A stretch of 64,000 nucleotides of DNA, taken from contig DYNP01000010.1 of NCBI GenBank assembly GCA_020721005.1, forward strand, positions 41,712-105,711. Reading direction: 5' to 3'. Every line of letters starts with the position of its first letter. Positions within the stretch are counted from its first letter, which is position 1. This DNA comes from Thiomargarita sp. (lineage in GTDB: Bacteria > Pseudomonadota > Gammaproteobacteria > Beggiatoales > Beggiatoaceae). Shown piece after piece: positions 1 through 64,000 of this stretch. The notes under the pieces are model-generated. The model worked only from the letters and a program-made list of their open reading frames with translations. It was not told the origin of the DNA and searched no databases. The position numbers were made by a program, and so were the translations under genes.

Positions 1-349
1 GACTACCGCAAACCGGCTAAAGCCTCTACTCCAACCTATTTTAGGGACTACCGCAAACCGGCTAAAGCCTCTACTCCAACCTATTTTAGGGACTACCGCA
101 GACCAGCTAAAGCCTCTACTCCAACCTATTTTAGGGACTACCGCAGACCGGCTAAAGCCTCCACTCCAACCTATTTTAGGGACTACCGCAGACCGGCTAA
201 AGCCTCTACTCCAACCTATTTTAGGGACTACCGCAGACCAGCTAAAGCCTCTACTCCAACCTATTTTAGGGACTACCGCAGACCGGCTAAAGCCTCCACT
301 CCAACCTATTTTAGGGACTACCGCTGGCCGGCTAAAGCCTCCACTCCAA
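1..349. repeat. 45-bp tandem repeat array (about 7.8 copies)
   Basis: Copies start at 1, 46, 91, 136, 181, 226, 271 and 316; the last is partial and the array may continue left of the window. Each unit contains a GGCTAAAGCC near-palindrome. Copies 3-4 are identical to copies 6-7, giving a 135-bp higher-order period. Because 45 is a multiple of three, the array is open on both strands. On + it would encode the 15-residue unit DYRKPAKASTPTYFR, continuing to a TGA at 367-369 with no start codon inside the window. On - it would encode PKIGWSRGFSRFAVV. There is no spacer variation, so it is not CRISPR. The last copy matches a sequence at 47497-47526 in 29 of 30 bases (reverse complement), so this is an amplified dispersed element. 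A coding role cannot be excluded. Confidence 0.95.
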
Positions 350-604
350 GGTATAATGACCCGGGATGAGCAGGGAGCTTTCTACGACGATTAGGGTAAA
401 AATATTCCTTTAAAAAAGTATAATTACCCATAACAGGACGAGATTTTTTATCGACCTATTGCTTTAAAATCCTAAAATAGCCCATAATAGTTAATGCCAA
501 ATATGAAGAGAGTGTTGTAACTTATTATTTGGTCAATTTTTTACCCACGCAAAACTGACCCGAGTCATCCTAAAAGAGCGTTTACATCAAAAAGGGGGAA
601 ATTA

Positions 605-1720
605 ATGCCGCTCAAGCGTCTTAGCCTCATCACCTTTCAAATAAGTTGTGTTTTAATGTTGACCCTGACATTAAGTGCCTGTGATTACCTTAACAACCTG
701 ATTAACCTATTTGAGCGATTAAACACTGACCAAACTGAGACTACTACGGTCTCTCTGAGTTTGGCAGTGTCCCCCCATATTGCCCGAATGCCTTGGTTTC
801 TGGCTGAAGAAGAAAAGTTATTTAAAAACAAGGATTTTATCCAAACTCATGGAGTGGAAATTCAATTTGTGACGGGAGAGTATAAGGATATCATCGGTAA
901 ATTTACTGCCGGTGAAGTCAATGCTATTACGATCACTAATATTGATGCTATTGCCCAATTGGTTAGGCAGGATATTGAAGCTGATGTGATTCTGATCACC
1001 AGTTATAGCCATGGGAATGAGGCCATTTTACTGCCTGGCAATACCAATACCAATGCCTTGAAATTGCGAGGTAAAAAGTTTGCGCTGTTTGAATTTTCCA
1101 CTCGTCATTATTTGTTGGACCGATACTTGGTTAGAAATCAAATTCCCTTTGATGATGTTGATGTCATAAATACCCCTGAAGCAGACATTCCCAATGTCTT
1201 TGGTGAACGCAATGTTTATGGGGTCGTCACCACTCAGCCCAACATTGACAAGTTGAAACGGGAAGCAAGTGCCAAAGCCTTGTTTGACAGTCGAGAAATT
1301 CCCGGGGAAATTTTTGACCTGTTAGTAATACGTCGTGAAGTTTTACAAGACAATCCTCATTTTGCTCAAGCCTTATTGGCAACTTGGTTTTCAGTGATGG
1401 AAAGACTGCAAGGTAACCGTAAAGGAAGTACTTTGGAAGCTATGTCCCGGTTAGCAGGTTTGTCAAAGGAAGACTTTGATCGACATATCGCCTTGATTTT
1501 ACTGAACGATACTTCAAATAAAGCACTTTCTGCAATCCGAGATCGAAAACTGCGGAAAACTATGCGCCACATCCGTTATTTCATGGAACGACATAATTTG
1601 ACTGGTGACGAACCCTTTATCAGTTGGGTATCTTATCCAGGACGAACTCCTGCCCTTCTCCATTTTAATGGAGAACCCTTACAAGACTTTGTCGTGCAAC
1701 GAAAAAACAAAAAACTTTAA
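605..1720 (+). CDS. NMT1/SsuA-like substrate-binding lipoprotein (371 aa)
   Basis: Periplasmic-binding-protein fold of the nitrate/sulfonate/taurine-type (NMT1/SsuA-like) family. An N-terminal lipoprotein signal peptide ends in the lipobox L23-S24-A25-C26. Residue +2 is Asp27, which in enteric bacteria marks retention in the inner membrane. The core from about residue 50 has the family's typical start (SLAVSPHIARMPWFLAEE) and the GEVNAITITNIDAIAQL segment. An AAAGGGGGAAATT stretch ahead of the ATG supplies a ribosome-binding site. No ABC permease or ATPase gene is adjacent. The next gene starts only 14 nt downstream and encodes a CheW-like adaptor, followed by a receptor and a ChpA-type kinase. 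The context therefore suggests ligand sensing rather than transport. The ligand is unknown. Confidence 0.8.
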   Translation: MPLKRLSLITFQISCVLMLTLTLSACDYLNNLINLFERLNTDQTETTTVSLSLAVSPHIARMPWFLAEEEKLFKNKDFIQTHGVEIQFVTGEYKDIIGKFTAGEVNAITITNIDAIAQLVRQDIEADVILITSYSHGNEAILLPGNTNTNALKLRGKKFALFEFSTRHYLLDRYLVRNQIPFDDVDVINTPEADIPNVFGERNVYGVVTTQPNIDKLKREASAKALFDSREIPGEIFDLLVIRREVLQDNPHFAQALLATWFSVMERLQGNRKGSTLEAMSRLAGLSKEDFDRHIALILLNDTSNKALSAIRDRKLRKTMRHIRYFMERHNLTGDEPFISWVSYPGRTPALLHFNGEPLQDFVVQRKNKKL

Positions 1721-1734
1721 CCCTCCCCAGCTCT

Positions 1735-2274
1735 ATGACAAAATTACCTTGGTTAAAACCGAGTGAGGCGTTAAATCGCCCTATTCATCGGCAAGCTGAT
1801 AACAGTGTTTACACGGCACTTGAACAAATTAAAGTAACCCGCCGTTTGGGTTTTCATGTAGGCAATTTGGGACTGTTGATTGCTCAAGGTGTTATCAGTG
1901 AACTCACTGACAACTTACCCATCTGTCAAATACCAAATACTGCAGTATGGCTGTTGGGACTGATTAATTTGCGAGGCAATCTTATACCAGTCTTTAATCT
2001 CAACAAACTCTTAGGATTTGAGCAACTGACGACTGAAAAGAAAAAAACGATGCTCCTCATTCTAGGAGAAGGGGAAACCGCTGGCGCCATTGCCATTGAA
2101 GGACTGCCTGTCCATCTGACCTTCACTGACAACGACAAGTTACACAATCTTCCTCTCTTGCCAGAAATCATTCGACCCTTTGTCAGCCATGGATTTGAGA
2201 AAAATGGGCAACTTTGGTTCAACTTCGATCACTTGGGATTTTTTGGATCGTTGGCCAATAAGGTAGCCGTCTAA
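1735..2274 (+). CDS. CheW/PilI-like chemotaxis adaptor protein (179 aa)
   Basis: A CheW-like domain fills most of the protein from about residue 30. The hallmark GLINLRGNLIPVFNL segment near residues 76-90 matches CheW/PilI proteins. This family couples chemoreceptor tips to the CheA-type kinase in the cytoplasm. The N-terminal 25 residues resemble PilI-type extensions. The gene lies 14 nt after the lipoprotein gene and 389 nt before the receptor gene. No clear Shine-Dalgarno sequence precedes the ATG, so translation may be coupled to the upstream gene. The final VSHGFEKNGQLWFNFD region is where CheW domains usually end. Assignment to the Pil-Chp-like class rests mainly on the downstream ChpA-type kinase. 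Confidence 0.85.
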   Translation: MTKLPWLKPSEALNRPIHRQADNSVYTALEQIKVTRRLGFHVGNLGLLIAQGVISELTDNLPICQIPNTAVWLLGLINLRGNLIPVFNLNKLLGFEQLTTEKKKTMLLILGEGETAGAIAIEGLPVHLTFTDNDKLHNLPLLPEIIRPFVSHGFEKNGQLWFNFDHLGFFGSLANKVAV

Positions 2275-2663
2275 TTTTTCCCAATTCCCCTTAAAGACCA
2301 ACAGTCCTCCCCTTGTTTTTCATTCCAGTATCTTAAAGTTAAAAAGTTGATGGGCAATTGACACCCTTAAAAAAACCTGACAAATCTTAAAAAACCTGTC
2401 AGGTTTGAAGGTGCTAAATCAGTAGACAGGAAGTGATTAAAATAATCTCTATAGCAGTAGGTCGGCGCACCCCCTTGTCAACAGCAAAATCTACATCAAA
2501 ATTCAGATCAGCAACATAGAATTATAGAATTTCTTTAACAATTCCACAGTCGTCAAAATACTTTATATTGTTTTACCTCTCAGTCAAAATTTCAAGCAAA
2601 TGCTCACCAAAATTAACCTAAAAACAACCCCCTATTTACACCACCTTTCTGGAGAATGGCGAC
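2275..2663. other. Intergenic region between the cheW-like and mcp genes
   Basis: 389 bp with no credible reading frame. It contains an AT-rich stretch, an inverted repeat at 2374-2405 (listed separately), and the receptor's ribosome-binding site GGAGA at 2650-2654 just before the ATG at 2664. No confident promoter with both elements was recognised. Confidence 0.6.
2374..2405. repeat. Inverted repeat AACCTGACA...TGTCAGGTT
   Basis: The 9-bp arms at 2374-2382 and 2397-2405 are perfectly complementary. The right arm overlaps a small ACCTGTCAGGT palindrome. The motif resembles the longer hairpin at 54708-54740 (AGACCTGTC...GGCAGGTCT), so it appears to be one copy of a dispersed family. It lacks a strong T-run and so is weak as a terminator for the cheW-like gene. 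Confidence 0.6.
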
Positions 2664-5216
2664 ATGAAACTTAGGCAAAAAATGTTCATTGGCTCAGCAT
2701 TCCTAGCGGTCATACCCGTACTGATCACCACCTATTTTGCCAGTCGAATTGCAGCTGATTCAGGACAACAAGCACTCACAGAAAGTGCACAAAGTCATAT
2801 CACCTCAATCCGCGACACCAAAAAGGCTCAGGTTGAAGGCTACTTTGAACTCGTTAAAAACCAACTCCATGTCTATTCCAATGCCCAAACCACCATCTTA
2901 GCCATGCGCAGTCTCAAAGAAGCTTTTTACAAATTTAAAGATGAAGCGGCTTTGCATACCGATCTCGAAGTAGAAGAAGGACCCCCCATACCCCAAGCCT
3001 TACCCATTGATGAATATCGGGAAAATATTGAAGAATATTACACCAATGACTTCAGTCAAGAATATGAAATGTTCAACGTGGACCCAGTCCCAGATCTTGC
3101 CGAAGTACTTGAACAACTGAATGACAATTCTGCTGCCCTACAATATTTCTATATCGCTGGCAACCCCAATCCATTGGGAACTAAAGAAGAATTCTTCGCT
3201 GCCAACGACGCCTCCAGTTACACCCAATTGCATCGACACTATCATCCATATGTTCATGACATACAAAGGCGCTTCACCTTTGAAGACATCTATCTCATTG
3301 ATTCAGAAACCGGTTACATCATTTATTCCGTACTCAAACAAATCGACTTTGCCACCTCTCTTATCGATGGTCCCTTCTCCAAAACCGGTTTAGGCTATGT
3401 ATTCGAAGAAGCCAATCACTCCAGTCATGGCAGCATCTCCCTCGTTGACTATGCCCCTTATTTACCTTCTTACGACGGTCAAGCTGCCTTCATCGGCACC
3501 CCTATTTTTGCCGATGACCACCGTCTTGGCGTCCTCATCTTCCAACTTCCCGTCGACAGCATCAATGACATCATGACCTATGACAGAGCCTGGCGCATTG
3601 ACGAATCCGGACGCACTGGAGAAACCTACATCGTAGCCAGTGATGGCACCATGCGCAATGACAGTCGTATGTTGGTAGAAGACAAAGAAGACTATTTGGC
3701 TGGCATTGAACGCACCGGACTGTCCCCCGATGTCATTGCCAACATCGAACTCAAAGACACCAGCGTGGGACTACAAAAAGTCGACAATCTTGGCACCCGA
3801 GCTGCCTTTTCCGGAGTCACTGGCTTTGACCTCTACGAAGACTATCGAGGACAATATGTCCTATCTGCCTATTCCCCCATCAATGTTCCCGGACTACAAT
3901 GGGCAGTCTTCTCCAATTTACAAGAAGATGAATCTTTAGAACGTCTCGCTCAACTCACTGCCGAAATTTGGCAACGGGTTACCCCGATTGCGCTACTCAT
4001 CCTATTCTTTGGTGGAGGCACCGGCTTCTTCATCTTTGGACGCATTGCCGCTCCAATTGCCCACCTAGAAGCCATTGTGACCAAAGTCGCCGAAGGCGAT
4101 TTTACCGCCCGAGCAGACATTAAAACCGGCGACGAACTAGAAACCCTCAGTAACGCCTTTAACGGATTATTAGACGACCGACTGTCAGCCTTAGCCAAAG
4201 CGGAAAAAGAAAATGAAATGCTCAACAACTCCATTATTGAACTCCTCAAAGCTTCCTTCCAGCTCAGCCAACGTGACCTGACCGTACAAGTCCCAGTCAC
4301 TGAAGACGTCACTGGACCTTTGGCCGACGCCATCAACCAAATGGCCACTGAAACCAGCAAAGTGTTGCTCAATGTACGACGCATTACCGACGACGTTGAA
4401 GCCGCCTCCAACCAAGTCAAAATTCAAGGTGAAAACGTATCCAAAGTCGCAGAAGCCGAACGCGCAGTCGTCGACACCACCATGGCTGAACTTTCCGCAG
4501 CGGCAGAAGCCATGAACAAAATTGCCGAAGTTGCCCAATCCTGTAATGAAATTGCTGCACAAGCCACCCGCTCCACCCAAACCGCCTTAGCCACAGTCAC
4601 CAGCACCGTTGAAGGAATGAGTGAAATTCGCGAAACCATTCACGAAACTGAAAAACGGATCAAGCGCCTTGGGGAACGTTCCCAAGAAATTAGCAGTATC
4701 GTTGACATCATTAACAACATTGCTGAACGGACTCACGTTCTCGCTCTCAATGCAAGTATGCAAGCCGCCGCGGCTGGAGAAGCCGGTCGTGGGTTCTCTG
4801 TAGTTGCTGACGAAGTGCAACGCCTTGCTGAAAGCTCCCGCAACGCCACCTCCCAAATCTCTGCCCTCGTTAAAAACATTCAAGTTGAGACCAATGACAC
4901 CATTGCCACCATGGACAAAACCATCGGTCAGGTAGTTGAAGGCTCTCGACTTGCAGAGCGGGCAGGTGAACAAATGAAGGAAACCCAAAATACCACTGCT
5001 AATTTAGTACAAGTAGTTGAACAAATTGCCATGGCTTCCCGTCAACAAGCCCAGATCAGTAACGAGTTACGAGAACGCGCTAAAACCATTCAAACCAGTA
5101 CTCAAGAAACCGCCAAACAACTGGAAGAACAAACCATTCAAACCGACAGACTGGTGGAATACTCTAAACAACTTATTGAATCCATTCGGGTATTTAAACT
5201 TCCCATGCACGACTAA
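2664..5216 (+). CDS. Methyl-accepting chemotaxis receptor with large periplasmic Cache-type domain (850 aa)
   Basis: Inner-membrane chemoreceptor. TM1 is at about residues 7-29. A periplasmic sensor of about 400 residues looks like a dCache domain (FEDIYLIDSETGYIIYS and GETYIVASDGTMRND segments). TM2 is at about 439-459 and HAMP at about 460-513, with a second HAMP-like linker after it. The cytoplasmic signalling coiled coil has its hairpin near residues 685-710 (IAERTHVLALNASMQAAAAG, then EAGRGFSVVADEVQRLAE). The Ser-Met-Gln-Ala variant of this tip resembles PilJ-type receptors, but the ligand domain does not look like PilJ's. No CheR/CheB-binding pentapeptide is present at the C-terminus. 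GGAGA at 2650-2654 precedes the ATG. It presumably signals through the adjacent CheW-like protein to the ChpA-type kinase. Confidence 0.92.
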   Translation: MKLRQKMFIGSAFLAVIPVLITTYFASRIAADSGQQALTESAQSHITSIRDTKKAQVEGYFELVKNQLHVYSNAQTTILAMRSLKEAFYKFKDEAALHTDLEVEEGPPIPQALPIDEYRENIEEYYTNDFSQEYEMFNVDPVPDLAEVLEQLNDNSAALQYFYIAGNPNPLGTKEEFFAANDASSYTQLHRHYHPYVHDIQRRFTFEDIYLIDSETGYIIYSVLKQIDFATSLIDGPFSKTGLGYVFEEANHSSHGSISLVDYAPYLPSYDGQAAFIGTPIFADDHRLGVLIFQLPVDSINDIMTYDRAWRIDESGRTGETYIVASDGTMRNDSRMLVEDKEDYLAGIERTGLSPDVIANIELKDTSVGLQKVDNLGTRAAFSGVTGFDLYEDYRGQYVLSAYSPINVPGLQWAVFSNLQEDESLERLAQLTAEIWQRVTPIALLILFFGGGTGFFIFGRIAAPIAHLEAIVTKVAEGDFTARADIKTGDELETLSNAFNGLLDDRLSALAKAEKENEMLNNSIIELLKASFQLSQRDLTVQVPVTEDVTGPLADAINQMATETSKVLLNVRRITDDVEAASNQVKIQGENVSKVAEAERAVVDTTMAELSAAAEAMNKIAEVAQSCNEIAAQATRSTQTALATVTSTVEGMSEIRETIHETEKRIKRLGERSQEISSIVDIINNIAERTHVLALNASMQAAAAGEAGRGFSVVADEVQRLAESSRNATSQISALVKNIQVETNDTIATMDKTIGQVVEGSRLAERAGEQMKETQNTTANLVQVVEQIAMASRQQAQISNELRERAKTIQTSTQETAKQLEEQTIQTDRLVEYSKQLIESIRVFKLPMHD

Positions 5217-5248
5217 CCATAAAGTAAGATATGTCCTGTGCACCTTAC

Positions 5249-5268
5249 TATAATCTAGGATCATCCTA
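5249..5268 (+). promoter_or_regulatory. Possible -10 element followed by a 13-bp palindrome
   Basis: TATAAT at 5249-5254 is followed at 5256-5268 by the perfect palindrome TAGGATCATCCTA. The pair lies 38-52 nt after the receptor's stop codon and upstream of the giant kinase gene. No recognisable -35 element is at the proper distance, so this is only a candidate promoter/operator. Confidence 0.25.
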
Positions 5269-5341
5269 CACATTTTACCCAGACCTTTCCGAGGTGCCTA
5301 AACTTAGAGAATAGTGCGTAGGACACTACTCTACGCTTGCT

Positions 5342-5409
5342 GCCACTGGTCAACCTACCATTCTCATTTTGCCAGTGGACACGTTCTTACCATTGACTCA
5401 ACCACTGGC
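5342..5409. promoter_or_regulatory. Three alternating GCCACTGG/CCAGTGG boxes upstream of the chpA-like gene
   Basis: GCCACTGG at 5342-5349, GCCAGTGG at 5371-5378 and CCACTGGC at 5402-5409. The second and third are exact 8-bp inverted repeats and the first and second share a 7-bp inverted core. Three alternately oriented boxes in a 242-bp gap suggest an operator or RNA structure. No regulator is known for them. Confidence 0.3.
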
Positions 5410-5458
5410 ATAGCAATGAAGCGCCCCCTCGCCTGACCCTAAAACGAGCAGAGAATTT

Positions 5459-8400
5459 ATGATAACTTCTGAACAAACGCAACTCCTCCGTGCTCAACTC
5501 ATTGAAAACGCTCCCTTATTCTATGAAAAGTTAGCTAACTTAGAAGCTCAAAACCTCTCTCACTGCCACACCTTACTATCCTATTTTGAAGAACTCTACC
5601 ACTTAGCCATTCAGTTAGGACTCACTGGCTTTTCCGAAATCTGCCAACACATTCAACAACACATTCAAAACCATTCCCAACTTAACCCCACGCAACCCAT
5701 TCCTGAAAACTGGTATCACCAACTTGAACAATGGCCCAAACACCTCGCTAATTACCTAGATGCTCCCAATGAAGAACGTTTTATCCTCCAAATAACGGAT
5801 GCTCTAGGAAAATGGATGCCCATCACCCCAGAAAATAAGCAAGCCCTAACTCAAAATCTCCAAGTCACTACCTCTTCAACTGCCATTGCCAAAAACATCA
5901 ATCAATCCATTCAACCTAAAGAGAATAATCAACCCGCTCAACCTGAAAAAGACACTCAACCTAAAGAGAATAATCAACCCACTCAACTCAAAAAGTCCAA
6001 TCAATCTACTCGATCCAAAAAAGCCAGTCCATCTAATCAACCCAAAAAAGCCAATCAGTCCACCCGCCCCAAAAAAGCCAATCCATCCGCTCAACCCACT
6101 ACAGATTACCCGACAAATAATGGCTTGATTCAATCATTCCCCATTCATGAAGAAGACCCGGAAGATCTTCCGCTCTCAATAGTGCTGGAAACCCAACCCG
6201 CTCCAGACATTTCGCTGCCAATTTCAGAAATCGATCATTTGTTCAATCTAACTGTTGACGACTCTAAAGACTTACTCGTTTCTGATATTGAACTACAAAA
6301 ATTGCTCGATGAGACCACATTTGACTCCTTACCTATTGAAGACTTTGAAGAAGATATCTCCAACTTTTTTACTGAAGAAGAGCCAGAAGATAAACCCACT
6401 GTAGAAGAAGAAAATAAACCTATCACGGAGGACATTGACTCCCTAAAATTTCCAGAGCTTTCCTCATTAGAAGACATTTTAAGAACCGAAGAAGAGTCCC
6501 AACAACCAGTAGAATCTCTCACCCAACCAAATCCTGCCCCGGTTCCAGTCTCCACTCAAAATAAATCATCAAAACCCAATGATTCCCAAACCATTTCAAC
6601 ACTCAAAAAATCGGATTTTCCATCAAATTCTTCATCTGGTGAAATTGCTCAAAAGACCAATGACAGGAATTTGAAAGAACCTGATTCTGAAGGAGAAATG
6701 GTATTTTCCCAACAAACACTCACTGATCTTTCCAATAAAATTGTCGAAGTTTCCGATACCCTAGCAACCAGTCTCAACCAATTTATTACTCATCATGAAG
6801 AAAGTGAACAATTCCTAGAAGCACTTGAACGTTATACCAACACTTTACAAATCATTTGGGAAGCCTCTGGCAATCTCAACTTACAAGGATTTCAACAAGT
6901 TTGCACTTTTATCAGTGATAATTTTTTTGAAAGCAGCAATTTGTCAGCCACCAAAAAATTGGAATTGCGAGACTTGTTTGCCGCTTGGCCCAAATTGGCC
7001 TTGGATTATTTACAAACTCCCACTAAAGGAGCTGCTTTACTCACTGAGCATTTGACCCTGTCCACTTGGCCACAACCTTTTACCAAAGAAAAAGCCAATT
7101 TTTTACTCACTCAGCTCATTCAGGAAACTTTAGCGCCCCAAGATGTTCCCATCATGCGCCCTCCATCTTCACCTGCAGTTACCCAAGCCAAAACTTCAAC
7201 AGCCTCTAACAAAAAGAAAACTGTTGCAAAAACAAGAAGTTCTGCAGGTAAAACCGAACGTTCCAACACAGAATATTATGATGATGAACAAGGTATTTCC
7301 GAAGATAATCTTAACCTCAAATCTAAGGCTCAATCAATTCTCAATTCAGCAGGAACTAAGGACATTTTAGAAGAATTGGAGGAAGAAAGCGATTGGACTC
7401 CCGATTGGTATCAGGATACTGACACTCCCTATTATCATACTGAAAATACTGAAGAATTTACCTATGTTAATCAAGACCGGAACAGTCTGTCTTTTACCAA
7501 AGTTCAAGAAAACTTAACCTTAAGGGAGCAAGAAACAGAGGGAGATGATTTTTTCACAGATTTGTTGGATAGAATTCCTGATCGAGAAGATATTTTATCG
7601 ACTTTTGAGACCAGTTCCTATCTTGCTGAAAGTGAGACTCACAGCCATCAACCTACTTTAAAAAGTATACTAGAGACTAAAAAGACAGTTGCCAAACAGA
7701 ATGAAAGGGATGCCCATTTGAACTCCTCATTAGAAACTGAAATGTCTATCCAAATGACTGAAAATACTGACAATATCCAATTTAAAACGAGTCATGACCC
7801 TGATGAACCCATCTCTTTTACTCCTCAACCGTCTCTTGAACGGGATCATCAAGTCTCACAAGATAAGTTGCCTATTCAACCCAATCAGTCTTGGCAAGCC
7901 TCATGGTCCGAGGAAAAAAAGGAGACTGGTTCAGAAATTCCACTTTCTGCCCACCCTCAAGTTAATCAGTCGACTCCAACTCTAAAGGCACATAATCGTC
8001 CCACATCTTCTGAAAGTCAGACTTCCAAACGATTTGCCAAAGTCGGTCCTTCTAGCAACCCTTTGAAATCAGCAGATATTATTGATTCCTTGACTGCTGA
8101 ATTTTCAGAAGCTTCACACGATCTTTCCAAAGCACTTAACCAGTTTGCAGTAGCTGAGGATGACAGTGCTGAACTTTTGGAAGCCATGGAACAATATCAT
8201 GATAATGTGCAAGCCATTGCAGAAGCAGCTAAAAAAGTGGGTTTGATTACTTTGTCTGCTATTTGTGAGTTTATCAATGAGAATATCTTTGAGTTCAGCA
8301 CTCATCCAAGAGCCATTCGTCGCACTGCACAATTTCATTTGGAAACTTGGCCTTACCTGTTAATCAATTATTTGCAAAATCCAACGGAAGGTGCTCAAAA

Positions 8401-11400
8401 ATTGGTTAATCACTTAAAAAGTTCCATTTGGCCTTTGGCTCTGAGCCCAGAGCAAGCTCATGCTTTATTCAATGAATTACTTGGGCAATCACCTGCTAAA
8501 CATGCTATCAATTTGATTAATAGGGACAAACCGGTATCTCCCACCAAGTCGTCTTCCACTGTAGAGTCTGAACCGCTTTCTTCGGAAGTGGGCATGGAAC
8601 CTGAGTTGGTGGTAATGGCTGAGCAGGCAGTAGTAGAGGAAAAGGATATTAAAGAAGGAATTTCAATTCCGCTGGCAATTCAAATAGTTGAACAAGAAAT
8701 GCCGATTCTGGAAATGGAGGAAGAGTTTTTGGAATTGAAATTGGATCAGCCAGTCCCCTCCACATTACCTTCAGATCTGGGGCTTGTTATAGAGTCCCAA
8801 GATTCTGAAATTGAGGACTCAGGGAATTTAGACTTTGAGACTGCCCAAGACTATTTTTCCCAACTTTCTGAAGGATTGTTTCCAGAAATTCAACATTTTG
8901 AAAATGAACAGAGTGAAGAATTTCTTCAAGAGATCATTGAGCAAACTTTAATTTTGGAGGGCAAAACTGACAATTTAGAAAAATTGACTTTGGCTGATCC
9001 GGATATCATAGAGGCCTTGTGTACCCAACTGCTTGATTTGCAATCTCTGTTAGCTGAAGGTTTGTTATTGCTGATTCAAGCCCCCAGTGGCAGCGCCGAA
9101 TTGCTCAACGCGGTGGAAATTTATACTGAGCATGTGCAGTCTTTTTGGGAAGCTGCAGAGCTGGCATATTTGGAAGGGGTGCAGCAGGTGTGTACCTTGG
9201 TGAACAGTAATGTGATGGCTTTAGGGAGTTGTGAGGAGACTACTAGAATTGGGGTGCAAAACTTATTAGGGGAATGGACGCAGTTGACCCTAGTCTATTT
9301 GCAACAACCGACTTTGCAAAGTGCAGAATCTTTGCTGAATTATTTGAAAGACCGTGCTTGGGCGGTCCCTTTGACTGAGGAGGAAGCGGTCAATTTGTAT
9401 CAAAATTTGACTCGACCTTCAGTTGAAATTCCAAGCGTGGAACCGGAACGGGTTGAAGTGCTCACCAAGACTGTTCCCGTGGAAAAGGTTGCATCGGTCC
9501 CAGTCCCAGTCTCTCCTCTACCTGCTCAAATGGTCCCAGATTCTCTAAAAACTGAGTCTGATTCGCTGTCACTGCCAAAATTAACTTTGGCAACCCCAGA
9601 TGTTATAGAACTGGTTACTCAACAATTGCTTGATTTGGAAGCAGTTTTACAGTCTATTCTCAACGATTTTTGCCAATCTCCCCTGCAAAGTGAGGAGTTA
9701 TTGAATGCCCTCGGCAATTATACAGAGCAAGTGCAGACGATTTGGGAAATTGCCGAATTGTCCAACTTAAAGGGATTGCAGACGGTTTGTGATTTTATCA
9801 ATCAGAATGTGATGGCGTTGGGGGAATTCCCACCTACTGATCGTTTGAGTCGACAACCCTTATTGGCGACTTGGTTGAGTTTGGTATTGGCCTATGTGCA
9901 AGATCCGATTAACGAGGCCGATAATTTGTTGGCTTATGTGCAAGAGACCCAATGGCCAAGTGCCTTCAACGATGATCAAGTTGCTGAATTTTATCAACAA
10001 TTGATTGGACAGTCTTTGGTTGAGGAGGCACCAAAACCGTCTGTTGCTGAGGCTTGTTCTCAGTTTACTCCACCCACTGGTGAAGTGGCTTCTCCAGCCA
10101 ATTTACAGCAGGTGCATTCCCATATCATTAATATTGCAGAAAGTTTATCTAGCTCTCTTGAGGTATGTATTTCTATGGACAGCCAAAATCCCGCTCTTTT
10201 AGAGGCAATCGAGTCATACACTAATCAGGTTCAAACCATCTGGGAAGTTTCAGAAACGGCTGGTTTGGCTGGATTACAGGAAGTCTGTACGTTTGTCAAT
10301 GAGAATCTAATGGCTTTGGCCATGCAAGAATCTGAGGCCAAGTTGGCAGCCCAGCCTTATTTTGAGCAGTGGCCGGCGGTGATCTTGGCTTATTTGGAAT
10401 CACCTTTGTCAAATGCCCAAGCCGTGGTTGAGCTGTTACAGGTCCCAGAATGGCCGGTCCCCTTGGCAGAGGAAAAAGTGGCTGAGTTGTTGAATTTGTT
10501 GACCCAAAGTTCAACTTCTGATCAACAAGTGGCCGCTTATCAGGCACAGGTGGCAGAGACCGGGGAGGTTGTTGAGTTTGAGGAAGATTCAGAATCTGCC
10601 CCAGAATTGGTGGGTTTGAATGTAGAGGAGACAGGGGAAATTTCCTTAGGCAATGCGGAAGTGTTGGGAATTTTGACTGAGGAATTGCATTCTAGTGAGG
10701 AGGATTTGACCAAGGAATTGGAGCGTTTTACCAGTTTGCCCAGTGCAGATCCGAAGTTTGTGGAATCGGCAGAGAATTATGCCGATCAAGTGCAACGTTT
10801 GAATTTGGCTTCTGAAATGTTGGGGTTGGCCGGGTTGCAGGGAGTCTGTTCCTTTATTGTGGAAAATGTGAAGTTGTGGCGCCAACAGGAATTGCCAGTG
10901 CGGGCTAAGGCTAAAAAGTTGTTGGAGACTTGGCCCAGTTTGGTATTGTCCTATCTGGAATCGCCAATGACCAGTGTGATTCCCATGTTAAATTATTTAC
11001 GGGAACCGCAATGGGCCAAACCACTGGGGGATGAGGCTGCGCATGAATTACTGGGCTTGTTGACGCAAGGTTCCACAGTGGATGAAGAGGCGCAACAGGC
11101 TGAGATGTACAATCGTCCAACTCAAGCCAATCCAGAGGATGTATTATTGCGTATTCCTCCAGATGTGAATAAGGAGTTGTTGGAGGCTTACTTACAGGAA
11201 GTCCCACAGCATGCTGCTGATTTTTCTGTCTGTATTCAGAATATTATCGTGAGCGCAGAAACTGCTGAGGTGGAACGGGCTCAACGGATTGCTCATACCC
11301 TAAAAGGGTCATCAAATATTATTGGTATTAAGGGAATTGCCAGTATTGCTCACCATTTGGAAGACACATTGGAATATTTGGCTCAGCATAAGGTGGTGCC

Positions 11401-13540
11401 GCCAAAAGCATTGACTGAGACTATGGTAGAGGCAGCGGATTGTATTGAGATGATGGTCGATGCTTTGATGGGTCAAGATGAGGCGCCTCCTCAGGCTCAA
11501 CAGGTATTACAATCGGTGTTGGATTGGGCAAATCGAATTGATAAGGGGAATTTGCAGGCAGGTCCAGCAACAACTGCTGCCCGATCAGCGGCACCGGCTG
11601 TCGCGCCGCCCAAAGTGGTCAAGTCGGAAGCAACTGCAGCGGGAGCAGCAAAACCATCTGAAAAAGTGGCTCAAGGGACCGAGGTGGTGGCAGGCAGTCC
11701 AGAGCAGGTGTTGCGGGTACCGACTAAGACGGTAGATAATCTTATGCGGCTGGTGGGGGAGTTGTCAATTTCTTTGGGACAGATTCAGGAGAAATTGAAG
11801 CATGTTTTGCACGGCACTCGTCATCTAACTGAGCAGGAATTGATCTTGCAGCAAAAGACGTTTGCTTTGGAAAATTTGGTTGATGTGCGAGGGGTGACCG
11901 GGGTAGAGAATCGTCATCGTAAAACGACTGTGCAAGAAGAGGATTTTGATCCTCTGGAATTTGAGGAATACAATGAGTTGCACAGTGTGGCTCACAGTTT
12001 TATTGAGTCTATCGCGGATAATCGAGAGTTGGCGATGAATATTCGAGAGGATTTGGCAGAATTGGAAACGATGTTCATTCATCAGCAACGGTTGAGTAAG
12101 GAATTTGAAAGTTCGATCATGACAACTCGGATGGTACCGGTGAACACGATTGTGTCTAAATTGCAGCGCAATGTGCGACAGACTTGCCGCACCACCGGTA
12201 AGAAAGCTGAGTTGGAGATGTCGGGAATTGATTTGTTGATCGACAGTGATGTGTTGAATAATTTGGCTGATCCGTTGCAACATATTTTGCGAAATGCGAT
12301 TGACCATGGTTTGGAATTGCCAGATGAGCGAACGATGCTGGGTAAGGTTGAGGAAGGAAAGATCAGTTTGAGTTTTTATCGGGAAGGGAATAACATGGTG
12401 GTCAGTTGCCGGGACGATGGACAGGGTCTCAATTACACCAATATTCGTTATACAGCTATTCAAAAGGGAATTATTAAGGAAAATCAGGAGTTAAGTGAGG
12501 CAGAATTGGGGCGCTTGATCTTAATGTCCGGATTTTCCACCAAATCTGGAGTGACTCAGGTTTCTGGTCGCGGAGTGGGCATGGATGTGGTGCATACTAA
12601 TATTCGGCAGATGAAGGGTACTTTGGATTTGCAATCGGAGACTGGTAAGGGCACAACTATTTTGATCAAGTTGCCCATGACCTTAGTTACCTTGCATGTG
12701 TTGTTGGTCCGGGTGGGAAAGCGAGCGTTTGGAATTCCCACCAACCATTTGGAGCAGGCATTGGCGCCCGGAATTGGGGAATTTCAGATGGTGGGGGAAA
12801 CTATTTCTTTAAAGATTGGCAAAGGTATTTATGCAATCAAGACATTAGGGGGGTTGTTACATGTTCCTGATTATGCAACGGAAGTAAGTGAGGAAGACAT
12901 TCGTCCAATTATTTTGGTGCGAGAAGAAACAGGTACTACTGCAGTGATGGTCGATGAGTTGATTGACACTCATGATTTGGTTATGAAGAGCATGGGTAAA
13001 TTTGTGAAAAATGTGCATGGAGTTTCAGGGGCAGCAATTTTGGGGAATGGGAGTTTAGTGCCGTTATTGGATTTACCAGAATTATTGCGTTCCCCCATGC
13101 AGGCTAAGATGAGTGCTTATTTGGCCAGTGAGCCGGTTGCCTCTGTGGGTCAAGCGGCAGCAGCAGCCATTCCCAATATTTTAGTGGTGGACGATTCATT
13201 GAGTGTAAGAAAATCATTGTCCTTGTTGTTGGAAGATGCAGGATTTGAGATTTCTTTGGCTAAGGATGGGCTCGAGGCAATTGAAGTGATTAATCAAAAG
13301 CGTCCCAATGTGATGTTGGTGGACATGGAAATGCCAAGAATGAATGGGTTGGAATTGACTGCTCATGTGCGAGCCAATCAATCCACGCAGAATTTGCCAA
13401 TTTTTATGATCACATCTCGGACAACTGAAAAACATAGAGAACAGGCAAAATCTGCCGGCGTGAATGCTTATTTGACCAAACCTTATCAAGACACTGAGTT
13501 GTTAGGTTTAATCGATCGAGCCTTGTCTGGTCAAATGTAA
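5459..13540 (+). CDS. Giant ChpA/PilL-type hybrid chemosensory histidine kinase (2693 aa)
   Basis: Cytoplasmic kinase hub of the cluster. Seven FimL/degenerate-HPt-like helical repeats of about 140 residues lie at roughly 1-140, 418-560, 870-1015, 1177-1320, 1376-1520, 1545-1685 and 1729-1870. They share a Y..(Q)VQ.IWE.(A/S)E...L.GLQ.VC.F(I/V)N.N(V)MAL core and a later W-P motif, and none shows the HxxKG phosphorylation motif. One canonical HPt domain follows (about 1897-2010, HTLKGSS with His1946). Then come the CheA dimerisation helices (from about 2085), an HATPase (about 2270-2415, N box LRNAIDHGLE, G boxes DDGQGL and GRGVGMDVV), a CheW-like domain (about 2416-2555) and a C-terminal receiver with Asp2622. 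Low-complexity linkers separate the early repeats. Pseudomonas ChpA and PilL have a comparable order. No pilG or pilH is in the window. Base composition flips from C-rich to G-rich along the gene. Confidence 0.92.
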   Translation: MITSEQTQLLRAQLIENAPLFYEKLANLEAQNLSHCHTLLSYFEELYHLAIQLGLTGFSEICQHIQQHIQNHSQLNPTQPIPENWYHQLEQWPKHLANYLDAPNEERFILQITDALGKWMPITPENKQALTQNLQVTTSSTAIAKNINQSIQPKENNQPAQPEKDTQPKENNQPTQLKKSNQSTRSKKASPSNQPKKANQSTRPKKANPSAQPTTDYPTNNGLIQSFPIHEEDPEDLPLSIVLETQPAPDISLPISEIDHLFNLTVDDSKDLLVSDIELQKLLDETTFDSLPIEDFEEDISNFFTEEEPEDKPTVEEENKPITEDIDSLKFPELSSLEDILRTEEESQQPVESLTQPNPAPVPVSTQNKSSKPNDSQTISTLKKSDFPSNSSSGEIAQKTNDRNLKEPDSEGEMVFSQQTLTDLSNKIVEVSDTLATSLNQFITHHEESEQFLEALERYTNTLQIIWEASGNLNLQGFQQVCTFISDNFFESSNLSATKKLELRDLFAAWPKLALDYLQTPTKGAALLTEHLTLSTWPQPFTKEKANFLLTQLIQETLAPQDVPIMRPPSSPAVTQAKTSTASNKKKTVAKTRSSAGKTERSNTEYYDDEQGISEDNLNLKSKAQSILNSAGTKDILEELEEESDWTPDWYQDTDTPYYHTENTEEFTYVNQDRNSLSFTKVQENLTLREQETEGDDFFTDLLDRIPDREDILSTFETSSYLAESETHSHQPTLKSILETKKTVAKQNERDAHLNSSLETEMSIQMTENTDNIQFKTSHDPDEPISFTPQPSLERDHQVSQDKLPIQPNQSWQASWSEEKKETGSEIPLSAHPQVNQSTPTLKAHNRPTSSESQTSKRFAKVGPSSNPLKSADIIDSLTAEFSEASHDLSKALNQFAVAEDDSAELLEAMEQYHDNVQAIAEAAKKVGLITLSAICEFINENIFEFSTHPRAIRRTAQFHLETWPYLLINYLQNPTEGAQKLVNHLKSSIWPLALSPEQAHALFNELLGQSPAKHAINLINRDKPVSPTKSSSTVESEPLSSEVGMEPELVVMAEQAVVEEKDIKEGISIPLAIQIVEQEMPILEMEEEFLELKLDQPVPSTLPSDLGLVIESQDSEIEDSGNLDFETAQDYFSQLSEGLFPEIQHFENEQSEEFLQEIIEQTLILEGKTDNLEKLTLADPDIIEALCTQLLDLQSLLAEGLLLLIQAPSGSAELLNAVEIYTEHVQSFWEAAELAYLEGVQQVCTLVNSNVMALGSCEETTRIGVQNLLGEWTQLTLVYLQQPTLQSAESLLNYLKDRAWAVPLTEEEAVNLYQNLTRPSVEIPSVEPERVEVLTKTVPVEKVASVPVPVSPLPAQMVPDSLKTESDSLSLPKLTLATPDVIELVTQQLLDLEAVLQSILNDFCQSPLQSEELLNALGNYTEQVQTIWEIAELSNLKGLQTVCDFINQNVMALGEFPPTDRLSRQPLLATWLSLVLAYVQDPINEADNLLAYVQETQWPSAFNDDQVAEFYQQLIGQSLVEEAPKPSVAEACSQFTPPTGEVASPANLQQVHSHIINIAESLSSSLEVCISMDSQNPALLEAIESYTNQVQTIWEVSETAGLAGLQEVCTFVNENLMALAMQESEAKLAAQPYFEQWPAVILAYLESPLSNAQAVVELLQVPEWPVPLAEEKVAELLNLLTQSSTSDQQVAAYQAQVAETGEVVEFEEDSESAPELVGLNVEETGEISLGNAEVLGILTEELHSSEEDLTKELERFTSLPSADPKFVESAENYADQVQRLNLASEMLGLAGLQGVCSFIVENVKLWRQQELPVRAKAKKLLETWPSLVLSYLESPMTSVIPMLNYLREPQWAKPLGDEAAHELLGLLTQGSTVDEEAQQAEMYNRPTQANPEDVLLRIPPDVNKELLEAYLQEVPQHAADFSVCIQNIIVSAETAEVERAQRIAHTLKGSSNIIGIKGIASIAHHLEDTLEYLAQHKVVPPKALTETMVEAADCIEMMVDALMGQDEAPPQAQQVLQSVLDWANRIDKGNLQAGPATTAARSAAPAVAPPKVVKSEATAAGAAKPSEKVAQGTEVVAGSPEQVLRVPTKTVDNLMRLVGELSISLGQIQEKLKHVLHGTRHLTEQELILQQKTFALENLVDVRGVTGVENRHRKTTVQEEDFDPLEFEEYNELHSVAHSFIESIADNRELAMNIREDLAELETMFIHQQRLSKEFESSIMTTRMVPVNTIVSKLQRNVRQTCRTTGKKAELEMSGIDLLIDSDVLNNLADPLQHILRNAIDHGLELPDERTMLGKVEEGKISLSFYREGNNMVVSCRDDGQGLNYTNIRYTAIQKGIIKENQELSEAELGRLILMSGFSTKSGVTQVSGRGVGMDVVHTNIRQMKGTLDLQSETGKGTTILIKLPMTLVTLHVLLVRVGKRAFGIPTNHLEQALAPGIGEFQMVGETISLKIGKGIYAIKTLGGLLHVPDYATEVSEEDIRPIILVREETGTTAVMVDELIDTHDLVMKSMGKFVKNVHGVSGAAILGNGSLVPLLDLPELLRSPMQAKMSAYLASEPVASVGQAAAAAIPNILVVDDSLSVRKSLSLLLEDAGFEISLAKDGLEAIEVINQKRPNVMLVDMEMPRMNGLELTAHVRANQSTQNLPIFMITSRTTEKHREQAKSAGVNAYLTKPYQDTELLGLIDRALSGQM
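5911..5985 (+). repeat. In-frame 45-bp duplication in the chpA-like linker
   Basis: A 30-bp segment at 5911-5940 recurs at 5956-5985 with one mismatch, in frame. It encodes a repeated QPKENNQP unit of a Q/P/K/S-rich linker that continues with PKKANQS/PKKANPS variants to about 6100. Repeat slippage probably lengthens this unstructured linker. Confidence 0.85.
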
Positions 13541-13594
13541 GCGGTTGAATTTGATAAGATAAATGGGAAGTTTTTCTATCTGTTCTCAAAGGGA

Positions 13595-14002
13595 CTATTT
13601 GAGCGATCCTCGCAGTCGGGCAGCAAAATGAGGGGAAAAGAAGGTGCTCAATAATACCAGGATCATGAGATTGCCCTGGGTAAGGTCAAAAATAGTCAGG
13701 ATTTCGCGCCATGATTTGCCTAAGCCATAATGGCCAAATAGAAATTCAAAACCAAGGGTGCAAATTAGCCACAGTCCACCGATCCAAAAGTAGTCGCTGG
13801 ATCGGTGGGTTGAGAACAGGGGGATTAGGGCTAAAGTGACCAAGAAAATGAGCAGGGATAAACTGAGTCCGCTGAGAGGTAAAGACCAAAATCCCAACCA
13901 AGGCAATAGGATTTTTTCTCGTACACCCGCATTGAGAATGGCGATGGGGATAAGTAGAAACCAGCTCCCAATCGCTTGTGTTAATAAAATTAAATGTTTC
14001 AT
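13595..14002 (-). CDS. Small hypothetical multi-pass membrane protein (135 aa)
   Basis: Not recognised as a known family. The start is placed at 14002 because AGGAG (complement of 14011-14015) sits 8 nt upstream. An in-frame ATG at 14032 would add ten residues but lacks such a site. The protein begins MKHLILLTQAIGSWFLLIP and shows about four hydrophobic helices: about 4-22, 30-55, 68-85 and, after an amphipathic GKSWREILTIFDLTQ segment, about 105-120. It ends in a basic tail. It converges on the giant kinase gene, with 54 nt between the stop codons. Function unknown; probably inner membrane. Confidence 0.65.
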   Translation of the reverse strand: MKHLILLTQAIGSWFLLIPIAILNAGVREKILLPWLGFWSLPLSGLSLSLLIFLVTLALIPLFSTHRSSDYFWIGGLWLICTLGFEFLFGHYGLGKSWREILTIFDLTQGNLMILVLLSTFFSPHFAARLRGSLK

Positions 14003-14304
14003 GTTGTATTCTCCTAAGTATGATATTCCCACCCAATGTAGCTATTTGGTTTCTTGCCTACTTTTTCATCTTATTTTACTGATAATTATTCAAAAAACAA
14101 TTACTCAAATTAGGGCAGTTTGAACGAACTTGCCTCAGTGATTTATTTCCAGTATTTCCTCCCTTTTTCAACATTTGTTAGTCAGTGGACTATTTCCCAT
14201 AAACATTTTATAATACATTTGAGTCTCGAATGGGTCTCAACTTTATACGTTGCAATTGATTTTGTCAAATGGAACATATTTAAAAACTGGAGATTATAAA
14301 AAAA
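14003..14304. other. Divergent intergenic region
   Basis: 302 bp separating the minus-strand membrane protein from the plus-strand barrel protein. It contains the AGGAG of the former (14011-14015) and a candidate sigma-70 promoter for the latter (14186-14214). Nothing else was recognised. Confidence 0.6.
14186..14214 (+). promoter_or_regulatory. Candidate sigma-70 promoter for the 14305 gene
   Basis: TGGACT (14186-14191, 4 of 6 matches to TTGACA), a 17-bp spacer, then a perfect TATAAT at 14209-14214. Transcription would begin near 14221, about 85 nt before the start codon. Confidence 0.5.
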
Positions 14305-15186
14305 TTGAAATACTACTTTGTAAATTATTCCTTGTATTGTTTGGCTATTTTACTGCTGATGCCAATTTTCCCAAGTTACTCGATTGATTTGCAACCCGGG
14401 GAAGTTCGTGCCCCCAAGACTGATATCAATTTTGCTCAGTTTGTTTATCAACACAGTCAACGAGGTGATCGTTATGTTAGAGGAGAACAACAAATGGATG
14501 ATACTGGTATCCGTAGCCAACAATTTCAAATGCGATTAGGACGTACATTTGAAATTGGTAAATATCCATCTGCTTTTTATATGCAAGTGCTCAGAGGCTC
14601 CATACGTCTTAAAGGTGACTTATCTCATCTTAAGGGAGATTCTGGATGGGGAGATGTTGCCTTTGTGCAGGCCATTTGGCCCTATGTCAATCATGAGACT
14701 CAAAGTTACATGGGATTGGCAGCCTATTGGGTCGTTCCCGCCGGCAGTTACCAGGCTGACCGGGTATTTAATTTGGGAGAAAATCGTCACCGTTTAGCCT
14801 TACAAGCCGGTTATCAGACTTTACTGGCGAAACAGTTACACGGTATGGTGGTGGCAGATGTGACCTGGTTTGGAGAAAATGATGAAGTGGGACTGGCTCA
14901 TAACGTTCTCAATCAACAAGCACTCTATGCCGGGCAAATCAGTTTGCGTTACGATTTTAATGCTCGTTTTGCTGTGGGCGCCAGTTATTTTTATACAATT
15001 GGAGGAGAAACTGAATTGAATGGTCAGGATCTCAATAATCAGATACGTTCTCATCGTTATCAATTGATGGGAGGGATTGATATTCCTCTGGGACGACTTT
15101 CTTTGCGGTATGGAGCTGATCTCGAAACTGAAAATGGTTATTTTGAGGATCAACGATGGATTTTGAGTTACACTCGATTTTTTTGA
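14305..15186 (+). CDS. Outer-membrane beta-barrel-like protein, phenol-degradation meta-pathway (MetA) type (293 aa)
   Basis: Begins with TTG (14305-14307); GGAG at 14288-14291 is the likely ribosome-binding site. A signal peptide covers about residues 1-26 (hydrophobic core LAILLLMPIFPSYS). The rest is made of alternating aromatic strands (SFYMQVLRG, YMGLAAYWVVPAG, HRLALQAGYQTLL, SLRYDFNARFAVGASYFYT) and ends in an aromatic residue, YTRFF, as outer-membrane barrels do. The pattern resembles the 'putative MetA-pathway of phenol degradation' transporter-like family, for which the substrate is usually unknown. It stands alone between two divergent or large genes, so context gives no substrate. 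Family assignment is by pattern only. Confidence 0.65.
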   Translation: MKYYFVNYSLYCLAILLLMPIFPSYSIDLQPGEVRAPKTDINFAQFVYQHSQRGDRYVRGEQQMDDTGIRSQQFQMRLGRTFEIGKYPSAFYMQVLRGSIRLKGDLSHLKGDSGWGDVAFVQAIWPYVNHETQSYMGLAAYWVVPAGSYQADRVFNLGENRHRLALQAGYQTLLAKQLHGMVVADVTWFGENDEVGLAHNVLNQQALYAGQISLRYDFNARFAVGASYFYTIGGETELNGQDLNNQIRSHRYQLMGGIDIPLGRLSLRYGADLETENGYFEDQRWILSYTRFF

Positions 15187-15289
15187 ATAGATATCTTTCA
15201 GACATTAATTATGCTTTGCAGAAAGTATAGAAACGAACATTTTTCCCTTTTTTTAAACTTAGAAGAAATAATTCCACTTCCTTTTTTAA

Positions 15290-18200
15290 ATGCAAATAAA
15301 CAATTGTATTTCCTTCTCAAGAATACCCATCAGAGAGGCATTGCATACTAGAGTGAACACTTTTTATGGAAAAACTTTATACTTTCTTTGGATCCTATTC
15401 CAGGCTTGGTTCATTTCATCCGTTCAAGCAACCGCGGTAACTCAAGTTGAATTAACTGTTGCAGAACAAGATTGGTTGGCAAAACATCCGGAAATTCATT
15501 TTGGCATTGGTTCGGATTGGGCGCCCTTGGCCATTCCTCAAGAGGATGGCAGTGTACAAGGAGTGGAACCCGATTTATTGAATCGTATCAATGCGTTAAC
15601 CGGGGCTCAGATCCGTTTAACACTTGGGAAATGGGCAGATATTTTGGCCATGGCTGACAGTGGGGAATTGGAAGGATTGGCAGCTTCGGTTGCCCATCCA
15701 GAAAGAGAAGATAAATTTCGGTTTAGTAATGTTACTTATTCAGGGTCTCGTTACATTTATATTCGCCAAGATAAAATTTGGGCATTCCGATCAATGGCAG
15801 ACTTAACGGACAAAAAGGTGGGGACTCTGACCGGAGATTTGGCCAGCCAAAAATTATTGGCGCGCTGGCCGCAGATTATACCTGTATTGGATCTTTCCTA
15901 TCAGCCTATGTTACCCAAGTTATTGGGAGGTGAATTAGATGCCATTATTTCTGGGCTGGGACTTTATTTTAACATTCAACGCAAAAAAGCTACGGACTTT
16001 CAAGTGGCTTTTGTGGTGCCTGACAGTGAAATGCATTTCCTATATTCCATTCGCAAGGAACATCCGGAATTATTAAGTATTGTCAACAAAGCGTTAGCGG
16101 CAATTGGGACCCAAGAAATTCGAGCCATTGTTGATAAATGGGGTGTTCCCACTTTACCTCATATGGTTAAAGTTGAATTGACCGAAAGGGAACGGGCTTG
16201 GCTGACTGCTCATCCAGATATTCAGTTGGGCACAGATTCGGGAATTATTCCTTATGTCAAAGTTCAAGAGGATGGGCAAATTGTGGGTATCGAACCCGAT
16301 TTGTTGGCCCGCATCAATGCGTTGACCGGGGCAAATATTCATTTGATACTTGGGAACTGGACAGATATACTGGAACAAGCAAAACGTAGAGAGCTGTATG
16401 GGTTAGCAGTCTCCGCAATTCATGAGGAACGTGCCCAACATTTTTTATTCAGTCGAAGTCCATACAGCGTTTCTCGACATATCTACACCCGTAAAAACGA
16501 TCGCATGGTCTTTCAAAAAATGGAAGATTTGGCAGGCAAAAAAGTTGGATTACAACAGGGGAATATTTCAGAATCAAAATTATTAGCCCAATGGCCCCAA
16601 ATTATTCCCGTGGAAAAAAGTTCCCAGGAATTACCCATGGCTTTACAGAATGGGGAAATTGATGCTATTTTATCCGGTCTCAGTTTATCTCATACTGTTA
16701 GAGAACAGATGTTTCCTGGTTTCAGCCTGGCCTTTACCCTGCCTAACACAGAAACTGCATTGGTCTATTCTATTCGCAAGGAATATCCTGAGTTGCTCAG
16801 TATTATCAACAAAGCATTATCTGTGATTAATCCTGAAGAATTTCAACAAATTCAAAGCAAATGGGGAATTGTTGAGCATTTTCCAATCAAAGAATTTCTG
16901 TTTACGGATGAGGAGCGGGCTTGGTTACGGGCACATCCCAGCATTAGGTTGGGCACTGTCGATGACCAATTTCAGCCTAACTTGATTATCAATGCTGATG
17001 GCAGTCAAGACGGATTAGTGATAGATTACTTGAAATTATTGAATCAACAATTGGGCAATCGGCTACAATTGCATGTTGAACATGATTGGCAGGCAGTAAC
17101 TGAAAAGGCTGTCAAGCGAGAAATTGATGGTTTGGCTATTTCTTCCCCTAACCCAATTTGGGATGAATATTTTTTATATACTAAACCGTATAATTTCAGC
17201 CATCTTTACCTGTATGTTCGCAGTGAAAATGCCCACTATTCCACTGATTTAAAATATCTGGAGAATAAACGAATTGGTTATCCCGCCGGGATCAAAAAAA
17301 TTGAACAACAGTTAAAAAATATTCCCAATCTTCAATTAATTGCCTTCAAAGACAATGAGGAGTTGGTAAATGCCTTATTAGCAAATAAGGTTGAAGCTTT
17401 GGTCAGCATGGCCAATTTGGAATGGTGGCGTAAACAGCACGGTAATATTGCGTTCAAAATGGCTGGAATATTGCAGGACAGTCGCTTTCCATTGGTGATG
17501 TCGATTCGTAAAGATTGGAAGATTTTACAGGACATTTTGGATAAAGTTTGGAATAACATCTCAGCAGGAGAAAAGGAAAAAATTCTCCAACGTTGGTCAA
17601 GTGGACTTGAAGTATTCTTTTCCAATTCGGTGCCTGTTCTCACTGAAGCGGAACGTCATTGGATTGCAAATCGTTCAGAAGTGGTGGTCGGTTATGCTTT
17701 AGATATGCCTCCGATATTGATGAAAGGTCAAGAAGGCAATTACCAAGGCATGTTACCAGATTATTTGGCGTTGTTGGAATATTATTTGGGACTGAAATTT
17801 CGTCTTAAAATAGGCAGTATACAAGAGGTGATGGGCTGGTTAGAAACTCAAGAAATTGACATGGTAGGCCCTTTTTTTGCCAGAAAAGAATACCAACCCT
17901 TCGTCAATTTCACGCCGCCCCTGTTTAAAAATTATCCTTATATTCTGGCTCGTCTTGAGGAAAAAAATTATTACATTGGATTGGAAGATTTGCAAGGCAA
18001 ACAAGTGGGTTATTTGGCAGGAACAAAAAATGCCAATGTGTTGTTAGAGCAACCAAATATTAAAACTTTGCCTTTGCCGAGTTACGAAACTGCAATTGAA
18101 GCCCTGTTAAATAAACAAATAGATGTGATGGTGATGAGCGCTGGCCTATCTCATTTAAAAATTCAAGGGCAACGTTTGGGATTTAAAGTTGCTGGCCGGA

Positions 18201-21200
18201 TTGAAGAAATGGGGGGAGATGTGGTCATGTCGGTAGTGAAGGGTCAACCAGAATTGTCGGCCCTGATCAACAAAGCCTTTGGTACCTTAATCAGTCGTGC
18301 TGAATTGGAAGGTATTTCTCGACGTTGGAATAATCGGGAACAGAATCATCTTACCTTTTTCAAATTGGATGATATGGAACGGATTTGGTTACAAGAATAT
18401 CCAGTGATTCGAGCCCATATTTTTGATTTTCCCCCTTATACTTATTGGGATAATGATGCTCAAGGAATTTCAGTAGAATTACTGGAAAAAATTCTTCATC
18501 CCCTCGGCATGCAAATCGAATATGAGTATGACAAAGATCATACAAAGGTTTTGGAGGAAATACAGTCGGGAATGAAAGCTGATTTGCTGCTCAATGTGAC
18601 ACGTACCCCAGAATTAGAAACCCATTTGGCCTTTACTCAAGACTATTTGGAATTGCCTTGGGTAATTTTTACCCGGGACAAGGAAAATAGTATTTTCAGT
18701 TTAGAAGATCTATTTGGCAAGACCATTTCCATCGAGAATAGTTACCCTTTACAACAACAATTGGCTAAGGACTTCCCTGAAATTAAACAATTGCAGGTCA
18801 AAAATACTGCAGCAGCCCTATTTGCAGTCAGCAAGGGACAAGTCGATGCGTATATTGGTAATTTATCTGTAGCCCAATATTACATTGCCCAACATGGACT
18901 TAGCAATCTAAAAGTGGCTGCCAACACCTCCTTGGATAACCATACCCAAGCTTTTGCTGTGCGCAAAGATTTAACCCCCCTCGTTTCTATTCTCAATAAA
19001 GGACTTTCTAGCATTCCCACTGAGACCCGTAATGCCATTAATCGCAAATACTTCAGTCTTGCGGTAACTTCGAAAGTGGATTACACCTTACTGATGAGAT
19101 TAGCCGGGGGAGCCTTGCTCGTCATTCTCATCATTCTGTATTGGAATCATCGTTTGATCAAGGAAATGACTCGGCGCCAACAAACGGAACAGCAGTTGCA
19201 ACAAACCACTGAACGTTTGCGATCCATTCTTACTTCCATGGATGACTTAGTCTTTGTGATGGATGCCAAAGGATATTATCTGGATTCTCATCAAACCAAC
19301 TATAAAAATCTCCTCCTGCCCCCCGCTCAATTCTTAGGCAAACATTACCGGGAAGTTCTCCCTGCATCAATTGCTAGGCTCACTGATCAAGCCATTATCA
19401 CGACTCAACAGAAAGGTGCCCAACAATTTGAATATTCTCTCATCATGCCTGATGGAGAACATTGGTACAGCGTCAACCTATCCCCCAGATATAACAGTCA
19501 TGGTCAATTCGATGGTACTACAGCAGTCGTGCGTGATGTGACCCAACGCCATCAAATGGAAGCAGCGTTACGAGACAATGCAGCCAGATTACAAACCCTC
19601 AGTGACAACCTACCTGATGGTTTGATTTATCAGATTGAGGGCGATAAAAATGGGCTTTTTCACCGATTCACCTACATCAGCGCCGGAGTTGAAAAACTCC
19701 ATGGACTGACTGTTGACACCGTGTTAAATGACCCTCAAAAATTTTGGGTTCAAATTCTGAAAAAGGACCGTTTTTCACTGTCTGCACAAGAAACTCAAGC
19801 CCTAGTCAATATGACCCCTCTTTGTGTAGAACTTCGTTGTCAACTGCCCAATGGAGAAATCGCCTGGCGACTCTTTTCCTCTGCACCTCGAAAACTACCC
19901 AATGGACATATTATATGGGACGGTCTCGAATTTGACATCACAGATCAGAAACGCATTGAACAAGAACTCATTCAAGCCCGAGAAGCCGCAGAAGCTGCCA
20001 ATCGAGCCAAAAGTGCCTTCATTGCCAATATGAGTCATGAATTGCGTACTCCACTGAATGCAGTCCTTGGCTTTGCGCAAATCCTCTTACAAGATTCCAA
20101 TCTAGACAATACACAACGCAATCAAATCCTTGGCATTTATCGGGGTGGAGAATATCTGCTGACCCTCATCAATGACATTCTGGACTTAGCCAAAATTGAA
20201 GCCGGACGTTTTGAACTGTTCCCTGCCATTTGGGATACCCAAAAACTTTTTCAGGAACTCAACTACATATTTCAACTGCGCGCTGCCCAAAAAGACATTT
20301 GCTTTCAACACAAATCAATCACTCCCTTACCTGCCCAACTGTATTGTGATGAAAAAAGATTGCGCCAAATTATCTTTAACCTATTGGGTAATGCCATTAA
20401 ATTCACTGAAAAAGGTTATGTAACCCTCTCTACTCGCTACGAATCTGAAACCCTTCATCTAGAAATTGCAGACACAGGAATTGGCATCGCCTCTGAAAAT
20501 TTACACAAAATCTTTGAACCCTTCCAACAAACTGGGACCGATCGCTACAAAGTGCAAGGCACCGGACTGGGACTGGCGATTACCCACCGTTTGGTACGAA
20601 CCATGCAGGGAACTTTACAAGTAGAAAGCACCTTAGGCCAAGGCAGCAGATTTCAAGTAAAACTTCCCGTAGAAGTTGTTTCGGCAATCAAAGAATCTGA
20701 TTCTCTAACCAATTCCAACTCAATTATTGGATATCATTGCACCTTAGGAGACCATCTGCTAAAAGTATTAGAAGTGGATGATTTGGCAGAAAATCGCACC
20801 ATCATATGCCAATTATTAGAACCCTTGGGATTCCAAGTTGAAGAAGCCAAAAACGGTCAACACTGTTTAGAACTGGTGCCAAAATACCAACCCGATATCA
20901 TCCTCATGGACCTGCGCATGCCAGAAATGGATGGGCTACAAACCACTCTCATTTTAAGATCCCAAGGCTTTAACATGCCCATCATTGTTTTAAGTGCCTC
21001 CACCTTTGCTGACGACCGTGCCGCCAGCCTGGCCGCCGGTTGTTCCGCCCACCTTTCCAAACCCATTCATCTTTCAAAACTGCTAGAAACCATGGCATTA
21101 CTACTGCCATTGGTATGGGAATACGATCCATGTTCAGAACCGTCATCTTCCCTCATCGAAGCCCCTTTAGAAACCTTGTCCAAGGAACAAGCCATTCAAT

Positions 21201-21460
21201 TTCTCCATCTTGCCAAAACCGGAGACATTAACGGCTTGGAAGAATATGCCAAACACCTCAAAACCACCTGTCCACAATTTGCAAGAAAACTCTCTGAACT
21301 GGTAGAAACCTTTGATTTTGATTGTATCAATGAATTGATAGAAAAATATGAAGAAACATGGGGACCAAGCACCCCCACTCTTTCTTGCCAAGAAGCAGAA
21401 AAAGTTAATGAGACCACACTTTCCCCAAAACAAGGGACTAGATTAGAAAATGCTGTGTAG
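15290..21460 (+). CDS. BvgS-like hybrid histidine kinase with five tandem SBP_bac_3 domains (2056 aa)
   Basis: Five periplasmic solute-binding-type modules each open with an (L/F)T..ER.WL..HP-like motif: about residues 60-285, 290-515, 525-765, 785-1010 and 1020-1255. Modules 1 and 2 are especially alike (EPDLL.RINALTGA and LL..WPQIIPV in both), which suggests recent duplication. TM is at about 1268-1290, followed by a coiled coil, two PAS domains (about 1310-1430 and 1440-1555), HisKA with His1583 in MSHELRTPLN, HATPase (about 1680-1800, ADTGIGI and GTGLGLAI) and a receiver with Asp1874. Unlike BvgS, no C-terminal HPt is visible. The final 110 residues are unassigned. The N-terminal 45 residues contain a signal-anchor-like helix. 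Classic BvgS has two such sensor modules. Coding-strand composition switches from G-rich to C-rich near 19 kb. Confidence 0.93.
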   Translation: MQINNCISFSRIPIREALHTRVNTFYGKTLYFLWILFQAWFISSVQATAVTQVELTVAEQDWLAKHPEIHFGIGSDWAPLAIPQEDGSVQGVEPDLLNRINALTGAQIRLTLGKWADILAMADSGELEGLAASVAHPEREDKFRFSNVTYSGSRYIYIRQDKIWAFRSMADLTDKKVGTLTGDLASQKLLARWPQIIPVLDLSYQPMLPKLLGGELDAIISGLGLYFNIQRKKATDFQVAFVVPDSEMHFLYSIRKEHPELLSIVNKALAAIGTQEIRAIVDKWGVPTLPHMVKVELTERERAWLTAHPDIQLGTDSGIIPYVKVQEDGQIVGIEPDLLARINALTGANIHLILGNWTDILEQAKRRELYGLAVSAIHEERAQHFLFSRSPYSVSRHIYTRKNDRMVFQKMEDLAGKKVGLQQGNISESKLLAQWPQIIPVEKSSQELPMALQNGEIDAILSGLSLSHTVREQMFPGFSLAFTLPNTETALVYSIRKEYPELLSIINKALSVINPEEFQQIQSKWGIVEHFPIKEFLFTDEERAWLRAHPSIRLGTVDDQFQPNLIINADGSQDGLVIDYLKLLNQQLGNRLQLHVEHDWQAVTEKAVKREIDGLAISSPNPIWDEYFLYTKPYNFSHLYLYVRSENAHYSTDLKYLENKRIGYPAGIKKIEQQLKNIPNLQLIAFKDNEELVNALLANKVEALVSMANLEWWRKQHGNIAFKMAGILQDSRFPLVMSIRKDWKILQDILDKVWNNISAGEKEKILQRWSSGLEVFFSNSVPVLTEAERHWIANRSEVVVGYALDMPPILMKGQEGNYQGMLPDYLALLEYYLGLKFRLKIGSIQEVMGWLETQEIDMVGPFFARKEYQPFVNFTPPLFKNYPYILARLEEKNYYIGLEDLQGKQVGYLAGTKNANVLLEQPNIKTLPLPSYETAIEALLNKQIDVMVMSAGLSHLKIQGQRLGFKVAGRIEEMGGDVVMSVVKGQPELSALINKAFGTLISRAELEGISRRWNNREQNHLTFFKLDDMERIWLQEYPVIRAHIFDFPPYTYWDNDAQGISVELLEKILHPLGMQIEYEYDKDHTKVLEEIQSGMKADLLLNVTRTPELETHLAFTQDYLELPWVIFTRDKENSIFSLEDLFGKTISIENSYPLQQQLAKDFPEIKQLQVKNTAAALFAVSKGQVDAYIGNLSVAQYYIAQHGLSNLKVAANTSLDNHTQAFAVRKDLTPLVSILNKGLSSIPTETRNAINRKYFSLAVTSKVDYTLLMRLAGGALLVILIILYWNHRLIKEMTRRQQTEQQLQQTTERLRSILTSMDDLVFVMDAKGYYLDSHQTNYKNLLLPPAQFLGKHYREVLPASIARLTDQAIITTQQKGAQQFEYSLIMPDGEHWYSVNLSPRYNSHGQFDGTTAVVRDVTQRHQMEAALRDNAARLQTLSDNLPDGLIYQIEGDKNGLFHRFTYISAGVEKLHGLTVDTVLNDPQKFWVQILKKDRFSLSAQETQALVNMTPLCVELRCQLPNGEIAWRLFSSAPRKLPNGHIIWDGLEFDITDQKRIEQELIQAREAAEAANRAKSAFIANMSHELRTPLNAVLGFAQILLQDSNLDNTQRNQILGIYRGGEYLLTLINDILDLAKIEAGRFELFPAIWDTQKLFQELNYIFQLRAAQKDICFQHKSITPLPAQLYCDEKRLRQIIFNLLGNAIKFTEKGYVTLSTRYESETLHLEIADTGIGIASENLHKIFEPFQQTGTDRYKVQGTGLGLAITHRLVRTMQGTLQVESTLGQGSRFQVKLPVEVVSAIKESDSLTNSNSIIGYHCTLGDHLLKVLEVDDLAENRTIICQLLEPLGFQVEEAKNGQHCLELVPKYQPDIILMDLRMPEMDGLQTTLILRSQGFNMPIIVLSASTFADDRAASLAAGCSAHLSKPIHLSKLLETMALLLPLVWEYDPCSEPSSSLIEAPLETLSKEQAIQFLHLAKTGDINGLEEYAKHLKTTCPQFARKLSELVETFDFDCINELIEKYEETWGPSTPTLSCQEAEKVNETTLSPKQGTRLENAV

Positions 21461-21539
21461 AACGCACGATATGCTTACCGTGGAGAATAATCAAATAACC
21501 CTCCCTAACTCCATTTAAAACAACCTCTTATATATCAAC

Positions 21540-23858
21540 ATGTCCAAGCACAAACACCGTTATTTACTTATTCTCTTTCTGAGTTGCCCCCTCAGCCTAT
21601 TGCTCCTTGACATCCTCTATCCGCTGCCTTTACCCTCTGCAAACCAATACAGTCTCCGCTTACTCACCAAAGAAGGACAGCCCTTACGCAGCTTTCCCAA
21701 TGCAACTGGCAACTGGTGCTATCCCATTTCCCTATCTCAAGTCTCTCCACGTTACTTAGAAGCCTTACTGACCTATGAAGACCGCTGGTTTTGGTGGCAT
21801 CCTGGCGTCAATCCCCTTGCCTTGCTCCGTGCCAGTTGGCAACTGCTCAAAAATCGTCGCATCATTTCCGGCGGCTCCACGCTGACTATGCAAGTCGCCA
21901 GACTCCTAGATCCCCATTCCCGAACGTTTACTGGTAAACTCAAACAAATTTTACGTGCCTTCCAATTGGAATGGCACCTCACTAAAACTGAAATTCTCAC
22001 TCTTTACCTCAACTTAGCGCCCTTTGGCGGTCCCTTAGAAGGTATACAAGCCGCCAGTTTAACTTACTTGGGAAAATCTCCAGCCACCCTAAGCCATGCG
22101 GAAGCTGCCCTGCTGGCCATTCTCCCCCAATCTCCCACTCGACTGCGACCCGATCGCAATCCTCAACAAGCTGAAATTGCCCGCAATAAAGTTTTAGACA
22201 GACTGGGTCGTTTTAAAATCTGGTCCCCTGAAATTTTAGTGGAAGCCAAACAAGAAACTGTTGATTCCTACACCAATCCCCCCTCCAAACTCGCCCCTTT
22301 GCTCAGCCAACGCCTGAAAAATCAAGTCTCTCCTCATCATCCCCTCATCACCACCTTGGACCACAATTTACAAACCAATTTAGAGACCCAACTGGCCGCC
22401 TTCGCCAGTGAATTGCCTGACAAAACCTCAATTGCCTTATTGGTGGTTGAAAATGCCAACTTGAAAGTACGAGCCTATGTGGGCTCAATCAATTTTTTAG
22501 ACGCTCAACGCTTTGGACAAATTGACATGATCCAAGCGCCTCGTTCCCCTGGCTCCACCCTAAAACCCTTCCTCTATGGCTTTGCCTTAGAAGCCGGGCT
22601 CATCCACTCGGAAAGTTTATTACTTGACGTTCCCCAAACCTACGGCACTTATCAACCCAGCAATTTTGACGAAGGCCATTATGGGCCAGTCAGTGCCCGA
22701 GTTGCTTTACAAAATTCTCTCAATATCCCCGCAGTTGACCTATTGTCGCGTCTTACCCCAGAACTGTTCTCCACTCGATTGCGACAGGGGGGAATTCGTC
22801 TCACTTTACCTCTTCATGCCCGTCCCAATCTCAGTCTCATACTTGGCGGCACCGCCGCCCGTTTAGAAGAATTAGTCAGTGGTTATGCCGCTTTGGCCAG
22901 AAAAGGACTGACCGGTCCCTTACGTTTTACAGAAGACAGTCCCTTGCAAGAACGTTTTCTGCTGTCTGCAGGAGCTGCCTGGATCATTCACCGCTTGCTC
23001 AGCCATCAACGTCGCCCAGATTTACTGGAACAACAATTGGCGATTTCTTCAAATCGGCAAGTTGCTTGGAAAACTGGCACCAGTTATGGTTATCGAGATG
23101 CCTGGGCCATTGGCGTCACTCCCCAATACACAGTGGGAATTTGGGTAGGGAGACCGGACGGCACCCCTATGCCCGGCTACTATGGCGCCATCACAGCAGC
23201 TCCCATTCTCTTCAATATCATTGATGGGTTAGCCCTACAAAGTTCCCCAACCATTCTACCCATTCCACCCTCAGTAACTCAAGTAGATATTTGTTGGCCC
23301 ACGGGCAGAAGTGTCCACGATGAGCACCCAGCACTGTGCCATGAGCATTACCCGGCTTGGATTCTCGACCAACAAATTCCCCCAACTTTACCCGATTCAG
23401 CTGCTCCCCACTTTCCCCTGACAACCACCATTAATCTCAATCCTCACAATGGTTTGCGAGTCAATGCTCATTGCCCAACGACGCCACAGATTTCTCAAAC
23501 TATTGCCCGTTGGCCACTGTCTGCTTACCCCTGGTTAACAACAGATCGACTCCGCAAAACTCAATTACCAGATTGGGATCCCAGTTGTGCTCCTGCTCAT
23601 TCTGAACCCGTGAAAATTGTTGGTTTGGAAAAGACAACTTTGTTACGGCAAACCAATCCCCACCATCCTTTACCAGTTCTCTCTTTATCAAACATAGGGG
23701 GAGAAGCTCCTTTTCATTGGCTGATCAATGGGAAAGTAGTGGCCTCAACTGTTGATAAATCATTTCGTTACCAGTTCAAACAGCCCGGTCAATACAAAAT
23801 CACTCTGATCGAACAAGGTGGGCATTATGATCAAATCACAGTTCGAGTGATCCATTAA
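21540..23858 (+). CDS. pbpC: Penicillin-binding protein 1C
   Basis: Bifunctional class A-type peptidoglycan synthase of the PBP1C group, anchored by an N-terminal TM (about residues 8-27). The GT51 glycosyltransferase domain (about 60-230) contains EDRWFWWHPGVNP, with its catalytic Glu, and GGSTLTMQVARLL. The transpeptidase domain (about 290-560) has the S-x-x-K serine motif in PGSTLKPF, SLN in NSLNIPAV, and KTGT. The C-terminal BiPBP_C domain (about 680-772) is diagnostic of PBP1C. Length (772 aa) fits the family. pbpC is often paired with an alpha-2-macroglobulin gene (yfhM), which is absent here. It starts 79 nt after the BvgS-like gene, so read-through is possible. Confidence 0.95.
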   Translation: MSKHKHRYLLILFLSCPLSLLLLDILYPLPLPSANQYSLRLLTKEGQPLRSFPNATGNWCYPISLSQVSPRYLEALLTYEDRWFWWHPGVNPLALLRASWQLLKNRRIISGGSTLTMQVARLLDPHSRTFTGKLKQILRAFQLEWHLTKTEILTLYLNLAPFGGPLEGIQAASLTYLGKSPATLSHAEAALLAILPQSPTRLRPDRNPQQAEIARNKVLDRLGRFKIWSPEILVEAKQETVDSYTNPPSKLAPLLSQRLKNQVSPHHPLITTLDHNLQTNLETQLAAFASELPDKTSIALLVVENANLKVRAYVGSINFLDAQRFGQIDMIQAPRSPGSTLKPFLYGFALEAGLIHSESLLLDVPQTYGTYQPSNFDEGHYGPVSARVALQNSLNIPAVDLLSRLTPELFSTRLRQGGIRLTLPLHARPNLSLILGGTAARLEELVSGYAALARKGLTGPLRFTEDSPLQERFLLSAGAAWIIHRLLSHQRRPDLLEQQLAISSNRQVAWKTGTSYGYRDAWAIGVTPQYTVGIWVGRPDGTPMPGYYGAITAAPILFNIIDGLALQSSPTILPIPPSVTQVDICWPTGRSVHDEHPALCHEHYPAWILDQQIPPTLPDSAAPHFPLTTTINLNPHNGLRVNAHCPTTPQISQTIARWPLSAYPWLTTDRLRKTQLPDWDPSCAPAHSEPVKIVGLEKTTLLRQTNPHHPLPVLSLSNIGGEAPFHWLINGKVVASTVDKSFRYQFKQPGQYKITLIEQGGHYDQITVRVIH

Positions 23859-23863
23859 AACTG

Positions 23864-25867
23864 TTATTCCGATTGATATCTAAACTGCAAATAAAACGTT
23901 CTAGGCACTTCTCCCAAGGGTTGTTCCAATCCAACTTCTCTACTAAATTCAGGATGATAAGCTTCAGTTAAATTGCGTCCCCCTAAACTCAATTCCAAAT
24001 GGGGATTCGGTCTCCAGCTCAATTGTCCATCCACTCGCCAATAACTGGGCACGCCTTGATTAGGCAAATTGTCCACATAATAAACACCTCCGGTAGCTTT
24101 CAAATCCGGTGACAATTTCCAAACTCCCTGTAAATTCAACTGATGACGTGGATCATTCCCCTCCATATTTTCACCGGTCTCATCAGAACTGGTAGGTCCA
24201 ATATGCAACTGGGTATCTGTATACCCATAGCCCAGAGCAAATTGCCAATTGGGAGTGAGTTGACGACGATAAGTCATTTCGAGACCATACACTTCCCCTG
24301 TCATCTGATTGGCAAATTGCGATCTGATTTTCAAGGGTTCAAGCGCAAGCAATTCCAAAGTTCTTAATTGATAATATTGGTTGTAAAACAAGCTCATATC
24401 CCATAACAACTGATGAGAGGGTTGCCAACGGTAACCTAACTCATAAGATTGCAGAATTTCTGATTTAAAGTCAGGATTACCCTCCACAATCACTTGCAAA
24501 TTGGATCGATCTCCAACTGCTAAAATGTCTCGATCAATTCGCGAGGGAATTCTTACGGAACGAGAAATTGCTGTCCAAATACTTGTCTCCGGTCCCAAAT
24601 GCCTCAATAATCGCATAGAAGGTTGAATTTCCAAGCCAGTAAACTGGTTGTGTTCAAATTTTACTCCTAAATTTAATTGTAAATCATCCACTTCCCCTTC
24701 TACAAATTGAGTAGTTAAGAGGGCAGATAACGGCATTTTAAATTCACTTTGTACAAAAGCACTTAACAATTCATTTTGCCTTCGATCAGGAATATACACA
24801 CTGACTGGAGAGCCGTCAGTTATATCATGGGTGTAACGATAACCCAGTCCCCAAATCACTTCCTGTTGGGGACCAAATAGGTGACGATGTTGAAAATCAA
24901 GGTCATAAGTGCCACGAAATTCTTTATGAAAAGATTCTTCACGATGATTCAGGTCATAATAGGTTTGGATCACAAATTCATCGGCGGGAAAATGAAGTTT
25001 CCAGCGTCCCAATAGATTAAATCCATGTTGCTGATTATAACCATCTGGCAGCCAAGTTGTGGAAAAAGGGGAACGTAAAGTATCTTTGACAAATCCTTTA
25101 TAAACATCGCCTTGAACAGTCCATTGACCGTATTGGCTGTCTTCCCAATCCGATCTGAAGCCGGCTTGAGCCATCTGCCATTTGTCTTCCAAACTGACAG
25201 TTTGAGAATCTACGAAGTTCCCCTGTTGCAAAAACTTACCATACACTCGATAAAAACCTTGATCAGTCAATTTTCCACCTTGACGCCAACTGATAATATT
25301 GCGTTCCTCACCTTGCCCAACCGAACCACTGATTAAAGTTCCCTGCGTTTCCTTAGTCGATTGAGTTACAATATTGATCACCCCGTTGACAGCATTAGAG
25401 CCCCACAATGATGCGCCTGGTCCTCGAATAACTTCAATATAATCAATGTCTTCTATCACTGGGTTGACAGAATTCCATAAAATCTCTGATCTTAAAGGTG
25501 TATAAATGCTGCGTCCATCTGCCATTACCAATAACTTACTAGAGAATGGTTGATTTAAACCTCTGGCAGTAATTGCCCATTGATGAGCAGCAGGTCGTGT
25601 CACTTGTAATCCAGGCACTTGGCGCAACATTTCGGGAACGCTGGTCATGCCAGAATTTAAAATGTTTTCTTGAGTCAATACGAATAAAGCAGCAGCAGTG
25701 TCCATTAAAGTTTGTTGTTTACGGGCAACTGAAGAATAGGTTACCACTTTGATCGTCAGTAATTCTTCAAGGTCTAATTTGGTATAATCCAGATTTTCTG
25801 GGATTTGAGCGGCAGCCCAATGACTTGATAACCATAGAATAAAGAATATTTTAACATTCATTGGCAT
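23864..25867 (-). CDS. TonB-dependent outer-membrane receptor (about 667 aa)
   Basis: The signal peptide (MNVKIFFILWLSSHWAAA) is best matched by starts at 25867 or 25861; GGGTG lies just upstream, best spaced for 25861. A TTG at 25897 would extend the protein by ten residues. The plug domain covers about residues 45-155 (SVPEMLRQVPGLQV, ITARGLNQPFSSKLLVMADG, DYIEVIRGPGASLWGSNAVN, GVINIVTQ). A 22-strand-type barrel follows and ends YLQFRYQSE. The N-terminal DLEELLTIKVVTYSSV segment is shared with a widespread receptor subgroup in proteobacteria with unassigned substrates. It lies 34 nt after the O-antigen-ligase-like gene on the same strand. Its stop faces pbpC's stop with 5 nt between. No siderophore, vitamin B12 or ExbBD genes are adjacent. 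Confidence 0.9.
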   Translation of the reverse strand: MPMNVKIFFILWLSSHWAAAQIPENLDYTKLDLEELLTIKVVTYSSVARKQQTLMDTAAALFVLTQENILNSGMTSVPEMLRQVPGLQVTRPAAHQWAITARGLNQPFSSKLLVMADGRSIYTPLRSEILWNSVNPVIEDIDYIEVIRGPGASLWGSNAVNGVINIVTQSTKETQGTLISGSVGQGEERNIISWRQGGKLTDQGFYRVYGKFLQQGNFVDSQTVSLEDKWQMAQAGFRSDWEDSQYGQWTVQGDVYKGFVKDTLRSPFSTTWLPDGYNQQHGFNLLGRWKLHFPADEFVIQTYYDLNHREESFHKEFRGTYDLDFQHRHLFGPQQEVIWGLGYRYTHDITDGSPVSVYIPDRRQNELLSAFVQSEFKMPLSALLTTQFVEGEVDDLQLNLGVKFEHNQFTGLEIQPSMRLLRHLGPETSIWTAISRSVRIPSRIDRDILAVGDRSNLQVIVEGNPDFKSEILQSYELGYRWQPSHQLLWDMSLFYNQYYQLRTLELLALEPLKIRSQFANQMTGEVYGLEMTYRRQLTPNWQFALGYGYTDTQLHIGPTSSDETGENMEGNDPRHQLNLQGVWKLSPDLKATGGVYYVDNLPNQGVPSYWRVDGQLSWRPNPHLELSLGGRNLTEAYHPEFSREVGLEQPLGEVPRTFYLQFRYQSE

Positions 25868-25901
25868 ATTCACCCTGAAAAATTTATCAACTTTCAAAAA
25901 T

Positions 25902-27095
25902 TCAAGAAGTCCCTTTCAAGTAAAAGGAGTCAATAGAGACTCGTTGAGCCCAGAATAAACCGATCAAGTAGGCAAACAGATGACCTTCAGTAGTGTCTAA
26001 GAGTAAGGAGTTAAATACACAACCCACTGCCATTGCCATCAGCAATCCTTGAGCCAACCAAGGTTGGGATAGATGGCGGCTGGTATTGGCCAATTGCCAT
26101 AACAAGTAGATAAATAAGCCCATTCCCAATAGACCCCATTGCACTGCCAGCATCAAATATTCATTGTGAGGATTGTCTGTGGATAAGGTACCCTGGGATT
26201 CGGACAGTTGTCGATATTGATGAGCAAAACTGCCAGTCCCAGTCCCAAATACAGGATGCTGTGTTACCAGTTCGAAACTGTTGTGTAAAAATTGCAAACG
26301 GGCCGGTATGGATCCGACAATTTCTCCTTGTTGATAATCTTGTAGTCCCAACGAGACTTTGTCAATGCGAGTTTGTACCACGTCTGAAAGTTGGTAGATA
26401 CCCAAACTGATCACTACTAAACTGAACAGTCCCAGCAACACTCCACGCCAATGGCTTACTTGATAGATGAATAGCAGTACTAAACAGGCTAATACGATAT
26501 AACCAGTACGTCCTTGGGTCATGAAAATGATATTGTATAGGGCCAATAGGATGAGCACAGTGCGCCACCATCTATTTTGAGAATGTTGCCAAACATGTAC
26601 GGCTAAAAAATAGGCGGCTAGGGACATAAGCAGCCCTTGAGTGATGTAATTTTTAAATACAAAGGGGTTGTCAGCAGGACCTTTACCCAATTCCCAACCA
26701 GTAATTGCAGTGAGATAGGAAAGTGATAGAGTGAGTCCCATGGCGGCTAAAAAGGCATTTAATCCCCACTTTCTGAGATTCTCTTGCTGAAAAAGTAAGA
26801 TAAATATTGGAATATACAGTAATTCTCGATATTTGTCTAACATCAGTAAGGCTTCTTTCCAAGAGGCTGATGTGTAAGAGAAGGCAATGATCATGTAGGC
26901 AAATAAACTCCATGCCAAACGACTGATGGGGCAACGGTAGAGTTGTTGCCAACGAGTTTGATAATTCCCTTCCAGTATTGTCAGCAACACAACCAATCCA
27001 CAGAAAATATTGGTCAAGACGGTTGAAACGGGAATTGTGAAGCCAATGGCAATGAGTAGATAGTTTCGGGATTTGATGAGGTTAGGGTTCAACAT
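25902..27095 (-). CDS. O-antigen ligase/polymerase family membrane protein (397 aa)
   Basis: Multi-pass inner-membrane protein of about 11-12 helices with the Wzy_C/WaaL signature. A periplasmic loop at about residues 265-300 reads VTQHPVFGTGTGSFAH and then DNPHNEYLMLAVQWGLLG; the PHNE.L histidine is characteristic of WaaL/Wzy_C proteins. Members transfer undecaprenyl-linked O-antigen to lipid A-core or polymerise surface glycans. The gene starts 1 nt after the glycosyltransferase stop, so the two are co-translated. No waa core cluster is next to it, so ligase versus polymerase cannot be decided. Confidence 0.85.
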   Translation of the reverse strand: MLNPNLIKSRNYLLIAIGFTIPVSTVLTNIFCGLVVLLTILEGNYQTRWQQLYRCPISRLAWSLFAYMIIAFSYTSASWKEALLMLDKYRELLYIPIFILLFQQENLRKWGLNAFLAAMGLTLSLSYLTAITGWELGKGPADNPFVFKNYITQGLLMSLAAYFLAVHVWQHSQNRWWRTVLILLALYNIIFMTQGRTGYIVLACLVLLFIYQVSHWRGVLLGLFSLVVISLGIYQLSDVVQTRIDKVSLGLQDYQQGEIVGSIPARLQFLHNSFELVTQHPVFGTGTGSFAHQYRQLSESQGTLSTDNPHNEYLMLAVQWGLLGMGLFIYLLWQLANTSRHLSQPWLAQGLLMAMAVGCVFNSLLLDTTEGHLFAYLIGLFWAQRVSIDSFYLKGTS

Positions 27096-27096
27096 G

Positions 27097-27963
27097 TTAT
27101 TTAAGCAAAAAGTAATGTTTTTTGCTTAAATCCCAACCGGTTAAGTGTTCCAGTTTCATCATCCAACGATGGCGACGTTCTCTGGAGGTTAGAGTATAGT
27201 TGGGATTTAAACACAGGTCTGATTCGGCATGGTTAAGTAACCAATTCTGCATGATGACAGGGTGGCTGCCTTGGAAAGGGAATAGGACTTTGGGGTCAAT
27301 GTTCCCATAATGGGCAAATTGAAAGGGAGCATGTCCCCAGTATTGGCTAACTTGTTGAATTTTAAGGTGCATGCTGGTTACTTTTCTAACATGTCCGTAG
27401 TGGTAAATGGGCAGTCCTAGCAGTTTGGCTTTTGGATAGCGGCCACGTTTATTTTTGTTCATAACGACAAAAAATAGACCATCTGGGGAATAGTTTCTGA
27501 GGTTGTTTCGAATGATGCGGGGAGCCCGTCGATACCAACCGGGACTTTTGGCCAACCATTGAGGGCTGCCATAAAAGTGGTAGTAATCAAAGACTAGGGC
27601 TTCCACTTGGGTGGACGGCAGTTCCAGTTGTAGGTATTTTTTTAGGTGGGGAATGTCTTGTTCGTGTAATACTTCATCGCCTTCCAAATACATTGCCCAG
27701 TCTCCAGTGCAATTGAATTGGGCAATCATTTTTTGTTGGGCATATACATAACCCCGATCTTTCATGGTCTCATTCCAAGTGGTGGGAATTAAGGTCAGTT
27801 TTGGGTCAGTTAGGGTGTGTAGACGTTCTAAGGTGTCATCTTGGCTGCGGCCTACGGCTACAATTACTTCGTCACATAGGGAGAGTAAGGAGTGGATGCT
27901 CTCAAGATAAGGATAGCCGAGTAAGGTGCCATTGCGAATAAAAGTAAAGCCGCTGATTTTCAT
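27097..27963 (-). CDS. Family 2-like glycosyltransferase (288 aa)
   Basis: A GT-A-type enzyme. The N-terminal MKISGFTFIRNGTLLGYP and LLSLCDEVIVAVGRSQDDT match the nucleotide-binding half of GT2 proteins acting on lipopolysaccharide or surface glycans. YLEGDEVLHEQD (about residues 93-104) is the metal-binding DxD-like motif. The C-terminal half carries KSPGWYRRAPRIIRNN and IYHYGHVR. It is soluble or peripheral on the cytoplasmic face. It directly precedes the O-antigen-ligase-like gene (1-nt gap), so the pair plausibly adds to or assembles the same surface glycan. Sugar specificity cannot be told. Confidence 0.82.
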   Translation of the reverse strand: MKISGFTFIRNGTLLGYPYLESIHSLLSLCDEVIVAVGRSQDDTLERLHTLTDPKLTLIPTTWNETMKDRGYVYAQQKMIAQFNCTGDWAMYLEGDEVLHEQDIPHLKKYLQLELPSTQVEALVFDYYHFYGSPQWLAKSPGWYRRAPRIIRNNLRNYSPDGLFFVVMNKNKRGRYPKAKLLGLPIYHYGHVRKVTSMHLKIQQVSQYWGHAPFQFAHYGNIDPKVLFPFQGSHPVIMQNWLLNHAESDLCLNPNYTLTSRERRHRWMMKLEHLTGWDLSKKHYFLLK

Positions 27964-28033
27964 TTTGATAGGGTCATCTCGAGTGCATTGTTAAGGCTAA
28001 GTGGCTGTAGGGAATCGGGTTTTCGAAATTGGG

Positions 28034-28582
28034 TTAGGTGTATTTGTCTAAACGCAGCTTACTTTTAATAAATTTGGTGATTTCGAGTTGTTTTTGAGCA
28101 TTATCTCGCAGCATGCTGGCCCTTGATAATAGGTGTTCATAAACTTTGATGTCTATTTTTTCATCCAGATTTTCAGCTTCCCTGTAGAGTTGTTCGGAAT
28201 TGATTTCACATTCGGAGCAGAGTTTTTCAAGTTGTTCGAGTTGGGAGAAAAATTCTTTGTGTTTATAGAGTTGTTCACGAATGTGTTCGGGAGCAAAGCG
28301 AAATACATAGGAGGTTTGAAAGTTGATGGACAGGATTTCAATTTGGGTTTTCAAACGCAACATTCTTTCTTCATGTAGGGTGCTGAGTAGTTGGGTCTTT
28401 TTTTCTAGTGAGTAGAGTTTATCTGTTCTCTTGTAAATAGGTTGGAGGCGATGAGCAAGTTTGTTGGTTCTTTGATAGGCAATGAGGCTGATGATAAGGG
28501 TGGCAATCATCATGATAAAGAGAAAACCAGGGGAATTTTCCCAAATTTGAGCGGTGTTGATCAGTGTTAGGTAATCAGCCAT
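28034..28582 (-). CDS. Membrane-anchored coiled-coil protein of unknown function (182 aa)
   Basis: No family recognised. One TM helix at about residues 18-36 (GFLFIMMIATLIISLIAY) is followed by about 145 residues of charged, heptad-like helix (KLYSLEKKTQLLSTLHEERMLRLKTQ and QLEQLEKLCSECEINSEQLY). Cys120 and Cys123 form a CxxC-like spacing. Its ATG lies inside the 3' end of the HyfB-like gene (16-nt overlap), so it is translationally coupled to an ion-translocating subunit. It may be an accessory or assembly factor for that subunit; this is inference only. Confidence 0.7.
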   Translation of the reverse strand: MADYLTLINTAQIWENSPGFLFIMMIATLIISLIAYQRTNKLAHRLQPIYKRTDKLYSLEKKTQLLSTLHEERMLRLKTQIEILSINFQTSYVFRFAPEHIREQLYKHKEFFSQLEQLEKLCSECEINSEQLYREAENLDEKIDIKVYEHLLSRASMLRDNAQKQLEITKFIKSKLRLDKYT

Positions 28583-30579
28583 AATAGGACCAAGAGGGTG
28601 AAAAATGAGTAAGCCAAATAGGTGCGAATGTTGCCAGTTTGAATGCGAGTTACTTGGCGAGCAGTGTAGTTAATCCAGTTGATGATGGGTTCGTATAAGA
28701 TGGGCCAGCTGCGATCGGCAAGGTGCAGTTGGTGATGGATTTCTCGGCTGTATAGGGTTTCGTCAATGGATTCTTTAATGGGCTCTTCAGTTTTCCAGAC
28801 GGTTTTAAAAATACGCCTTATAGGCATAGAAAAGGCGGTGGCAGTGTATTGCATGCGGGAGTTTAAGGGGCCAAATCCACAGTCCCAAGGATAGGTGCGA
28901 CGAGTTTTTTTGCGATTTTTGAGAATGAGATAAACGATTCCCCATACTGCAATAATAGAGAGTAGTACCAAAGGGGCTGAGTAAGAGGCTATTTGGGGGG
29001 AAATGGGGGTGAGCCATAACCAACCTTCGATTGGGGCGGGTGAGAATTGGAGGAGTTGGGTGTGAATGGGGTAAATAAATTGAATAAAAGTAGTTGGGAA
29101 TATGCCCAGTAGGCAGCAAAGGGTGGCTAACCAGGCTTGGGCTAAACGCATTCCCCAGCTGGTTTCTCGGGCGTGGCGAATTGCTCTGCATCTGGGTTGG
29201 CCCAGGAAGGCAATGCCAAAGGCTTTGACAAAGCAGGTGGCAGAAAGGGCTGCGGTAAGGGCGAGTAAGGCTGCACTGATGGGAATGAGGGTGCGTAAGA
29301 TGCCACTGTCTAAAACGGGAGCTTGGAGGGCAGTTTGAAAGGTTAGCCATTCTGAGGCAAAGCCGTTGAATGGGGGGAGGGCAGAGATGGAGAGACAGCC
29401 GATGAGAAAGAAGAAGGCTGTGTAGGGAATGCGGTAAATAAGTCCCCCCATGTGTTCTAAATTTTGTTCATGGGTAGTATGCAATATGCAGCCTGCGCCG
29501 AGAAATAGTAGGCTTTTGAATAGGGCATGATTTAGGGTGTGGTAAAGGGCAGCGGTGAGTCCCAAAACAGCCAGTTGGGGAAGGTCATGGGCTAGGAACA
29601 GAATGCTGAGTCCCAGTCCCATGCTGATGATGCCCATGTTCTCAATGGAAGAGTAAGCCAGTAGGCGTTTGAGATCGTTTTGGACCAGGGCATAGAGAAT
29701 GCCGAGTAGGGCGGTGAGAGCGCCGATGATCAGCAGGGTCATGCCCCATTGCCATTGGGGAGTTCCGAGTAGGTCAAAGGTGAGGCGCATGAGTCCGTAA
29801 ATGGCAATTTTGAGCATGACTCCACTCATTAGAGCGGAGATATGGGAGGGGGCAACCGGGTGGGCTTCGGGTAGCCAAGCGTGGAGGGGAACGAGTCCAG
29901 CTTTCATGCCAAAGCCAATGAGTCCCAGTACAAAGGTGAGGGTTGCCCAGTTGAGGGGAATTTCTGCTTGGCGGAAGGCAGTGAAGGTAAATTCTCCTCC
30001 AAAACTGGCTAGGATGCTGAAGGCTAATAGGATAAATAGGGCGCCCAAATGGGCCATGAACAGGTAGAGCAGTGCAGATCGACGATTAGTTGAGTTAAAG
30101 TGTTGATAGGCAACGAGAAAGTAGCTAGAAAGGGACATGAGTTCCCATGAGACCATGAACATGAAGGCGTCGTCAGCTACGAGTACCAGTTGCATACCGG
30201 TGATGAATAGGCCGGTAAACAGGCCTAGGGTGGAGAGTGAATAGGGACCGTGTTCAAATTCTCGGATATAAGCGGGGCCATAGCTGCCAATGGCGATGGT
30301 CACCAGTCCCACCAGGAGTAAGAAGAATCCAGAGAGGGCATCCAGGCGTAAATTCCAATTCAACCAAGGGGGACCTAGTGCCCAGTGAGTGGTTATGAGC
30401 ATAGGGTCTATAAGGAGACTGGATCCGACTATGGTGGCACCGAGACCAGAGAGGGTGAGGAGGAAAAAGCCTAGATAACGGGCTAACGTAGGATAAGCGT
30501 ATAAGGTTAAAAAGGTGAGGCTGGAGAGTAAGGCACTGCCAATTGCAAGGTCAAAAAACCAAAGGGGGGTTGTTTCCAT
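28567..30579 (-). CDS. HyfB/HycC/NuoL-like proton-conducting membrane subunit (670 aa)
   Basis: Antiporter-like (Proton_antipo_M) subunit of the hydrogenase-4 component B type, with about 14-16 TM helices. Family landmarks: SWELMSLSSYFLVAY (TM5 Glu region), then GFGMKAGLVPLHAWLPEAHP followed by VAPSHISALMSGVMLKIAIYG (conserved Lys/His of the proton path), NDLKRLLAYSSIENMGII, and HALFKSLLFLGAG. The C-terminal 150 residues have the CGFGP and MPIRRIFK motifs of HyfB-like proteins. In formate hydrogenlyase or Ech/Hyf complexes it is encoded with the other subunits; none of them is here. Its only partner is the overlapping coiled-coil protein. It might serve an assembly encoded elsewhere or act in a stand-alone ion-transport role. 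Confidence 0.9.
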   Translation of the reverse strand: METTPLWFFDLAIGSALLSSLTFLTLYAYPTLARYLGFFLLTLSGLGATIVGSSLLIDPMLITTHWALGPPWLNWNLRLDALSGFFLLLVGLVTIAIGSYGPAYIREFEHGPYSLSTLGLFTGLFITGMQLVLVADDAFMFMVSWELMSLSSYFLVAYQHFNSTNRRSALLYLFMAHLGALFILLAFSILASFGGEFTFTAFRQAEIPLNWATLTFVLGLIGFGMKAGLVPLHAWLPEAHPVAPSHISALMSGVMLKIAIYGLMRLTFDLLGTPQWQWGMTLLIIGALTALLGILYALVQNDLKRLLAYSSIENMGIISMGLGLSILFLAHDLPQLAVLGLTAALYHTLNHALFKSLLFLGAGCILHTTHEQNLEHMGGLIYRIPYTAFFFLIGCLSISALPPFNGFASEWLTFQTALQAPVLDSGILRTLIPISAALLALTAALSATCFVKAFGIAFLGQPRCRAIRHARETSWGMRLAQAWLATLCCLLGIFPTTFIQFIYPIHTQLLQFSPAPIEGWLWLTPISPQIASYSAPLVLLSIIAVWGIVYLILKNRKKTRRTYPWDCGFGPLNSRMQYTATAFSMPIRRIFKTVWKTEEPIKESIDETLYSREIHHQLHLADRSWPILYEPIINWINYTARQVTRIQTGNIRTYLAYSFFTLLVLLWLIT

Positions 30580-30807
30580 AGAGTATACAGTGATAGGTCA
30601 GTTGAGTAGGATAAGTACTTTAGCTTAAAAATGCAGGTTTGTCCAGTGAGTGAACCCGATACGCCTGAATAGTTAGTACTTTGTTGATGGTTTAAGTCTA
30701 CAGGGCCAACAGGATTGGGTTGAGAAAAGAGAGTTTAAATTGAATGAGTTATGTTGTACAATGGGTTTAAAATTTCAAAGGTCACCATTAAGCTAAGTAG
30801 GTAGGAT
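30580..30807. other. Divergent intergenic region between the hyfB-like gene and a sensor kinase
   Basis: 228 bp holding the upstream regions of two divergent genes. A TTGTACAAT segment lies at 30754-30762, but no -35 element fits it. No repeat of the families seen elsewhere was found. Confidence 0.4.
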
Positions 30808-33270
30808 ATGAAATTAATTCATGTTTCAGGTCAAATATTCCGCTTCTCAGTTGTTTTTCGTGTGTTCAACCGGTTGCCGCTGCGTCTTGTGTTAGTAATC
30901 CCCTTTGCCATACAAATCATGGCGGTAGCAATGATAATTGGGGCTTTGGGTTATCAGGCAGGTCAAGCGATCATTGCCGAAATGACTGATCAAATGCGGG
31001 AAGAAATTACTGGACACATTTATGATCGGGTAGTTGCTCATTTGTCTATTCCAGCCACAGTGAATCATTTTAATAAAACTGCACTTGAATATCAACAAAT
31101 TGATGTTAATAATATAGATGAAATTGCTCGCCATTTTTTGCGTCAAATCAAATTTTTTCCGGGATTAACTTATATTTCTTACACAAATAAGGAGGGTCAT
31201 ATCACCAGTGCATTTAGAGATTTTAACACTGGGGAATTGTTCACTAATTTGGCTAATCCGGAAATTCAACAGGCTCAAAATATTTATGCAACAGATGAGC
31301 AGGGTTATCGCACTCATTTGGTTAAGTCTATGCCTAACTTTGATCCACGAAAACGAATTTGGTATCAAACCGTATTGAATGCCGGTCAAGAAATTTGGTA
31401 TCCAGTGTACAAGTATTTTTCCTTTGATGGACTTGGGGTTGGCTTGGGCACTCCCATTTATGACAGTCAAAAGCAATTTCAAGGTTTATTCACTGCCGAC
31501 ATGTCATTGAGTAAACTCAGTGAATTTCTGCGAGAATTAAAAATTGGTCATTCTGGAGTGGCATTTATCATTGAAGAAGATGGGACTATGATTGCCAGTT
31601 CAGATGGAGCACCGTTGTTTAAAAATGAGAATGGAGAAACTCGTCGTCTGAAAGCCTTGGACATGGAACACTTATTGATTCATCATAGTTTTTCTTATTT
31701 GCAGCAACAAGTACCCAATTTTACTTCAGTTCCTCATAAACAACAATTTGATTTTGAACTTGATCAAGCCCAACATTTCCTACAAGTCACGCCCTTAACT
31801 TATCAAGGACATTTGCGTTGGTGGATCATGGTGGTTATGCCACAAGCCGATTTTATGCAACATATTGAAGACATGACTCGCTTTACGGTCATATTATCAA
31901 TAGTGGCAATGTTGATATCTGTGCTCATTGGTTTATGGACTGTGCGCTGGATTGTCAAACCTATTTTAACTCTAAGTCAGGCCGCTAAAAATTTGGCTGC
32001 CGGTCACTGGCAACATGACATGCCCATGGAACGCCAAGATGAGTTGGGCGATCTGGCCCGAGCATTCAAACGCATGGCTGGACAACTGAACATTTCGTTT
32101 AAAACTATTCAAGATAATGAAATTCGTTTAAAACAATTTTTAGAAGCCATGCCAGTTGGGATTATTGTTTTTAACCCCGATCACCAAGTCAGTTATGTCA
32201 ATCAACAAACCATCAAACTGCTGGGTCAACCGCTTGTTATTTTCGACAACATAAATTTTTATCAAGCCGGGACTCACACTCTATATCCTGTTAAAAATAG
32301 ACCTGATTTGCGGGCTTTACGCGGTGAAACTTCCACCGTGGATGACATCCATGTTTACTGTGCAGGGTTCATTAAGCCATTGGAAGTTTGGGGCACTCCT
32401 ATTTTTGACAAGCAAGGTCAAATTACTTATGCAATCATGGTCTTGCATGACATTACAGAGCGCAAACAAGCAGAGCAAGATCGGGTTACTTTAGTTCAAG
32501 AGCAAGAGGCAAAAAATGCAGCTTTGCTCTACAGTGCCCAAATTAAAGAGAAAAATTTGGAACTGTTGAGACTCAATCAGGAAAAAAATGAATTTTTAAG
32601 CATTGTGGCTCATGATCTCAAAAATCCATTGTCGGGCATGTTGGGACTTTCCGAACTGTTGATTGAATCTAAAGGCAATATGTTACCGCAAGAATTGTTA
32701 GAATATGCCAAAATGTTAAAAAGCAACTCAGAAAATATGTTTCAATTGGTCACCAATTTATTGGATGTCAATGCCATTGAATTGGGTAAATTTCAATTGG
32801 AATTGCGGCCCTTTGATATGTTATCCGCCATACAACTGTTGGTTGAGAATTATCGGGGCAGAGCGCATGCCAAAAACATTCAAATACAGTTAATTGGCAA
32901 AGAAAGCAACTATGTCGCCCTTTTAGATGGTAACAGTATTTATCAAGTGTTGGACAATCTACTTTCCAATGCAATCAAATATTCTCCACTCGGAAAAACG
33001 GTGGTTATTCGTCTTCATAAGTTAGCCAATGAAATTCATTGCGCAATTCAGGATGAAGGGGCTGGATTGACCACTCAAGATCAACAACGCTTATTTGGAA
33101 AATTCACTCGTTTAACTACCCAGCCTACGGGTGGAGAACATTCCACTGGTTTAGGTTTGTTCATCGTCAAAAAACTGGTAGAAGCCATGCATGGACGAGT
33201 ATGGTGTGAGAGCGAATTGGGAATAGGGACTACATTTTGGGTGGCATTCCCACGGGAATTGTCAACTTAA
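30808..33270 (+). CDS. Sensor histidine kinase: Cache-HAMP-PAS-HisKA-HATPase (820 aa)
   Basis: Inner-membrane sensor. TM1 is at about residues 25-50. The periplasmic dCache-like domain (about 50-355) contains FFPGLTYISYTNKEG, DPRKRIWYQ and LFTADMSLSKLSEFL. TM2 is at about 359-383, HAMP about 384-436, PAS about 445-560, then a coiled coil. HisKA has His602 in IVAHDLKNPLSG. HATPase covers about 700-815 (NLLSNAIKYSP, DEGAGL, STGLGLFIVKKL). No receiver or linked response regulator is present. Its kinase core is clearly paralogous to that of the Ser/Thr-histidine kinase ending at 42347 (shared FGKF.RLT.QPTG..NSTGLGLFI-type stretch). Output partner unknown. Confidence 0.92.
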   Translation: MKLIHVSGQIFRFSVVFRVFNRLPLRLVLVIPFAIQIMAVAMIIGALGYQAGQAIIAEMTDQMREEITGHIYDRVVAHLSIPATVNHFNKTALEYQQIDVNNIDEIARHFLRQIKFFPGLTYISYTNKEGHITSAFRDFNTGELFTNLANPEIQQAQNIYATDEQGYRTHLVKSMPNFDPRKRIWYQTVLNAGQEIWYPVYKYFSFDGLGVGLGTPIYDSQKQFQGLFTADMSLSKLSEFLRELKIGHSGVAFIIEEDGTMIASSDGAPLFKNENGETRRLKALDMEHLLIHHSFSYLQQQVPNFTSVPHKQQFDFELDQAQHFLQVTPLTYQGHLRWWIMVVMPQADFMQHIEDMTRFTVILSIVAMLISVLIGLWTVRWIVKPILTLSQAAKNLAAGHWQHDMPMERQDELGDLARAFKRMAGQLNISFKTIQDNEIRLKQFLEAMPVGIIVFNPDHQVSYVNQQTIKLLGQPLVIFDNINFYQAGTHTLYPVKNRPDLRALRGETSTVDDIHVYCAGFIKPLEVWGTPIFDKQGQITYAIMVLHDITERKQAEQDRVTLVQEQEAKNAALLYSAQIKEKNLELLRLNQEKNEFLSIVAHDLKNPLSGMLGLSELLIESKGNMLPQELLEYAKMLKSNSENMFQLVTNLLDVNAIELGKFQLELRPFDMLSAIQLLVENYRGRAHAKNIQIQLIGKESNYVALLDGNSIYQVLDNLLSNAIKYSPLGKTVVIRLHKLANEIHCAIQDEGAGLTTQDQQRLFGKFTRLTTQPTGGEHSTGLGLFIVKKLVEAMHGRVWCESELGIGTTFWVAFPRELST

Positions 33271-33285
33271 TCCTTGTCCTCCTAA

Positions 33286-34068
33286 TTATTCTCCGGGTGA
33301 TTCCTGTTTCCAATCCTCTTCCTGAACCGTGATTGAGGAAAATTCCCCGGGAACTTCCCGTCTCAAATTACCCTCTCGAATTGAGATTGGAGTAGATACG
33401 CTGACTTCTTCCATAACTTCCTGAATTGGAATGGAATTACCTGTTTGTTCCCCCACGGCTTCTCCCACTTCCTCGATCAAATTTCCTTCCTCAAAAGTTT
33501 CCTCAAACAATTCCCCTTGTAAATTTAAAGTTTGTAATTCCGCTAATGTAGGTAGATCGCTGAGATGTTTCAGGTTAAAGTGATTTAAAAAATCCCGCGT
33601 AGTGCCATAAAGCGCAGGATGACCGGGACTGTCTCGATAAGCCAAGATACGAATCCAACGATATTCCAATAACTTTTTGATAATTTCGCTGCTGACAGTA
33701 ATGCCACGAATGTTCTCAATATCATGACGAGTGATGGGTTGGCGGTAGGCAATGATTGCTAAAGTTTCTAATAGGGCTCGAGAATAACGAGGAGGTTGTT
33801 GTTTCCAGAGGCGTTTAATCCAAGGTGCAAATTCAGTTCTCACTTGAAATCGAAATCCTCCTGCCACTTCAGTTAATTCTAAACTGTGGTGTTGATAATC
33901 CTCTTGTAAGGCTTTGATAGCTGAGCGAATTATTTGACGAGAGGGGGGCTCAAAATCAGTTATTCCCGGTTCAAAGAAAAGTGCGGACAGTTGGTCCAGC
34001 GTCAAAGGTTGTGGACTGGCAAATAAGGCGGCTTCTACAATGGGTTTGATAAAATGCAGATCACTCAT
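33286..34068 (-). CDS. scpB: Segregation and condensation protein B
   Basis: Winged-helix partner of ScpA and the SMC ATPase, acting in chromosome condensation and segregation. ScpB landmarks: PIVEAALFASPQPLTLDQLSALF at the N-terminus, RYSRALLETLAIIAYRQPITR (about 100-120) and IRGITVSSEIIKKLLEYRWI. The final 75 residues or so are an acidic, Glu/Val/Ser-rich tail beyond the usual conserved core and are probably disordered. The ATG overlaps the scpA stop in an ATGA arrangement (34065-34068), so the two are translationally coupled. The order trpS-scpA-scpB is seen in other gammaproteobacteria. Confidence 0.95.
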   Translation of the reverse strand: MSDLHFIKPIVEAALFASPQPLTLDQLSALFFEPGITDFEPPSRQIIRSAIKALQEDYQHHSLELTEVAGGFRFQVRTEFAPWIKRLWKQQPPRYSRALLETLAIIAYRQPITRHDIENIRGITVSSEIIKKLLEYRWIRILAYRDSPGHPALYGTTRDFLNHFNLKHLSDLPTLAELQTLNLQGELFEETFEEGNLIEEVGEAVGEQTGNSIPIQEVMEEVSVSTPISIREGNLRREVPGEFSSITVQEEDWKQESPGE

Positions 34069-34850
34069 GTTATATGTGTGATTTGTAAGGGGCTGAAAGG
34101 GGTAACTTGGATGATGTGAATTAAGGATTCTCTAGCCAATTCTAAGATGGCAAGTAAAGTAACTACGGCGCCGGCTCGACCTTCTTCAAGGGTGAATAGG
34201 TGTGTAAATTGGAGAGAATGCTGAGTTTTGAGTTGGTCTAGGATGAAACTCATGCGTTCCCGAACAGATAAAGGTTCTTTTAATACTTGGTGGGAGGTGA
34301 AGAGAATAGCGCGTTGCATAACTTCTTGCATGGTTTTCAAGAGGATATTCCAGGTGACCGGGGGCACGATAATATCTTTGGGCAGTTTGGGTAAATCGAT
34401 TGAGACTGGAAAAGTATCTCGTCCCACTTGAGGTAGTTCCCAGAGTTGTTGAGCGGCTTGTTTGAATAGGGCATATTCTTGCAGTTGACGAATTAAACGG
34501 ACTCTGGGATCGGAGTTTTGTTCTTCCCCGGTCTCTTGTGGTTGCGGCAGGAGCATTTGGGATTTGATTTCGGTAAGCAGAGCCGCCATGACCAGATAGT
34601 CTGCAGCCAGATCGAGTTGTAAGTCTTTGATTAGGGTGACATATTCCAAGTATTGACGGGTGATTTCAGCAATGGGAACGTTAAGAATATCAAAGTTTTG
34701 ACGTTGAATCAGGTAGAGTAATAAGTCCAAGGGACCTTCAAAACTTTCCAGAAATATTCTCAGTGCTTCTGGGGGAATGTATAGATCCGTGGGTAAAGTT
34801 TCTAGGGGTTTGCCTTGAATGATCGCTGGAATGGCTGGGATGCTTGTCAT
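34065..34850 (-). CDS. scpA: Segregation and condensation protein A
   Basis: Kleisin subunit that bridges SMC heads and binds ScpB. Landmarks: FEGPLDLLLYLIQRQNFDILNVPIAEITRQY (about 34-64, N-terminal SMC-neck-binding helices), YLVMAALLTEIKSQMLLP, and the C-terminal winged helix (VVTLLAILELARESLI). Its length of 261 residues is typical. It starts 24 nt after the trpS stop and overlaps scpB by 4 nt; the operon probably reads trpS-scpA-scpB. Confidence 0.96.
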   Translation of the reverse strand: MTSIPAIPAIIQGKPLETLPTDLYIPPEALRIFLESFEGPLDLLLYLIQRQNFDILNVPIAEITRQYLEYVTLIKDLQLDLAADYLVMAALLTEIKSQMLLPQPQETGEEQNSDPRVRLIRQLQEYALFKQAAQQLWELPQVGRDTFPVSIDLPKLPKDIIVPPVTWNILLKTMQEVMQRAILFTSHQVLKEPLSVRERMSFILDQLKTQHSLQFTHLFTLEEGRAGAVVTLLAILELARESLIHIIQVTPFSPLQITHIT

Positions 34851-34874
34851 GTCAATTTGATGGGGGAAGGTCAG

Positions 34875-36086
34875 CTAGCGGTAAATGAGGCCCATGGCTT
34901 GGCGCACTTCTTCCAAGGTTTCTCGAGCCAAGGCTCTGGCTTTTTCACAGCCTTCGGTTAAAATGGCGCGGACTGATTCTGGCTCTGTTAAGTAGTGTTG
35001 AGATCGTTCTCTAATGGGGGAAAGTTCAGTGAGAATGCTTTCTATGACGGGTTGTTTGCAGTCTAAACAGCCAATTTTGGCTGTTTGGCAGCCGTTTTGT
35101 ACCCAATTTTTAATTTCGTCCGATGAATAAATTTGGTGAAAACGCCAGACTGGACATTTTTCCGGGTCGCCAACATCAGTTCTTCGTACTCTTGCTGGAT
35201 CGGTGGGCATGGTACGAATTTTGTTTTCAACAGTGGTGGGAGAATCTCGCAGGCCAATGGTGTTATTGTAGGATTTGGACATTTTTTGGCCATCCAGTCC
35301 CGGCATTTTGGAGGTGGGGGTTAAGAGTACTTCTGGTTCTGGCAAAATGGTTTTGGTTTGTCCTTCCAAATAGCCAAGTAGACGTTTTTTGTCACCCAAG
35401 GTGATGTTTTGTTGGCTGTCGACCAGGGCTTGGGCGGTGCTTAAGGCATCTTCTTCTCCTTGTTGTTGGTAACGTTTTCTTAAATCTTTGTATAATTTGG
35501 CATTTTTCTTCCCAAGTTTTCGAATGGCTTCCTTGGCATTTTCTTCAAAATTGGGTTCCTTGCCGTAAAGATGATTGAAACGGCGAGCCAATTCTCGTGT
35601 AAATTCAATGTGAGGCACTTGATCTTCACCAACTGGGACCAGACTGGCTTTATAGATCAGGATATCGGCACTTTGTAATAGAGGATAGCCTAAAAAACCG
35701 TAGGTGGAGAGGTCCTTATCTTGCAATTTTTGTTGCTGGTCCTTGTAGGTCGGCACGCGTTCCAACCAGCTTAAAGGTGTGGACATGGACATGAGTAGAT
35801 GTAATTCGGCATGTTCAGGCACTTTGGATTGAATGAATAGGGTGGCTTCTCCCGGATGAATGCCCACGGCTAACCAGTCAATGAGCATGTCCCAAACGTT
35901 GGGGGCAATGATGCCAACATTGTCATATTCAGTGGTCAAAGCATGCCAGTCGGCGACGAAGAAATAACAGGGGTATTCGTGTTGTAAACGCAGCCAGTTA
36001 TTTAATACTCCACGTAAATGACCAAGGTGTAATTGGCCGGTAGGTCGCATACCTGATAATACCCGTTGCGCACTTGATGAGTTCAA
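34875..36086 (-). CDS. trpS: Tryptophanyl-tRNA synthetase
   Basis: Class I aminoacyl-tRNA synthetase charging tRNA-Trp. The HIGH-type motif appears as QLHLGHLRG (about residues 18-26) and the KMSKS loop as GQKMSKSYNN (about 268-277). ADWHALTTEYD and GEDQVPHIEFTRELARRFN are family segments. At 403 residues it is the longer bacterial form. An insertion at about 193-215 and 345-360 (with CxxC-like CLDCKQP) is compatible with that subgroup. It is the first gene of the trpS-scpA-scpB unit. Confidence 0.96.
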   Translation of the reverse strand: MNSSSAQRVLSGMRPTGQLHLGHLRGVLNNWLRLQHEYPCYFFVADWHALTTEYDNVGIIAPNVWDMLIDWLAVGIHPGEATLFIQSKVPEHAELHLLMSMSTPLSWLERVPTYKDQQQKLQDKDLSTYGFLGYPLLQSADILIYKASLVPVGEDQVPHIEFTRELARRFNHLYGKEPNFEENAKEAIRKLGKKNAKLYKDLRKRYQQQGEEDALSTAQALVDSQQNITLGDKKRLLGYLEGQTKTILPEPEVLLTPTSKMPGLDGQKMSKSYNNTIGLRDSPTTVENKIRTMPTDPARVRRTDVGDPEKCPVWRFHQIYSSDEIKNWVQNGCQTAKIGCLDCKQPVIESILTELSPIRERSQHYLTEPESVRAILTEGCEKARALARETLEEVRQAMGLIYR

Positions 36087-36992
36087 AATCTATGGCTCCT
36101 GAAGGATCGAATTGACTTATGGTGAATTGAGGTTACGGTGTACTGAATTTTGGAAGCGATGGGGGACACGGTTTCACAATAATCCTTGTCCATGAAGAGT
36201 AGTTTTATTGGCAAGGACAATTTTGGCAAGGACAGTTAAGATTTAGTCCGTGTCTCAAACAAGTGAGGATGATTTTAATGTGTTTTTCCAAGTAGATGCA
36301 AATCATATCTGTTATTTTATCCCATTTTATTCTGAATCTACGTTATTTATCGCAAAATAATCGCCAAAACTCCGCCAAACCCAAAGGATGAATATCTAAA
36401 CTTAACATTTTCTCAAAAATAAAGTATATTGCAATAGCTCATCTTCACTCAATGGTCAGTAATTAAATTAAATACTTCAATTGGCAGTCTATAAGAATAA
36501 GTAGATTATCACATCCTTATATTATAAAATCCTCATATTGCTCTTAACCCTTGATCATCCTATAAACCCTTGAACAGTGTATAATCCTTAAATTTTCTCC
36601 CATACTCTTTAACATCCATAACCAAATTAGGGAGGCGAAAAAGTCTACTTTAAATTAGAATGTATTATTAACTTCATGGCATACAATTTCCAAATCAGAC
36701 CGATAATTTATTGAAATTAAGAAACTATTTTTAAAATACCCCCCCATAACTCGCTCAAATGAATTCGTAACTTAAGGACGGGCGTCAATTTCTGAATATA
36801 AAGTATAACTCTCCCAAGCCACCTCACCCATTTATTCACTTCAATTTGGGATACTCCTATTATGACAGCCCGGATGACTGACCCAAAACCCTCATCAATA
36901 TACCCCTAAAGACTCACAAATACCTTGATGCCTTTTCCCCTTCCAACAAAATAGCCTAATCACTCAAATTACTATTAACTCGATAAACCAAC
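36087..36992. other. Long AT-rich divergent intergenic region
   Basis: 906 bp between trpS (-) and the Ser/Thr-histidine kinase (+) without a plausible gene or RNA. TATAAT occurs at 36580-36585, but the upstream TTGATC is 23 bp away, so no promoter is claimed. The last 200 bp are pyrimidine-rich. No copies of the window's dispersed repeats were found here. Confidence 0.6.
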
Positions 36993-39900
36993 ATGTTTGC
37001 ACTATCCGGCTATACGATCTCTACGACCCTTTATCATAACACTAAAACCATTCTTTACAAAGCCATTAGAGAACTGGATAAAAAGGCAGTTATTATTAAA
37101 CTATTAAACTCCGAATATCCAGCCCCCAAAGAACTATTTCGACTCAGATATGAATATGAAATTACTCAAAAAATTCAAGCCAATGGAATCATTAAATCCT
37201 ATAGCTTAGAACCTTATGACAATGGTCTGGCTCTTATTTTAGAAGACTGTGACGGTGTTTCCCTAAAAAACTATTTAAAACAACACACCCTCCACCTAGA
37301 AACCACCCTCAAAATCATTACTCAAATTGCAGAAACATTAGAAGAATTACACCAACAATCAGTCATTCATAAAGACATCAAACCTGCCAATATCATCTTC
37401 AATCCAGACACAGAACAAGTCAAACTCACTGATTTTAGTATCTCAACCCTAAATACCATTGACAATCAACTCCTTACAGCTCCCAACGTATTAGAAGGTA
37501 CCTTGGCCTACATGTCGCCAGAACAAACTGGCCGTATGAATCGCAAAGTTGATCATCGAAGCGACTTTTATTCCCTGGGAATTACTTTCTACGAAATCCT
37601 CGTTGGACAACTGCCCTTCAACTTTGAAGACCCCTTGGAACTCGTCCATGCCCACATTGCCAAACAACCCCTTGCCCCTCACCAACTTAACCCTTCAATT
37701 CCCGAACCCATCTCTAATATCGTGCTCAAACTGCTCGAAAAAAATGCGGAATCCCGTTACCAAAGCGCCTTTGGTCTAAAAATGGATCTACAAATTTGCC
37801 TGCATCAACTACAAACCACAGGCAAAATTGAACCTTTCAACTATGGCCAATATGACCTCTCCGAACAATTCCAAATCTCTCAAAAACTTTATGGCCGAAA
37901 AACCCATATAGAAACCCTACTTGCCAGCTTTGACAAAGCCTGCCAAGGACAAATGGAAATGGTACTCATCTCTGGCTATGCTGGAATTGGCAAAACTGCC
38001 CTGGTCCAAGAAATCTACAAACCCATCACCGAAAGAAAAGGCTATTTCATTTCTGGACAATTTGAACAATTCAAGAGGAACACCCCCTACAGCGCCATCA
38101 TCCAAGCCTTTGAAGAATTGATCAAACAACTCCTGGTCGAAAATGAAACCAAACTCAAAGAATGGCAAGAAAAACTGCAAGCCACCCTAGGTAACAACGC
38201 CCAAGTTATTATCGATGTCATTCCAGAATTAGAACTCATTATCGGTCCCCAACTTCCTCTCCCTAATCTTCCTCCCAACCAAGCACTTAACCGCTTCAAC
38301 CTCGTCTTTCAAAACTTCATCAGCACCTTTACCAAACCCGAACACCCACTGGTCATCTTTCTTGACGACCTACAATGGGCAGATTCTGCCAGTCTCAAAC
38401 TGCTACAATCCCTGATCACTGCCCCCTATAAACACCACCTGCTCATCATTGCCGCTTATCGGGACCATGAAGTTAAAGCTGCCCACCCCCTACAACTCAC
38501 CCTAGAAGAAATTTACAAAACCAACCAAACCATCAAATACATCTCCCTGCCCCCCCTTAACCTAACTGACATTAACTACCTACTTGCTGACACCCTAAAC
38601 ACCTCACTTGTAAAAACTCAAGCACTCAGCGAACTTATTATCAACAAAACTCAAGGTAACCCCTTCTTTGTTATCGAATTTTTAAAATCCCTCTACAAAC
38701 AAAACTTCCTCTACTTTCAAAAACCCACCTCTCCTCTATCCTTAAACACCCAACAAGGTTGGCAATGGGACCTTAGCAAAATTCAAATCTGTGACATCAC
38801 CGACAACCTGGTCGAACTCACCATCAACAAAATTCAAAAACTCTCCCCTCAAAACCAAAACATTCTGCAACTGGCCGCCTGCATTGGCCAACAATTTGAA
38901 CTAGAAACCCTGATCTCTGTCTCTGGTAACAACGCCATTAACACCATCAACTCATTACAAGAAGCAGTCCTAGAAGGACTCATTTTACCCCTAAATAATG
39001 ACCCCTTTCAACTCTCACTACTCAGTTGTTCCACTTTACTGACCATAGAAAAGCCTCCTCTAGCCTCTGAATACAAATTTGTCCATGAACGCATTCGTCA
39101 AGCTGCCTACAGTCTCATTCCCACCAAACAGCAACAACAAATTCACTACCAGATTGGCCAAGTTTTGACCCAAAATTCCTATCCCTATCAACAATCTACC
39201 GGAGAACACATTTTTGGAATCGTCAACCAACTCAATCTGGGGCGCTACCTTATCCTAGAACAAACCAAAAAAGACGAACTGGCTAAACTCAACTTACTCG
39301 CTGCCCAAAAAGCCAAAACTTCAGCAGCTTACGAATCTGCCCTCAAGTATCTGAAAATTAGCCTAGAATTGATTGGGGAACAAGCTTGGCAACGTCTTTA
39401 CCAATTTACTCTATCAGTTTCAGTGGAAGCCTCCGAAATGGCTTACTTAATAGGAACATTCAATCAAATGGAAATCCTCACTGATAACATCTTACAAAAT
39501 GCCCATTCCTTATTAGATAAAATCAGCGCCTATGAAATCAAGATGCAGGCCTACAAAGCTCAGAATAACCCCTCGAAAGCCATTGAGACGGGTCTGTTTA
39601 TTCTCAAACACTTAAATATCCATTTCCCCAACAATCCCAATAAATTACACTTTCTCATTGGCTCATTAACCACCAAACTGGCACTTCTTAGGCGACCCAT
39701 TTCTGCCCTCAGTCAACTGCCCACCATGACTGATCCCAAACAACTGGCAATCATGCGAATTCTCCTCAGCATCAGCCCGGCAATTTATGCAATCCGACCA
39801 GAATTATTGCCACTTATCACCTTTAAAAGAGTCAAACTCTCCATAAAATATGGTAATGCCTATGAATCTGCCCCAGCCTATGCTAGCTATGGTTATCTGC

Positions 39901-42347
39901 TGTGTGCCATGGAAAACGACATTGAAACCGGTTTCCAATTTGGACAACTGGCCCTACAACTCCTGGTCCAACACCGATTAGAAGAATTAAAAGCTCGCAT
40001 TTATCAAATTGTACATGGCGTCATCACACACTACAAGGAACACGTAAAAACCACACTGCTTCCCTTAAAAGAAGCTTACCAAAGTGGATTAGAAACTGGC
40101 AACTTGGAATATGCTGCCCTGTCAGCCACCACTTACATTATGCATGCCTATTTTGTTGGAAAAGAATTAAGCACTCTAACCACCGAAATCACCACCTTTA
40201 CAGAAACTTTCAAACAACTTAAACAAGAAAATTCCTTATATATAAATTGCTTATATCAACAAGTTTTGTTAAATTTACAAGACGTGGATATTAAATGCCC
40301 CACTCAACTAATTGGCAAGGCCTATGACGAAAACCAAATGTTGCCCCTGCACCTACAACAACAAGCAAAAGGCCTCGTTTTCCAAGTCTATATTAACAAA
40401 CTTATTTTATGCTATTTATTTGAAGATTACCAAAATGCCTACCAAAATGCCTTAACCGCTGAAGAATATCTAGAAGCGGTCATTGGATCACTGCTTGTGC
40501 CCCTCTTTCACTTTTATGATTCCTTGGCCAGGCTTGCTTGGTATCCCAAGGCCAATTTTAAGCAACAACAACTCATTCTTAAAAAAGTGGCAGCTAACCA
40601 AGAAAAAATGAAATATTGGGCCCATCATGCACCTATGAACTATTCCCAAAAATTCTATTTAGTTGAAGCCGAGCGTGCAAAAATTCTCAATAATTTCCTT
40701 CAAGCCAGAGAACTTTATGATCAAGCAATTGACTTGGCTCACCAACATCATTATCATATTGAAGAAGCCTTAAGCCATGAATTGGCAAGCAAATTTTACC
40801 AAAGCCGCAAACAAACTAAAATTGCTCAAGTTTACCTGAAAGAAGCCTATCATATCTATGAACGATGGGGTGCCAATCGCAAACTGAAATCCTTAGAAAA
40901 TAACTATTCCCAATTAATCCTGGCCAACAATCCATTTTCCCTGCAACCCGCAATTTTAACCAGTAAAAACCCTTCTCTATTCATCCCTCAATCTTTCTCA
41001 AATACAGTTACCATTCAAAGCAGATTAACCGATTTAGACCTGACAACCGTTTTTAAAGCTTCTCAAGCTTTTGTTGGAGAAATTGTACTTAAAAAATTGC
41101 TCAAAAAATTGATGAGAATTGCAATTGAAAATGCCGGTGCCCAACACGGTCTTTTGATCTTGGAACAAGCAGATCAATGGATAATTCATGCCAAAGCCTC
41201 AATAGAAAGACCAGAAATAGACGTTTCTCAAATTGTTTCTTTGGAAGACTCTGTGGAAGTCTCTGCCGGTATCGTGCACTATGTCATTAGGACGAAGGGA
41301 GTTGTGGTATTAAGTGACGCCAGTAAAAGCAGTAAGTTCATGTTAGATCCCCATATTTATAAAAACCGGCCCAGATCCATCTTAGCCCTTCCCCTCATCA
41401 ACCAGGATAAAATTATTGCTGTTCTCTATCTGGAAAATAACCTAGTTGCCGGTGCATTTACCCCAGAGCGATTGGAAATACTCCATCTATTATCTTCTCA
41501 AATGGCGATTTCAATAGAAAATGCCCGCTTGTATGCCGATTTGGAAGATAAAGTCAGAGAAAGAACTCGAGACCTTGCCGCTCAAAATGCCAAATTAATC
41601 GTGCTCAATGAAGAACTTATCAAACTCAATCAAGACAAAAATGAATTTTTGGGAATTGCCGCCCATGACTTAAAAAATCCTTTGTCAGCCATTCAGGGTT
41701 TGTCGGAAATGATCGAAAGAGATTTTGATGATCTTACTCGAGGAGACATCATTGAAATTGCCAACATGATTTCAGTCAGTTCGCAACAAATGTTTGAATT
41801 GATAAGAAATTTATTAGATGTCAATCGCATTGAATCTGGCAAGTTAAATGTTTCCCTAGACCGTTTCAATATTTTACCTATTTTAAAATGGATAGCTAAC
41901 GATTATCGAGATCGGGCCAAGGCCAAACACATCAAACTGCATTTTCAGCCTTCTGAAGAAGAATATTATGCCATTGTCGATGAAAAAACCATTCGACAAG
42001 TCTTCGACAATCTCATCTCCAATGCGATAAAATATTCTCCTCATGAGAGAACAGTCTATCTGCGCCTCTATCCTTACAGAAACCATCTGCATTTTGAAGT
42101 GGAAGATCAGGGACCAGGTTTAAGTGAGGAAGATAAAAAACATTTATTTGGCAAATTCAGTCGCTTGACTCCACAACCCACCGGAGATGAGAATTCAACT
42201 GGTTTGGGACTATTTATTGTCAAGAAACTGGTGGAAAGCATGAAAGGGAAAATCTGGTGTGAGAGTGAATTGGGTTATGGTTCCAAATTTACTGTCGAGT
42301 TTATAACTGAGATGCACAAGGCAGAAGACAATTTAGAATCTGGATAG
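36993..42347 (+). CDS. Ser/Thr protein kinase-AAA ATPase-GAF-histidine kinase fusion (1784 aa)
   Basis: Dual-kinase signalling protein. The STPK domain (about 6-270) has the catalytic loop IHKDIKPANI with Asp128 (HKD for HRD), DFS in place of DFG, and the activation/APE region GTLAYMSPEQTGRMN then DHRSDFYSLG. An AAA_16/NACHT-like ATPase follows, with Walker A GYAGIGKTAL (Lys334) and Walker B LVIFLDDLQWAD (about 455). About 650 residues of TPR-like helical repeats come next, then GAF (about 1350-1510) and a coiled coil. HisKA has His1558 (IAAHDLKNPLS), and the HATPase follows (about 1665-1775, NLISNAIKYSP, DQGPGL, STGLGLFIVKKL). This order is known from cyanobacterial and proteobacterial HstK-type kinases. 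No receiver is linked. Two VWA genes follow on the same strand. Confidence 0.93.
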   Translation: MFALSGYTISTTLYHNTKTILYKAIRELDKKAVIIKLLNSEYPAPKELFRLRYEYEITQKIQANGIIKSYSLEPYDNGLALILEDCDGVSLKNYLKQHTLHLETTLKIITQIAETLEELHQQSVIHKDIKPANIIFNPDTEQVKLTDFSISTLNTIDNQLLTAPNVLEGTLAYMSPEQTGRMNRKVDHRSDFYSLGITFYEILVGQLPFNFEDPLELVHAHIAKQPLAPHQLNPSIPEPISNIVLKLLEKNAESRYQSAFGLKMDLQICLHQLQTTGKIEPFNYGQYDLSEQFQISQKLYGRKTHIETLLASFDKACQGQMEMVLISGYAGIGKTALVQEIYKPITERKGYFISGQFEQFKRNTPYSAIIQAFEELIKQLLVENETKLKEWQEKLQATLGNNAQVIIDVIPELELIIGPQLPLPNLPPNQALNRFNLVFQNFISTFTKPEHPLVIFLDDLQWADSASLKLLQSLITAPYKHHLLIIAAYRDHEVKAAHPLQLTLEEIYKTNQTIKYISLPPLNLTDINYLLADTLNTSLVKTQALSELIINKTQGNPFFVIEFLKSLYKQNFLYFQKPTSPLSLNTQQGWQWDLSKIQICDITDNLVELTINKIQKLSPQNQNILQLAACIGQQFELETLISVSGNNAINTINSLQEAVLEGLILPLNNDPFQLSLLSCSTLLTIEKPPLASEYKFVHERIRQAAYSLIPTKQQQQIHYQIGQVLTQNSYPYQQSTGEHIFGIVNQLNLGRYLILEQTKKDELAKLNLLAAQKAKTSAAYESALKYLKISLELIGEQAWQRLYQFTLSVSVEASEMAYLIGTFNQMEILTDNILQNAHSLLDKISAYEIKMQAYKAQNNPSKAIETGLFILKHLNIHFPNNPNKLHFLIGSLTTKLALLRRPISALSQLPTMTDPKQLAIMRILLSISPAIYAIRPELLPLITFKRVKLSIKYGNAYESAPAYASYGYLLCAMENDIETGFQFGQLALQLLVQHRLEELKARIYQIVHGVITHYKEHVKTTLLPLKEAYQSGLETGNLEYAALSATTYIMHAYFVGKELSTLTTEITTFTETFKQLKQENSLYINCLYQQVLLNLQDVDIKCPTQLIGKAYDENQMLPLHLQQQAKGLVFQVYINKLILCYLFEDYQNAYQNALTAEEYLEAVIGSLLVPLFHFYDSLARLAWYPKANFKQQQLILKKVAANQEKMKYWAHHAPMNYSQKFYLVEAERAKILNNFLQARELYDQAIDLAHQHHYHIEEALSHELASKFYQSRKQTKIAQVYLKEAYHIYERWGANRKLKSLENNYSQLILANNPFSLQPAILTSKNPSLFIPQSFSNTVTIQSRLTDLDLTTVFKASQAFVGEIVLKKLLKKLMRIAIENAGAQHGLLILEQADQWIIHAKASIERPEIDVSQIVSLEDSVEVSAGIVHYVIRTKGVVVLSDASKSSKFMLDPHIYKNRPRSILALPLINQDKIIAVLYLENNLVAGAFTPERLEILHLLSSQMAISIENARLYADLEDKVRERTRDLAAQNAKLIVLNEELIKLNQDKNEFLGIAAHDLKNPLSAIQGLSEMIERDFDDLTRGDIIEIANMISVSSQQMFELIRNLLDVNRIESGKLNVSLDRFNILPILKWIANDYRDRAKAKHIKLHFQPSEEEYYAIVDEKTIRQVFDNLISNAIKYSPHERTVYLRLYPYRNHLHFEVEDQGPGLSEEDKKHLFGKFSRLTPQPTGDENSTGLGLFIVKKLVESMKGKIWCESELGYGSKFTVEFITEMHKAEDNLESG

Positions 42348-42434
42348 AAAATTATTCCATTGAAAGTTAGTTTACCAAAATGAGAACAACAATTGATCAT
42401 GCTCATCATAATGCCCCAGAAATGAGGTTTTGTC

Positions 42435-43382
42435 ATGCCTAAAATTACTTATCCTGTCCGTCCTTTATCGGATGTCAATGTGTTATCAGTTCCCGGTGAC
42501 TATTATGAGGTTATCACCTGTTTCATGCCCGATCCGGTGGCTATTGTTGGAGAAGGCAATTCAAAAGCCATATTGGCTTTGGACGCTTCAGCATCTTTAC
42601 GCAGTGAATATGGTTTTGGAGGAGCTTTTGGGGGCAATCCCAATTTTGTAGAATTGGTGGCTAGAAAGATTGGAACTTTGCTGAGCGAAGTAACCAAGAC
42701 CGGAACGACTGAAGCTATTTATTGGGCAGTGGGGCATGACGGCAGTTATATTGAAAAGATTGGAGAATTTACCGGTGTTGAATGGGAACAAGTTAGTATT
42801 GTCGGTCCCAAACAGCAAGTTTGGGGAAAAGGGACTAAGTTGTTGCCGGCCATTCATTATTGTGTGGAAACCACTGCCAAAGCATCGGATTGGACAATGG
42901 GAGTTTTTATCACCGATGGTATTATTGAAGATGAGATGGCTTGTTTTGAGTATTGTTTAAAAATAGGTCAGGAAATCGCTGATCATCAACGTAAGTTACT
43001 GAAATTAGTCTTAATTGGAGTGGGTAGGCAAGTGGATAAACAACAATTGGAACGATTTGATAACATGTTTGAAGGCAGCCAGTGGCAGGTTGATCTGTGG
43101 TCCAGTGGCATTGCCTGTTCCATGCGAGATGAGACCGATATCCTAAATGTACTTTATGGAGAATTGATGGATGAGCATATTGTAGTGGCTCCATCCGGAG
43201 AAGTAAGGGACAGTCAAGGTCGTATTTTAAAGTCCTGGGAACATGGGTTGCCGGGTAAACTGCGTTTTAATTTACCCAAAACTGAAAATCAATTTATGAT
43301 TACAGTCGGTGAGCATAGTATTGTACAGTCTTTATCTGAGGTGCTCAAGGAAGAGGAAACTTTGATAAAATCTAAATTTTGA
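42435..43382 (+). CDS. VWA-domain protein with intact MIDAS (315 aa)
   Basis: Soluble von Willebrand A-type protein. The metal-ion-dependent adhesion site is complete: D50-A-S52-A-S54, a downstream Thr in GKGTKLLPA, and Asp in FITDGI. The C-terminal 70 residues (VVAPSGEVRDSQGRIL, LPGKLRFNLP) look like a small beta domain. It is reminiscent of the TerY/TerF-type vWA proteins that occur with Ser/Thr kinases and PP2C phosphatases, but no phosphatase is nearby. GAGG at 42424-42427 sits 7 nt before the ATG. It begins 87 nt after the STPK-histidine kinase stop, so co-transcription is likely. Confidence 0.82.
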   Translation: MPKITYPVRPLSDVNVLSVPGDYYEVITCFMPDPVAIVGEGNSKAILALDASASLRSEYGFGGAFGGNPNFVELVARKIGTLLSEVTKTGTTEAIYWAVGHDGSYIEKIGEFTGVEWEQVSIVGPKQQVWGKGTKLLPAIHYCVETTAKASDWTMGVFITDGIIEDEMACFEYCLKIGQEIADHQRKLLKLVLIGVGRQVDKQQLERFDNMFEGSQWQVDLWSSGIACSMRDETDILNVLYGELMDEHIVVAPSGEVRDSQGRILKSWEHGLPGKLRFNLPKTENQFMITVGEHSIVQSLSEVLKEEETLIKSKF

Positions 43383-43502
43383 ATTGAGTTCAGAGTAACT
43401 ACTTGATTTTTTAAGACATGTTCAATTTGCAGATTCCCAAGAAATTTGAAAATGGTTTTTTTGACAGTGGTTTAAATAGTGGATTCTCAGGAGAGATTTA
43501 TA

Positions 43503-44921
43503 ATGTTGGAAACAATGCAGCGTTTACCTAAGCCTATTTTATTTGCCTTATTTGCAGCAGCAGGGGGAATCATGGCGGCTTTGCTGGCTGAAGTTTTTTT
43601 ATATCAACCCGCTCCGATAATAATTCCCAAATATCTAGTGTTGGCCATTGATACTTCAGGAAGCATGGCTGGGGATAAAATTGCAGAAGTGAAACAGGCG
43701 GCTTTGGAATTTGTAGAGCGGCGTCAGTCCTTTCTTGCTCCCGATCAGTTGGCCATTCTCCAATTTGGGGAACATGTTCAAGTGTTGAGTGGATTGACTC
43801 AAGATGGGAATGTATTGGGAAAAGCGTTAAGGGAATTGAAAGCTCAGGGTAACACTCCGCTCGGAGCAGCTGTACAGGAGTCCATTCGATTGTTAGAGGG
43901 GCAGGTGGGTCAACGTTATATCTTGGTGTTCACAGATGGGCAACCCACTGATTCTTTAGATAAAGTATTTAAATCCAGTGCAGAAGCTCGACAACAGGGA
44001 ATTCAACTGGTGGCTGTGGCGACTGAAGATGCTAATCAGGACGTGTTAAGACAGATGACTGGCGATCCCAAGTTGATTTTTTCAACGGTGGTGGGGGAAT
44101 TTGAACGGGCTTTTCAACAGGCGGAAGAAGCTATTTATGGGCGTAATTTGTTGACAGGTCCCCGTTTGGGACTTTCATTAACCCGTTCTCTATTACAAGT
44201 TATCGCTTGGACTGCTTTTTTGGGAATAGGAATTAGTTTGTTGTTGATCTTGGCTCAAAATTTTTCTTTACGACGACCGTTGATAAGCAATCAAGAGTTG
44301 CTGAAGGGCTTAATAGGAGGCATGGTGGTGGGTGGTATGGCCGGGTTTTTGGGACAATTCTTGTTTTTTGTGATTGCTGGTAGCACAGTGGAAGCCAATC
44401 CAACTATTTTACAAGATTTGACAACTGTATTGGCTTGGTCAATATTGGGATTGCTATTGGGCACGGGAATGGCTCAGTTTGTGCCTAACTTGGCAAGATT
44501 AAAGGGTTTATTGGGAGGAGGTGTGGGTGGATTAATCGGGGCTATAATTTTTTTGTCGATGGCAGGTTTATTGAGTGAATTAATGGGACGATTGTTGGGG
44601 GCTGGAAGTGTGGGTTTTTTTGTTGGGCTGATGGTGGCTTTTGCTGAATTGGGTAAGGAAGCTTGGCTGGTGGTGCATTGGGGACCTCAGGATAAGAGTT
44701 ATGTGACTTTGGGAAAAGATCCGGTGTTGATTGGTGCTGCAAGGAATGCTCACATTTATTTTCCCAAGCAACAGGGTTTTCCGGAAGAAATGGGGGTGGT
44801 CACTTTCAATCATGGGACTGTTGAGTTTCATAATAAGGTGACCGGGCGAAAACAAATTTTAAGAGGAGGAAGTCAGTGGACTGTGGGCAGAGTGGTTATT
44901 GAGGTGAAAGTTTCCAGTTAA
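43503..44921 (+). CDS. Membrane VWA protein with C-terminal FHA-like domain (472 aa)
   Basis: Start chosen at ATG 43503 because AGGAGA (43489-43494) lies 8 nt upstream; a GTG at 43479 would add eight residues. TM1 is at about residues 12-33. The VWA domain (about 44-215) has a full MIDAS: D50-T-S52-G-S54, Thr in QGNTPLG, Asp in VFTDGQP. Five glycine-rich hydrophobic helices follow (about 228-395; GGMVVGGMAGFLG, GGGVGGLIGA), then about 70 residues resembling an FHA domain (VTLGKDPVLIGAARNAHIYF, NHGTVEFHNKVTGR). With six helices and the N-terminus in, VWA would be periplasmic and the FHA-like tail cytoplasmic (inference). It plausibly partners the upstream kinase. Confidence 0.78.
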   Translation: MLETMQRLPKPILFALFAAAGGIMAALLAEVFLYQPAPIIIPKYLVLAIDTSGSMAGDKIAEVKQAALEFVERRQSFLAPDQLAILQFGEHVQVLSGLTQDGNVLGKALRELKAQGNTPLGAAVQESIRLLEGQVGQRYILVFTDGQPTDSLDKVFKSSAEARQQGIQLVAVATEDANQDVLRQMTGDPKLIFSTVVGEFERAFQQAEEAIYGRNLLTGPRLGLSLTRSLLQVIAWTAFLGIGISLLLILAQNFSLRRPLISNQELLKGLIGGMVVGGMAGFLGQFLFFVIAGSTVEANPTILQDLTTVLAWSILGLLLGTGMAQFVPNLARLKGLLGGGVGGLIGAIIFLSMAGLLSELMGRLLGAGSVGFFVGLMVAFAELGKEAWLVVHWGPQDKSYVTLGKDPVLIGAARNAHIYFPKQQGFPEEMGVVTFNHGTVEFHNKVTGRKQILRGGSQWTVGRVVIEVKVSS

Positions 44922-45107
44922 AAATTGTTGGGGGCTTGCAAAAATTTTTGGTCTGGATTAAAATTTCCAATGGGTTGATGAGTTGGTAATGGTAAAATCG
45001 GTTGATTATTGGATAATGAGATTGAATTATCTTAAGGGTTAAAACATGCCAATTCATTGTTTTCAAATATCTTTACGGGATAGGTCGTTTAGATTAGACA
45101 ATGGGTA

Positions 45108-46592
45108 ATGGATGTGAATATGAGTGCTGAAAATACTTCTTTACATGGAGAATGGTCTTCTCAACTGGGTTTTATTTTGGCTGCCACCGGATCGGCTGTA
45201 GGATTGGGTAATATTTGGAAATTCCCTTTTCTAACTGGCTCCAATGGCGGAGGAGCTTTTGTCATTGTCTATTTGCTGTGTGTCTTATTAATTTGCATGC
45301 CGATCATGATGGCAGAGATCCTGTTGGGAAAACGAGGTAGAAGCAGTCCCATTAACACTATGCGTAATTTAGCAAGAGAGTATGGTCATTCAACTGCTTG
45401 GCAAATCCTGGGGTGGTCTGGAGTTTTAGCTGGATTTTTAATTTTATCTTATTACAGTGTGATTGCCGGTTGGGCATTGGCTTATGTGCCTCAAGCAGCC
45501 ATGGGAACTTTTGAGGCTGTGGCTCATCTTCCGCAAGCCGAAGTGGTTGGTTTTGTGAGTGCTATTTTTGATAATTTGGTGGCTGATCCTTGGAAGTTAT
45601 TATTTTGGCACACTGTGATCATTTTACTTTGTATAGTTATTGTGGCTGGGGGCATTCAAGGAGGATTGGAACGAGCTCTGCGTTTTATGATGCCAGCTTT
45701 ATTTTTATTACTGTTGATTTTACTGGGATATGCAATGAGCACCCCCAAATTTATGGAAGGTGTGCATTTTATGTTTGATGTGGATTTTGACAAACTATTT
45801 TATCCTAACTGTACCGAATTCAGCTGTGAATTCAGCGGTCAGGGAATTTTGGCCGCCATGGGGCAGGCTTTTTTTAGTTTGAGTTTGGGCATGGGGGCAA
45901 TTATGGTGTATGGTGCTTATTTACCCAAAACAACTTCGATCACTCAGGTCGCTACCATAGTGGTTATTTCAGATACTGTGGTGGCTTTATTGGCTGGTTT
46001 GGTCATTTTCCCGATTGTATTCAGTCACGGTTTGCAACCGGATCAGGGACCAAATTTGGTTTTTAATACATTAACGGTGGCTTTTGGAAAAATGTCTGCG
46101 GGCAATTTTTTTGGCACGTTATTTTTTATATTGTTGGTATTGGCAGCCGTGACTTCTGCCATTTCTTTGATTGAGCCCACGGTGGCTTGGTTGATTGAAA
46201 CGGGTCGATTTTCACGAATAAGCGCCACGATTTTTTGTGGGCTGGCTGCTTGGCTCCTGGGTTTTTTGACGGTTTTTTCATTTAATATTTGGAAAGAGGT
46301 GAGACCTTTAACTTGGTTGATGAGTGAGCAGGCTGTGTTAGATGTGCAGCCGGGTGATTTTGTGGATAAAACATGGTTTGATGTGCTTGATTTTTTGACC
46401 TCTAATGTAATGTTGCCATTGGGGGGATTGTTGATTGCTTTATTTACCGCTTGGTTTCTAGGAGAATCAGTGTTGAAACAAGAGTTGGCGTTGGGAAATC
46501 GTGGATATAGGTTTTGGCGCTGGGTGTTGCGTTATGTGGCACCGATAGGAGTGGGTTTGATTTTTTTAAATGCAATTGGGCTATTTTCATGA
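45108..46592 (+). CDS. Sodium:neurotransmitter symporter family (SNF/NSS) transporter (494 aa)
   Basis: LeuT-fold sodium-coupled amino-acid-type transporter of the inner membrane. The TM1 signature WSSQLGFILAATGSAVGLGN followed by IWKFPFLTGSNGGGAF is diagnostic. MMAEILLGKRGR and SLSLGMGAIMVYGAYLPK (TM6 region) also fit. About 11-12 helices. A loop with two cysteines, CTEFSCEF (about 240), is unusual. Substrate is not predictable from sequence alone. An alternative ATG lies at 45120. The stop codon overlaps the ratA start (ATGA at 46589-46592). Confidence 0.93.
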   Translation: MDVNMSAENTSLHGEWSSQLGFILAATGSAVGLGNIWKFPFLTGSNGGGAFVIVYLLCVLLICMPIMMAEILLGKRGRSSPINTMRNLAREYGHSTAWQILGWSGVLAGFLILSYYSVIAGWALAYVPQAAMGTFEAVAHLPQAEVVGFVSAIFDNLVADPWKLLFWHTVIILLCIVIVAGGIQGGLERALRFMMPALFLLLLILLGYAMSTPKFMEGVHFMFDVDFDKLFYPNCTEFSCEFSGQGILAAMGQAFFSLSLGMGAIMVYGAYLPKTTSITQVATIVVISDTVVALLAGLVIFPIVFSHGLQPDQGPNLVFNTLTVAFGKMSAGNFFGTLFFILLVLAAVTSAISLIEPTVAWLIETGRFSRISATIFCGLAAWLLGFLTVFSFNIWKEVRPLTWLMSEQAVLDVQPGDFVDKTWFDVLDFLTSNVMLPLGGLLIALFTAWFLGESVLKQELALGNRGYRFWRWVLRYVAPIGVGLIFLNAIGLFS

Positions 46593-47026
46593 AACGAATT
46601 CAAAAAACCGCTTTACTGCCTTATTCTGCTCAAAGAATGTTTGATTTGGTAAATGATATTCCCACTTATCCTCAATTTTTGCCTTGGTGTAAATCGGCCA
46701 CGATTTTATCCCGGGACCAGGACAGTTTGGTGGCCACTATTGTGATGGGCAGCGCGGGGTTGGAAAAGTCTTTCACTACCAAAAACAGTCTGCAGCCTTA
46801 TCAATTGATTGAAATGCAATTGGTGGAGGGACCCTTTAGCCATTTGAAGGGACGTTGGCAATTTCTTGAGTTGGGAGGAGAGGGGTGTAAAATTTCTTTG
46901 GATATGGAGTTTGAGATTTCAAACAAGTTGTTAAGAGTGAGTTTGGAACCGGTATTTATGAAAATCACTAACAATTTAATTGATGCATTTGTTCGGCGGG
47001 CAAATAAGTTATATGGACAGTCTTAA
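46589..47026 (+). CDS. ratA: RatA-type START/Coq10-like protein (145 aa)
   Basis: Type II toxin RatA/ubiquinone-binding Coq10 family with a START-like fold. MKRIQKTALLPYSAQRMFDLVNDIPTYPQFLPWCKSA is the typical N-terminus, and RWQFLELGGEGCKISLDMEFE the later strand pair. In E. coli the homologue was reported to block 70S ribosome assembly; Coq10-type relatives act in respiratory quinone function. The ATG at 46589 overlaps the transporter stop by 4 nt and is preferred over an in-frame ATG at 46514 that lies inside the transporter gene. Its 3' end overlaps rnfH by 14 nt. smpB, a common neighbour, is not present. Confidence 0.93.
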   Translation: MKRIQKTALLPYSAQRMFDLVNDIPTYPQFLPWCKSATILSRDQDSLVATIVMGSAGLEKSFTTKNSLQPYQLIEMQLVEGPFSHLKGRWQFLELGGEGCKISLDMEFEISNKLLRVSLEPVFMKITNNLIDAFVRRANKLYGQS

Positions 47027-47321
47027 ATCTATTCGGGTTGAGGTTGTTTATGCCAAATCAGATGAGCAGGTGTTAATTCCAGTTCATGTGTTGGAGGGAA
47101 CGACTGTGGATCAAGCTATTCAGCATTCGGAAATTTTGTTGTTATTTCCAGAGATTGATTTTACGAAGAATAAGGTGGGCATTTTTGGTAAGTTGTGCAC
47201 TTTGGATGCAGTGTTGCGGGAACATGATAGGATTGAGATTTATCGGCCTTTACAAGTGGATCCTAGGCAGGCTTTGTTAAAGCAACGGGCTCAAGGAAAG
47301 GGCAAGAAGTCTTCTGCCTGA
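47013..47321 (+). CDS. rnfH: RnfH family ubiquitin-like protein (RatB)
   Basis: Small beta-grasp protein, 102 residues from ATG 47013. IRVEVVYAKSDEQVLIPVHVLEGTTVDQAI at the N-terminus and VGIFGKLCTLDAVLREHDRIEIYRPLQVDPR at the C-terminus are the RnfH signature. The last residues are lysine-rich. It pairs with ratA throughout gammaproteobacteria, here with a 14-nt overlap. Function is unclear; despite the name, no rnf genes are present. The longer in-frame ATG at 46980 lies well inside ratA and is not favoured. Confidence 0.93.
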   Translation: MDSLKSIRVEVVYAKSDEQVLIPVHVLEGTTVDQAIQHSEILLLFPEIDFTKNKVGIFGKLCTLDAVLREHDRIEIYRPLQVDPRQALLKQRAQGKGKKSSA

Positions 47322-47331
47322 AAGGAGTTAC

Positions 47332-47356
47332 GCAGGGATTCAGTTGGAGATTGGGA
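47332..47356. repeat. 25-bp direct repeat, left copy
   Basis: Begins GCAGGGATTCAGTTGGAG and recurs at 47689-47713 with 23 of 25 bases identical. The copies bracket the inverted-repeat element at 47497-47604. Confidence 0.85.
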
Positions 47357-47432
47357 TTTGGTAGATTGGGTCAGCGTAGCATAATTTGATATTAGATCTC
47401 TTGCGAAAGGATGCGATAATGGAAAGATGAGA

Positions 47433-47447
47433 GTTGCCCACCCTACT
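47433..47447 (-). repeat. AGTAGGGTGGGCAAC dispersed box
   Basis: Reads AGTAGGGTGGGCAAC on the minus strand. It matches 49070-49084 (plus strand) in 14 of 15 bases. Two copies within 1.7 kb, both intergenic, indicate a dispersed short repeat. Confidence 0.65.
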
Positions 47448-47468
47448 ATTATCTGCCATTCAGTAAGG

Positions 47469-47508
47469 TACGCAGGAGTCGAGGCTAAGATACGTAGGAG
47501 TGGAGGCT
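47469..47508. repeat. 18-bp direct repeat pair, TACGYAGGAGTSGAGGCT
   Basis: Copies at 47469-47486 and 47491-47508 differ at two positions. The second runs directly into the inverted-repeat element, so the first looks like a degenerate copy of that element's left end. Confidence 0.7.
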
Positions 47509-47604
47509 TTAGCCGGCCGGCGGTAGGCGCCTTGCAATTTGGGTGTGGGGGGATGCTTACGGCTGACCGGCTAAAGCCTCCACTCCGGCTAAAGCCTATA
47601 CTCC
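47497..47604. repeat. Palindromic dispersed element (20-bp inverted repeat)
   Basis: GGAGTGGAGGCTTTAGCCGG at 47497-47516 is perfectly complementary to 47567-47586, and a third arm (CCGGCTAAAGCCTATACTCC) follows at 47585-47604. The arms themselves contain the small GGCTTTAGCC near-palindrome. The left arm plus its GCGGTAG flank (to 47526) matches the last copy of the array at 1-349 in 29 of 30 bases, 47 kb away. The form resembles REP/BIME or MITE-like elements; no transposase is near. Confidence 0.85.
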
Positions 47605-47688
47605 AAGGGAGATTTCCTTTTCTGAATAATATGGCAGGAATTGGGTTGGAAAATTAAAGTTTTGTCATTTTTGTCTGTGAGAAATTAG

Positions 47689-47713
47689 GCAGGGATTCGG
47701 TTGGAGATCGGGA
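47689..47713. repeat. 25-bp direct repeat, right copy
   Basis: Begins GCAGGGATTCGGTTGGAG. It differs from the left copy at 47332-47356 only at two positions and lies 332 bp after it. Confidence 0.85.
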
Positions 47714-47764
47714 GAGTGAAATATCAGTTTTAGAATTTGGGGACTGGTGGTTGCTTGTGATTTT

Positions 47765-48808
47765 TTAAACAATGGGTCGAGAGACCCGCCATTTTATGGT
47801 TTCTCCAGCTTTAAAGGGAATTACTTGGTCAGTCCCAAAGCCAAAGGAGTCTGGCATTTGCCAAGGTGATGCTTCCAAGGTTATGGTTTCGGTGTTGCGA
47901 GGCAATTGATAGAAATCAGGACCGTAATGGCTGGCAAAGCCTTCTAATTTGTCCAAGGCTCCGGCTTGTTCAAATGCGTGGGCATAGAGGGGCAGAGCGG
48001 CTGGGGCAGTGTAAATTCCGGCACAACCACAAGAGTGTTCCTTGAATTGACGAGCATGAGGAGCACTGTCGGTCCCCAGAAAAAATTTAGGATTCCCACT
48101 GGTAGCAGCGGCCAACAGTGCCCGTTGATGAGATTCCCTTTTTAAGAGGGGTAAGCAGTAGTGATGGGGACGAATTCCCCCATCAAATAGGTCATTGCGG
48201 TTTAGCAATAGGTGATGAGCAGTGAGGGTGGCGGCCAAATTATCCCCTTTGGAGTTGACGTAAATGACGGCTTCTTCAGTGGTGATATGTTCCAATACGA
48301 CCCTTAAATTGGGAAAATTCTCCAACAGTGGGTCTAAAACATACTCGATAAATATTTTTTCGCGATCAAAGACATCCACTCCCTTTGCGGTAACCTCGCC
48401 ATGAATTAATAAGGGTAGGTTATGAGTTTGCATGGCTTCTAATATTGGCCAAACTTTCAATAAATCAGTCACCCCAGACTCGGAATGAGTGGTTGCTCCA
48501 GCGGGGTAATATTTTACTGCCACTACAAATTCCTGATTTTTGGCGCGAATTATCTCTTCTACAGAGGTATTTTCAGTAAGATATAGCGTCATTAAAGGAA
48601 TAAACTGGTATTTATGAGGAATGACTGCTAAAATACGCTTGCGATAAGCCAAGGCCTGTTCTACTGTAGTTACGGGAGGTTTTAAGTTAGGCATCACCAC
48701 TGCCCGTTTAAAGCAACTGGCCGTAGCTTCTACCACTGCACTTAAAACTTCTGCATCTCGAAGGTGCAAATGCCAATCATCGGGTTGAGTCAAGGTTAAA
48801 CGTTGCAT
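47765..48808 (-). CDS. pyrC: Dihydroorotase (class II)
   Basis: Zinc amidohydrolase of de novo pyrimidine synthesis that interconverts carbamoyl-aspartate and dihydroorotate. Metal ligands: DDWHLHLRD (His-x-His), the carboxylated lysine in VVAVKYYPAGATT, HGE in PLLIHGEV, HITT, and Asp in FLGTDSAPH. NPKFFLGTDSAPHARQFKEH and YTAPAALPLYAHAFEQ are typical of the E. coli-type 345-residue enzyme; this one has 347. It is monocistronic here, transcribed toward the repeat island. Confidence 0.97.
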   Translation of the reverse strand: MQRLTLTQPDDWHLHLRDAEVLSAVVEATASCFKRAVVMPNLKPPVTTVEQALAYRKRILAVIPHKYQFIPLMTLYLTENTSVEEIIRAKNQEFVVAVKYYPAGATTHSESGVTDLLKVWPILEAMQTHNLPLLIHGEVTAKGVDVFDREKIFIEYVLDPLLENFPNLRVVLEHITTEEAVIYVNSKGDNLAATLTAHHLLLNRNDLFDGGIRPHHYCLPLLKRESHQRALLAAATSGNPKFFLGTDSAPHARQFKEHSCGCAGIYTAPAALPLYAHAFEQAGALDKLEGFASHYGPDFYQLPRNTETITLEASPWQMPDSFGFGTDQVIPFKAGETIKWRVSRPIV

Positions 48809-49499
48809 GGCTGAACTCCATTGTGCCTCAAATTAGATACTGTTGAAATTTTACCCCCTCATTGGGAATCCAGATAATAGTGTTGTACCTACCTTTCCTG
48901 AATAACGTAGATTTTGCCAAGTCACCTTAATCTTCTAACAGTTCCTGCTTCACTTCACACGATAATGAAGAGAAAGATCGTGTTTATCCTTGGCTGAGAA
49001 GCAATTGGGGGATAACTTTGGCATTGAATCGAGTCGCCAATCTTATTTAGCTTCCCTTAAAGTAGTCAAAGTAGGGTGAGCAACTGCTGTTTGTTGCCCC
49101 CGACATTGAATGGTAGAACTGGTTTAATTTCACTTAAAGGGGGAAGGATCGAGCTCCTCTTTCCTGTTTTTGCATAAGACAGTTATAAACTGGAAACTCC
49201 ATTATAAAACAATCGATGGAATAATGAACAGTTTCCTCAAATCAAAATATTCTAAGAAAACTATTAGATTCACTTTTAGAACCCTGAACATAAAGTTTAT
49301 CATCAGTTAAGATAACCAATAGCGCTCGCTCAACAAATACTTAACCTATGGAATGCACAGATAATATTTACACTCTGTTCATCATAATTGATGACCTGCT
49401 CTAGTTAACAATTATGGTCCTACTCATGTCAATGATGACAAAATCATTTTTAGCCAAAAGTATAAGTAACCCGTTAATAATGGCTTACTTCAACAAGTT
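48809..49499. other. Intergenic region upstream of pyrC and the cyclase-kinase
   Basis: 691 bp with divergent genes on either side and no credible coding frame. It holds one dispersed box (49070-49084) followed by a short GCAAC...GTTGC stem. The right 300 bp are AT-rich. No tRNA-like or riboswitch-like element was recognised. Confidence 0.6.
49070..49097 (+). repeat. AGTAGGGTGAGCAAC dispersed box with hairpin
   Basis: AGTAGGGTGAGCAAC (49070-49084) matches the inverted copy at 47433-47447 in 14 of 15 bases. The downstream GTTGCCC can pair with part of it to form a small stem-loop. Confidence 0.55.
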
Positions 49500-52400
49500 A
49501 TGATAAAAGTGACCAGTTTATTCAAACCTAAGTCAAAAAAACGGGGGACCCAAATACCCTATGTCCCTCTAAAATATACCTTAATGGGATCATTTTTATT
49601 GCTGATTATTCCCATTCTGATTGCTATGTCGCTCTCCGATTACCTTAATGCTAAACATGATTTAGAAAGTGCCTACACTGTATTACAAAATCAAACTGAA
49701 AACAACATATTGAATGCCATCAAACTCGTAGATGCGGGTCATAAAGTCCTGGAACGATTTCTGGGAGAACGCATGAGAGATGCCTTTGTTACCTTTATCG
49801 ACGCCTATCAGTTGGCAGTCCGTGATCCCTCTAAAATGGACCTTGAAGATTTAAAAAGGCAAATGGGGGGCAAAATGGATTTATACATTATCAATTCACA
49901 AAATGTTTTAGAATACACCACTTACAAAAAAGATTTGGGACTTAATTTCAACCAGTGGCCTGATTATGTAAAATTGTTTGAAGAAATTCGCAGTCACAAC
50001 AAATTTTTTAATGGGGGATTAGCCACAGAAGCCAGGACCGGCACTATTCGCAAATTTGCTTACATGCCCACTCCTGACCGCAAATATTTACTGGAACTGG
50101 GACTCGAATCGGATGAATTCAGTGATTTACTTGGGGAACTGGATCTGGTCAAAATTACTGCCCGTCTAAAAACCCTCAATCCTTCTTTAAACCGAGTGAG
50201 AATTTTCAGTCGCCATGGTCATGCCCTAGGATCAGAAGGCAAAGTGGACGAAGTCACGGCAGAAATTATCAAGACCGTTTATGATACCAAGAAAACTTAT
50301 GAAACTCAAAACAAATACAAAAAATTATCCACTCGTTATATTTTTGTCAATTTAAGAGACAATTATGTTGAAAGCAGCGCCGCTGATCCCAGCAAAGTCA
50401 TTGAATTAACTTATAATACCAAACTCATTGATGAAGGTCTGCAAAGGACGGCGGCCTTCCATTTTCTACTCAGTATCATTGCCATTCTCTTAAGTATAGT
50501 ATTCACCTTCATTATTTCCGCTTGGATCACTCGTCCCATTCGAGATATTGTCAACAGTGTAAATATCATTGCCAAAGGAGACTTGCAACATCCCATTGAA
50601 GTTAAGACTAACAATGAATTAAAACTGCTCAAACAAAGTATTACCATTATGGTTGACAGCATGTTGCAATATATTAATAAAATCAAGCAACAAAATGAAA
50701 ATCTTAAGGAATTGGACAAACTCAAAGACGATTTCCTTTCCAACACCTCTCATGAACTGCGCACCCCTATCAATGGCATTATCGGTATTGCCGACTCCAT
50801 GATTGATGGCGCTGCAGGTCCAATACCTCAAAAAGCCATTGAAAATCTTTCTATGATTGTGCTCAGCGGTCGACGACTCTCCAACCTAGTTAATGATATC
50901 TTGGATTTTTCTAAACTCAAGCACAAAAATATTGAATTACAAATCAAACCTATTGAAATTAAAGTAGTTACGGATGTTGTGCTCACCTTATCTCGACCTC
51001 TGATTGGAAACAAAAAAATTGAGCTGCTCAACAGTATCAGTGAAGATCTGGTGGTCGATGCGGATGAAAACCGTATACAACAAATTTTACATAATTTGGT
51101 CAGTAATGCAGTTAAATTCACTGAACAAGGTATTATTGAAATTTCTGCCTCTATTCAAGGCGACTATCTCATGATTACCATTGCAGATACTGGGGTAGGC
51201 ATTCCTCCGGAAAAACTCCATCGAGTCTTCACCCCTTTTGAACAAGCAGATGGTTCAATTTCTCGAGAATATGGGGGCACTGGACTGGGCTTATCTATTA
51301 CCAAACAATTGGTTGAATTGCATGGCGGAGAAATTCACATCCAATCAGCTCTAAAAACTGGCACTCAAGTCAGTTTTAGTTTACGGCTTTCTAAAGAGAC
51401 CATTTTGGAACATACCAGTGATGTCACTGCCATGTTGAGTCGGGTGCGCAATTCTCAACCGATTGAAATCAGCATTGAAAAGGAAGAATTGCTGACCGAA
51501 TTGCCATTGGACGTTGCCTCACAAAGTAGGGAACAATTTCACATTCTTATTGTTGACGACGACCCTATTAACTTGCAAGTTCTTGAAAACCAATTGAGTT
51601 TAGAAAATTATGCCATTACTAGAGCTCAGAATGGCCAAGAAGCTCTTGACGCAGTGAACAGTGGCACTCCCTTTGTGATCATTCTGTTGGACATTATGAT
51701 GCCCAAAATTTCTGGTTTTGAAGTGTGTCGCATTATTCGAGAAACTCATCCTGCCAACCAATTGCCTATCATTATGCTCACCGCTAAAAATCAGGTTTCT
51801 GATCTGGTGGAAGGTTTGCAGGCTGGAGCTAATGATTATCTGACCAAACCCTTTTCTAAAGGTGAGTTATTGACTCGTATTAAGACTCATATTCAATTGT
51901 CCAGAATCAATATTGCCTACAGTAATTTTGTGCCTTTGGAATTCTTAAAACTCTTGGAAAAAGAAAGCATTGTCGATGTGAGACTTGGAGATCATGTACA
52001 AAAGCACATGGCGGTTTTATTTGCAGATATTCGCTCATTTACCACTCTTTCCGAAAGTATGACTCCCAAAGAAAATTTTGACTTTATTAATGCCTATTTG
52101 GGCAGAGTGAGTCCGGTCATTCGTAAACACCATGGTTTTATTGACAAATACATTGGTGATGCAGTCATGGCTCTATTTCCAGAAACAGCAGATGATGCAG
52201 TGCAAGCTTCTATTGAAATTCACAAACAATTGGTATTTTTTAACCAAGAGCGGCAACATCAACAACCGGTTAAAATTGGCATTGGTCTCCATATTGGCAC
52301 TTTAATGTTAGGTACCATTGGTGAGGAAAAACGTATGGAAGGTACAGTGATTTCTGATGCCGTCAATTTAGCTTCTCGTTTGGAGGGATTGACTAAAATG

Positions 52401-52769
52401 TATGGGGCTTCTATCATTATCAGCGAAGAAATACTGAATGAATTAACGAATCCTCATCAATATTTTTCACGCTTCTTAGGTAAAGTACGAGTTAAGGGTA
52501 AAAAGGAGCCGGTTGGGGTATTTGAAATCATGGATGCCGATTCAGAAAAAAGTTTACGCCAAAAAATCATCTTAAAACCCGTTTTTTTGGGCGCAGTTGA
52601 AGTTTATTATCAAAAACAATTTCAACTGGCCAGCCGCAAATTCCAAGCTGTCCTTAAAGAAATGCCAGAAGATAAAGCCAGTAGTTTTTACTTAGAAAGA
52701 TGTGAATATTACCTGCAACACGGAGTTCCGTTGGATTGGGACGGTATAGAGGTGTTATCTCAAAAATAA
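49500..52769 (+). CDS. CyaC-like histidine kinase-receiver-adenylate cyclase (1089 aa)
   Basis: TM1 at about residues 27-47, a 270-residue periplasmic sensor, TM2 at about 320-343 and HAMP about 344-396. HisKA has His418 (NTSHELRTPING), the HATPase follows (about 515-640, ADTGVGIP, GTGLGLSI), the receiver has Asp731 (LLDIMMPK), and a class III nucleotide cyclase domain covers about 830-1010. In the cyclase, metal Asp residues are in LFADIRSF and YIGDAVMALF. The adenine-selecting pair is Lys in DKYIGD and Asp in ISDAVNLASRLEG. The Asn and Arg of that last motif are the transition-state residues. cAMP is therefore the expected product. Anabaena CyaC has a similar phosphorelay-to-cyclase logic. 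Confidence 0.93.
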   Translation: MIKVTSLFKPKSKKRGTQIPYVPLKYTLMGSFLLLIIPILIAMSLSDYLNAKHDLESAYTVLQNQTENNILNAIKLVDAGHKVLERFLGERMRDAFVTFIDAYQLAVRDPSKMDLEDLKRQMGGKMDLYIINSQNVLEYTTYKKDLGLNFNQWPDYVKLFEEIRSHNKFFNGGLATEARTGTIRKFAYMPTPDRKYLLELGLESDEFSDLLGELDLVKITARLKTLNPSLNRVRIFSRHGHALGSEGKVDEVTAEIIKTVYDTKKTYETQNKYKKLSTRYIFVNLRDNYVESSAADPSKVIELTYNTKLIDEGLQRTAAFHFLLSIIAILLSIVFTFIISAWITRPIRDIVNSVNIIAKGDLQHPIEVKTNNELKLLKQSITIMVDSMLQYINKIKQQNENLKELDKLKDDFLSNTSHELRTPINGIIGIADSMIDGAAGPIPQKAIENLSMIVLSGRRLSNLVNDILDFSKLKHKNIELQIKPIEIKVVTDVVLTLSRPLIGNKKIELLNSISEDLVVDADENRIQQILHNLVSNAVKFTEQGIIEISASIQGDYLMITIADTGVGIPPEKLHRVFTPFEQADGSISREYGGTGLGLSITKQLVELHGGEIHIQSALKTGTQVSFSLRLSKETILEHTSDVTAMLSRVRNSQPIEISIEKEELLTELPLDVASQSREQFHILIVDDDPINLQVLENQLSLENYAITRAQNGQEALDAVNSGTPFVIILLDIMMPKISGFEVCRIIRETHPANQLPIIMLTAKNQVSDLVEGLQAGANDYLTKPFSKGELLTRIKTHIQLSRINIAYSNFVPLEFLKLLEKESIVDVRLGDHVQKHMAVLFADIRSFTTLSESMTPKENFDFINAYLGRVSPVIRKHHGFIDKYIGDAVMALFPETADDAVQASIEIHKQLVFFNQERQHQQPVKIGIGLHIGTLMLGTIGEEKRMEGTVISDAVNLASRLEGLTKMYGASIIISEEILNELTNPHQYFSRFLGKVRVKGKKEPVGVFEIMDADSEKSLRQKIILKPVFLGAVEVYYQKQFQLASRKFQAVLKEMPEDKASSFYLERCEYYLQHGVPLDWDGIEVLSQK

Positions 52770-52853
52770 CCAATGTCAACTGCACCTAAATAAATCATTA
52801 TAATTCTTGCCGTTTCTTGTTGTAAATTATCATCCACATAACCTTAGGAGAAC

Positions 52854-54701
52854 ATGGTCTTGAAATCCAACATTTTTCTATTCAACAATCACTTTTCCCC
52901 TTCAGTTGTTTTTATGCTTCTGCTCTGCCTAAATGGACTGGCTTTTGCTCAATTCACGCCTGGTGCAGACCCCAATCCTCGAGAGAGACCGGAATTTGGT
53001 CCTCTTAATGAATCCCCCGATTCTCCCTTATCAGCCCCAGCATTGCCTCAAGTCAATTCACCCAACTTTTCTAGTTCTGATTTATCTGCCCAAAGTCAAA
53101 TTCAAGTCACCAAATTCGATTTTCAGGGAAATAAAAAGTTTAGTCAGCAGCAATTGGAAGAAATTATTGCCAAAGATTACCCTGACTACCGAACTCGTCC
53201 CATCAGTGCAGAAGAATTGCAACAGATTAAAAATCAAATCACTGCCTATTATATTGAGAACGGTTACATCAATTCTGGTGCTATTATTCCCGAACAACAG
53301 GTACAGAATGGCATTGTCAAAATTGAAATTATAGAGGGACGATTGTCTCAGGTGACAGTGGAAAAAATGGAAAAACTACATGAGGACTATATTAAAGATC
53401 GGTTAAAATTTTCCGAAGGTGAGGCTTTGAATATCAATGATTTACAGGATCGTTTGCAATTGTTGCAACAAGATCCACTGTTGAGACAAATCAATGCAGA
53501 GTTGGGACCTGGGGTGGAATTGGGGGAAGGTATTTTGAAGATTAAGGTGCATGAAAAACGCCCTTGGGAAACTCAATTTACGTTTAATAATCATCGTTCC
53601 CCCAGTGTTGGCGCCTATCGTGGAGAAATTGAATTTTGGCATCATAACCTTACGGGCAGCCTTTTTAATCTTTTTGGTCAGAAACAACAGGGTCGAGGGG
53701 ATAACCTTTATTTGCGCTATGGCCTTACCCAAGGTTTGAATGATTACAGCATCGGCTATACTTTTCCGCTCCTCAGTTTGTCTCTCAATCGTTATCATAC
53801 CAGCTTGAATTTCAGTTATGATCAAAGTGACTCTGAAGTCATTGAGGAACCATTCAAACAAATCGATGTCGAAAGTGAGGCTAAAACTTGGGCAATAAGT
53901 TTTACTCAACCCTGGTGGAAAACTCCAAGTCAAGAGTTTAATACTTCTTTAAAACTGGAAAAACGTTTCAGTCAAACTTTTTTACTGGGACGGCCATTCC
54001 CATTTTCACCTGGAGTGGAAAAAGATGGAGAAAGTCATATTTCAGTGGTCCGCCTTTCCCAAGATTGGCTCAATCGAAATCGATCACAAGTGTTGGCGGC
54101 CCGCATGAGTTTCAACTTTGGAGTTGATCTGTTTGATGCCACCATTAACGAGGGTGACCTGCCAGACAGCAAATTCTTTACCTGGTTGGGACAGTTTCAA
54201 TGGGTAAGGCGCTTAGATTTCATGCCTAAATTTGGGATTAATAGGCTTGATAAAATTTTACAAGATAGCCAATTGTTATTCCGTATTGACTTGCAATTGG
54301 CCGATCAGGACCTTTTGCCTCTGGAAAAATTCTCAGTGGGGGGCGCTTCTTCAGTAAGAGGGTATCGAGATAACTTCTTGACTCGAGACAATGGAGGAGT
54401 TTCCTCCTTAGAATGGCGATTGCCAGTTTACACATTATCAGTTCCCAAAATCAGCGAAACCCCGGAAGATGGAGAATTGCAACTGGTGACCTTTTTTGAC
54501 TATGGATGGGCTAAAAACAAAAACAGTGACACTCCAGATCCCAAGCAAATTTACAGTGTGGGGTTGGGTATGCGTTGGAGTCCCAATTCTAACATACAGG
54601 CCGAGATTTATAAAGGATTTCAAATGAAAGATATTGAGGATCCACCCGAATATGACTTGCAAGACGATGGAATTCATTTTGAGATTTCTTTGAAATATTA
54701 A
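52854..54701 (+). CDS. TpsB/ShlB-FhaC family two-partner secretion transporter (615 aa)
   Basis: Outer-membrane translocator. The signal peptide runs to about residue 36 (FMLLLCLNGLAFA). A proline-rich linker helix region is followed by POTRA domains from about residue 84 (VTKFDFQGNKKFSQQQLEEI; AYYIENGYINSGAIIPEQ; VKIEIIEGRLSQVTVE) and a 16-strand-type barrel containing the VRGY motif in GGASSVRGYRDNFL (about 493-506). It ends in an aromatic-containing strand, FEISLKY. No TpsA exoprotein gene with a hemagglutinin-type N-terminus lies within the window. The hairpin terminator at 54708 ends the unit. Confidence 0.92.
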   Translation: MVLKSNIFLFNNHFSPSVVFMLLLCLNGLAFAQFTPGADPNPRERPEFGPLNESPDSPLSAPALPQVNSPNFSSSDLSAQSQIQVTKFDFQGNKKFSQQQLEEIIAKDYPDYRTRPISAEELQQIKNQITAYYIENGYINSGAIIPEQQVQNGIVKIEIIEGRLSQVTVEKMEKLHEDYIKDRLKFSEGEALNINDLQDRLQLLQQDPLLRQINAELGPGVELGEGILKIKVHEKRPWETQFTFNNHRSPSVGAYRGEIEFWHHNLTGSLFNLFGQKQQGRGDNLYLRYGLTQGLNDYSIGYTFPLLSLSLNRYHTSLNFSYDQSDSEVIEEPFKQIDVESEAKTWAISFTQPWWKTPSQEFNTSLKLEKRFSQTFLLGRPFPFSPGVEKDGESHISVVRLSQDWLNRNRSQVLAARMSFNFGVDLFDATINEGDLPDSKFFTWLGQFQWVRRLDFMPKFGINRLDKILQDSQLLFRIDLQLADQDLLPLEKFSVGGASSVRGYRDNFLTRDNGGVSSLEWRLPVYTLSVPKISETPEDGELQLVTFFDYGWAKNKNSDTPDPKQIYSVGLGMRWSPNSNIQAEIYKGFQMKDIEDPPEYDLQDDGIHFEISLKY

Positions 54702-54707
54702 TTTTGC

Positions 54708-54740
54708 AGACCTGTCAGATTTTTCAAATCTGGCAGGTCT
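54708..54740. terminator. Hairpin terminator between convergent genes
   Basis: Left arm 54708-54722 (AGACCTGTCAGATTT) pairs with 54726-54740 (AAATCTGGCAGGTCT) around a 3-nt TTC loop with one G-T mismatch. It is followed by TTCTTTC on the plus strand and sits 7 nt after the TpsB stop. The minus-strand gene ends at 54769, so it can serve both directions. Confidence 0.85.
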
Positions 54741-54768
54741 TTCTTTCAGAAAAAAACAAATCATATCT

Positions 54769-55410
54769 CTAAGGCTGTAACAACCCTTCCCGAATCGCCA
54801 AACGCGTCAACTCTGCAGTGGTAGAAGCCATCAATTTACTTTTGACACTGGTATAATGATGACCCACCGTTTTGGGGCTCAACTTTAAAAGTTCAGCAAT
54901 TTCATTGACCGTTTTACCCTCAGCCAATAACAGAAAAATTTCAAACTCCCGAGTCGATAACATAGCAAATATTGGATTGTCTTTTTTGCCTCGATCCTTG
55001 GTCAAATACACTTGCAATTCCTGACCAATAAACACTTCTCCCATTGCTACCTGTCGAACTGCCTCGATCATGGTTTTGGCAGCACTCCGTTTCGTAATAT
55101 AACCCAATACCCCTTCATGTAAACAACGCTCTAGGAAAATATCGCTCTCATGTACACTAAAGACTAAAATTTGAGCTTTCTTATCATAAATTTTAATTTT
55201 GCGAATGGCTTCCAACCCACCTATTCCCGGCATAGATAAATCCATTACTACAATATCCGGTTGATGTTTGGCATAATAAACATAAGCTTCCTCCCCACTT
55301 TTAGCTTCTGCAATTACTTTAATATCAGTGGTATTTTCCAATAAACGGCGATAACCTGCCCGTACAACTTCATGGTCATCGACCAACAATACACGAATGG
55401 TAGTCATCAT
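54769..55410 (-). CDS. NarL/FixJ-family response regulator (213 aa)
   Basis: Receiver domain with acidic pair D11-D12, phosphoacceptor D57 (VVMDLSMPGIGG) and Lys in GYITKRSA. The LuxR-type helix-turn-helix is at the C-terminus (LSTREFEIFLLLAEGKTVNEIAELLKLSPKTVGHHYTSVKSKL). The closest recognisable style is GacA/UvrY/NarL. It follows the HisKA_3 kinase gene by 36 nt on the same strand, making a cognate pair. Two consecutive ATG codons begin the gene. Confidence 0.94.
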   Translation of the reverse strand: MMTTIRVLLVDDHEVVRAGYRRLLENTTDIKVIAEAKSGEEAYVYYAKHQPDIVVMDLSMPGIGGLEAIRKIKIYDKKAQILVFSVHESDIFLERCLHEGVLGYITKRSAAKTMIEAVRQVAMGEVFIGQELQVYLTKDRGKKDNPIFAMLSTREFEIFLLLAEGKTVNEIAELLKLSPKTVGHHYTSVKSKLMASTTAELTRLAIREGLLQP

Positions 55411-55446
55411 TAATTCCTAAAATGAGAATTGTGGATCACAACTTTA

Positions 55447-57627
55447 TCAGTTAACCTTCTTTAATTGTGAACCCATTGGGATCACGATACTCAAAAAAGT
55501 GCCTTGGCCAATCGTGCTTTGCAAATCAACCTCTCCTTTCAAAGCTTTGACACGTTCCCGAATACCAATCAACCCCAAGCCACGATGATGTTGAGCCAAA
55601 TCCATACCTTGCCCATTGTCTTGAATAACCAATTTTAGGTAATTGGAAATGGTGTTGTTCTTCAACTCTGAAAAATAAGAAATTTCAGGTAAATCAAGTA
55701 CTTGTAGAATAATTTTTACCTCTGAAGCTTGAGCATGTTTGGCAGTGTTTGTTAAACATTCCTGTATAATCCGATAAACGCTGATATTGAGAGTTTCCCC
55801 CAGATTATCTAAGTTCCCAATAACTTGCAGGTGACAATTAATTTGTGGATAACGATTTTGCCAATGTCTGACTGTATTTTGTAAAATTTCCACCAGTCCC
55901 AATTCATCTAAGCCCGAGGGTCGTAATTGTCTCATCAAAGTGTGAACCACTTCATACATGTGAGATGAGACCTCATTAATGGCGTTGGCACTGGTACGAA
56001 TTTTGGGAAAAAATTCAGGCAGGGAATTGTGAGTTAACTCCACAATAGCCTCTGCATCGGCTTGAATGGCCGTGATACATTGCCCAAATTCGTCATGCAA
56101 TTCACGAGCCAGGTACCGCCGCTCTTCCTCTTGAATAGCAATGGAACGATGAATCAAAAACCTATTCTCTTCTAAGAGTCGCACAGTTTCCGCTTGAGAC
56201 TGTTTTCGTTCAGTAATATCTTGCACAGTGCCAACCAAATGGGTTATTTTACCCTCCTCATTTGTAATAACTTCTCCTTGTAATTGAATAAAACGTTCCT
56301 CCTGTTGATTTCTTAAAATGCGCAATTCCAAAGTGTAAGGTTTTCGATCTTGACAAGCTTGTTGGAAAGCTTTGATAACTAAGGGATGATCGGCTATGGG
56401 AACTTGTTTTAAAAAAGGTTGATAACTAATCAGAGAAAAAGGAGGGGAAATTCCAAAAATACGATAAATTTCTTCAGAGCAAGTTAAATGTTGATTGTCC
56501 ATTTCCCATTCCCAATTGCCTAAATGAGCAATACGTTGGGCTTCTGCCAAACGGATTTGACTGTGATGTAAGTGAGCGTAAGAAGTTTGTAAGGCAGTCA
56601 GCATTTGATTAAGCGTCAGGGCTAAATGACTCAATTCATCGTTGCCTTTGACAGTTACCATTAAAAATTCGCCGCTGGTACGAATGTGCATCATTTGTTG
56701 ATTTAAAGTGGCCAAGCGAGCCAAGATTAAATGTTCGATAACCCACAAAATCAGTCCCGCAAAAATCAGCACAATGATCAGTACTACTATACTTAAATAA
56801 CGTAAGCTATTTAGGCCTTGATAATAGATGTCGCGGGGCATATCCAAACGGAATAGGATGGCTGGGTGGTCATGAAAATCGGTGACGAGAAGATAGCCAG
56901 CAATTTGATAGTCATTGATTAATTGAATGGCTTGTTTGTTTTTTAGGAGAGTTGGATAAATATCAATAAAATCGGCAGGTAATTGGGTATTATCTACTCG
57001 TTGCATGATCAGGGGAAAGCCAATTAATTGTCCAAATTTTTCAATTTCTTGTGGGTCTAAATATCGACCCATAATTAGAGTACCACGATTCGGACCTTCT
57101 CCATAACTGGTTAGAATGGGTCGATGAGCAAGCATTAAAACAGATTCCAAATCTGGAAGTACTAAAAAACCACTTTTTCCTTCTTTGGATTCTTGAGGGT
57201 GAAGAAATAATGAGTTATAACTGAATAAATTGTGGTAAGTAGTTGAAAGTGATTCTAAATTTGAGTTTTGCTTTCGATAATTTTTGCCAAATATCAGCTC
57301 TCCCTGTTCATTTAACAAGATAATCAGATTTAGATTAAGGTCAGTAAACGTGCCAATTGATAGATTCGATTGAAGATAATTTTCATTTTGGGTGTGCATA
57401 TAATTATAAGTGTCATCCCATTTGGCATAATCTCCTGCTTGCACATAAAGTCGATGAAGTTCATCATTTAAGATATTGGTGAGGCGCTTTAAATTTCTGT
57501 ACACATTTTGTTGTTCTAGGTCTTTGAATCCTTGGAGTAAAATGTCATAAGAGGTCATTAAAACAATCAAGAATAAACCAATTAAGACGTTTCCAATGAT
57601 AAGCAGGGTTTTTTTACGTAAAGTCAT
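55447..57627 (-). CDS. NarX-type sensor kinase: CHASE4-HAMP-PAS-HisKA_3 (726 aa)
   Basis: Inner-membrane sensor. TM1 is at about residues 8-31. The periplasmic CHASE4 domain (about 50-215) has the hallmark YAKWDDTYNYM segment. TM2 is at about 279-302, then HAMP. The PAS domain (about 365-485) has AHLGNWEWEMD and VGTVQDITERKQ. HisKA_3 has His511 in RELHDEFGQCITAIQ, followed by a GHKL ATPase (ECLTNTAKHAQAS, DNGQGMD, RGLGLIGIRERV). It is co-directional with the NarL-type regulator 36 nt downstream. The signal is unknown; CHASE4 ligands are largely undefined. Confidence 0.94.
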   Translation of the reverse strand: MTLRKKTLLIIGNVLIGLFLIVLMTSYDILLQGFKDLEQQNVYRNLKRLTNILNDELHRLYVQAGDYAKWDDTYNYMHTQNENYLQSNLSIGTFTDLNLNLIILLNEQGELIFGKNYRKQNSNLESLSTTYHNLFSYNSLFLHPQESKEGKSGFLVLPDLESVLMLAHRPILTSYGEGPNRGTLIMGRYLDPQEIEKFGQLIGFPLIMQRVDNTQLPADFIDIYPTLLKNKQAIQLINDYQIAGYLLVTDFHDHPAILFRLDMPRDIYYQGLNSLRYLSIVVLIIVLIFAGLILWVIEHLILARLATLNQQMMHIRTSGEFLMVTVKGNDELSHLALTLNQMLTALQTSYAHLHHSQIRLAEAQRIAHLGNWEWEMDNQHLTCSEEIYRIFGISPPFSLISYQPFLKQVPIADHPLVIKAFQQACQDRKPYTLELRILRNQQEERFIQLQGEVITNEEGKITHLVGTVQDITERKQSQAETVRLLEENRFLIHRSIAIQEEERRYLARELHDEFGQCITAIQADAEAIVELTHNSLPEFFPKIRTSANAINEVSSHMYEVVHTLMRQLRPSGLDELGLVEILQNTVRHWQNRYPQINCHLQVIGNLDNLGETLNISVYRIIQECLTNTAKHAQASEVKIILQVLDLPEISYFSELKNNTISNYLKLVIQDNGQGMDLAQHHRGLGLIGIRERVKALKGEVDLQSTIGQGTFLSIVIPMGSQLKKVN

Positions 57628-57679
57628 GTAAATCCCAAACGCAAAGTTGTTGGGGTTGAGCTAGACAACTCCTCCCTAA

Positions 57680-57701
57680 CCCCCCTGGAAAAAAAGGGGG
57701 G
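57680..57701. repeat. CCCCCCT/AGGGGGG hairpin
   Basis: 7-bp arms at 57680-57686 and 57695-57701 with an 8-nt loop, in the 89-bp gap between the SGNH-like gene (ending at 57717 on -) and the CHASE4 kinase (starting at 57627 on -). It is possibly a terminator for the glycan operon, though no T-run follows on that strand. Confidence 0.55.
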
Positions 57702-57716
57702 AATGGGTTGTTTCTT

Positions 57717-58844
57717 CTATGGAGATGAGTGAGTTTTTATCATGTTGATAATTGCTTCTGCAAATCGCAGGTTGGCAGCTTTGGAAAAGTGGTGTCCATC
57801 CGGGGCAATGTTTTTGGGATCATCAGCCGGGGCAAACAGTTGGCTGTTCATGGCTAAAATATTTTGCTCTTCAAAGGTTTTAGCCAGGGCCCGATAAAGA
57901 TGGTCCCGATAGCCTATAGTGTTAAATACGAGGACGATTGGCAGTTGTCCATCGGCTTTGGCTTGTTTGGCAAATGCTTGAATAATCAGGCGTAAACTTA
58001 AAATGACTTCGGAGTGTTCGTTGAAGCCACGATAGGGGGAATAAAGGTCTTCTCGAATTGATCGGGCATGACGTTTTGCCCAGGCGCGTCGCACAAAACG
58101 AAGAATTGCAGCGTGATCAAATATGTTTTCATGAAATAGGAATGGATGATAATAACTGTCTTCGGCTGCCAATTCTGCCACATAATCTTGCCAGCGATCT
58201 TCGTATTGTAAGACTTGTCTTAAGTCGTCAATGGTTCGCACAGAGGGCCAAAAGGCGGCAAGTTGCCCTTCTTTAACATGGTATTTTGGATAGGTGTAAG
58301 GCAGAGGGTATTCAAAAGTTTTGTTGAGACTGGTAAAAGTGGTCATGCCGACCAGACCAGAGGCTGTAACACCGAGGAGAACGGTTTGCGCTTGATGACG
58401 TCCTCGGTCTAATAGGTAGGTAGTATAGGCATGATTGGGAGGGGCGCCAGGTCCACCTAAAAAACGTACTGTTGTATCAGCAGCCTTTTTTTCGAGAGCG
58501 AGACCCAAGTGTTGGGCATATGACATGCCATAGATGGCAATCAGTTGGCCGTTGGGGGTGTCTGGTTTATTGGGGATTGAGTCCCAACGTTCCCGTTCAG
58601 GATCTAGCCAGCCAGCTAAGGTGACGGGAACGGTGGTTTCATCGGTGCTGCCGATCATGTTGCGCAGTTTGCCTTCAACTGAGCGACCGTATTCTAGGTA
58701 GCGTTGCGCAGAGTTGGGTTTTTCCAGGGGAGGCTGATAGGGAATGAGTAGAATGGCAAGCTCAAATACGATCAGCCAAACCACTACCCAAAGAAGGATG
58801 AGTAAGGAGTTAGAAAGCGAAATAAATAAATTCTTGAGTTGCAT
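57717..58844 (-). CDS. SGNH-like protein, MBOAT partner (about 375 aa)
   Basis: A start at 58844 (MQLKNLFISLSNSLLILLW) limits the overlap with the MBOAT gene to 35 nt; the longest frame starts at 58943. An N-terminal TM (about 12-32) anchors a periplasmic domain. LIAIYGMSYAQHLG resembles SGNH block I, with GMS in place of GDS, and IAPDGHHFSKAANLRFAEAI resembles the Asp-x-x-His block V. GVTASGLVGM and LVFNTIGYRDHLY fit the intervening strands. Proteins of this kind (AlgJ/AlgX, DHHW types) work with MBOAT proteins in O-acetylating extracellular or cell-wall glycans. It is the last gene of the five-gene unit. Enzymatic competence is uncertain given the altered block I. Confidence 0.72.
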   Translation of the reverse strand: MQLKNLFISLSNSLLILLWVVVWLIVFELAILLIPYQPPLEKPNSAQRYLEYGRSVEGKLRNMIGSTDETTVPVTLAGWLDPERERWDSIPNKPDTPNGQLIAIYGMSYAQHLGLALEKKAADTTVRFLGGPGAPPNHAYTTYLLDRGRHQAQTVLLGVTASGLVGMTTFTSLNKTFEYPLPYTYPKYHVKEGQLAAFWPSVRTIDDLRQVLQYEDRWQDYVAELAAEDSYYHPFLFHENIFDHAAILRFVRRAWAKRHARSIREDLYSPYRGFNEHSEVILSLRLIIQAFAKQAKADGQLPIVLVFNTIGYRDHLYRALAKTFEEQNILAMNSQLFAPADDPKNIAPDGHHFSKAANLRFAEAIINMIKTHSSP

Positions 58845-60243
58845 TGCTAATGCCTGCCATGAGTAAGAAGATAAGGGTTGCATAGAATAGGCTTCTGACT
58901 GCAATGGGCCAGCGCCGGTAATAGTGAGGGTCATTGGTGACATATTGGTAAGTTTCTATGACCAGCAGCAGAATAGTGCCCACAATGACAACGACGGGTA
59001 GAGAGAATTTGACGCTGATGTGCCAGCTGAAGTTGAAGAAGACTATGCGAGTGAAATCAACAACTTGGTTGAGAGATTCTGCTCGAAATAGCATTCTGCC
59101 ATAGTTGAGAGCTTGAAAAAGCAGGATGATTTGTAGAATTTTGGTCCAGTTGATTATGGGAGGACCGCTGAGTTTCTGGGGTTTGATTTTGCGGATCACT
59201 AACCATAAACGGTTGAAGGAAATGAGCAGAGCTTGGTAGATGCCCCAGAAAATGAAGTTCCAAGCAGCACCATGCCAGAAACCGCTTAAAAAGACGGTGA
59301 TGAACACATTTCGTTGGGTTTTCCATTCTCCATGGCGATTGCCACCCAAGGGAATGTAAACGTAGTCTCGTAACCAGGTCGCCAGGCTGATGTGCCAACG
59401 TTCCCAGTATTCTCTTGGAGAACTGGCAAAGAAGGGGAGTTTGAAGTTGACCACGAGTTCAAAACCCAGCAGTTTGGCGGTGCCTCTAGCCACGTCGGAA
59501 TAGCCAGAAAAATCGCAATAAATTTGTAAGGTGAAGAGGTAGGTGGCGAGAATGATATCCATGGCAGTGGGTTGGACCGAGGTCATGCCATAAACAGTGT
59601 CTACACCGTTGGCAGCACCGTCGGCAATGACTACTTTTTTGAACAGTCCCCAGAGAATGAGAAAGCAGCCCCGGGTGATTTGATCGTGAGTGATTTGACG
59701 AGGTTGTTGAATTTGGGGCAGTAAGGTTTTGGCTCTTTCTATGGGACCGGCAACAAGTTGGGGGAAGAAGGCGATAAAAAGGGCAAAGTCCAGGAAGTTT
59801 TTGGTGGCGGGCAATTCTTTGCGATAGATATCAATAGTGTAGCTGGCAGTTTGGAAGGTGTAAAAGGAAATGCCAACAGGGAGAATGATTTGTAGTGAGG
59901 TGATGTTGGGTTGAAAGCCGAGCAGTTGTAAGAGGTCAACCATGGAATCGACGAAGAATCCCAGGTATTTGAACACGCCCAGCAGTCCAAAACTGATGAC
60001 CAGGGCGCCGATCAGGTAAAGGCGGCGTTTTTTGAGGTCTTCTGTGTGATGAATGGCCAGGCCAGCCAGGTAATTGACTGCAGTTGAGAAGAGAATGAGA
60101 CTGAGGAAACGCCAGTCCCACCAGCCGTAGAAGATGTAACTTGCGACAAGTAGTAGGTGGTTTTGGGTCCGATGTTGTACTACTAAGTAAAGTAGGTAGA
60201 CGCAGATTATGAATACCAGGTATTCAAAAGTTGCAAAATTCAT
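58810..60243 (-). CDS. MBOAT family O-acyltransferase, AlgI-like (477 aa)
   Basis: Multi-pass inner-membrane acyltransferase. Family landmarks: LLVASYIFYGWWDWRFLSLILFSTAVNY near the N-terminus, PQLVAGPIERA, FCDFSGYSDVARGTAKLLGF-type loop, REYWERWHISLATWLRDYVYIPLGG and the invariant histidine in GFWHGAAWNFIFWGIY. AlgI-type proteins move acetyl groups across the membrane to a periplasmic SGNH partner, and such a partner overlaps downstream. No alginate genes are present. The gene begins 13 nt after the flippase-like gene, so the unit reads as one operon. Confidence 0.94.
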   Translation of the reverse strand: MNFATFEYLVFIICVYLLYLVVQHRTQNHLLLVASYIFYGWWDWRFLSLILFSTAVNYLAGLAIHHTEDLKKRRLYLIGALVISFGLLGVFKYLGFFVDSMVDLLQLLGFQPNITSLQIILPVGISFYTFQTASYTIDIYRKELPATKNFLDFALFIAFFPQLVAGPIERAKTLLPQIQQPRQITHDQITRGCFLILWGLFKKVVIADGAANGVDTVYGMTSVQPTAMDIILATYLFTLQIYCDFSGYSDVARGTAKLLGFELVVNFKLPFFASSPREYWERWHISLATWLRDYVYIPLGGNRHGEWKTQRNVFITVFLSGFWHGAAWNFIFWGIYQALLISFNRLWLVIRKIKPQKLSGPPIINWTKILQIILLFQALNYGRMLFRAESLNQVVDFTRIVFFNFSWHISVKFSLPVVVIVGTILLLVIETYQYVTNDPHYYRRWPIAVRSLFYATLIFLLMAGISNATQEFIYFAF

Positions 60244-60256
60244 GGTGAGACCTGAA

Positions 60257-61204
60257 TTAGTTGGAGGGAACGGGGTTAAGTTTGAGTCCAGTCATTGCCA
60301 AAGCACCAAGAGCGACTGCAAACCAGAGGGTGGTAAAGCGACAAATGAGGGTGGCAGCCAGGGCATGTTCCGGGGAGAGTCCCAGGTTGGCAAGCATGAT
60401 GAGCATGGCAGCTTCTGTGCCGCCTAAACCTCCAGGTAGGAATGAGAGGGCGCCGATGATAAGGCTCATGGCATAGATGCCCATGGCTAAGGGTAAGGAG
60501 ACTTCAAATCCCAGTAAGTTGAGAATGTAGTAAAAACCAAGTCCTTCTGCTCCCCAGGCTAACAGTCCCAAGATTAGACTGCCGTAGAGAAAATTGGGTT
60601 TGAGCAAGGTTTGGGTGTGAAGAATAAGGTTAAGTAGGGAATTGAGCAAGGTGGTGAGGCGATTGGGAAAGTGGGGGGCCAGTTGTTGTTGTAGGTAAAT
60701 CAGCCATTGTGGGTAGCGAATGGCATTCAGTAGGATAAGTACTATAATGATGGGAATGATGATCCATTGTTGATAGTTCTCGAAGTGCCAAAGGACAAGG
60801 GCAGCCAAAATGAGGGTGGCTAGGAGGTCTGAGAAGCGTTCTACGAAGAGTAGAGAGAGGCTTTTGGTGTAGGGAATAGCGTGTTGTTTAAGGTAAAGGG
60901 AACGAATGATTTCGCCGGCTTTTCCAGGGGTGGTGGTGAAAGCAAAACCGGTAAGGTAGTATCGTAAGCTGGTGATTAAATTGAGATTTTGGTGAGAGGT
61001 GGTGGTGAGGTACCATTGCCATCTGAGGAAGCGGAGCCCATAGTTGATCAGGGAAAGGCTGAGGATGAAGAGAATGTTGAGGGTGCCTAATTGGGAGATG
61101 GCCGCTAGGGTTTGTTCAGGCCCAATCCAAAATGCGTATCCAAGATAGCCTAGAATGGCCAGGGCCAGGATGGAGAGGGTTGAGTTAAGGTAGTTTGTGG
61201 GCAT
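60257..61204 (-). CDS. LPG-synthase TM/UPF0104 flippase-like membrane protein (315 aa)
   Basis: About eight TM helices. The lysylphosphatidylglycerol-synthetase N-terminal-type (UPF0104, AglD-like) signature is present: LRFLRWQWYL, GFAFTTTPGKAGEIIRSLYLK, LLFVERFSDLLATLIL and FLPGGLGGTEAAMLIML. Such proteins, without the synthetase domain, commonly sit in glycolipid or glycan clusters and are proposed to flip or accommodate lipid-linked sugars. Here it lies between the DprE2-like gene (149-nt gap) and the MBOAT gene (13-nt gap), which fits handling of the lipid-linked pentose made by the DprE-like pair. The transport role is inferred. Confidence 0.87.
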   Translation of the reverse strand: MPTNYLNSTLSILALAILGYLGYAFWIGPEQTLAAISQLGTLNILFILSLSLINYGLRFLRWQWYLTTTSHQNLNLITSLRYYLTGFAFTTTPGKAGEIIRSLYLKQHAIPYTKSLSLLFVERFSDLLATLILAALVLWHFENYQQWIIIPIIIVLILLNAIRYPQWLIYLQQQLAPHFPNRLTTLLNSLLNLILHTQTLLKPNFLYGSLILGLLAWGAEGLGFYYILNLLGFEVSLPLAMGIYAMSLIIGALSFLPGGLGGTEAAMLIMLANLGLSPEHALAATLICRFTTLWFAVALGALAMTGLKLNPVPSN

Positions 61205-61353
61205 TTTAAGGTGAGTTTACGGTGAGTCAATGGTTGAAGTTAGGGGGAATTGGGCTTTTAAGAGGGGTGAGTAGAGGGTGGGGAATGGTTAAAATGAGGT
61301 GTGACAGTTTTATGTTTTGGGAGGAATGGGTAAAGGTTTTATGGGTGAAAGTT

Positions 61354-62109
61354 TTATAGTTTTAGGCGTTTGAAGATGGGTTCGGGAATGGTTTTGATAA
61401 CGAGCATAATGATTTGCCAGAACCAGGGTAGGTAGACAATATCTTTGCGTTTTTCAATGGCTTGGACGATGCCATGGGCAATTTGTTGGGGTTGGGCCCA
61501 CAGGAGTCCTTTTTTGAAATGTTGGGTCATTGGGGTGTCTACGAAGCCAGGTTTGATGGTGAGTACACAGATATGATTACGATGCAGGCGGTTTCTTAAC
61601 CCTTGTAGGTAGAGATTGAGGGCGCCTTTGGCAGTGCCATAAATGTAGTTGCTTTGGCGAGCTCGGTCCCCAGCGACTGAGGAAATGACGGCAAGGCAGC
61701 CATGTCCTTGATTTTGCATGTAATTGGCCAGTTTGGTCAACAGGGAAAGGGTGCTGAGGAAGTTGGTGCGAAGGGCTGCTTCGGCAGTTGAATAGTCTTG
61801 TTCGCAGGCGTGTTGGTCAGGAAGACTGCCGTGGGCAATGAGCACGATGTCTATGCCTTGGAGTTGGGTGGTGACTTGGGTGAAAAGGGCGTCGTGGTGC
61901 TCAAATTGGTTGAGGTCGAAGGTGGCTGTGTGGATTTGGGAAGCGCCTCGTACTTGTAAGTCTTGGGCGACTATGGCCAGTTTTTGAGGGTCGCGAGCAA
62001 TGAGAAAGAGGTGATGATGGTGTTGGGCAAGGAGTTTGGCGGTTTCTTGGGCAATGGCTGAGGTGGCGCCAAGAATAAGGGTTTTTTGGGGTTTGGGATA
62101 GGAGGTCAT
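61354..62109 (-). CDS. DprE2-like short-chain dehydrogenase (251 aa)
   Basis: Start set at ATG 62109, which overlaps the preceding gene's TGA as ATGA; the longest frame to 62367 runs inside that gene. Rossmann motif LILGATSAIAQETA (about residues 11-24), catalytic Ser in VISSVAGDRARQ and YGTAK (Tyr-x-x-x-Lys). The SSVAG.R.R.SN.(V/I)YG..K run is shared with decaprenylphosphoryl-2-keto-ribose reductase DprE2. Together with the upstream oxidase it would epimerise polyprenyl-phospho-ribose to polyprenyl-phospho-arabinose. Role by homology and pairing; a generic SDR is the alternative. Confidence 0.85.
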   Translation of the reverse strand: MTSYPKPQKTLILGATSAIAQETAKLLAQHHHHLFLIARDPQKLAIVAQDLQVRGASQIHTATFDLNQFEHHDALFTQVTTQLQGIDIVLIAHGSLPDQHACEQDYSTAEAALRTNFLSTLSLLTKLANYMQNQGHGCLAVISSVAGDRARQSNYIYGTAKGALNLYLQGLRNRLHRNHICVLTIKPGFVDTPMTQHFKKGLLWAQPQQIAHGIVQAIEKRKDIVYLPWFWQIIMLVIKTIPEPIFKRLKL

Positions 62110-63617
62110 TGTGAAATGTCCTGGGCGGTTTTGTCCGAATTTGTTGGAGTGGGCAATGTGGAGTGTGGTTTTGACGGGGATTCTGTTCCCAAATGGGAGG
62201 GTGTTGGGGAATGATTGGCTTCTAAGGTGGAAGGTTGTTGGGTGGAAGGGTTTTCTGAAGGAGAAGTGTTGGTTAAGATGGGTTTGGTTGGGGAGGTTTG
62301 GGCGGTCACTCGTCTCCAGAAACTGGAGGAGAAGCGGGGGTCGATGTAGTTGGCCAAGGTTTCCCATTGGGGAAAGTAGGTTTGGAAGTGGCGCGGGGAC
62401 AGTCGGGCGTCTTTGGCTGGGTAAACTGCGCCTTGGGCTTCTGCGACTTGGTCGTCCAGGTAGTCGAGGAGTTTGAAGGTTTTGGCGCCTTTGATGGGGA
62501 AGTCCAGGGCCAAGGTAACGCCGGGGCGAGGAAAAGACAGGAGTCCCGGGGAGGAATGGTCGCCAAAGGTTTTGAGAACGGCTAGGAAAGAGTTGAGACC
62601 GGAGTTGGCAATGGTTTGAAAGATGTTTTTGATAATTGAGCGATCATGTGCCGGGACTGTGAGCTGATATTGGAGAAATCCTGTTTTACCATAGAGTTTA
62701 TTCCAGTCTTGAATGGAGTCGAGTGGGTAGAAAAAGGGTTGATAGTCTTGGAGAATGGGTAGAGTGGTTTTGGGTTGTTGGCGTTGGTAATACCATTGGT
62801 TGAAGGTGCGGACTGTCCAACTGTTGAGGAAAAAGCCGGGGAGGTTGAGGGGAAGTCTAAAGTTACGTGAGGGAACTTTCCAGTGTTTGGGAACTTCTTC
62901 TGGTTTGAGGTGATTGCCTCGGAATAGTAGACCGCGTCCTAGGTTGGGACCGTTGGCGCTGCAATCGACCCAAGCGACAGTGTATTCACAGAAATGGTCA
63001 GATTCATTGCTCAGTTCAAAGTAGTTATCCAGGTTGGCAAAGGGGCAAGTTTCGGTGTGTAGGGCTCGATGGTGAATGGGTTTGAGTTGGAGGGTGGCCC
63101 AGGTGATAAGGCCGGTGAGTCCGAGTCCACCGATAGTGGCAGCGTAGTAAGGTTGGTTGTGGTTGGGGGAGCAAAGGAGTCGTTCCCCATTGGATCGCAG
63201 CAGTTCAAATTCGAGAACGTGGTTACCAAAAGTGCCCGCTCGATGGTGATTTTTGCCATGGACGTCGTTGGCAATGGCACCGCCCACAGTGACAAATTGG
63301 GTGCCTGGAGTGACGGGAAGAAACCAGTGTTTAGATACGCAAAAGGCGAGAATTTCGCCGAGAGTGACTCCGGCTTCACAGGTTAAAATGCCGGTTTCTG
63401 AGTCAAATTGGAGGAAGTGATTGAGCGCACGAGTTGGGAACAGAGTACCGCCATTGTTGAGGCAGGAATCACCGTAGCTGCGTCCCATTCCATAAGGAAG
63501 TACCTTTTTAGAGTGATCTTCAGGCAGAGGTAAAGGATCAGTTCGCCAATATAGGGGGGCAATAGTGTGGGTGGCTTTGGGGTAACGTCCCCAGGATTGA
63601 TAGTTGGAATGTGTCAT
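62106..63617 (-). CDS. DprE1-like FAD-dependent polyprenylphosphoryl-ribose oxidase with C-terminal tail (503 aa)
   Basis: VAO-type flavoenzyme. FAD site: YGMGRSYGDSCLNNGG (about residues 42-57), VTVGGAIANDVHGKNHHRAGTFGNHV (about 109-134). VYPAKDAR retains the active-site lysine of DprE1 and WRRV near 433 closes the core. Mycobacterial DprE1 has its benzothiazinone-reactive cysteine in an ICVDFP-like context; here the segment is LALDFP, with Ala370. About 65 residues beyond the core are Pro/Thr/Ser-rich and probably disordered. It is first in the operon, divergent from rlmI (77-nt gap), and its stop overlaps the DprE2-like start. It is predicted to make the lipid-linked keto-ribose intermediate of arabinose. 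Confidence 0.88.
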   Translation of the reverse strand: MTHSNYQSWGRYPKATHTIAPLYWRTDPLPLPEDHSKKVLPYGMGRSYGDSCLNNGGTLFPTRALNHFLQFDSETGILTCEAGVTLGEILAFCVSKHWFLPVTPGTQFVTVGGAIANDVHGKNHHRAGTFGNHVLEFELLRSNGERLLCSPNHNQPYYAATIGGLGLTGLITWATLQLKPIHHRALHTETCPFANLDNYFELSNESDHFCEYTVAWVDCSANGPNLGRGLLFRGNHLKPEEVPKHWKVPSRNFRLPLNLPGFFLNSWTVRTFNQWYYQRQQPKTTLPILQDYQPFFYPLDSIQDWNKLYGKTGFLQYQLTVPAHDRSIIKNIFQTIANSGLNSFLAVLKTFGDHSSPGLLSFPRPGVTLALDFPIKGAKTFKLLDYLDDQVAEAQGAVYPAKDARLSPRHFQTYFPQWETLANYIDPRFSSSFWRRVTAQTSPTKPILTNTSPSENPSTQQPSTLEANHSPTPSHLGTESPSKPHSTLPTPTNSDKTAQDISQ

Positions 63618-63651
63618 AGAGTGGAAGTTGTCAGGTTTAGGGGGGGTGATT

Positions 63652-63660
63652 TGTTATAAT
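63652..63660 (+). promoter_or_regulatory. Extended -10 promoter for rlmI
   Basis: TGTTATAAT (TG at 63652-63653, TATAAT at 63655-63660), a textbook extended -10, about 35 nt before the TTG start. TTGTCA at 63628-63633 is 21 bp away, too far to act as a normal -35, as expected when the extended -10 compensates. Confidence 0.55.
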
Positions 63661-63694
63661 AGCATTTTGTCGAGTAAAAAGGACAGTTTGTACT

Positions 63695-64000
63695 TTGAAG
63701 AAGTTAGCTGATGTGTATTTGAATGCCCAGGCTGATCGGCGTTTGCGTGCCGGCCATGTTTGGGTGTACAGTAATGAAATTGACGGAACTCGTTCTCCAT
63801 TGCGTAATTTTGAACCCGGGCAGGCGGTCAATATTTGGAGTTATCGCCAAGAGTGTTTGGGGTCAGGGTATATTAATCCTCACAGTTTGATCAGTGTGCG
63901 TAGAATAAGTAAAGAGCCAGATCAGGTGTTGACTGTAGCTTTACTTTTACAGCGTTTGCGATCAGCTTTGACATTGCGGGAGCGTTTATTTAAACAGCCT
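63695..64000 (+). CDS. rlmI: RlmI-like 23S rRNA cytosine methyltransferase, 5' part
   Basis: Open from TTG 63695 (ribosome-binding site AAGGA at 63679-63683) to the window edge, giving 102 codons, with the rest outside. The N-terminus VYLNAQADRRLRAGHVWVYSNEI and FEPGQAVNIWSY is the PUA-like domain of RlmI/YccW enzymes, followed by GSGYINPHSLISVRR and LLLQRLRSALTLRERLF, which leads into the SAM-binding domain. The family makes m5C1962 in 23S rRNA. An overlapping minus-strand frame at 63637-63831 is a shadow. Confidence 0.88.
   Translation, partial: MKKLADVYLNAQADRRLRAGHVWVYSNEIDGTRSPLRNFEPGQAVNIWSYRQECLGSGYINPHSLISVRRISKEPDQVLTVALLLQRLRSALTLRERLFKQP

Follow-up and report, generated by a model that had tools for sequence, protein, structure and literature searches.

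The threonine phosphorylation pathway of the type VI secretion system (T6SS) comprises the kinase PpkA, the PP2C phosphatase PppA and the FHA protein Fha, and a VWA part is present in some PpkA proteins. The TerY-P triad comprises a TerY-like VWA protein, a PP2C phosphatase and a Ser/Thr kinase (Anantharaman et al. 2012, as described in PMC11090510). The passages of PMC11090510 on these systems connect TerY-type triads with resistance to tellurite and with predicted DNA-processing systems; for related modules the link is to phage defence. The cbSTKIII dual kinases of cyanobacteria are defined by an N-terminal STK domain, at least one GAF domain and a C-terminal HisKA/HATPase part, and occur in many copies per genome (PMC2176072).

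The window, a stretch of 64,000 nucleotides from a Thiomargarita sp. genome, was compared with these systems. Three co-directional genes had been described there from the letters alone, and they are present on the + strand together with two features inside the last of them:

36993..42347, + strand: dual Ser/Thr-His kinase gene (1784 aa), an ORF with Pkinase, AAA_16, GAF, HisKA and HATPase_c, cbSTKIII-like
42435..43382, + strand: VWA2, soluble VWA protein (315 aa), an ORF, perhaps distantly vWA-TerF-like, MIDAS residues present
43503..44921, + strand: mVWA (472 aa), with TM1, predicted periplasmic VWA, five-TM core and predicted cytoplasmic FHA-fold tail
44166..44650, + strand: conserved five-TM glycine-rich membrane core of mVWA, from homologue alignment, topology and family profile
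44670..44912, + strand: FHA-fold tail of mVWA without the Arg, Ser and Asn phosphothreonine (pThr) contacts, from model, fold comparison and alignment

The mVWA ORF opens with a GTG at 43479 (43479-44921, 480 aa) and gives 472 aa from the ATG at 43503; the latter is the likely start, in view of an upstream AGGAGA Shine-Dalgarno sequence and agreement with homologue starts. The intergenic gaps were 87 nt between the kinase and VWA2 and about 120 nt between VWA2 and mVWA, and no terminator-like site was found in either. Neither a PP2C gene nor a TerY-type kinase gene was found beside the three genes, so this locus by itself differs from a TerY-P triad.

The VWA domain of mVWA (residues 53-209) matched PF00092 over the cut-off (E 2.6e-21) and carries the MIDAS residues DTSGS...T...TDG. 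Six TM helices were predicted, one N-terminal and five later, followed by a beta-rich tail. The mean net charge over 16-17 homologues was +2.0 and +1.6 for the inner loops and -0.6 and -1.0 for the outer loops, and these positive-inside charges support an orientation in which the VWA lies outside while both the N-terminus and the tail are cytoplasmic, in line with the topology predicted in the sequence-only reading. The AF2 model of full-length mVWA was middling (pLDDT 68) and too weak for reading the TM bundle.

The tail was modelled by AF2 from a 17-sequence alignment with a pLDDT of 93.8. A PDB sequence search with the tail gave nothing useful, and its match came by fold comparison only. 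The Foldseek matches listed were FHA-fold proteins or complexes containing them (best E 1.9e-4) and included YscD/PscD chains of the type III secretion system (T3SS). A structure search against FHA had been suggested earlier as a check; in the VIA comparison, Z values ran from 11.7 down to 9.3 with about 80 residues aligned, the best of 11.7 extending across 83 of 84 residues; the 50 matches listed were FHA wherever the title names a domain, and YscD/PscD was absent among these 50. An hhalign comparison of the tail with FHA domains from the same genomes gave 82%. In the FHA register, the position of the GR Arg is occupied by Ala, Ser, Gly, Thr or Asn, the Ser position of SxxH is never Ser, and the NG segment is deleted; the canonical pThr contacts (Arg, Ser of SxxH and Asn of NG) are absent in all 17 homologue tails. 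By this model, the tail is an FHA fold without a pThr site. Its predicted fold is that of FHA domains, including the cytoplasmic domain of T3SS YscD/PscD, but it differs from them in lacking the GR, SxxH and NG signatures and any Pfam FHA match. The tail had been read as an FHA-like phosphothreonine reader; the fold was recovered while the reader was not, and since the contacts are missing throughout, pThr docking on mVWA, and with it the proposed kinase-dependent docking, is unlikely.

A search of genome contigs with the single mVWA sequence gave no match, and a search with the alignment of the five-TM core and tail succeeded, yielding 17 loci in Ca. Marithrix, Thiotrichaceae, Cyanobacteria, Planctomycetota and one Bacteroidales MAG. 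Within Gammaproteobacteria, the class of the window, few genomes have the core/tail family (2 of 369); among cyanobacteria it was found in 22 of 292 genomes, some of these being weak partial matches. Positions W, G, Q, PN and GG are invariant in 14 aligned core sequences. No Pfam or NCBIfam model covers the core, and core and tail form an undescribed family, in agreement with the earlier view that the membrane VWA-FHA component is new. The region between TM1 and the core varies: most copies have a VWA there and several a VWA_4-type domain, while locus L129 has repeats without a VWA match and L121 and some cyanobacterial copies have almost nothing. Across this family the outer VWA is optional. 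A weak match of the core profile A4 (window 44199-44909 and homologues) to the complex I subunit NDUA11 (E 0.001) was ascribed to glycine-rich TM composition, which may be all that it reflects.

In relatives, this family was repeatedly found in clusters of VWA, PP2C and kinase genes, the likeness to TerY-P on which our interpretation is based. Two Ca. Marithrix genomes carry overlapping VWA-PP2C-kinase-mVWA genes with mVWA last, one VWA gene lying beyond the contig end, and Thiotrichaceae STC_44 has a tight operon in the order mVWA-VWA-PP2C-kinase. Going by their annotated genes, both are TerY-type triads as the relevant passages of PMC11090510 describe them, differing in the membrane VWA/FHA-fold subunit, of which those passages make no mention. 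The Marithrix and STC_44 kinases have hydrophobic C-terminal segments, a weak hint that membrane recruitment may matter. TerY VWA, PP2C and kinase genes also accompany the core at L119, L121 (Bacteroidales), L126 and L132 (Planctomycetota), while L120 has PP2C and kinase genes up to the contig end and L130, a short planctomycetal contig followed to its end, has VWA and PP2C genes. At the Bacteroidales locus (L121:599-5247), four TerY-like VWA genes lie upstream of the PP2C, mVWA core and kinase genes.

Five cyanobacteria keep the order mVWA, 127 aa protein, VWA, zinc-ribbon FHA, PP2C and zinc-ribbon kinase. The zinc-ribbon FHA protein gave one Pfam FHA match (E 1e-11), and because it keeps SxxH-type and NG motifs, this separate protein is the likely pThr reader of the cyanobacterial cassettes. 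Kinase, 127 aa and VWA genes were present at 8 of 15 further cyanobacterial loci (with PP2C in 7 of those), and kinase, PP2C, 127 aa and VWA neighbours were not detected at the other 7, so the core family is not tied to triads. At three of these 7, L174, L176 and L177, the mVWA copies lie beside a DevB/DevC/DevA-like exporter and a TetR-like regulator according to by-eye annotation, and neither a kinase nor a PP2C gene was found nearby.

Clusters of the same kind were found with the relatives of VWA2. The VWA2 MIDAS appears intact (DASAS...T...ITDG); the window protein gave no Pfam match, and PF10138 (vWA-TerF-like) was matched below the cut-off by two orthologues and one paralogue. In the VWA2 orthologues (66-71%) a second VWA gene comes next, followed in G002, G007 and G026 by TerY VWA, PP2C and kinase genes, with the orthologue at the head of these clusters. 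In G002, the VWA pair is separated from the TerY triad by an uncharacterised 328 aa gene (L077:10459-11445), and the matching stretch in G026 (L084:8554-9539) is split into two ORFs. VWA2 homologues were not found in G003, G024 and G027, nor the mVWA core in G002, G007, G026 and G028; among the family genomes searched, VWA2 and mVWA co-occur in the window genome only.

The window genome itself also carries triad genes. Contig C44 has a Marithrix-type VWA/PP2C/kinase triad without mVWA, the three proteins being 60, 49 and 48% identical to those of Marithrix, respectively, and the kinase being without the hydrophobic C-terminal segments; C117 has the kinase and PP2C of the VWA2-linked triad type. 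The three TerY-P components were found together with mVWA and VWA2 relatives and on C44. The link to TerY-type kinase/vWA/PP2C triads made in the sequence-only reading is supported, and its remark that there is no phosphatase stands for the window locus but not for the mVWA operons of relatives, which carry PP2C, nor for the genome, which has the C44 triad. Since relatives keep VWA2 and mVWA with triads and the triad parts of this genome are on C44 and C117, the two look like displaced triad parts.

Because the family clusters elsewhere with kinase, phosphatase and VWA genes, mVWA is probably a membrane part of kinase/phosphatase switches; no triad gene is adjacent to it in the window genome, so we infer the partnership from relatives. 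We consider it rather probable that mVWA serves a TerY-type switch as its membrane subunit, separated here from its triad and acting in trans or re-recruited. The outer VWA would bind a metal-dependent ligand or peptide, the resulting change would be transmitted across the membrane core, and the FHA-fold tail, rather than reading pThr, would offer the cytoplasmic kinase, phosphatase and VWA proteins a surface for docking or scaffolding. After separation from its triad, probably the C44 one, mVWA would now lie beside VWA2, which would likewise have left a second triad (C117), and the adjoining dual kinase, one of eight, would be there by chance or recent rearrangement; mVWA may then act in trans or have been recruited by a new kinase. 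The combination of kinase, PP2C phosphatase and FHA protein resembles the T6SS threonine phosphorylation pathway but differs from it in domain arrangement (e.g. PMC3953482), the FHA tail of mVWA being fused to a VWA and a TM core.

More tentatively, the proteins with TM1, an optional outer VWA or other domain, the five-TM glycine-rich core and the pThr-blind tail may form an unnamed receptor family that couples outside events to kinase/PP2C/VWA switches in several phyla. If so, TerY-type systems would receive from this family an input at the membrane or an anchor there: some triads could gain both from a recurring subunit that carries a metal-binding-type VWA outside and an FHA-fold scaffold inside, and the cyanobacterial cassette is a definable gene set for direct tests. 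Alternatively, mVWA could be structural or transport-linked, and its kinase association could represent regulation of an envelope complex instead of sensing. The orphan cyanobacterial copies beside a DevBCA-like exporter, the VWA-less versions and the presence of FHA-fold domains in YscD/PscD all fit such a role, but genes for kinases, PP2C and VWA proteins are the neighbours most often seen in common, and we regard it as unlikely.

It is similarly doubtful that VWA2 and mVWA make up a new two-gene unit, rewired to the adjacent dual kinase after leaving their triads. The two genes are neighbours on one strand, relatives of each lie in triad-type clusters, and they share the sign of their strand skew, but the pair is confined to the window genome and the gap between them is about 120 nt.

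With respect to the kinase, its Pfam domains are Pkinase (residues 22-257), AAA_16 (298-486), GAF (1366-1508), HisKA (1549-1616) and HATPase_c (1663-1770), and eight near-full-length copies, the window gene and seven paralogues, are present in the Thiomargarita genome. It therefore falls within the cbSTKIII definition (PMC2176072) in its N-terminal STK, GAF and C-terminal HisKA/HATPase as well as in its many genome copies, but is gammaproteobacterial and has AAA_16 after the kinase domain. By this architecture it is a kinase of the known multi-copy STK-GAF-HisKA type. Its best relatives in G002, G003, G024 and G027 are never near a VWA partner, being on other contigs or, in G002, at least about 386 kb from the VWA homologue. 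PADLOC assignments to the defence components PD-T4-6 and MAD6 were rejected as generic kinase-domain matches. The kinase is probably a fortuitous neighbour of VWA2 and mVWA: its adjacency is not kept in the four relatives, and the trio, earlier put forward as a candidate signalling system, is unsupported as a conserved unit because its gene order was kept in no relative searched, an outcome that the sequence-only reading had itself named as refuting. That the three genes form one signalling system, with a target of the dual kinase docking through pThr on the mVWA tail, is thus very improbable despite co-directional genes, short gaps without a terminator-like site and a real FHA fold, given the missing trio, the many kinase paralogues, the loss of pThr contacts in every tail and a third-codon GC skew of -0.52 in the kinase versus +0.23 in VWA2 and +0.57 in mVWA, which suggests, without proving, that the kinase has a different history. 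The skew of the next gene is +0.43, and that of the kinase gene (36993-42347) is opposite in sign to all four downstream genes (42435-47026).
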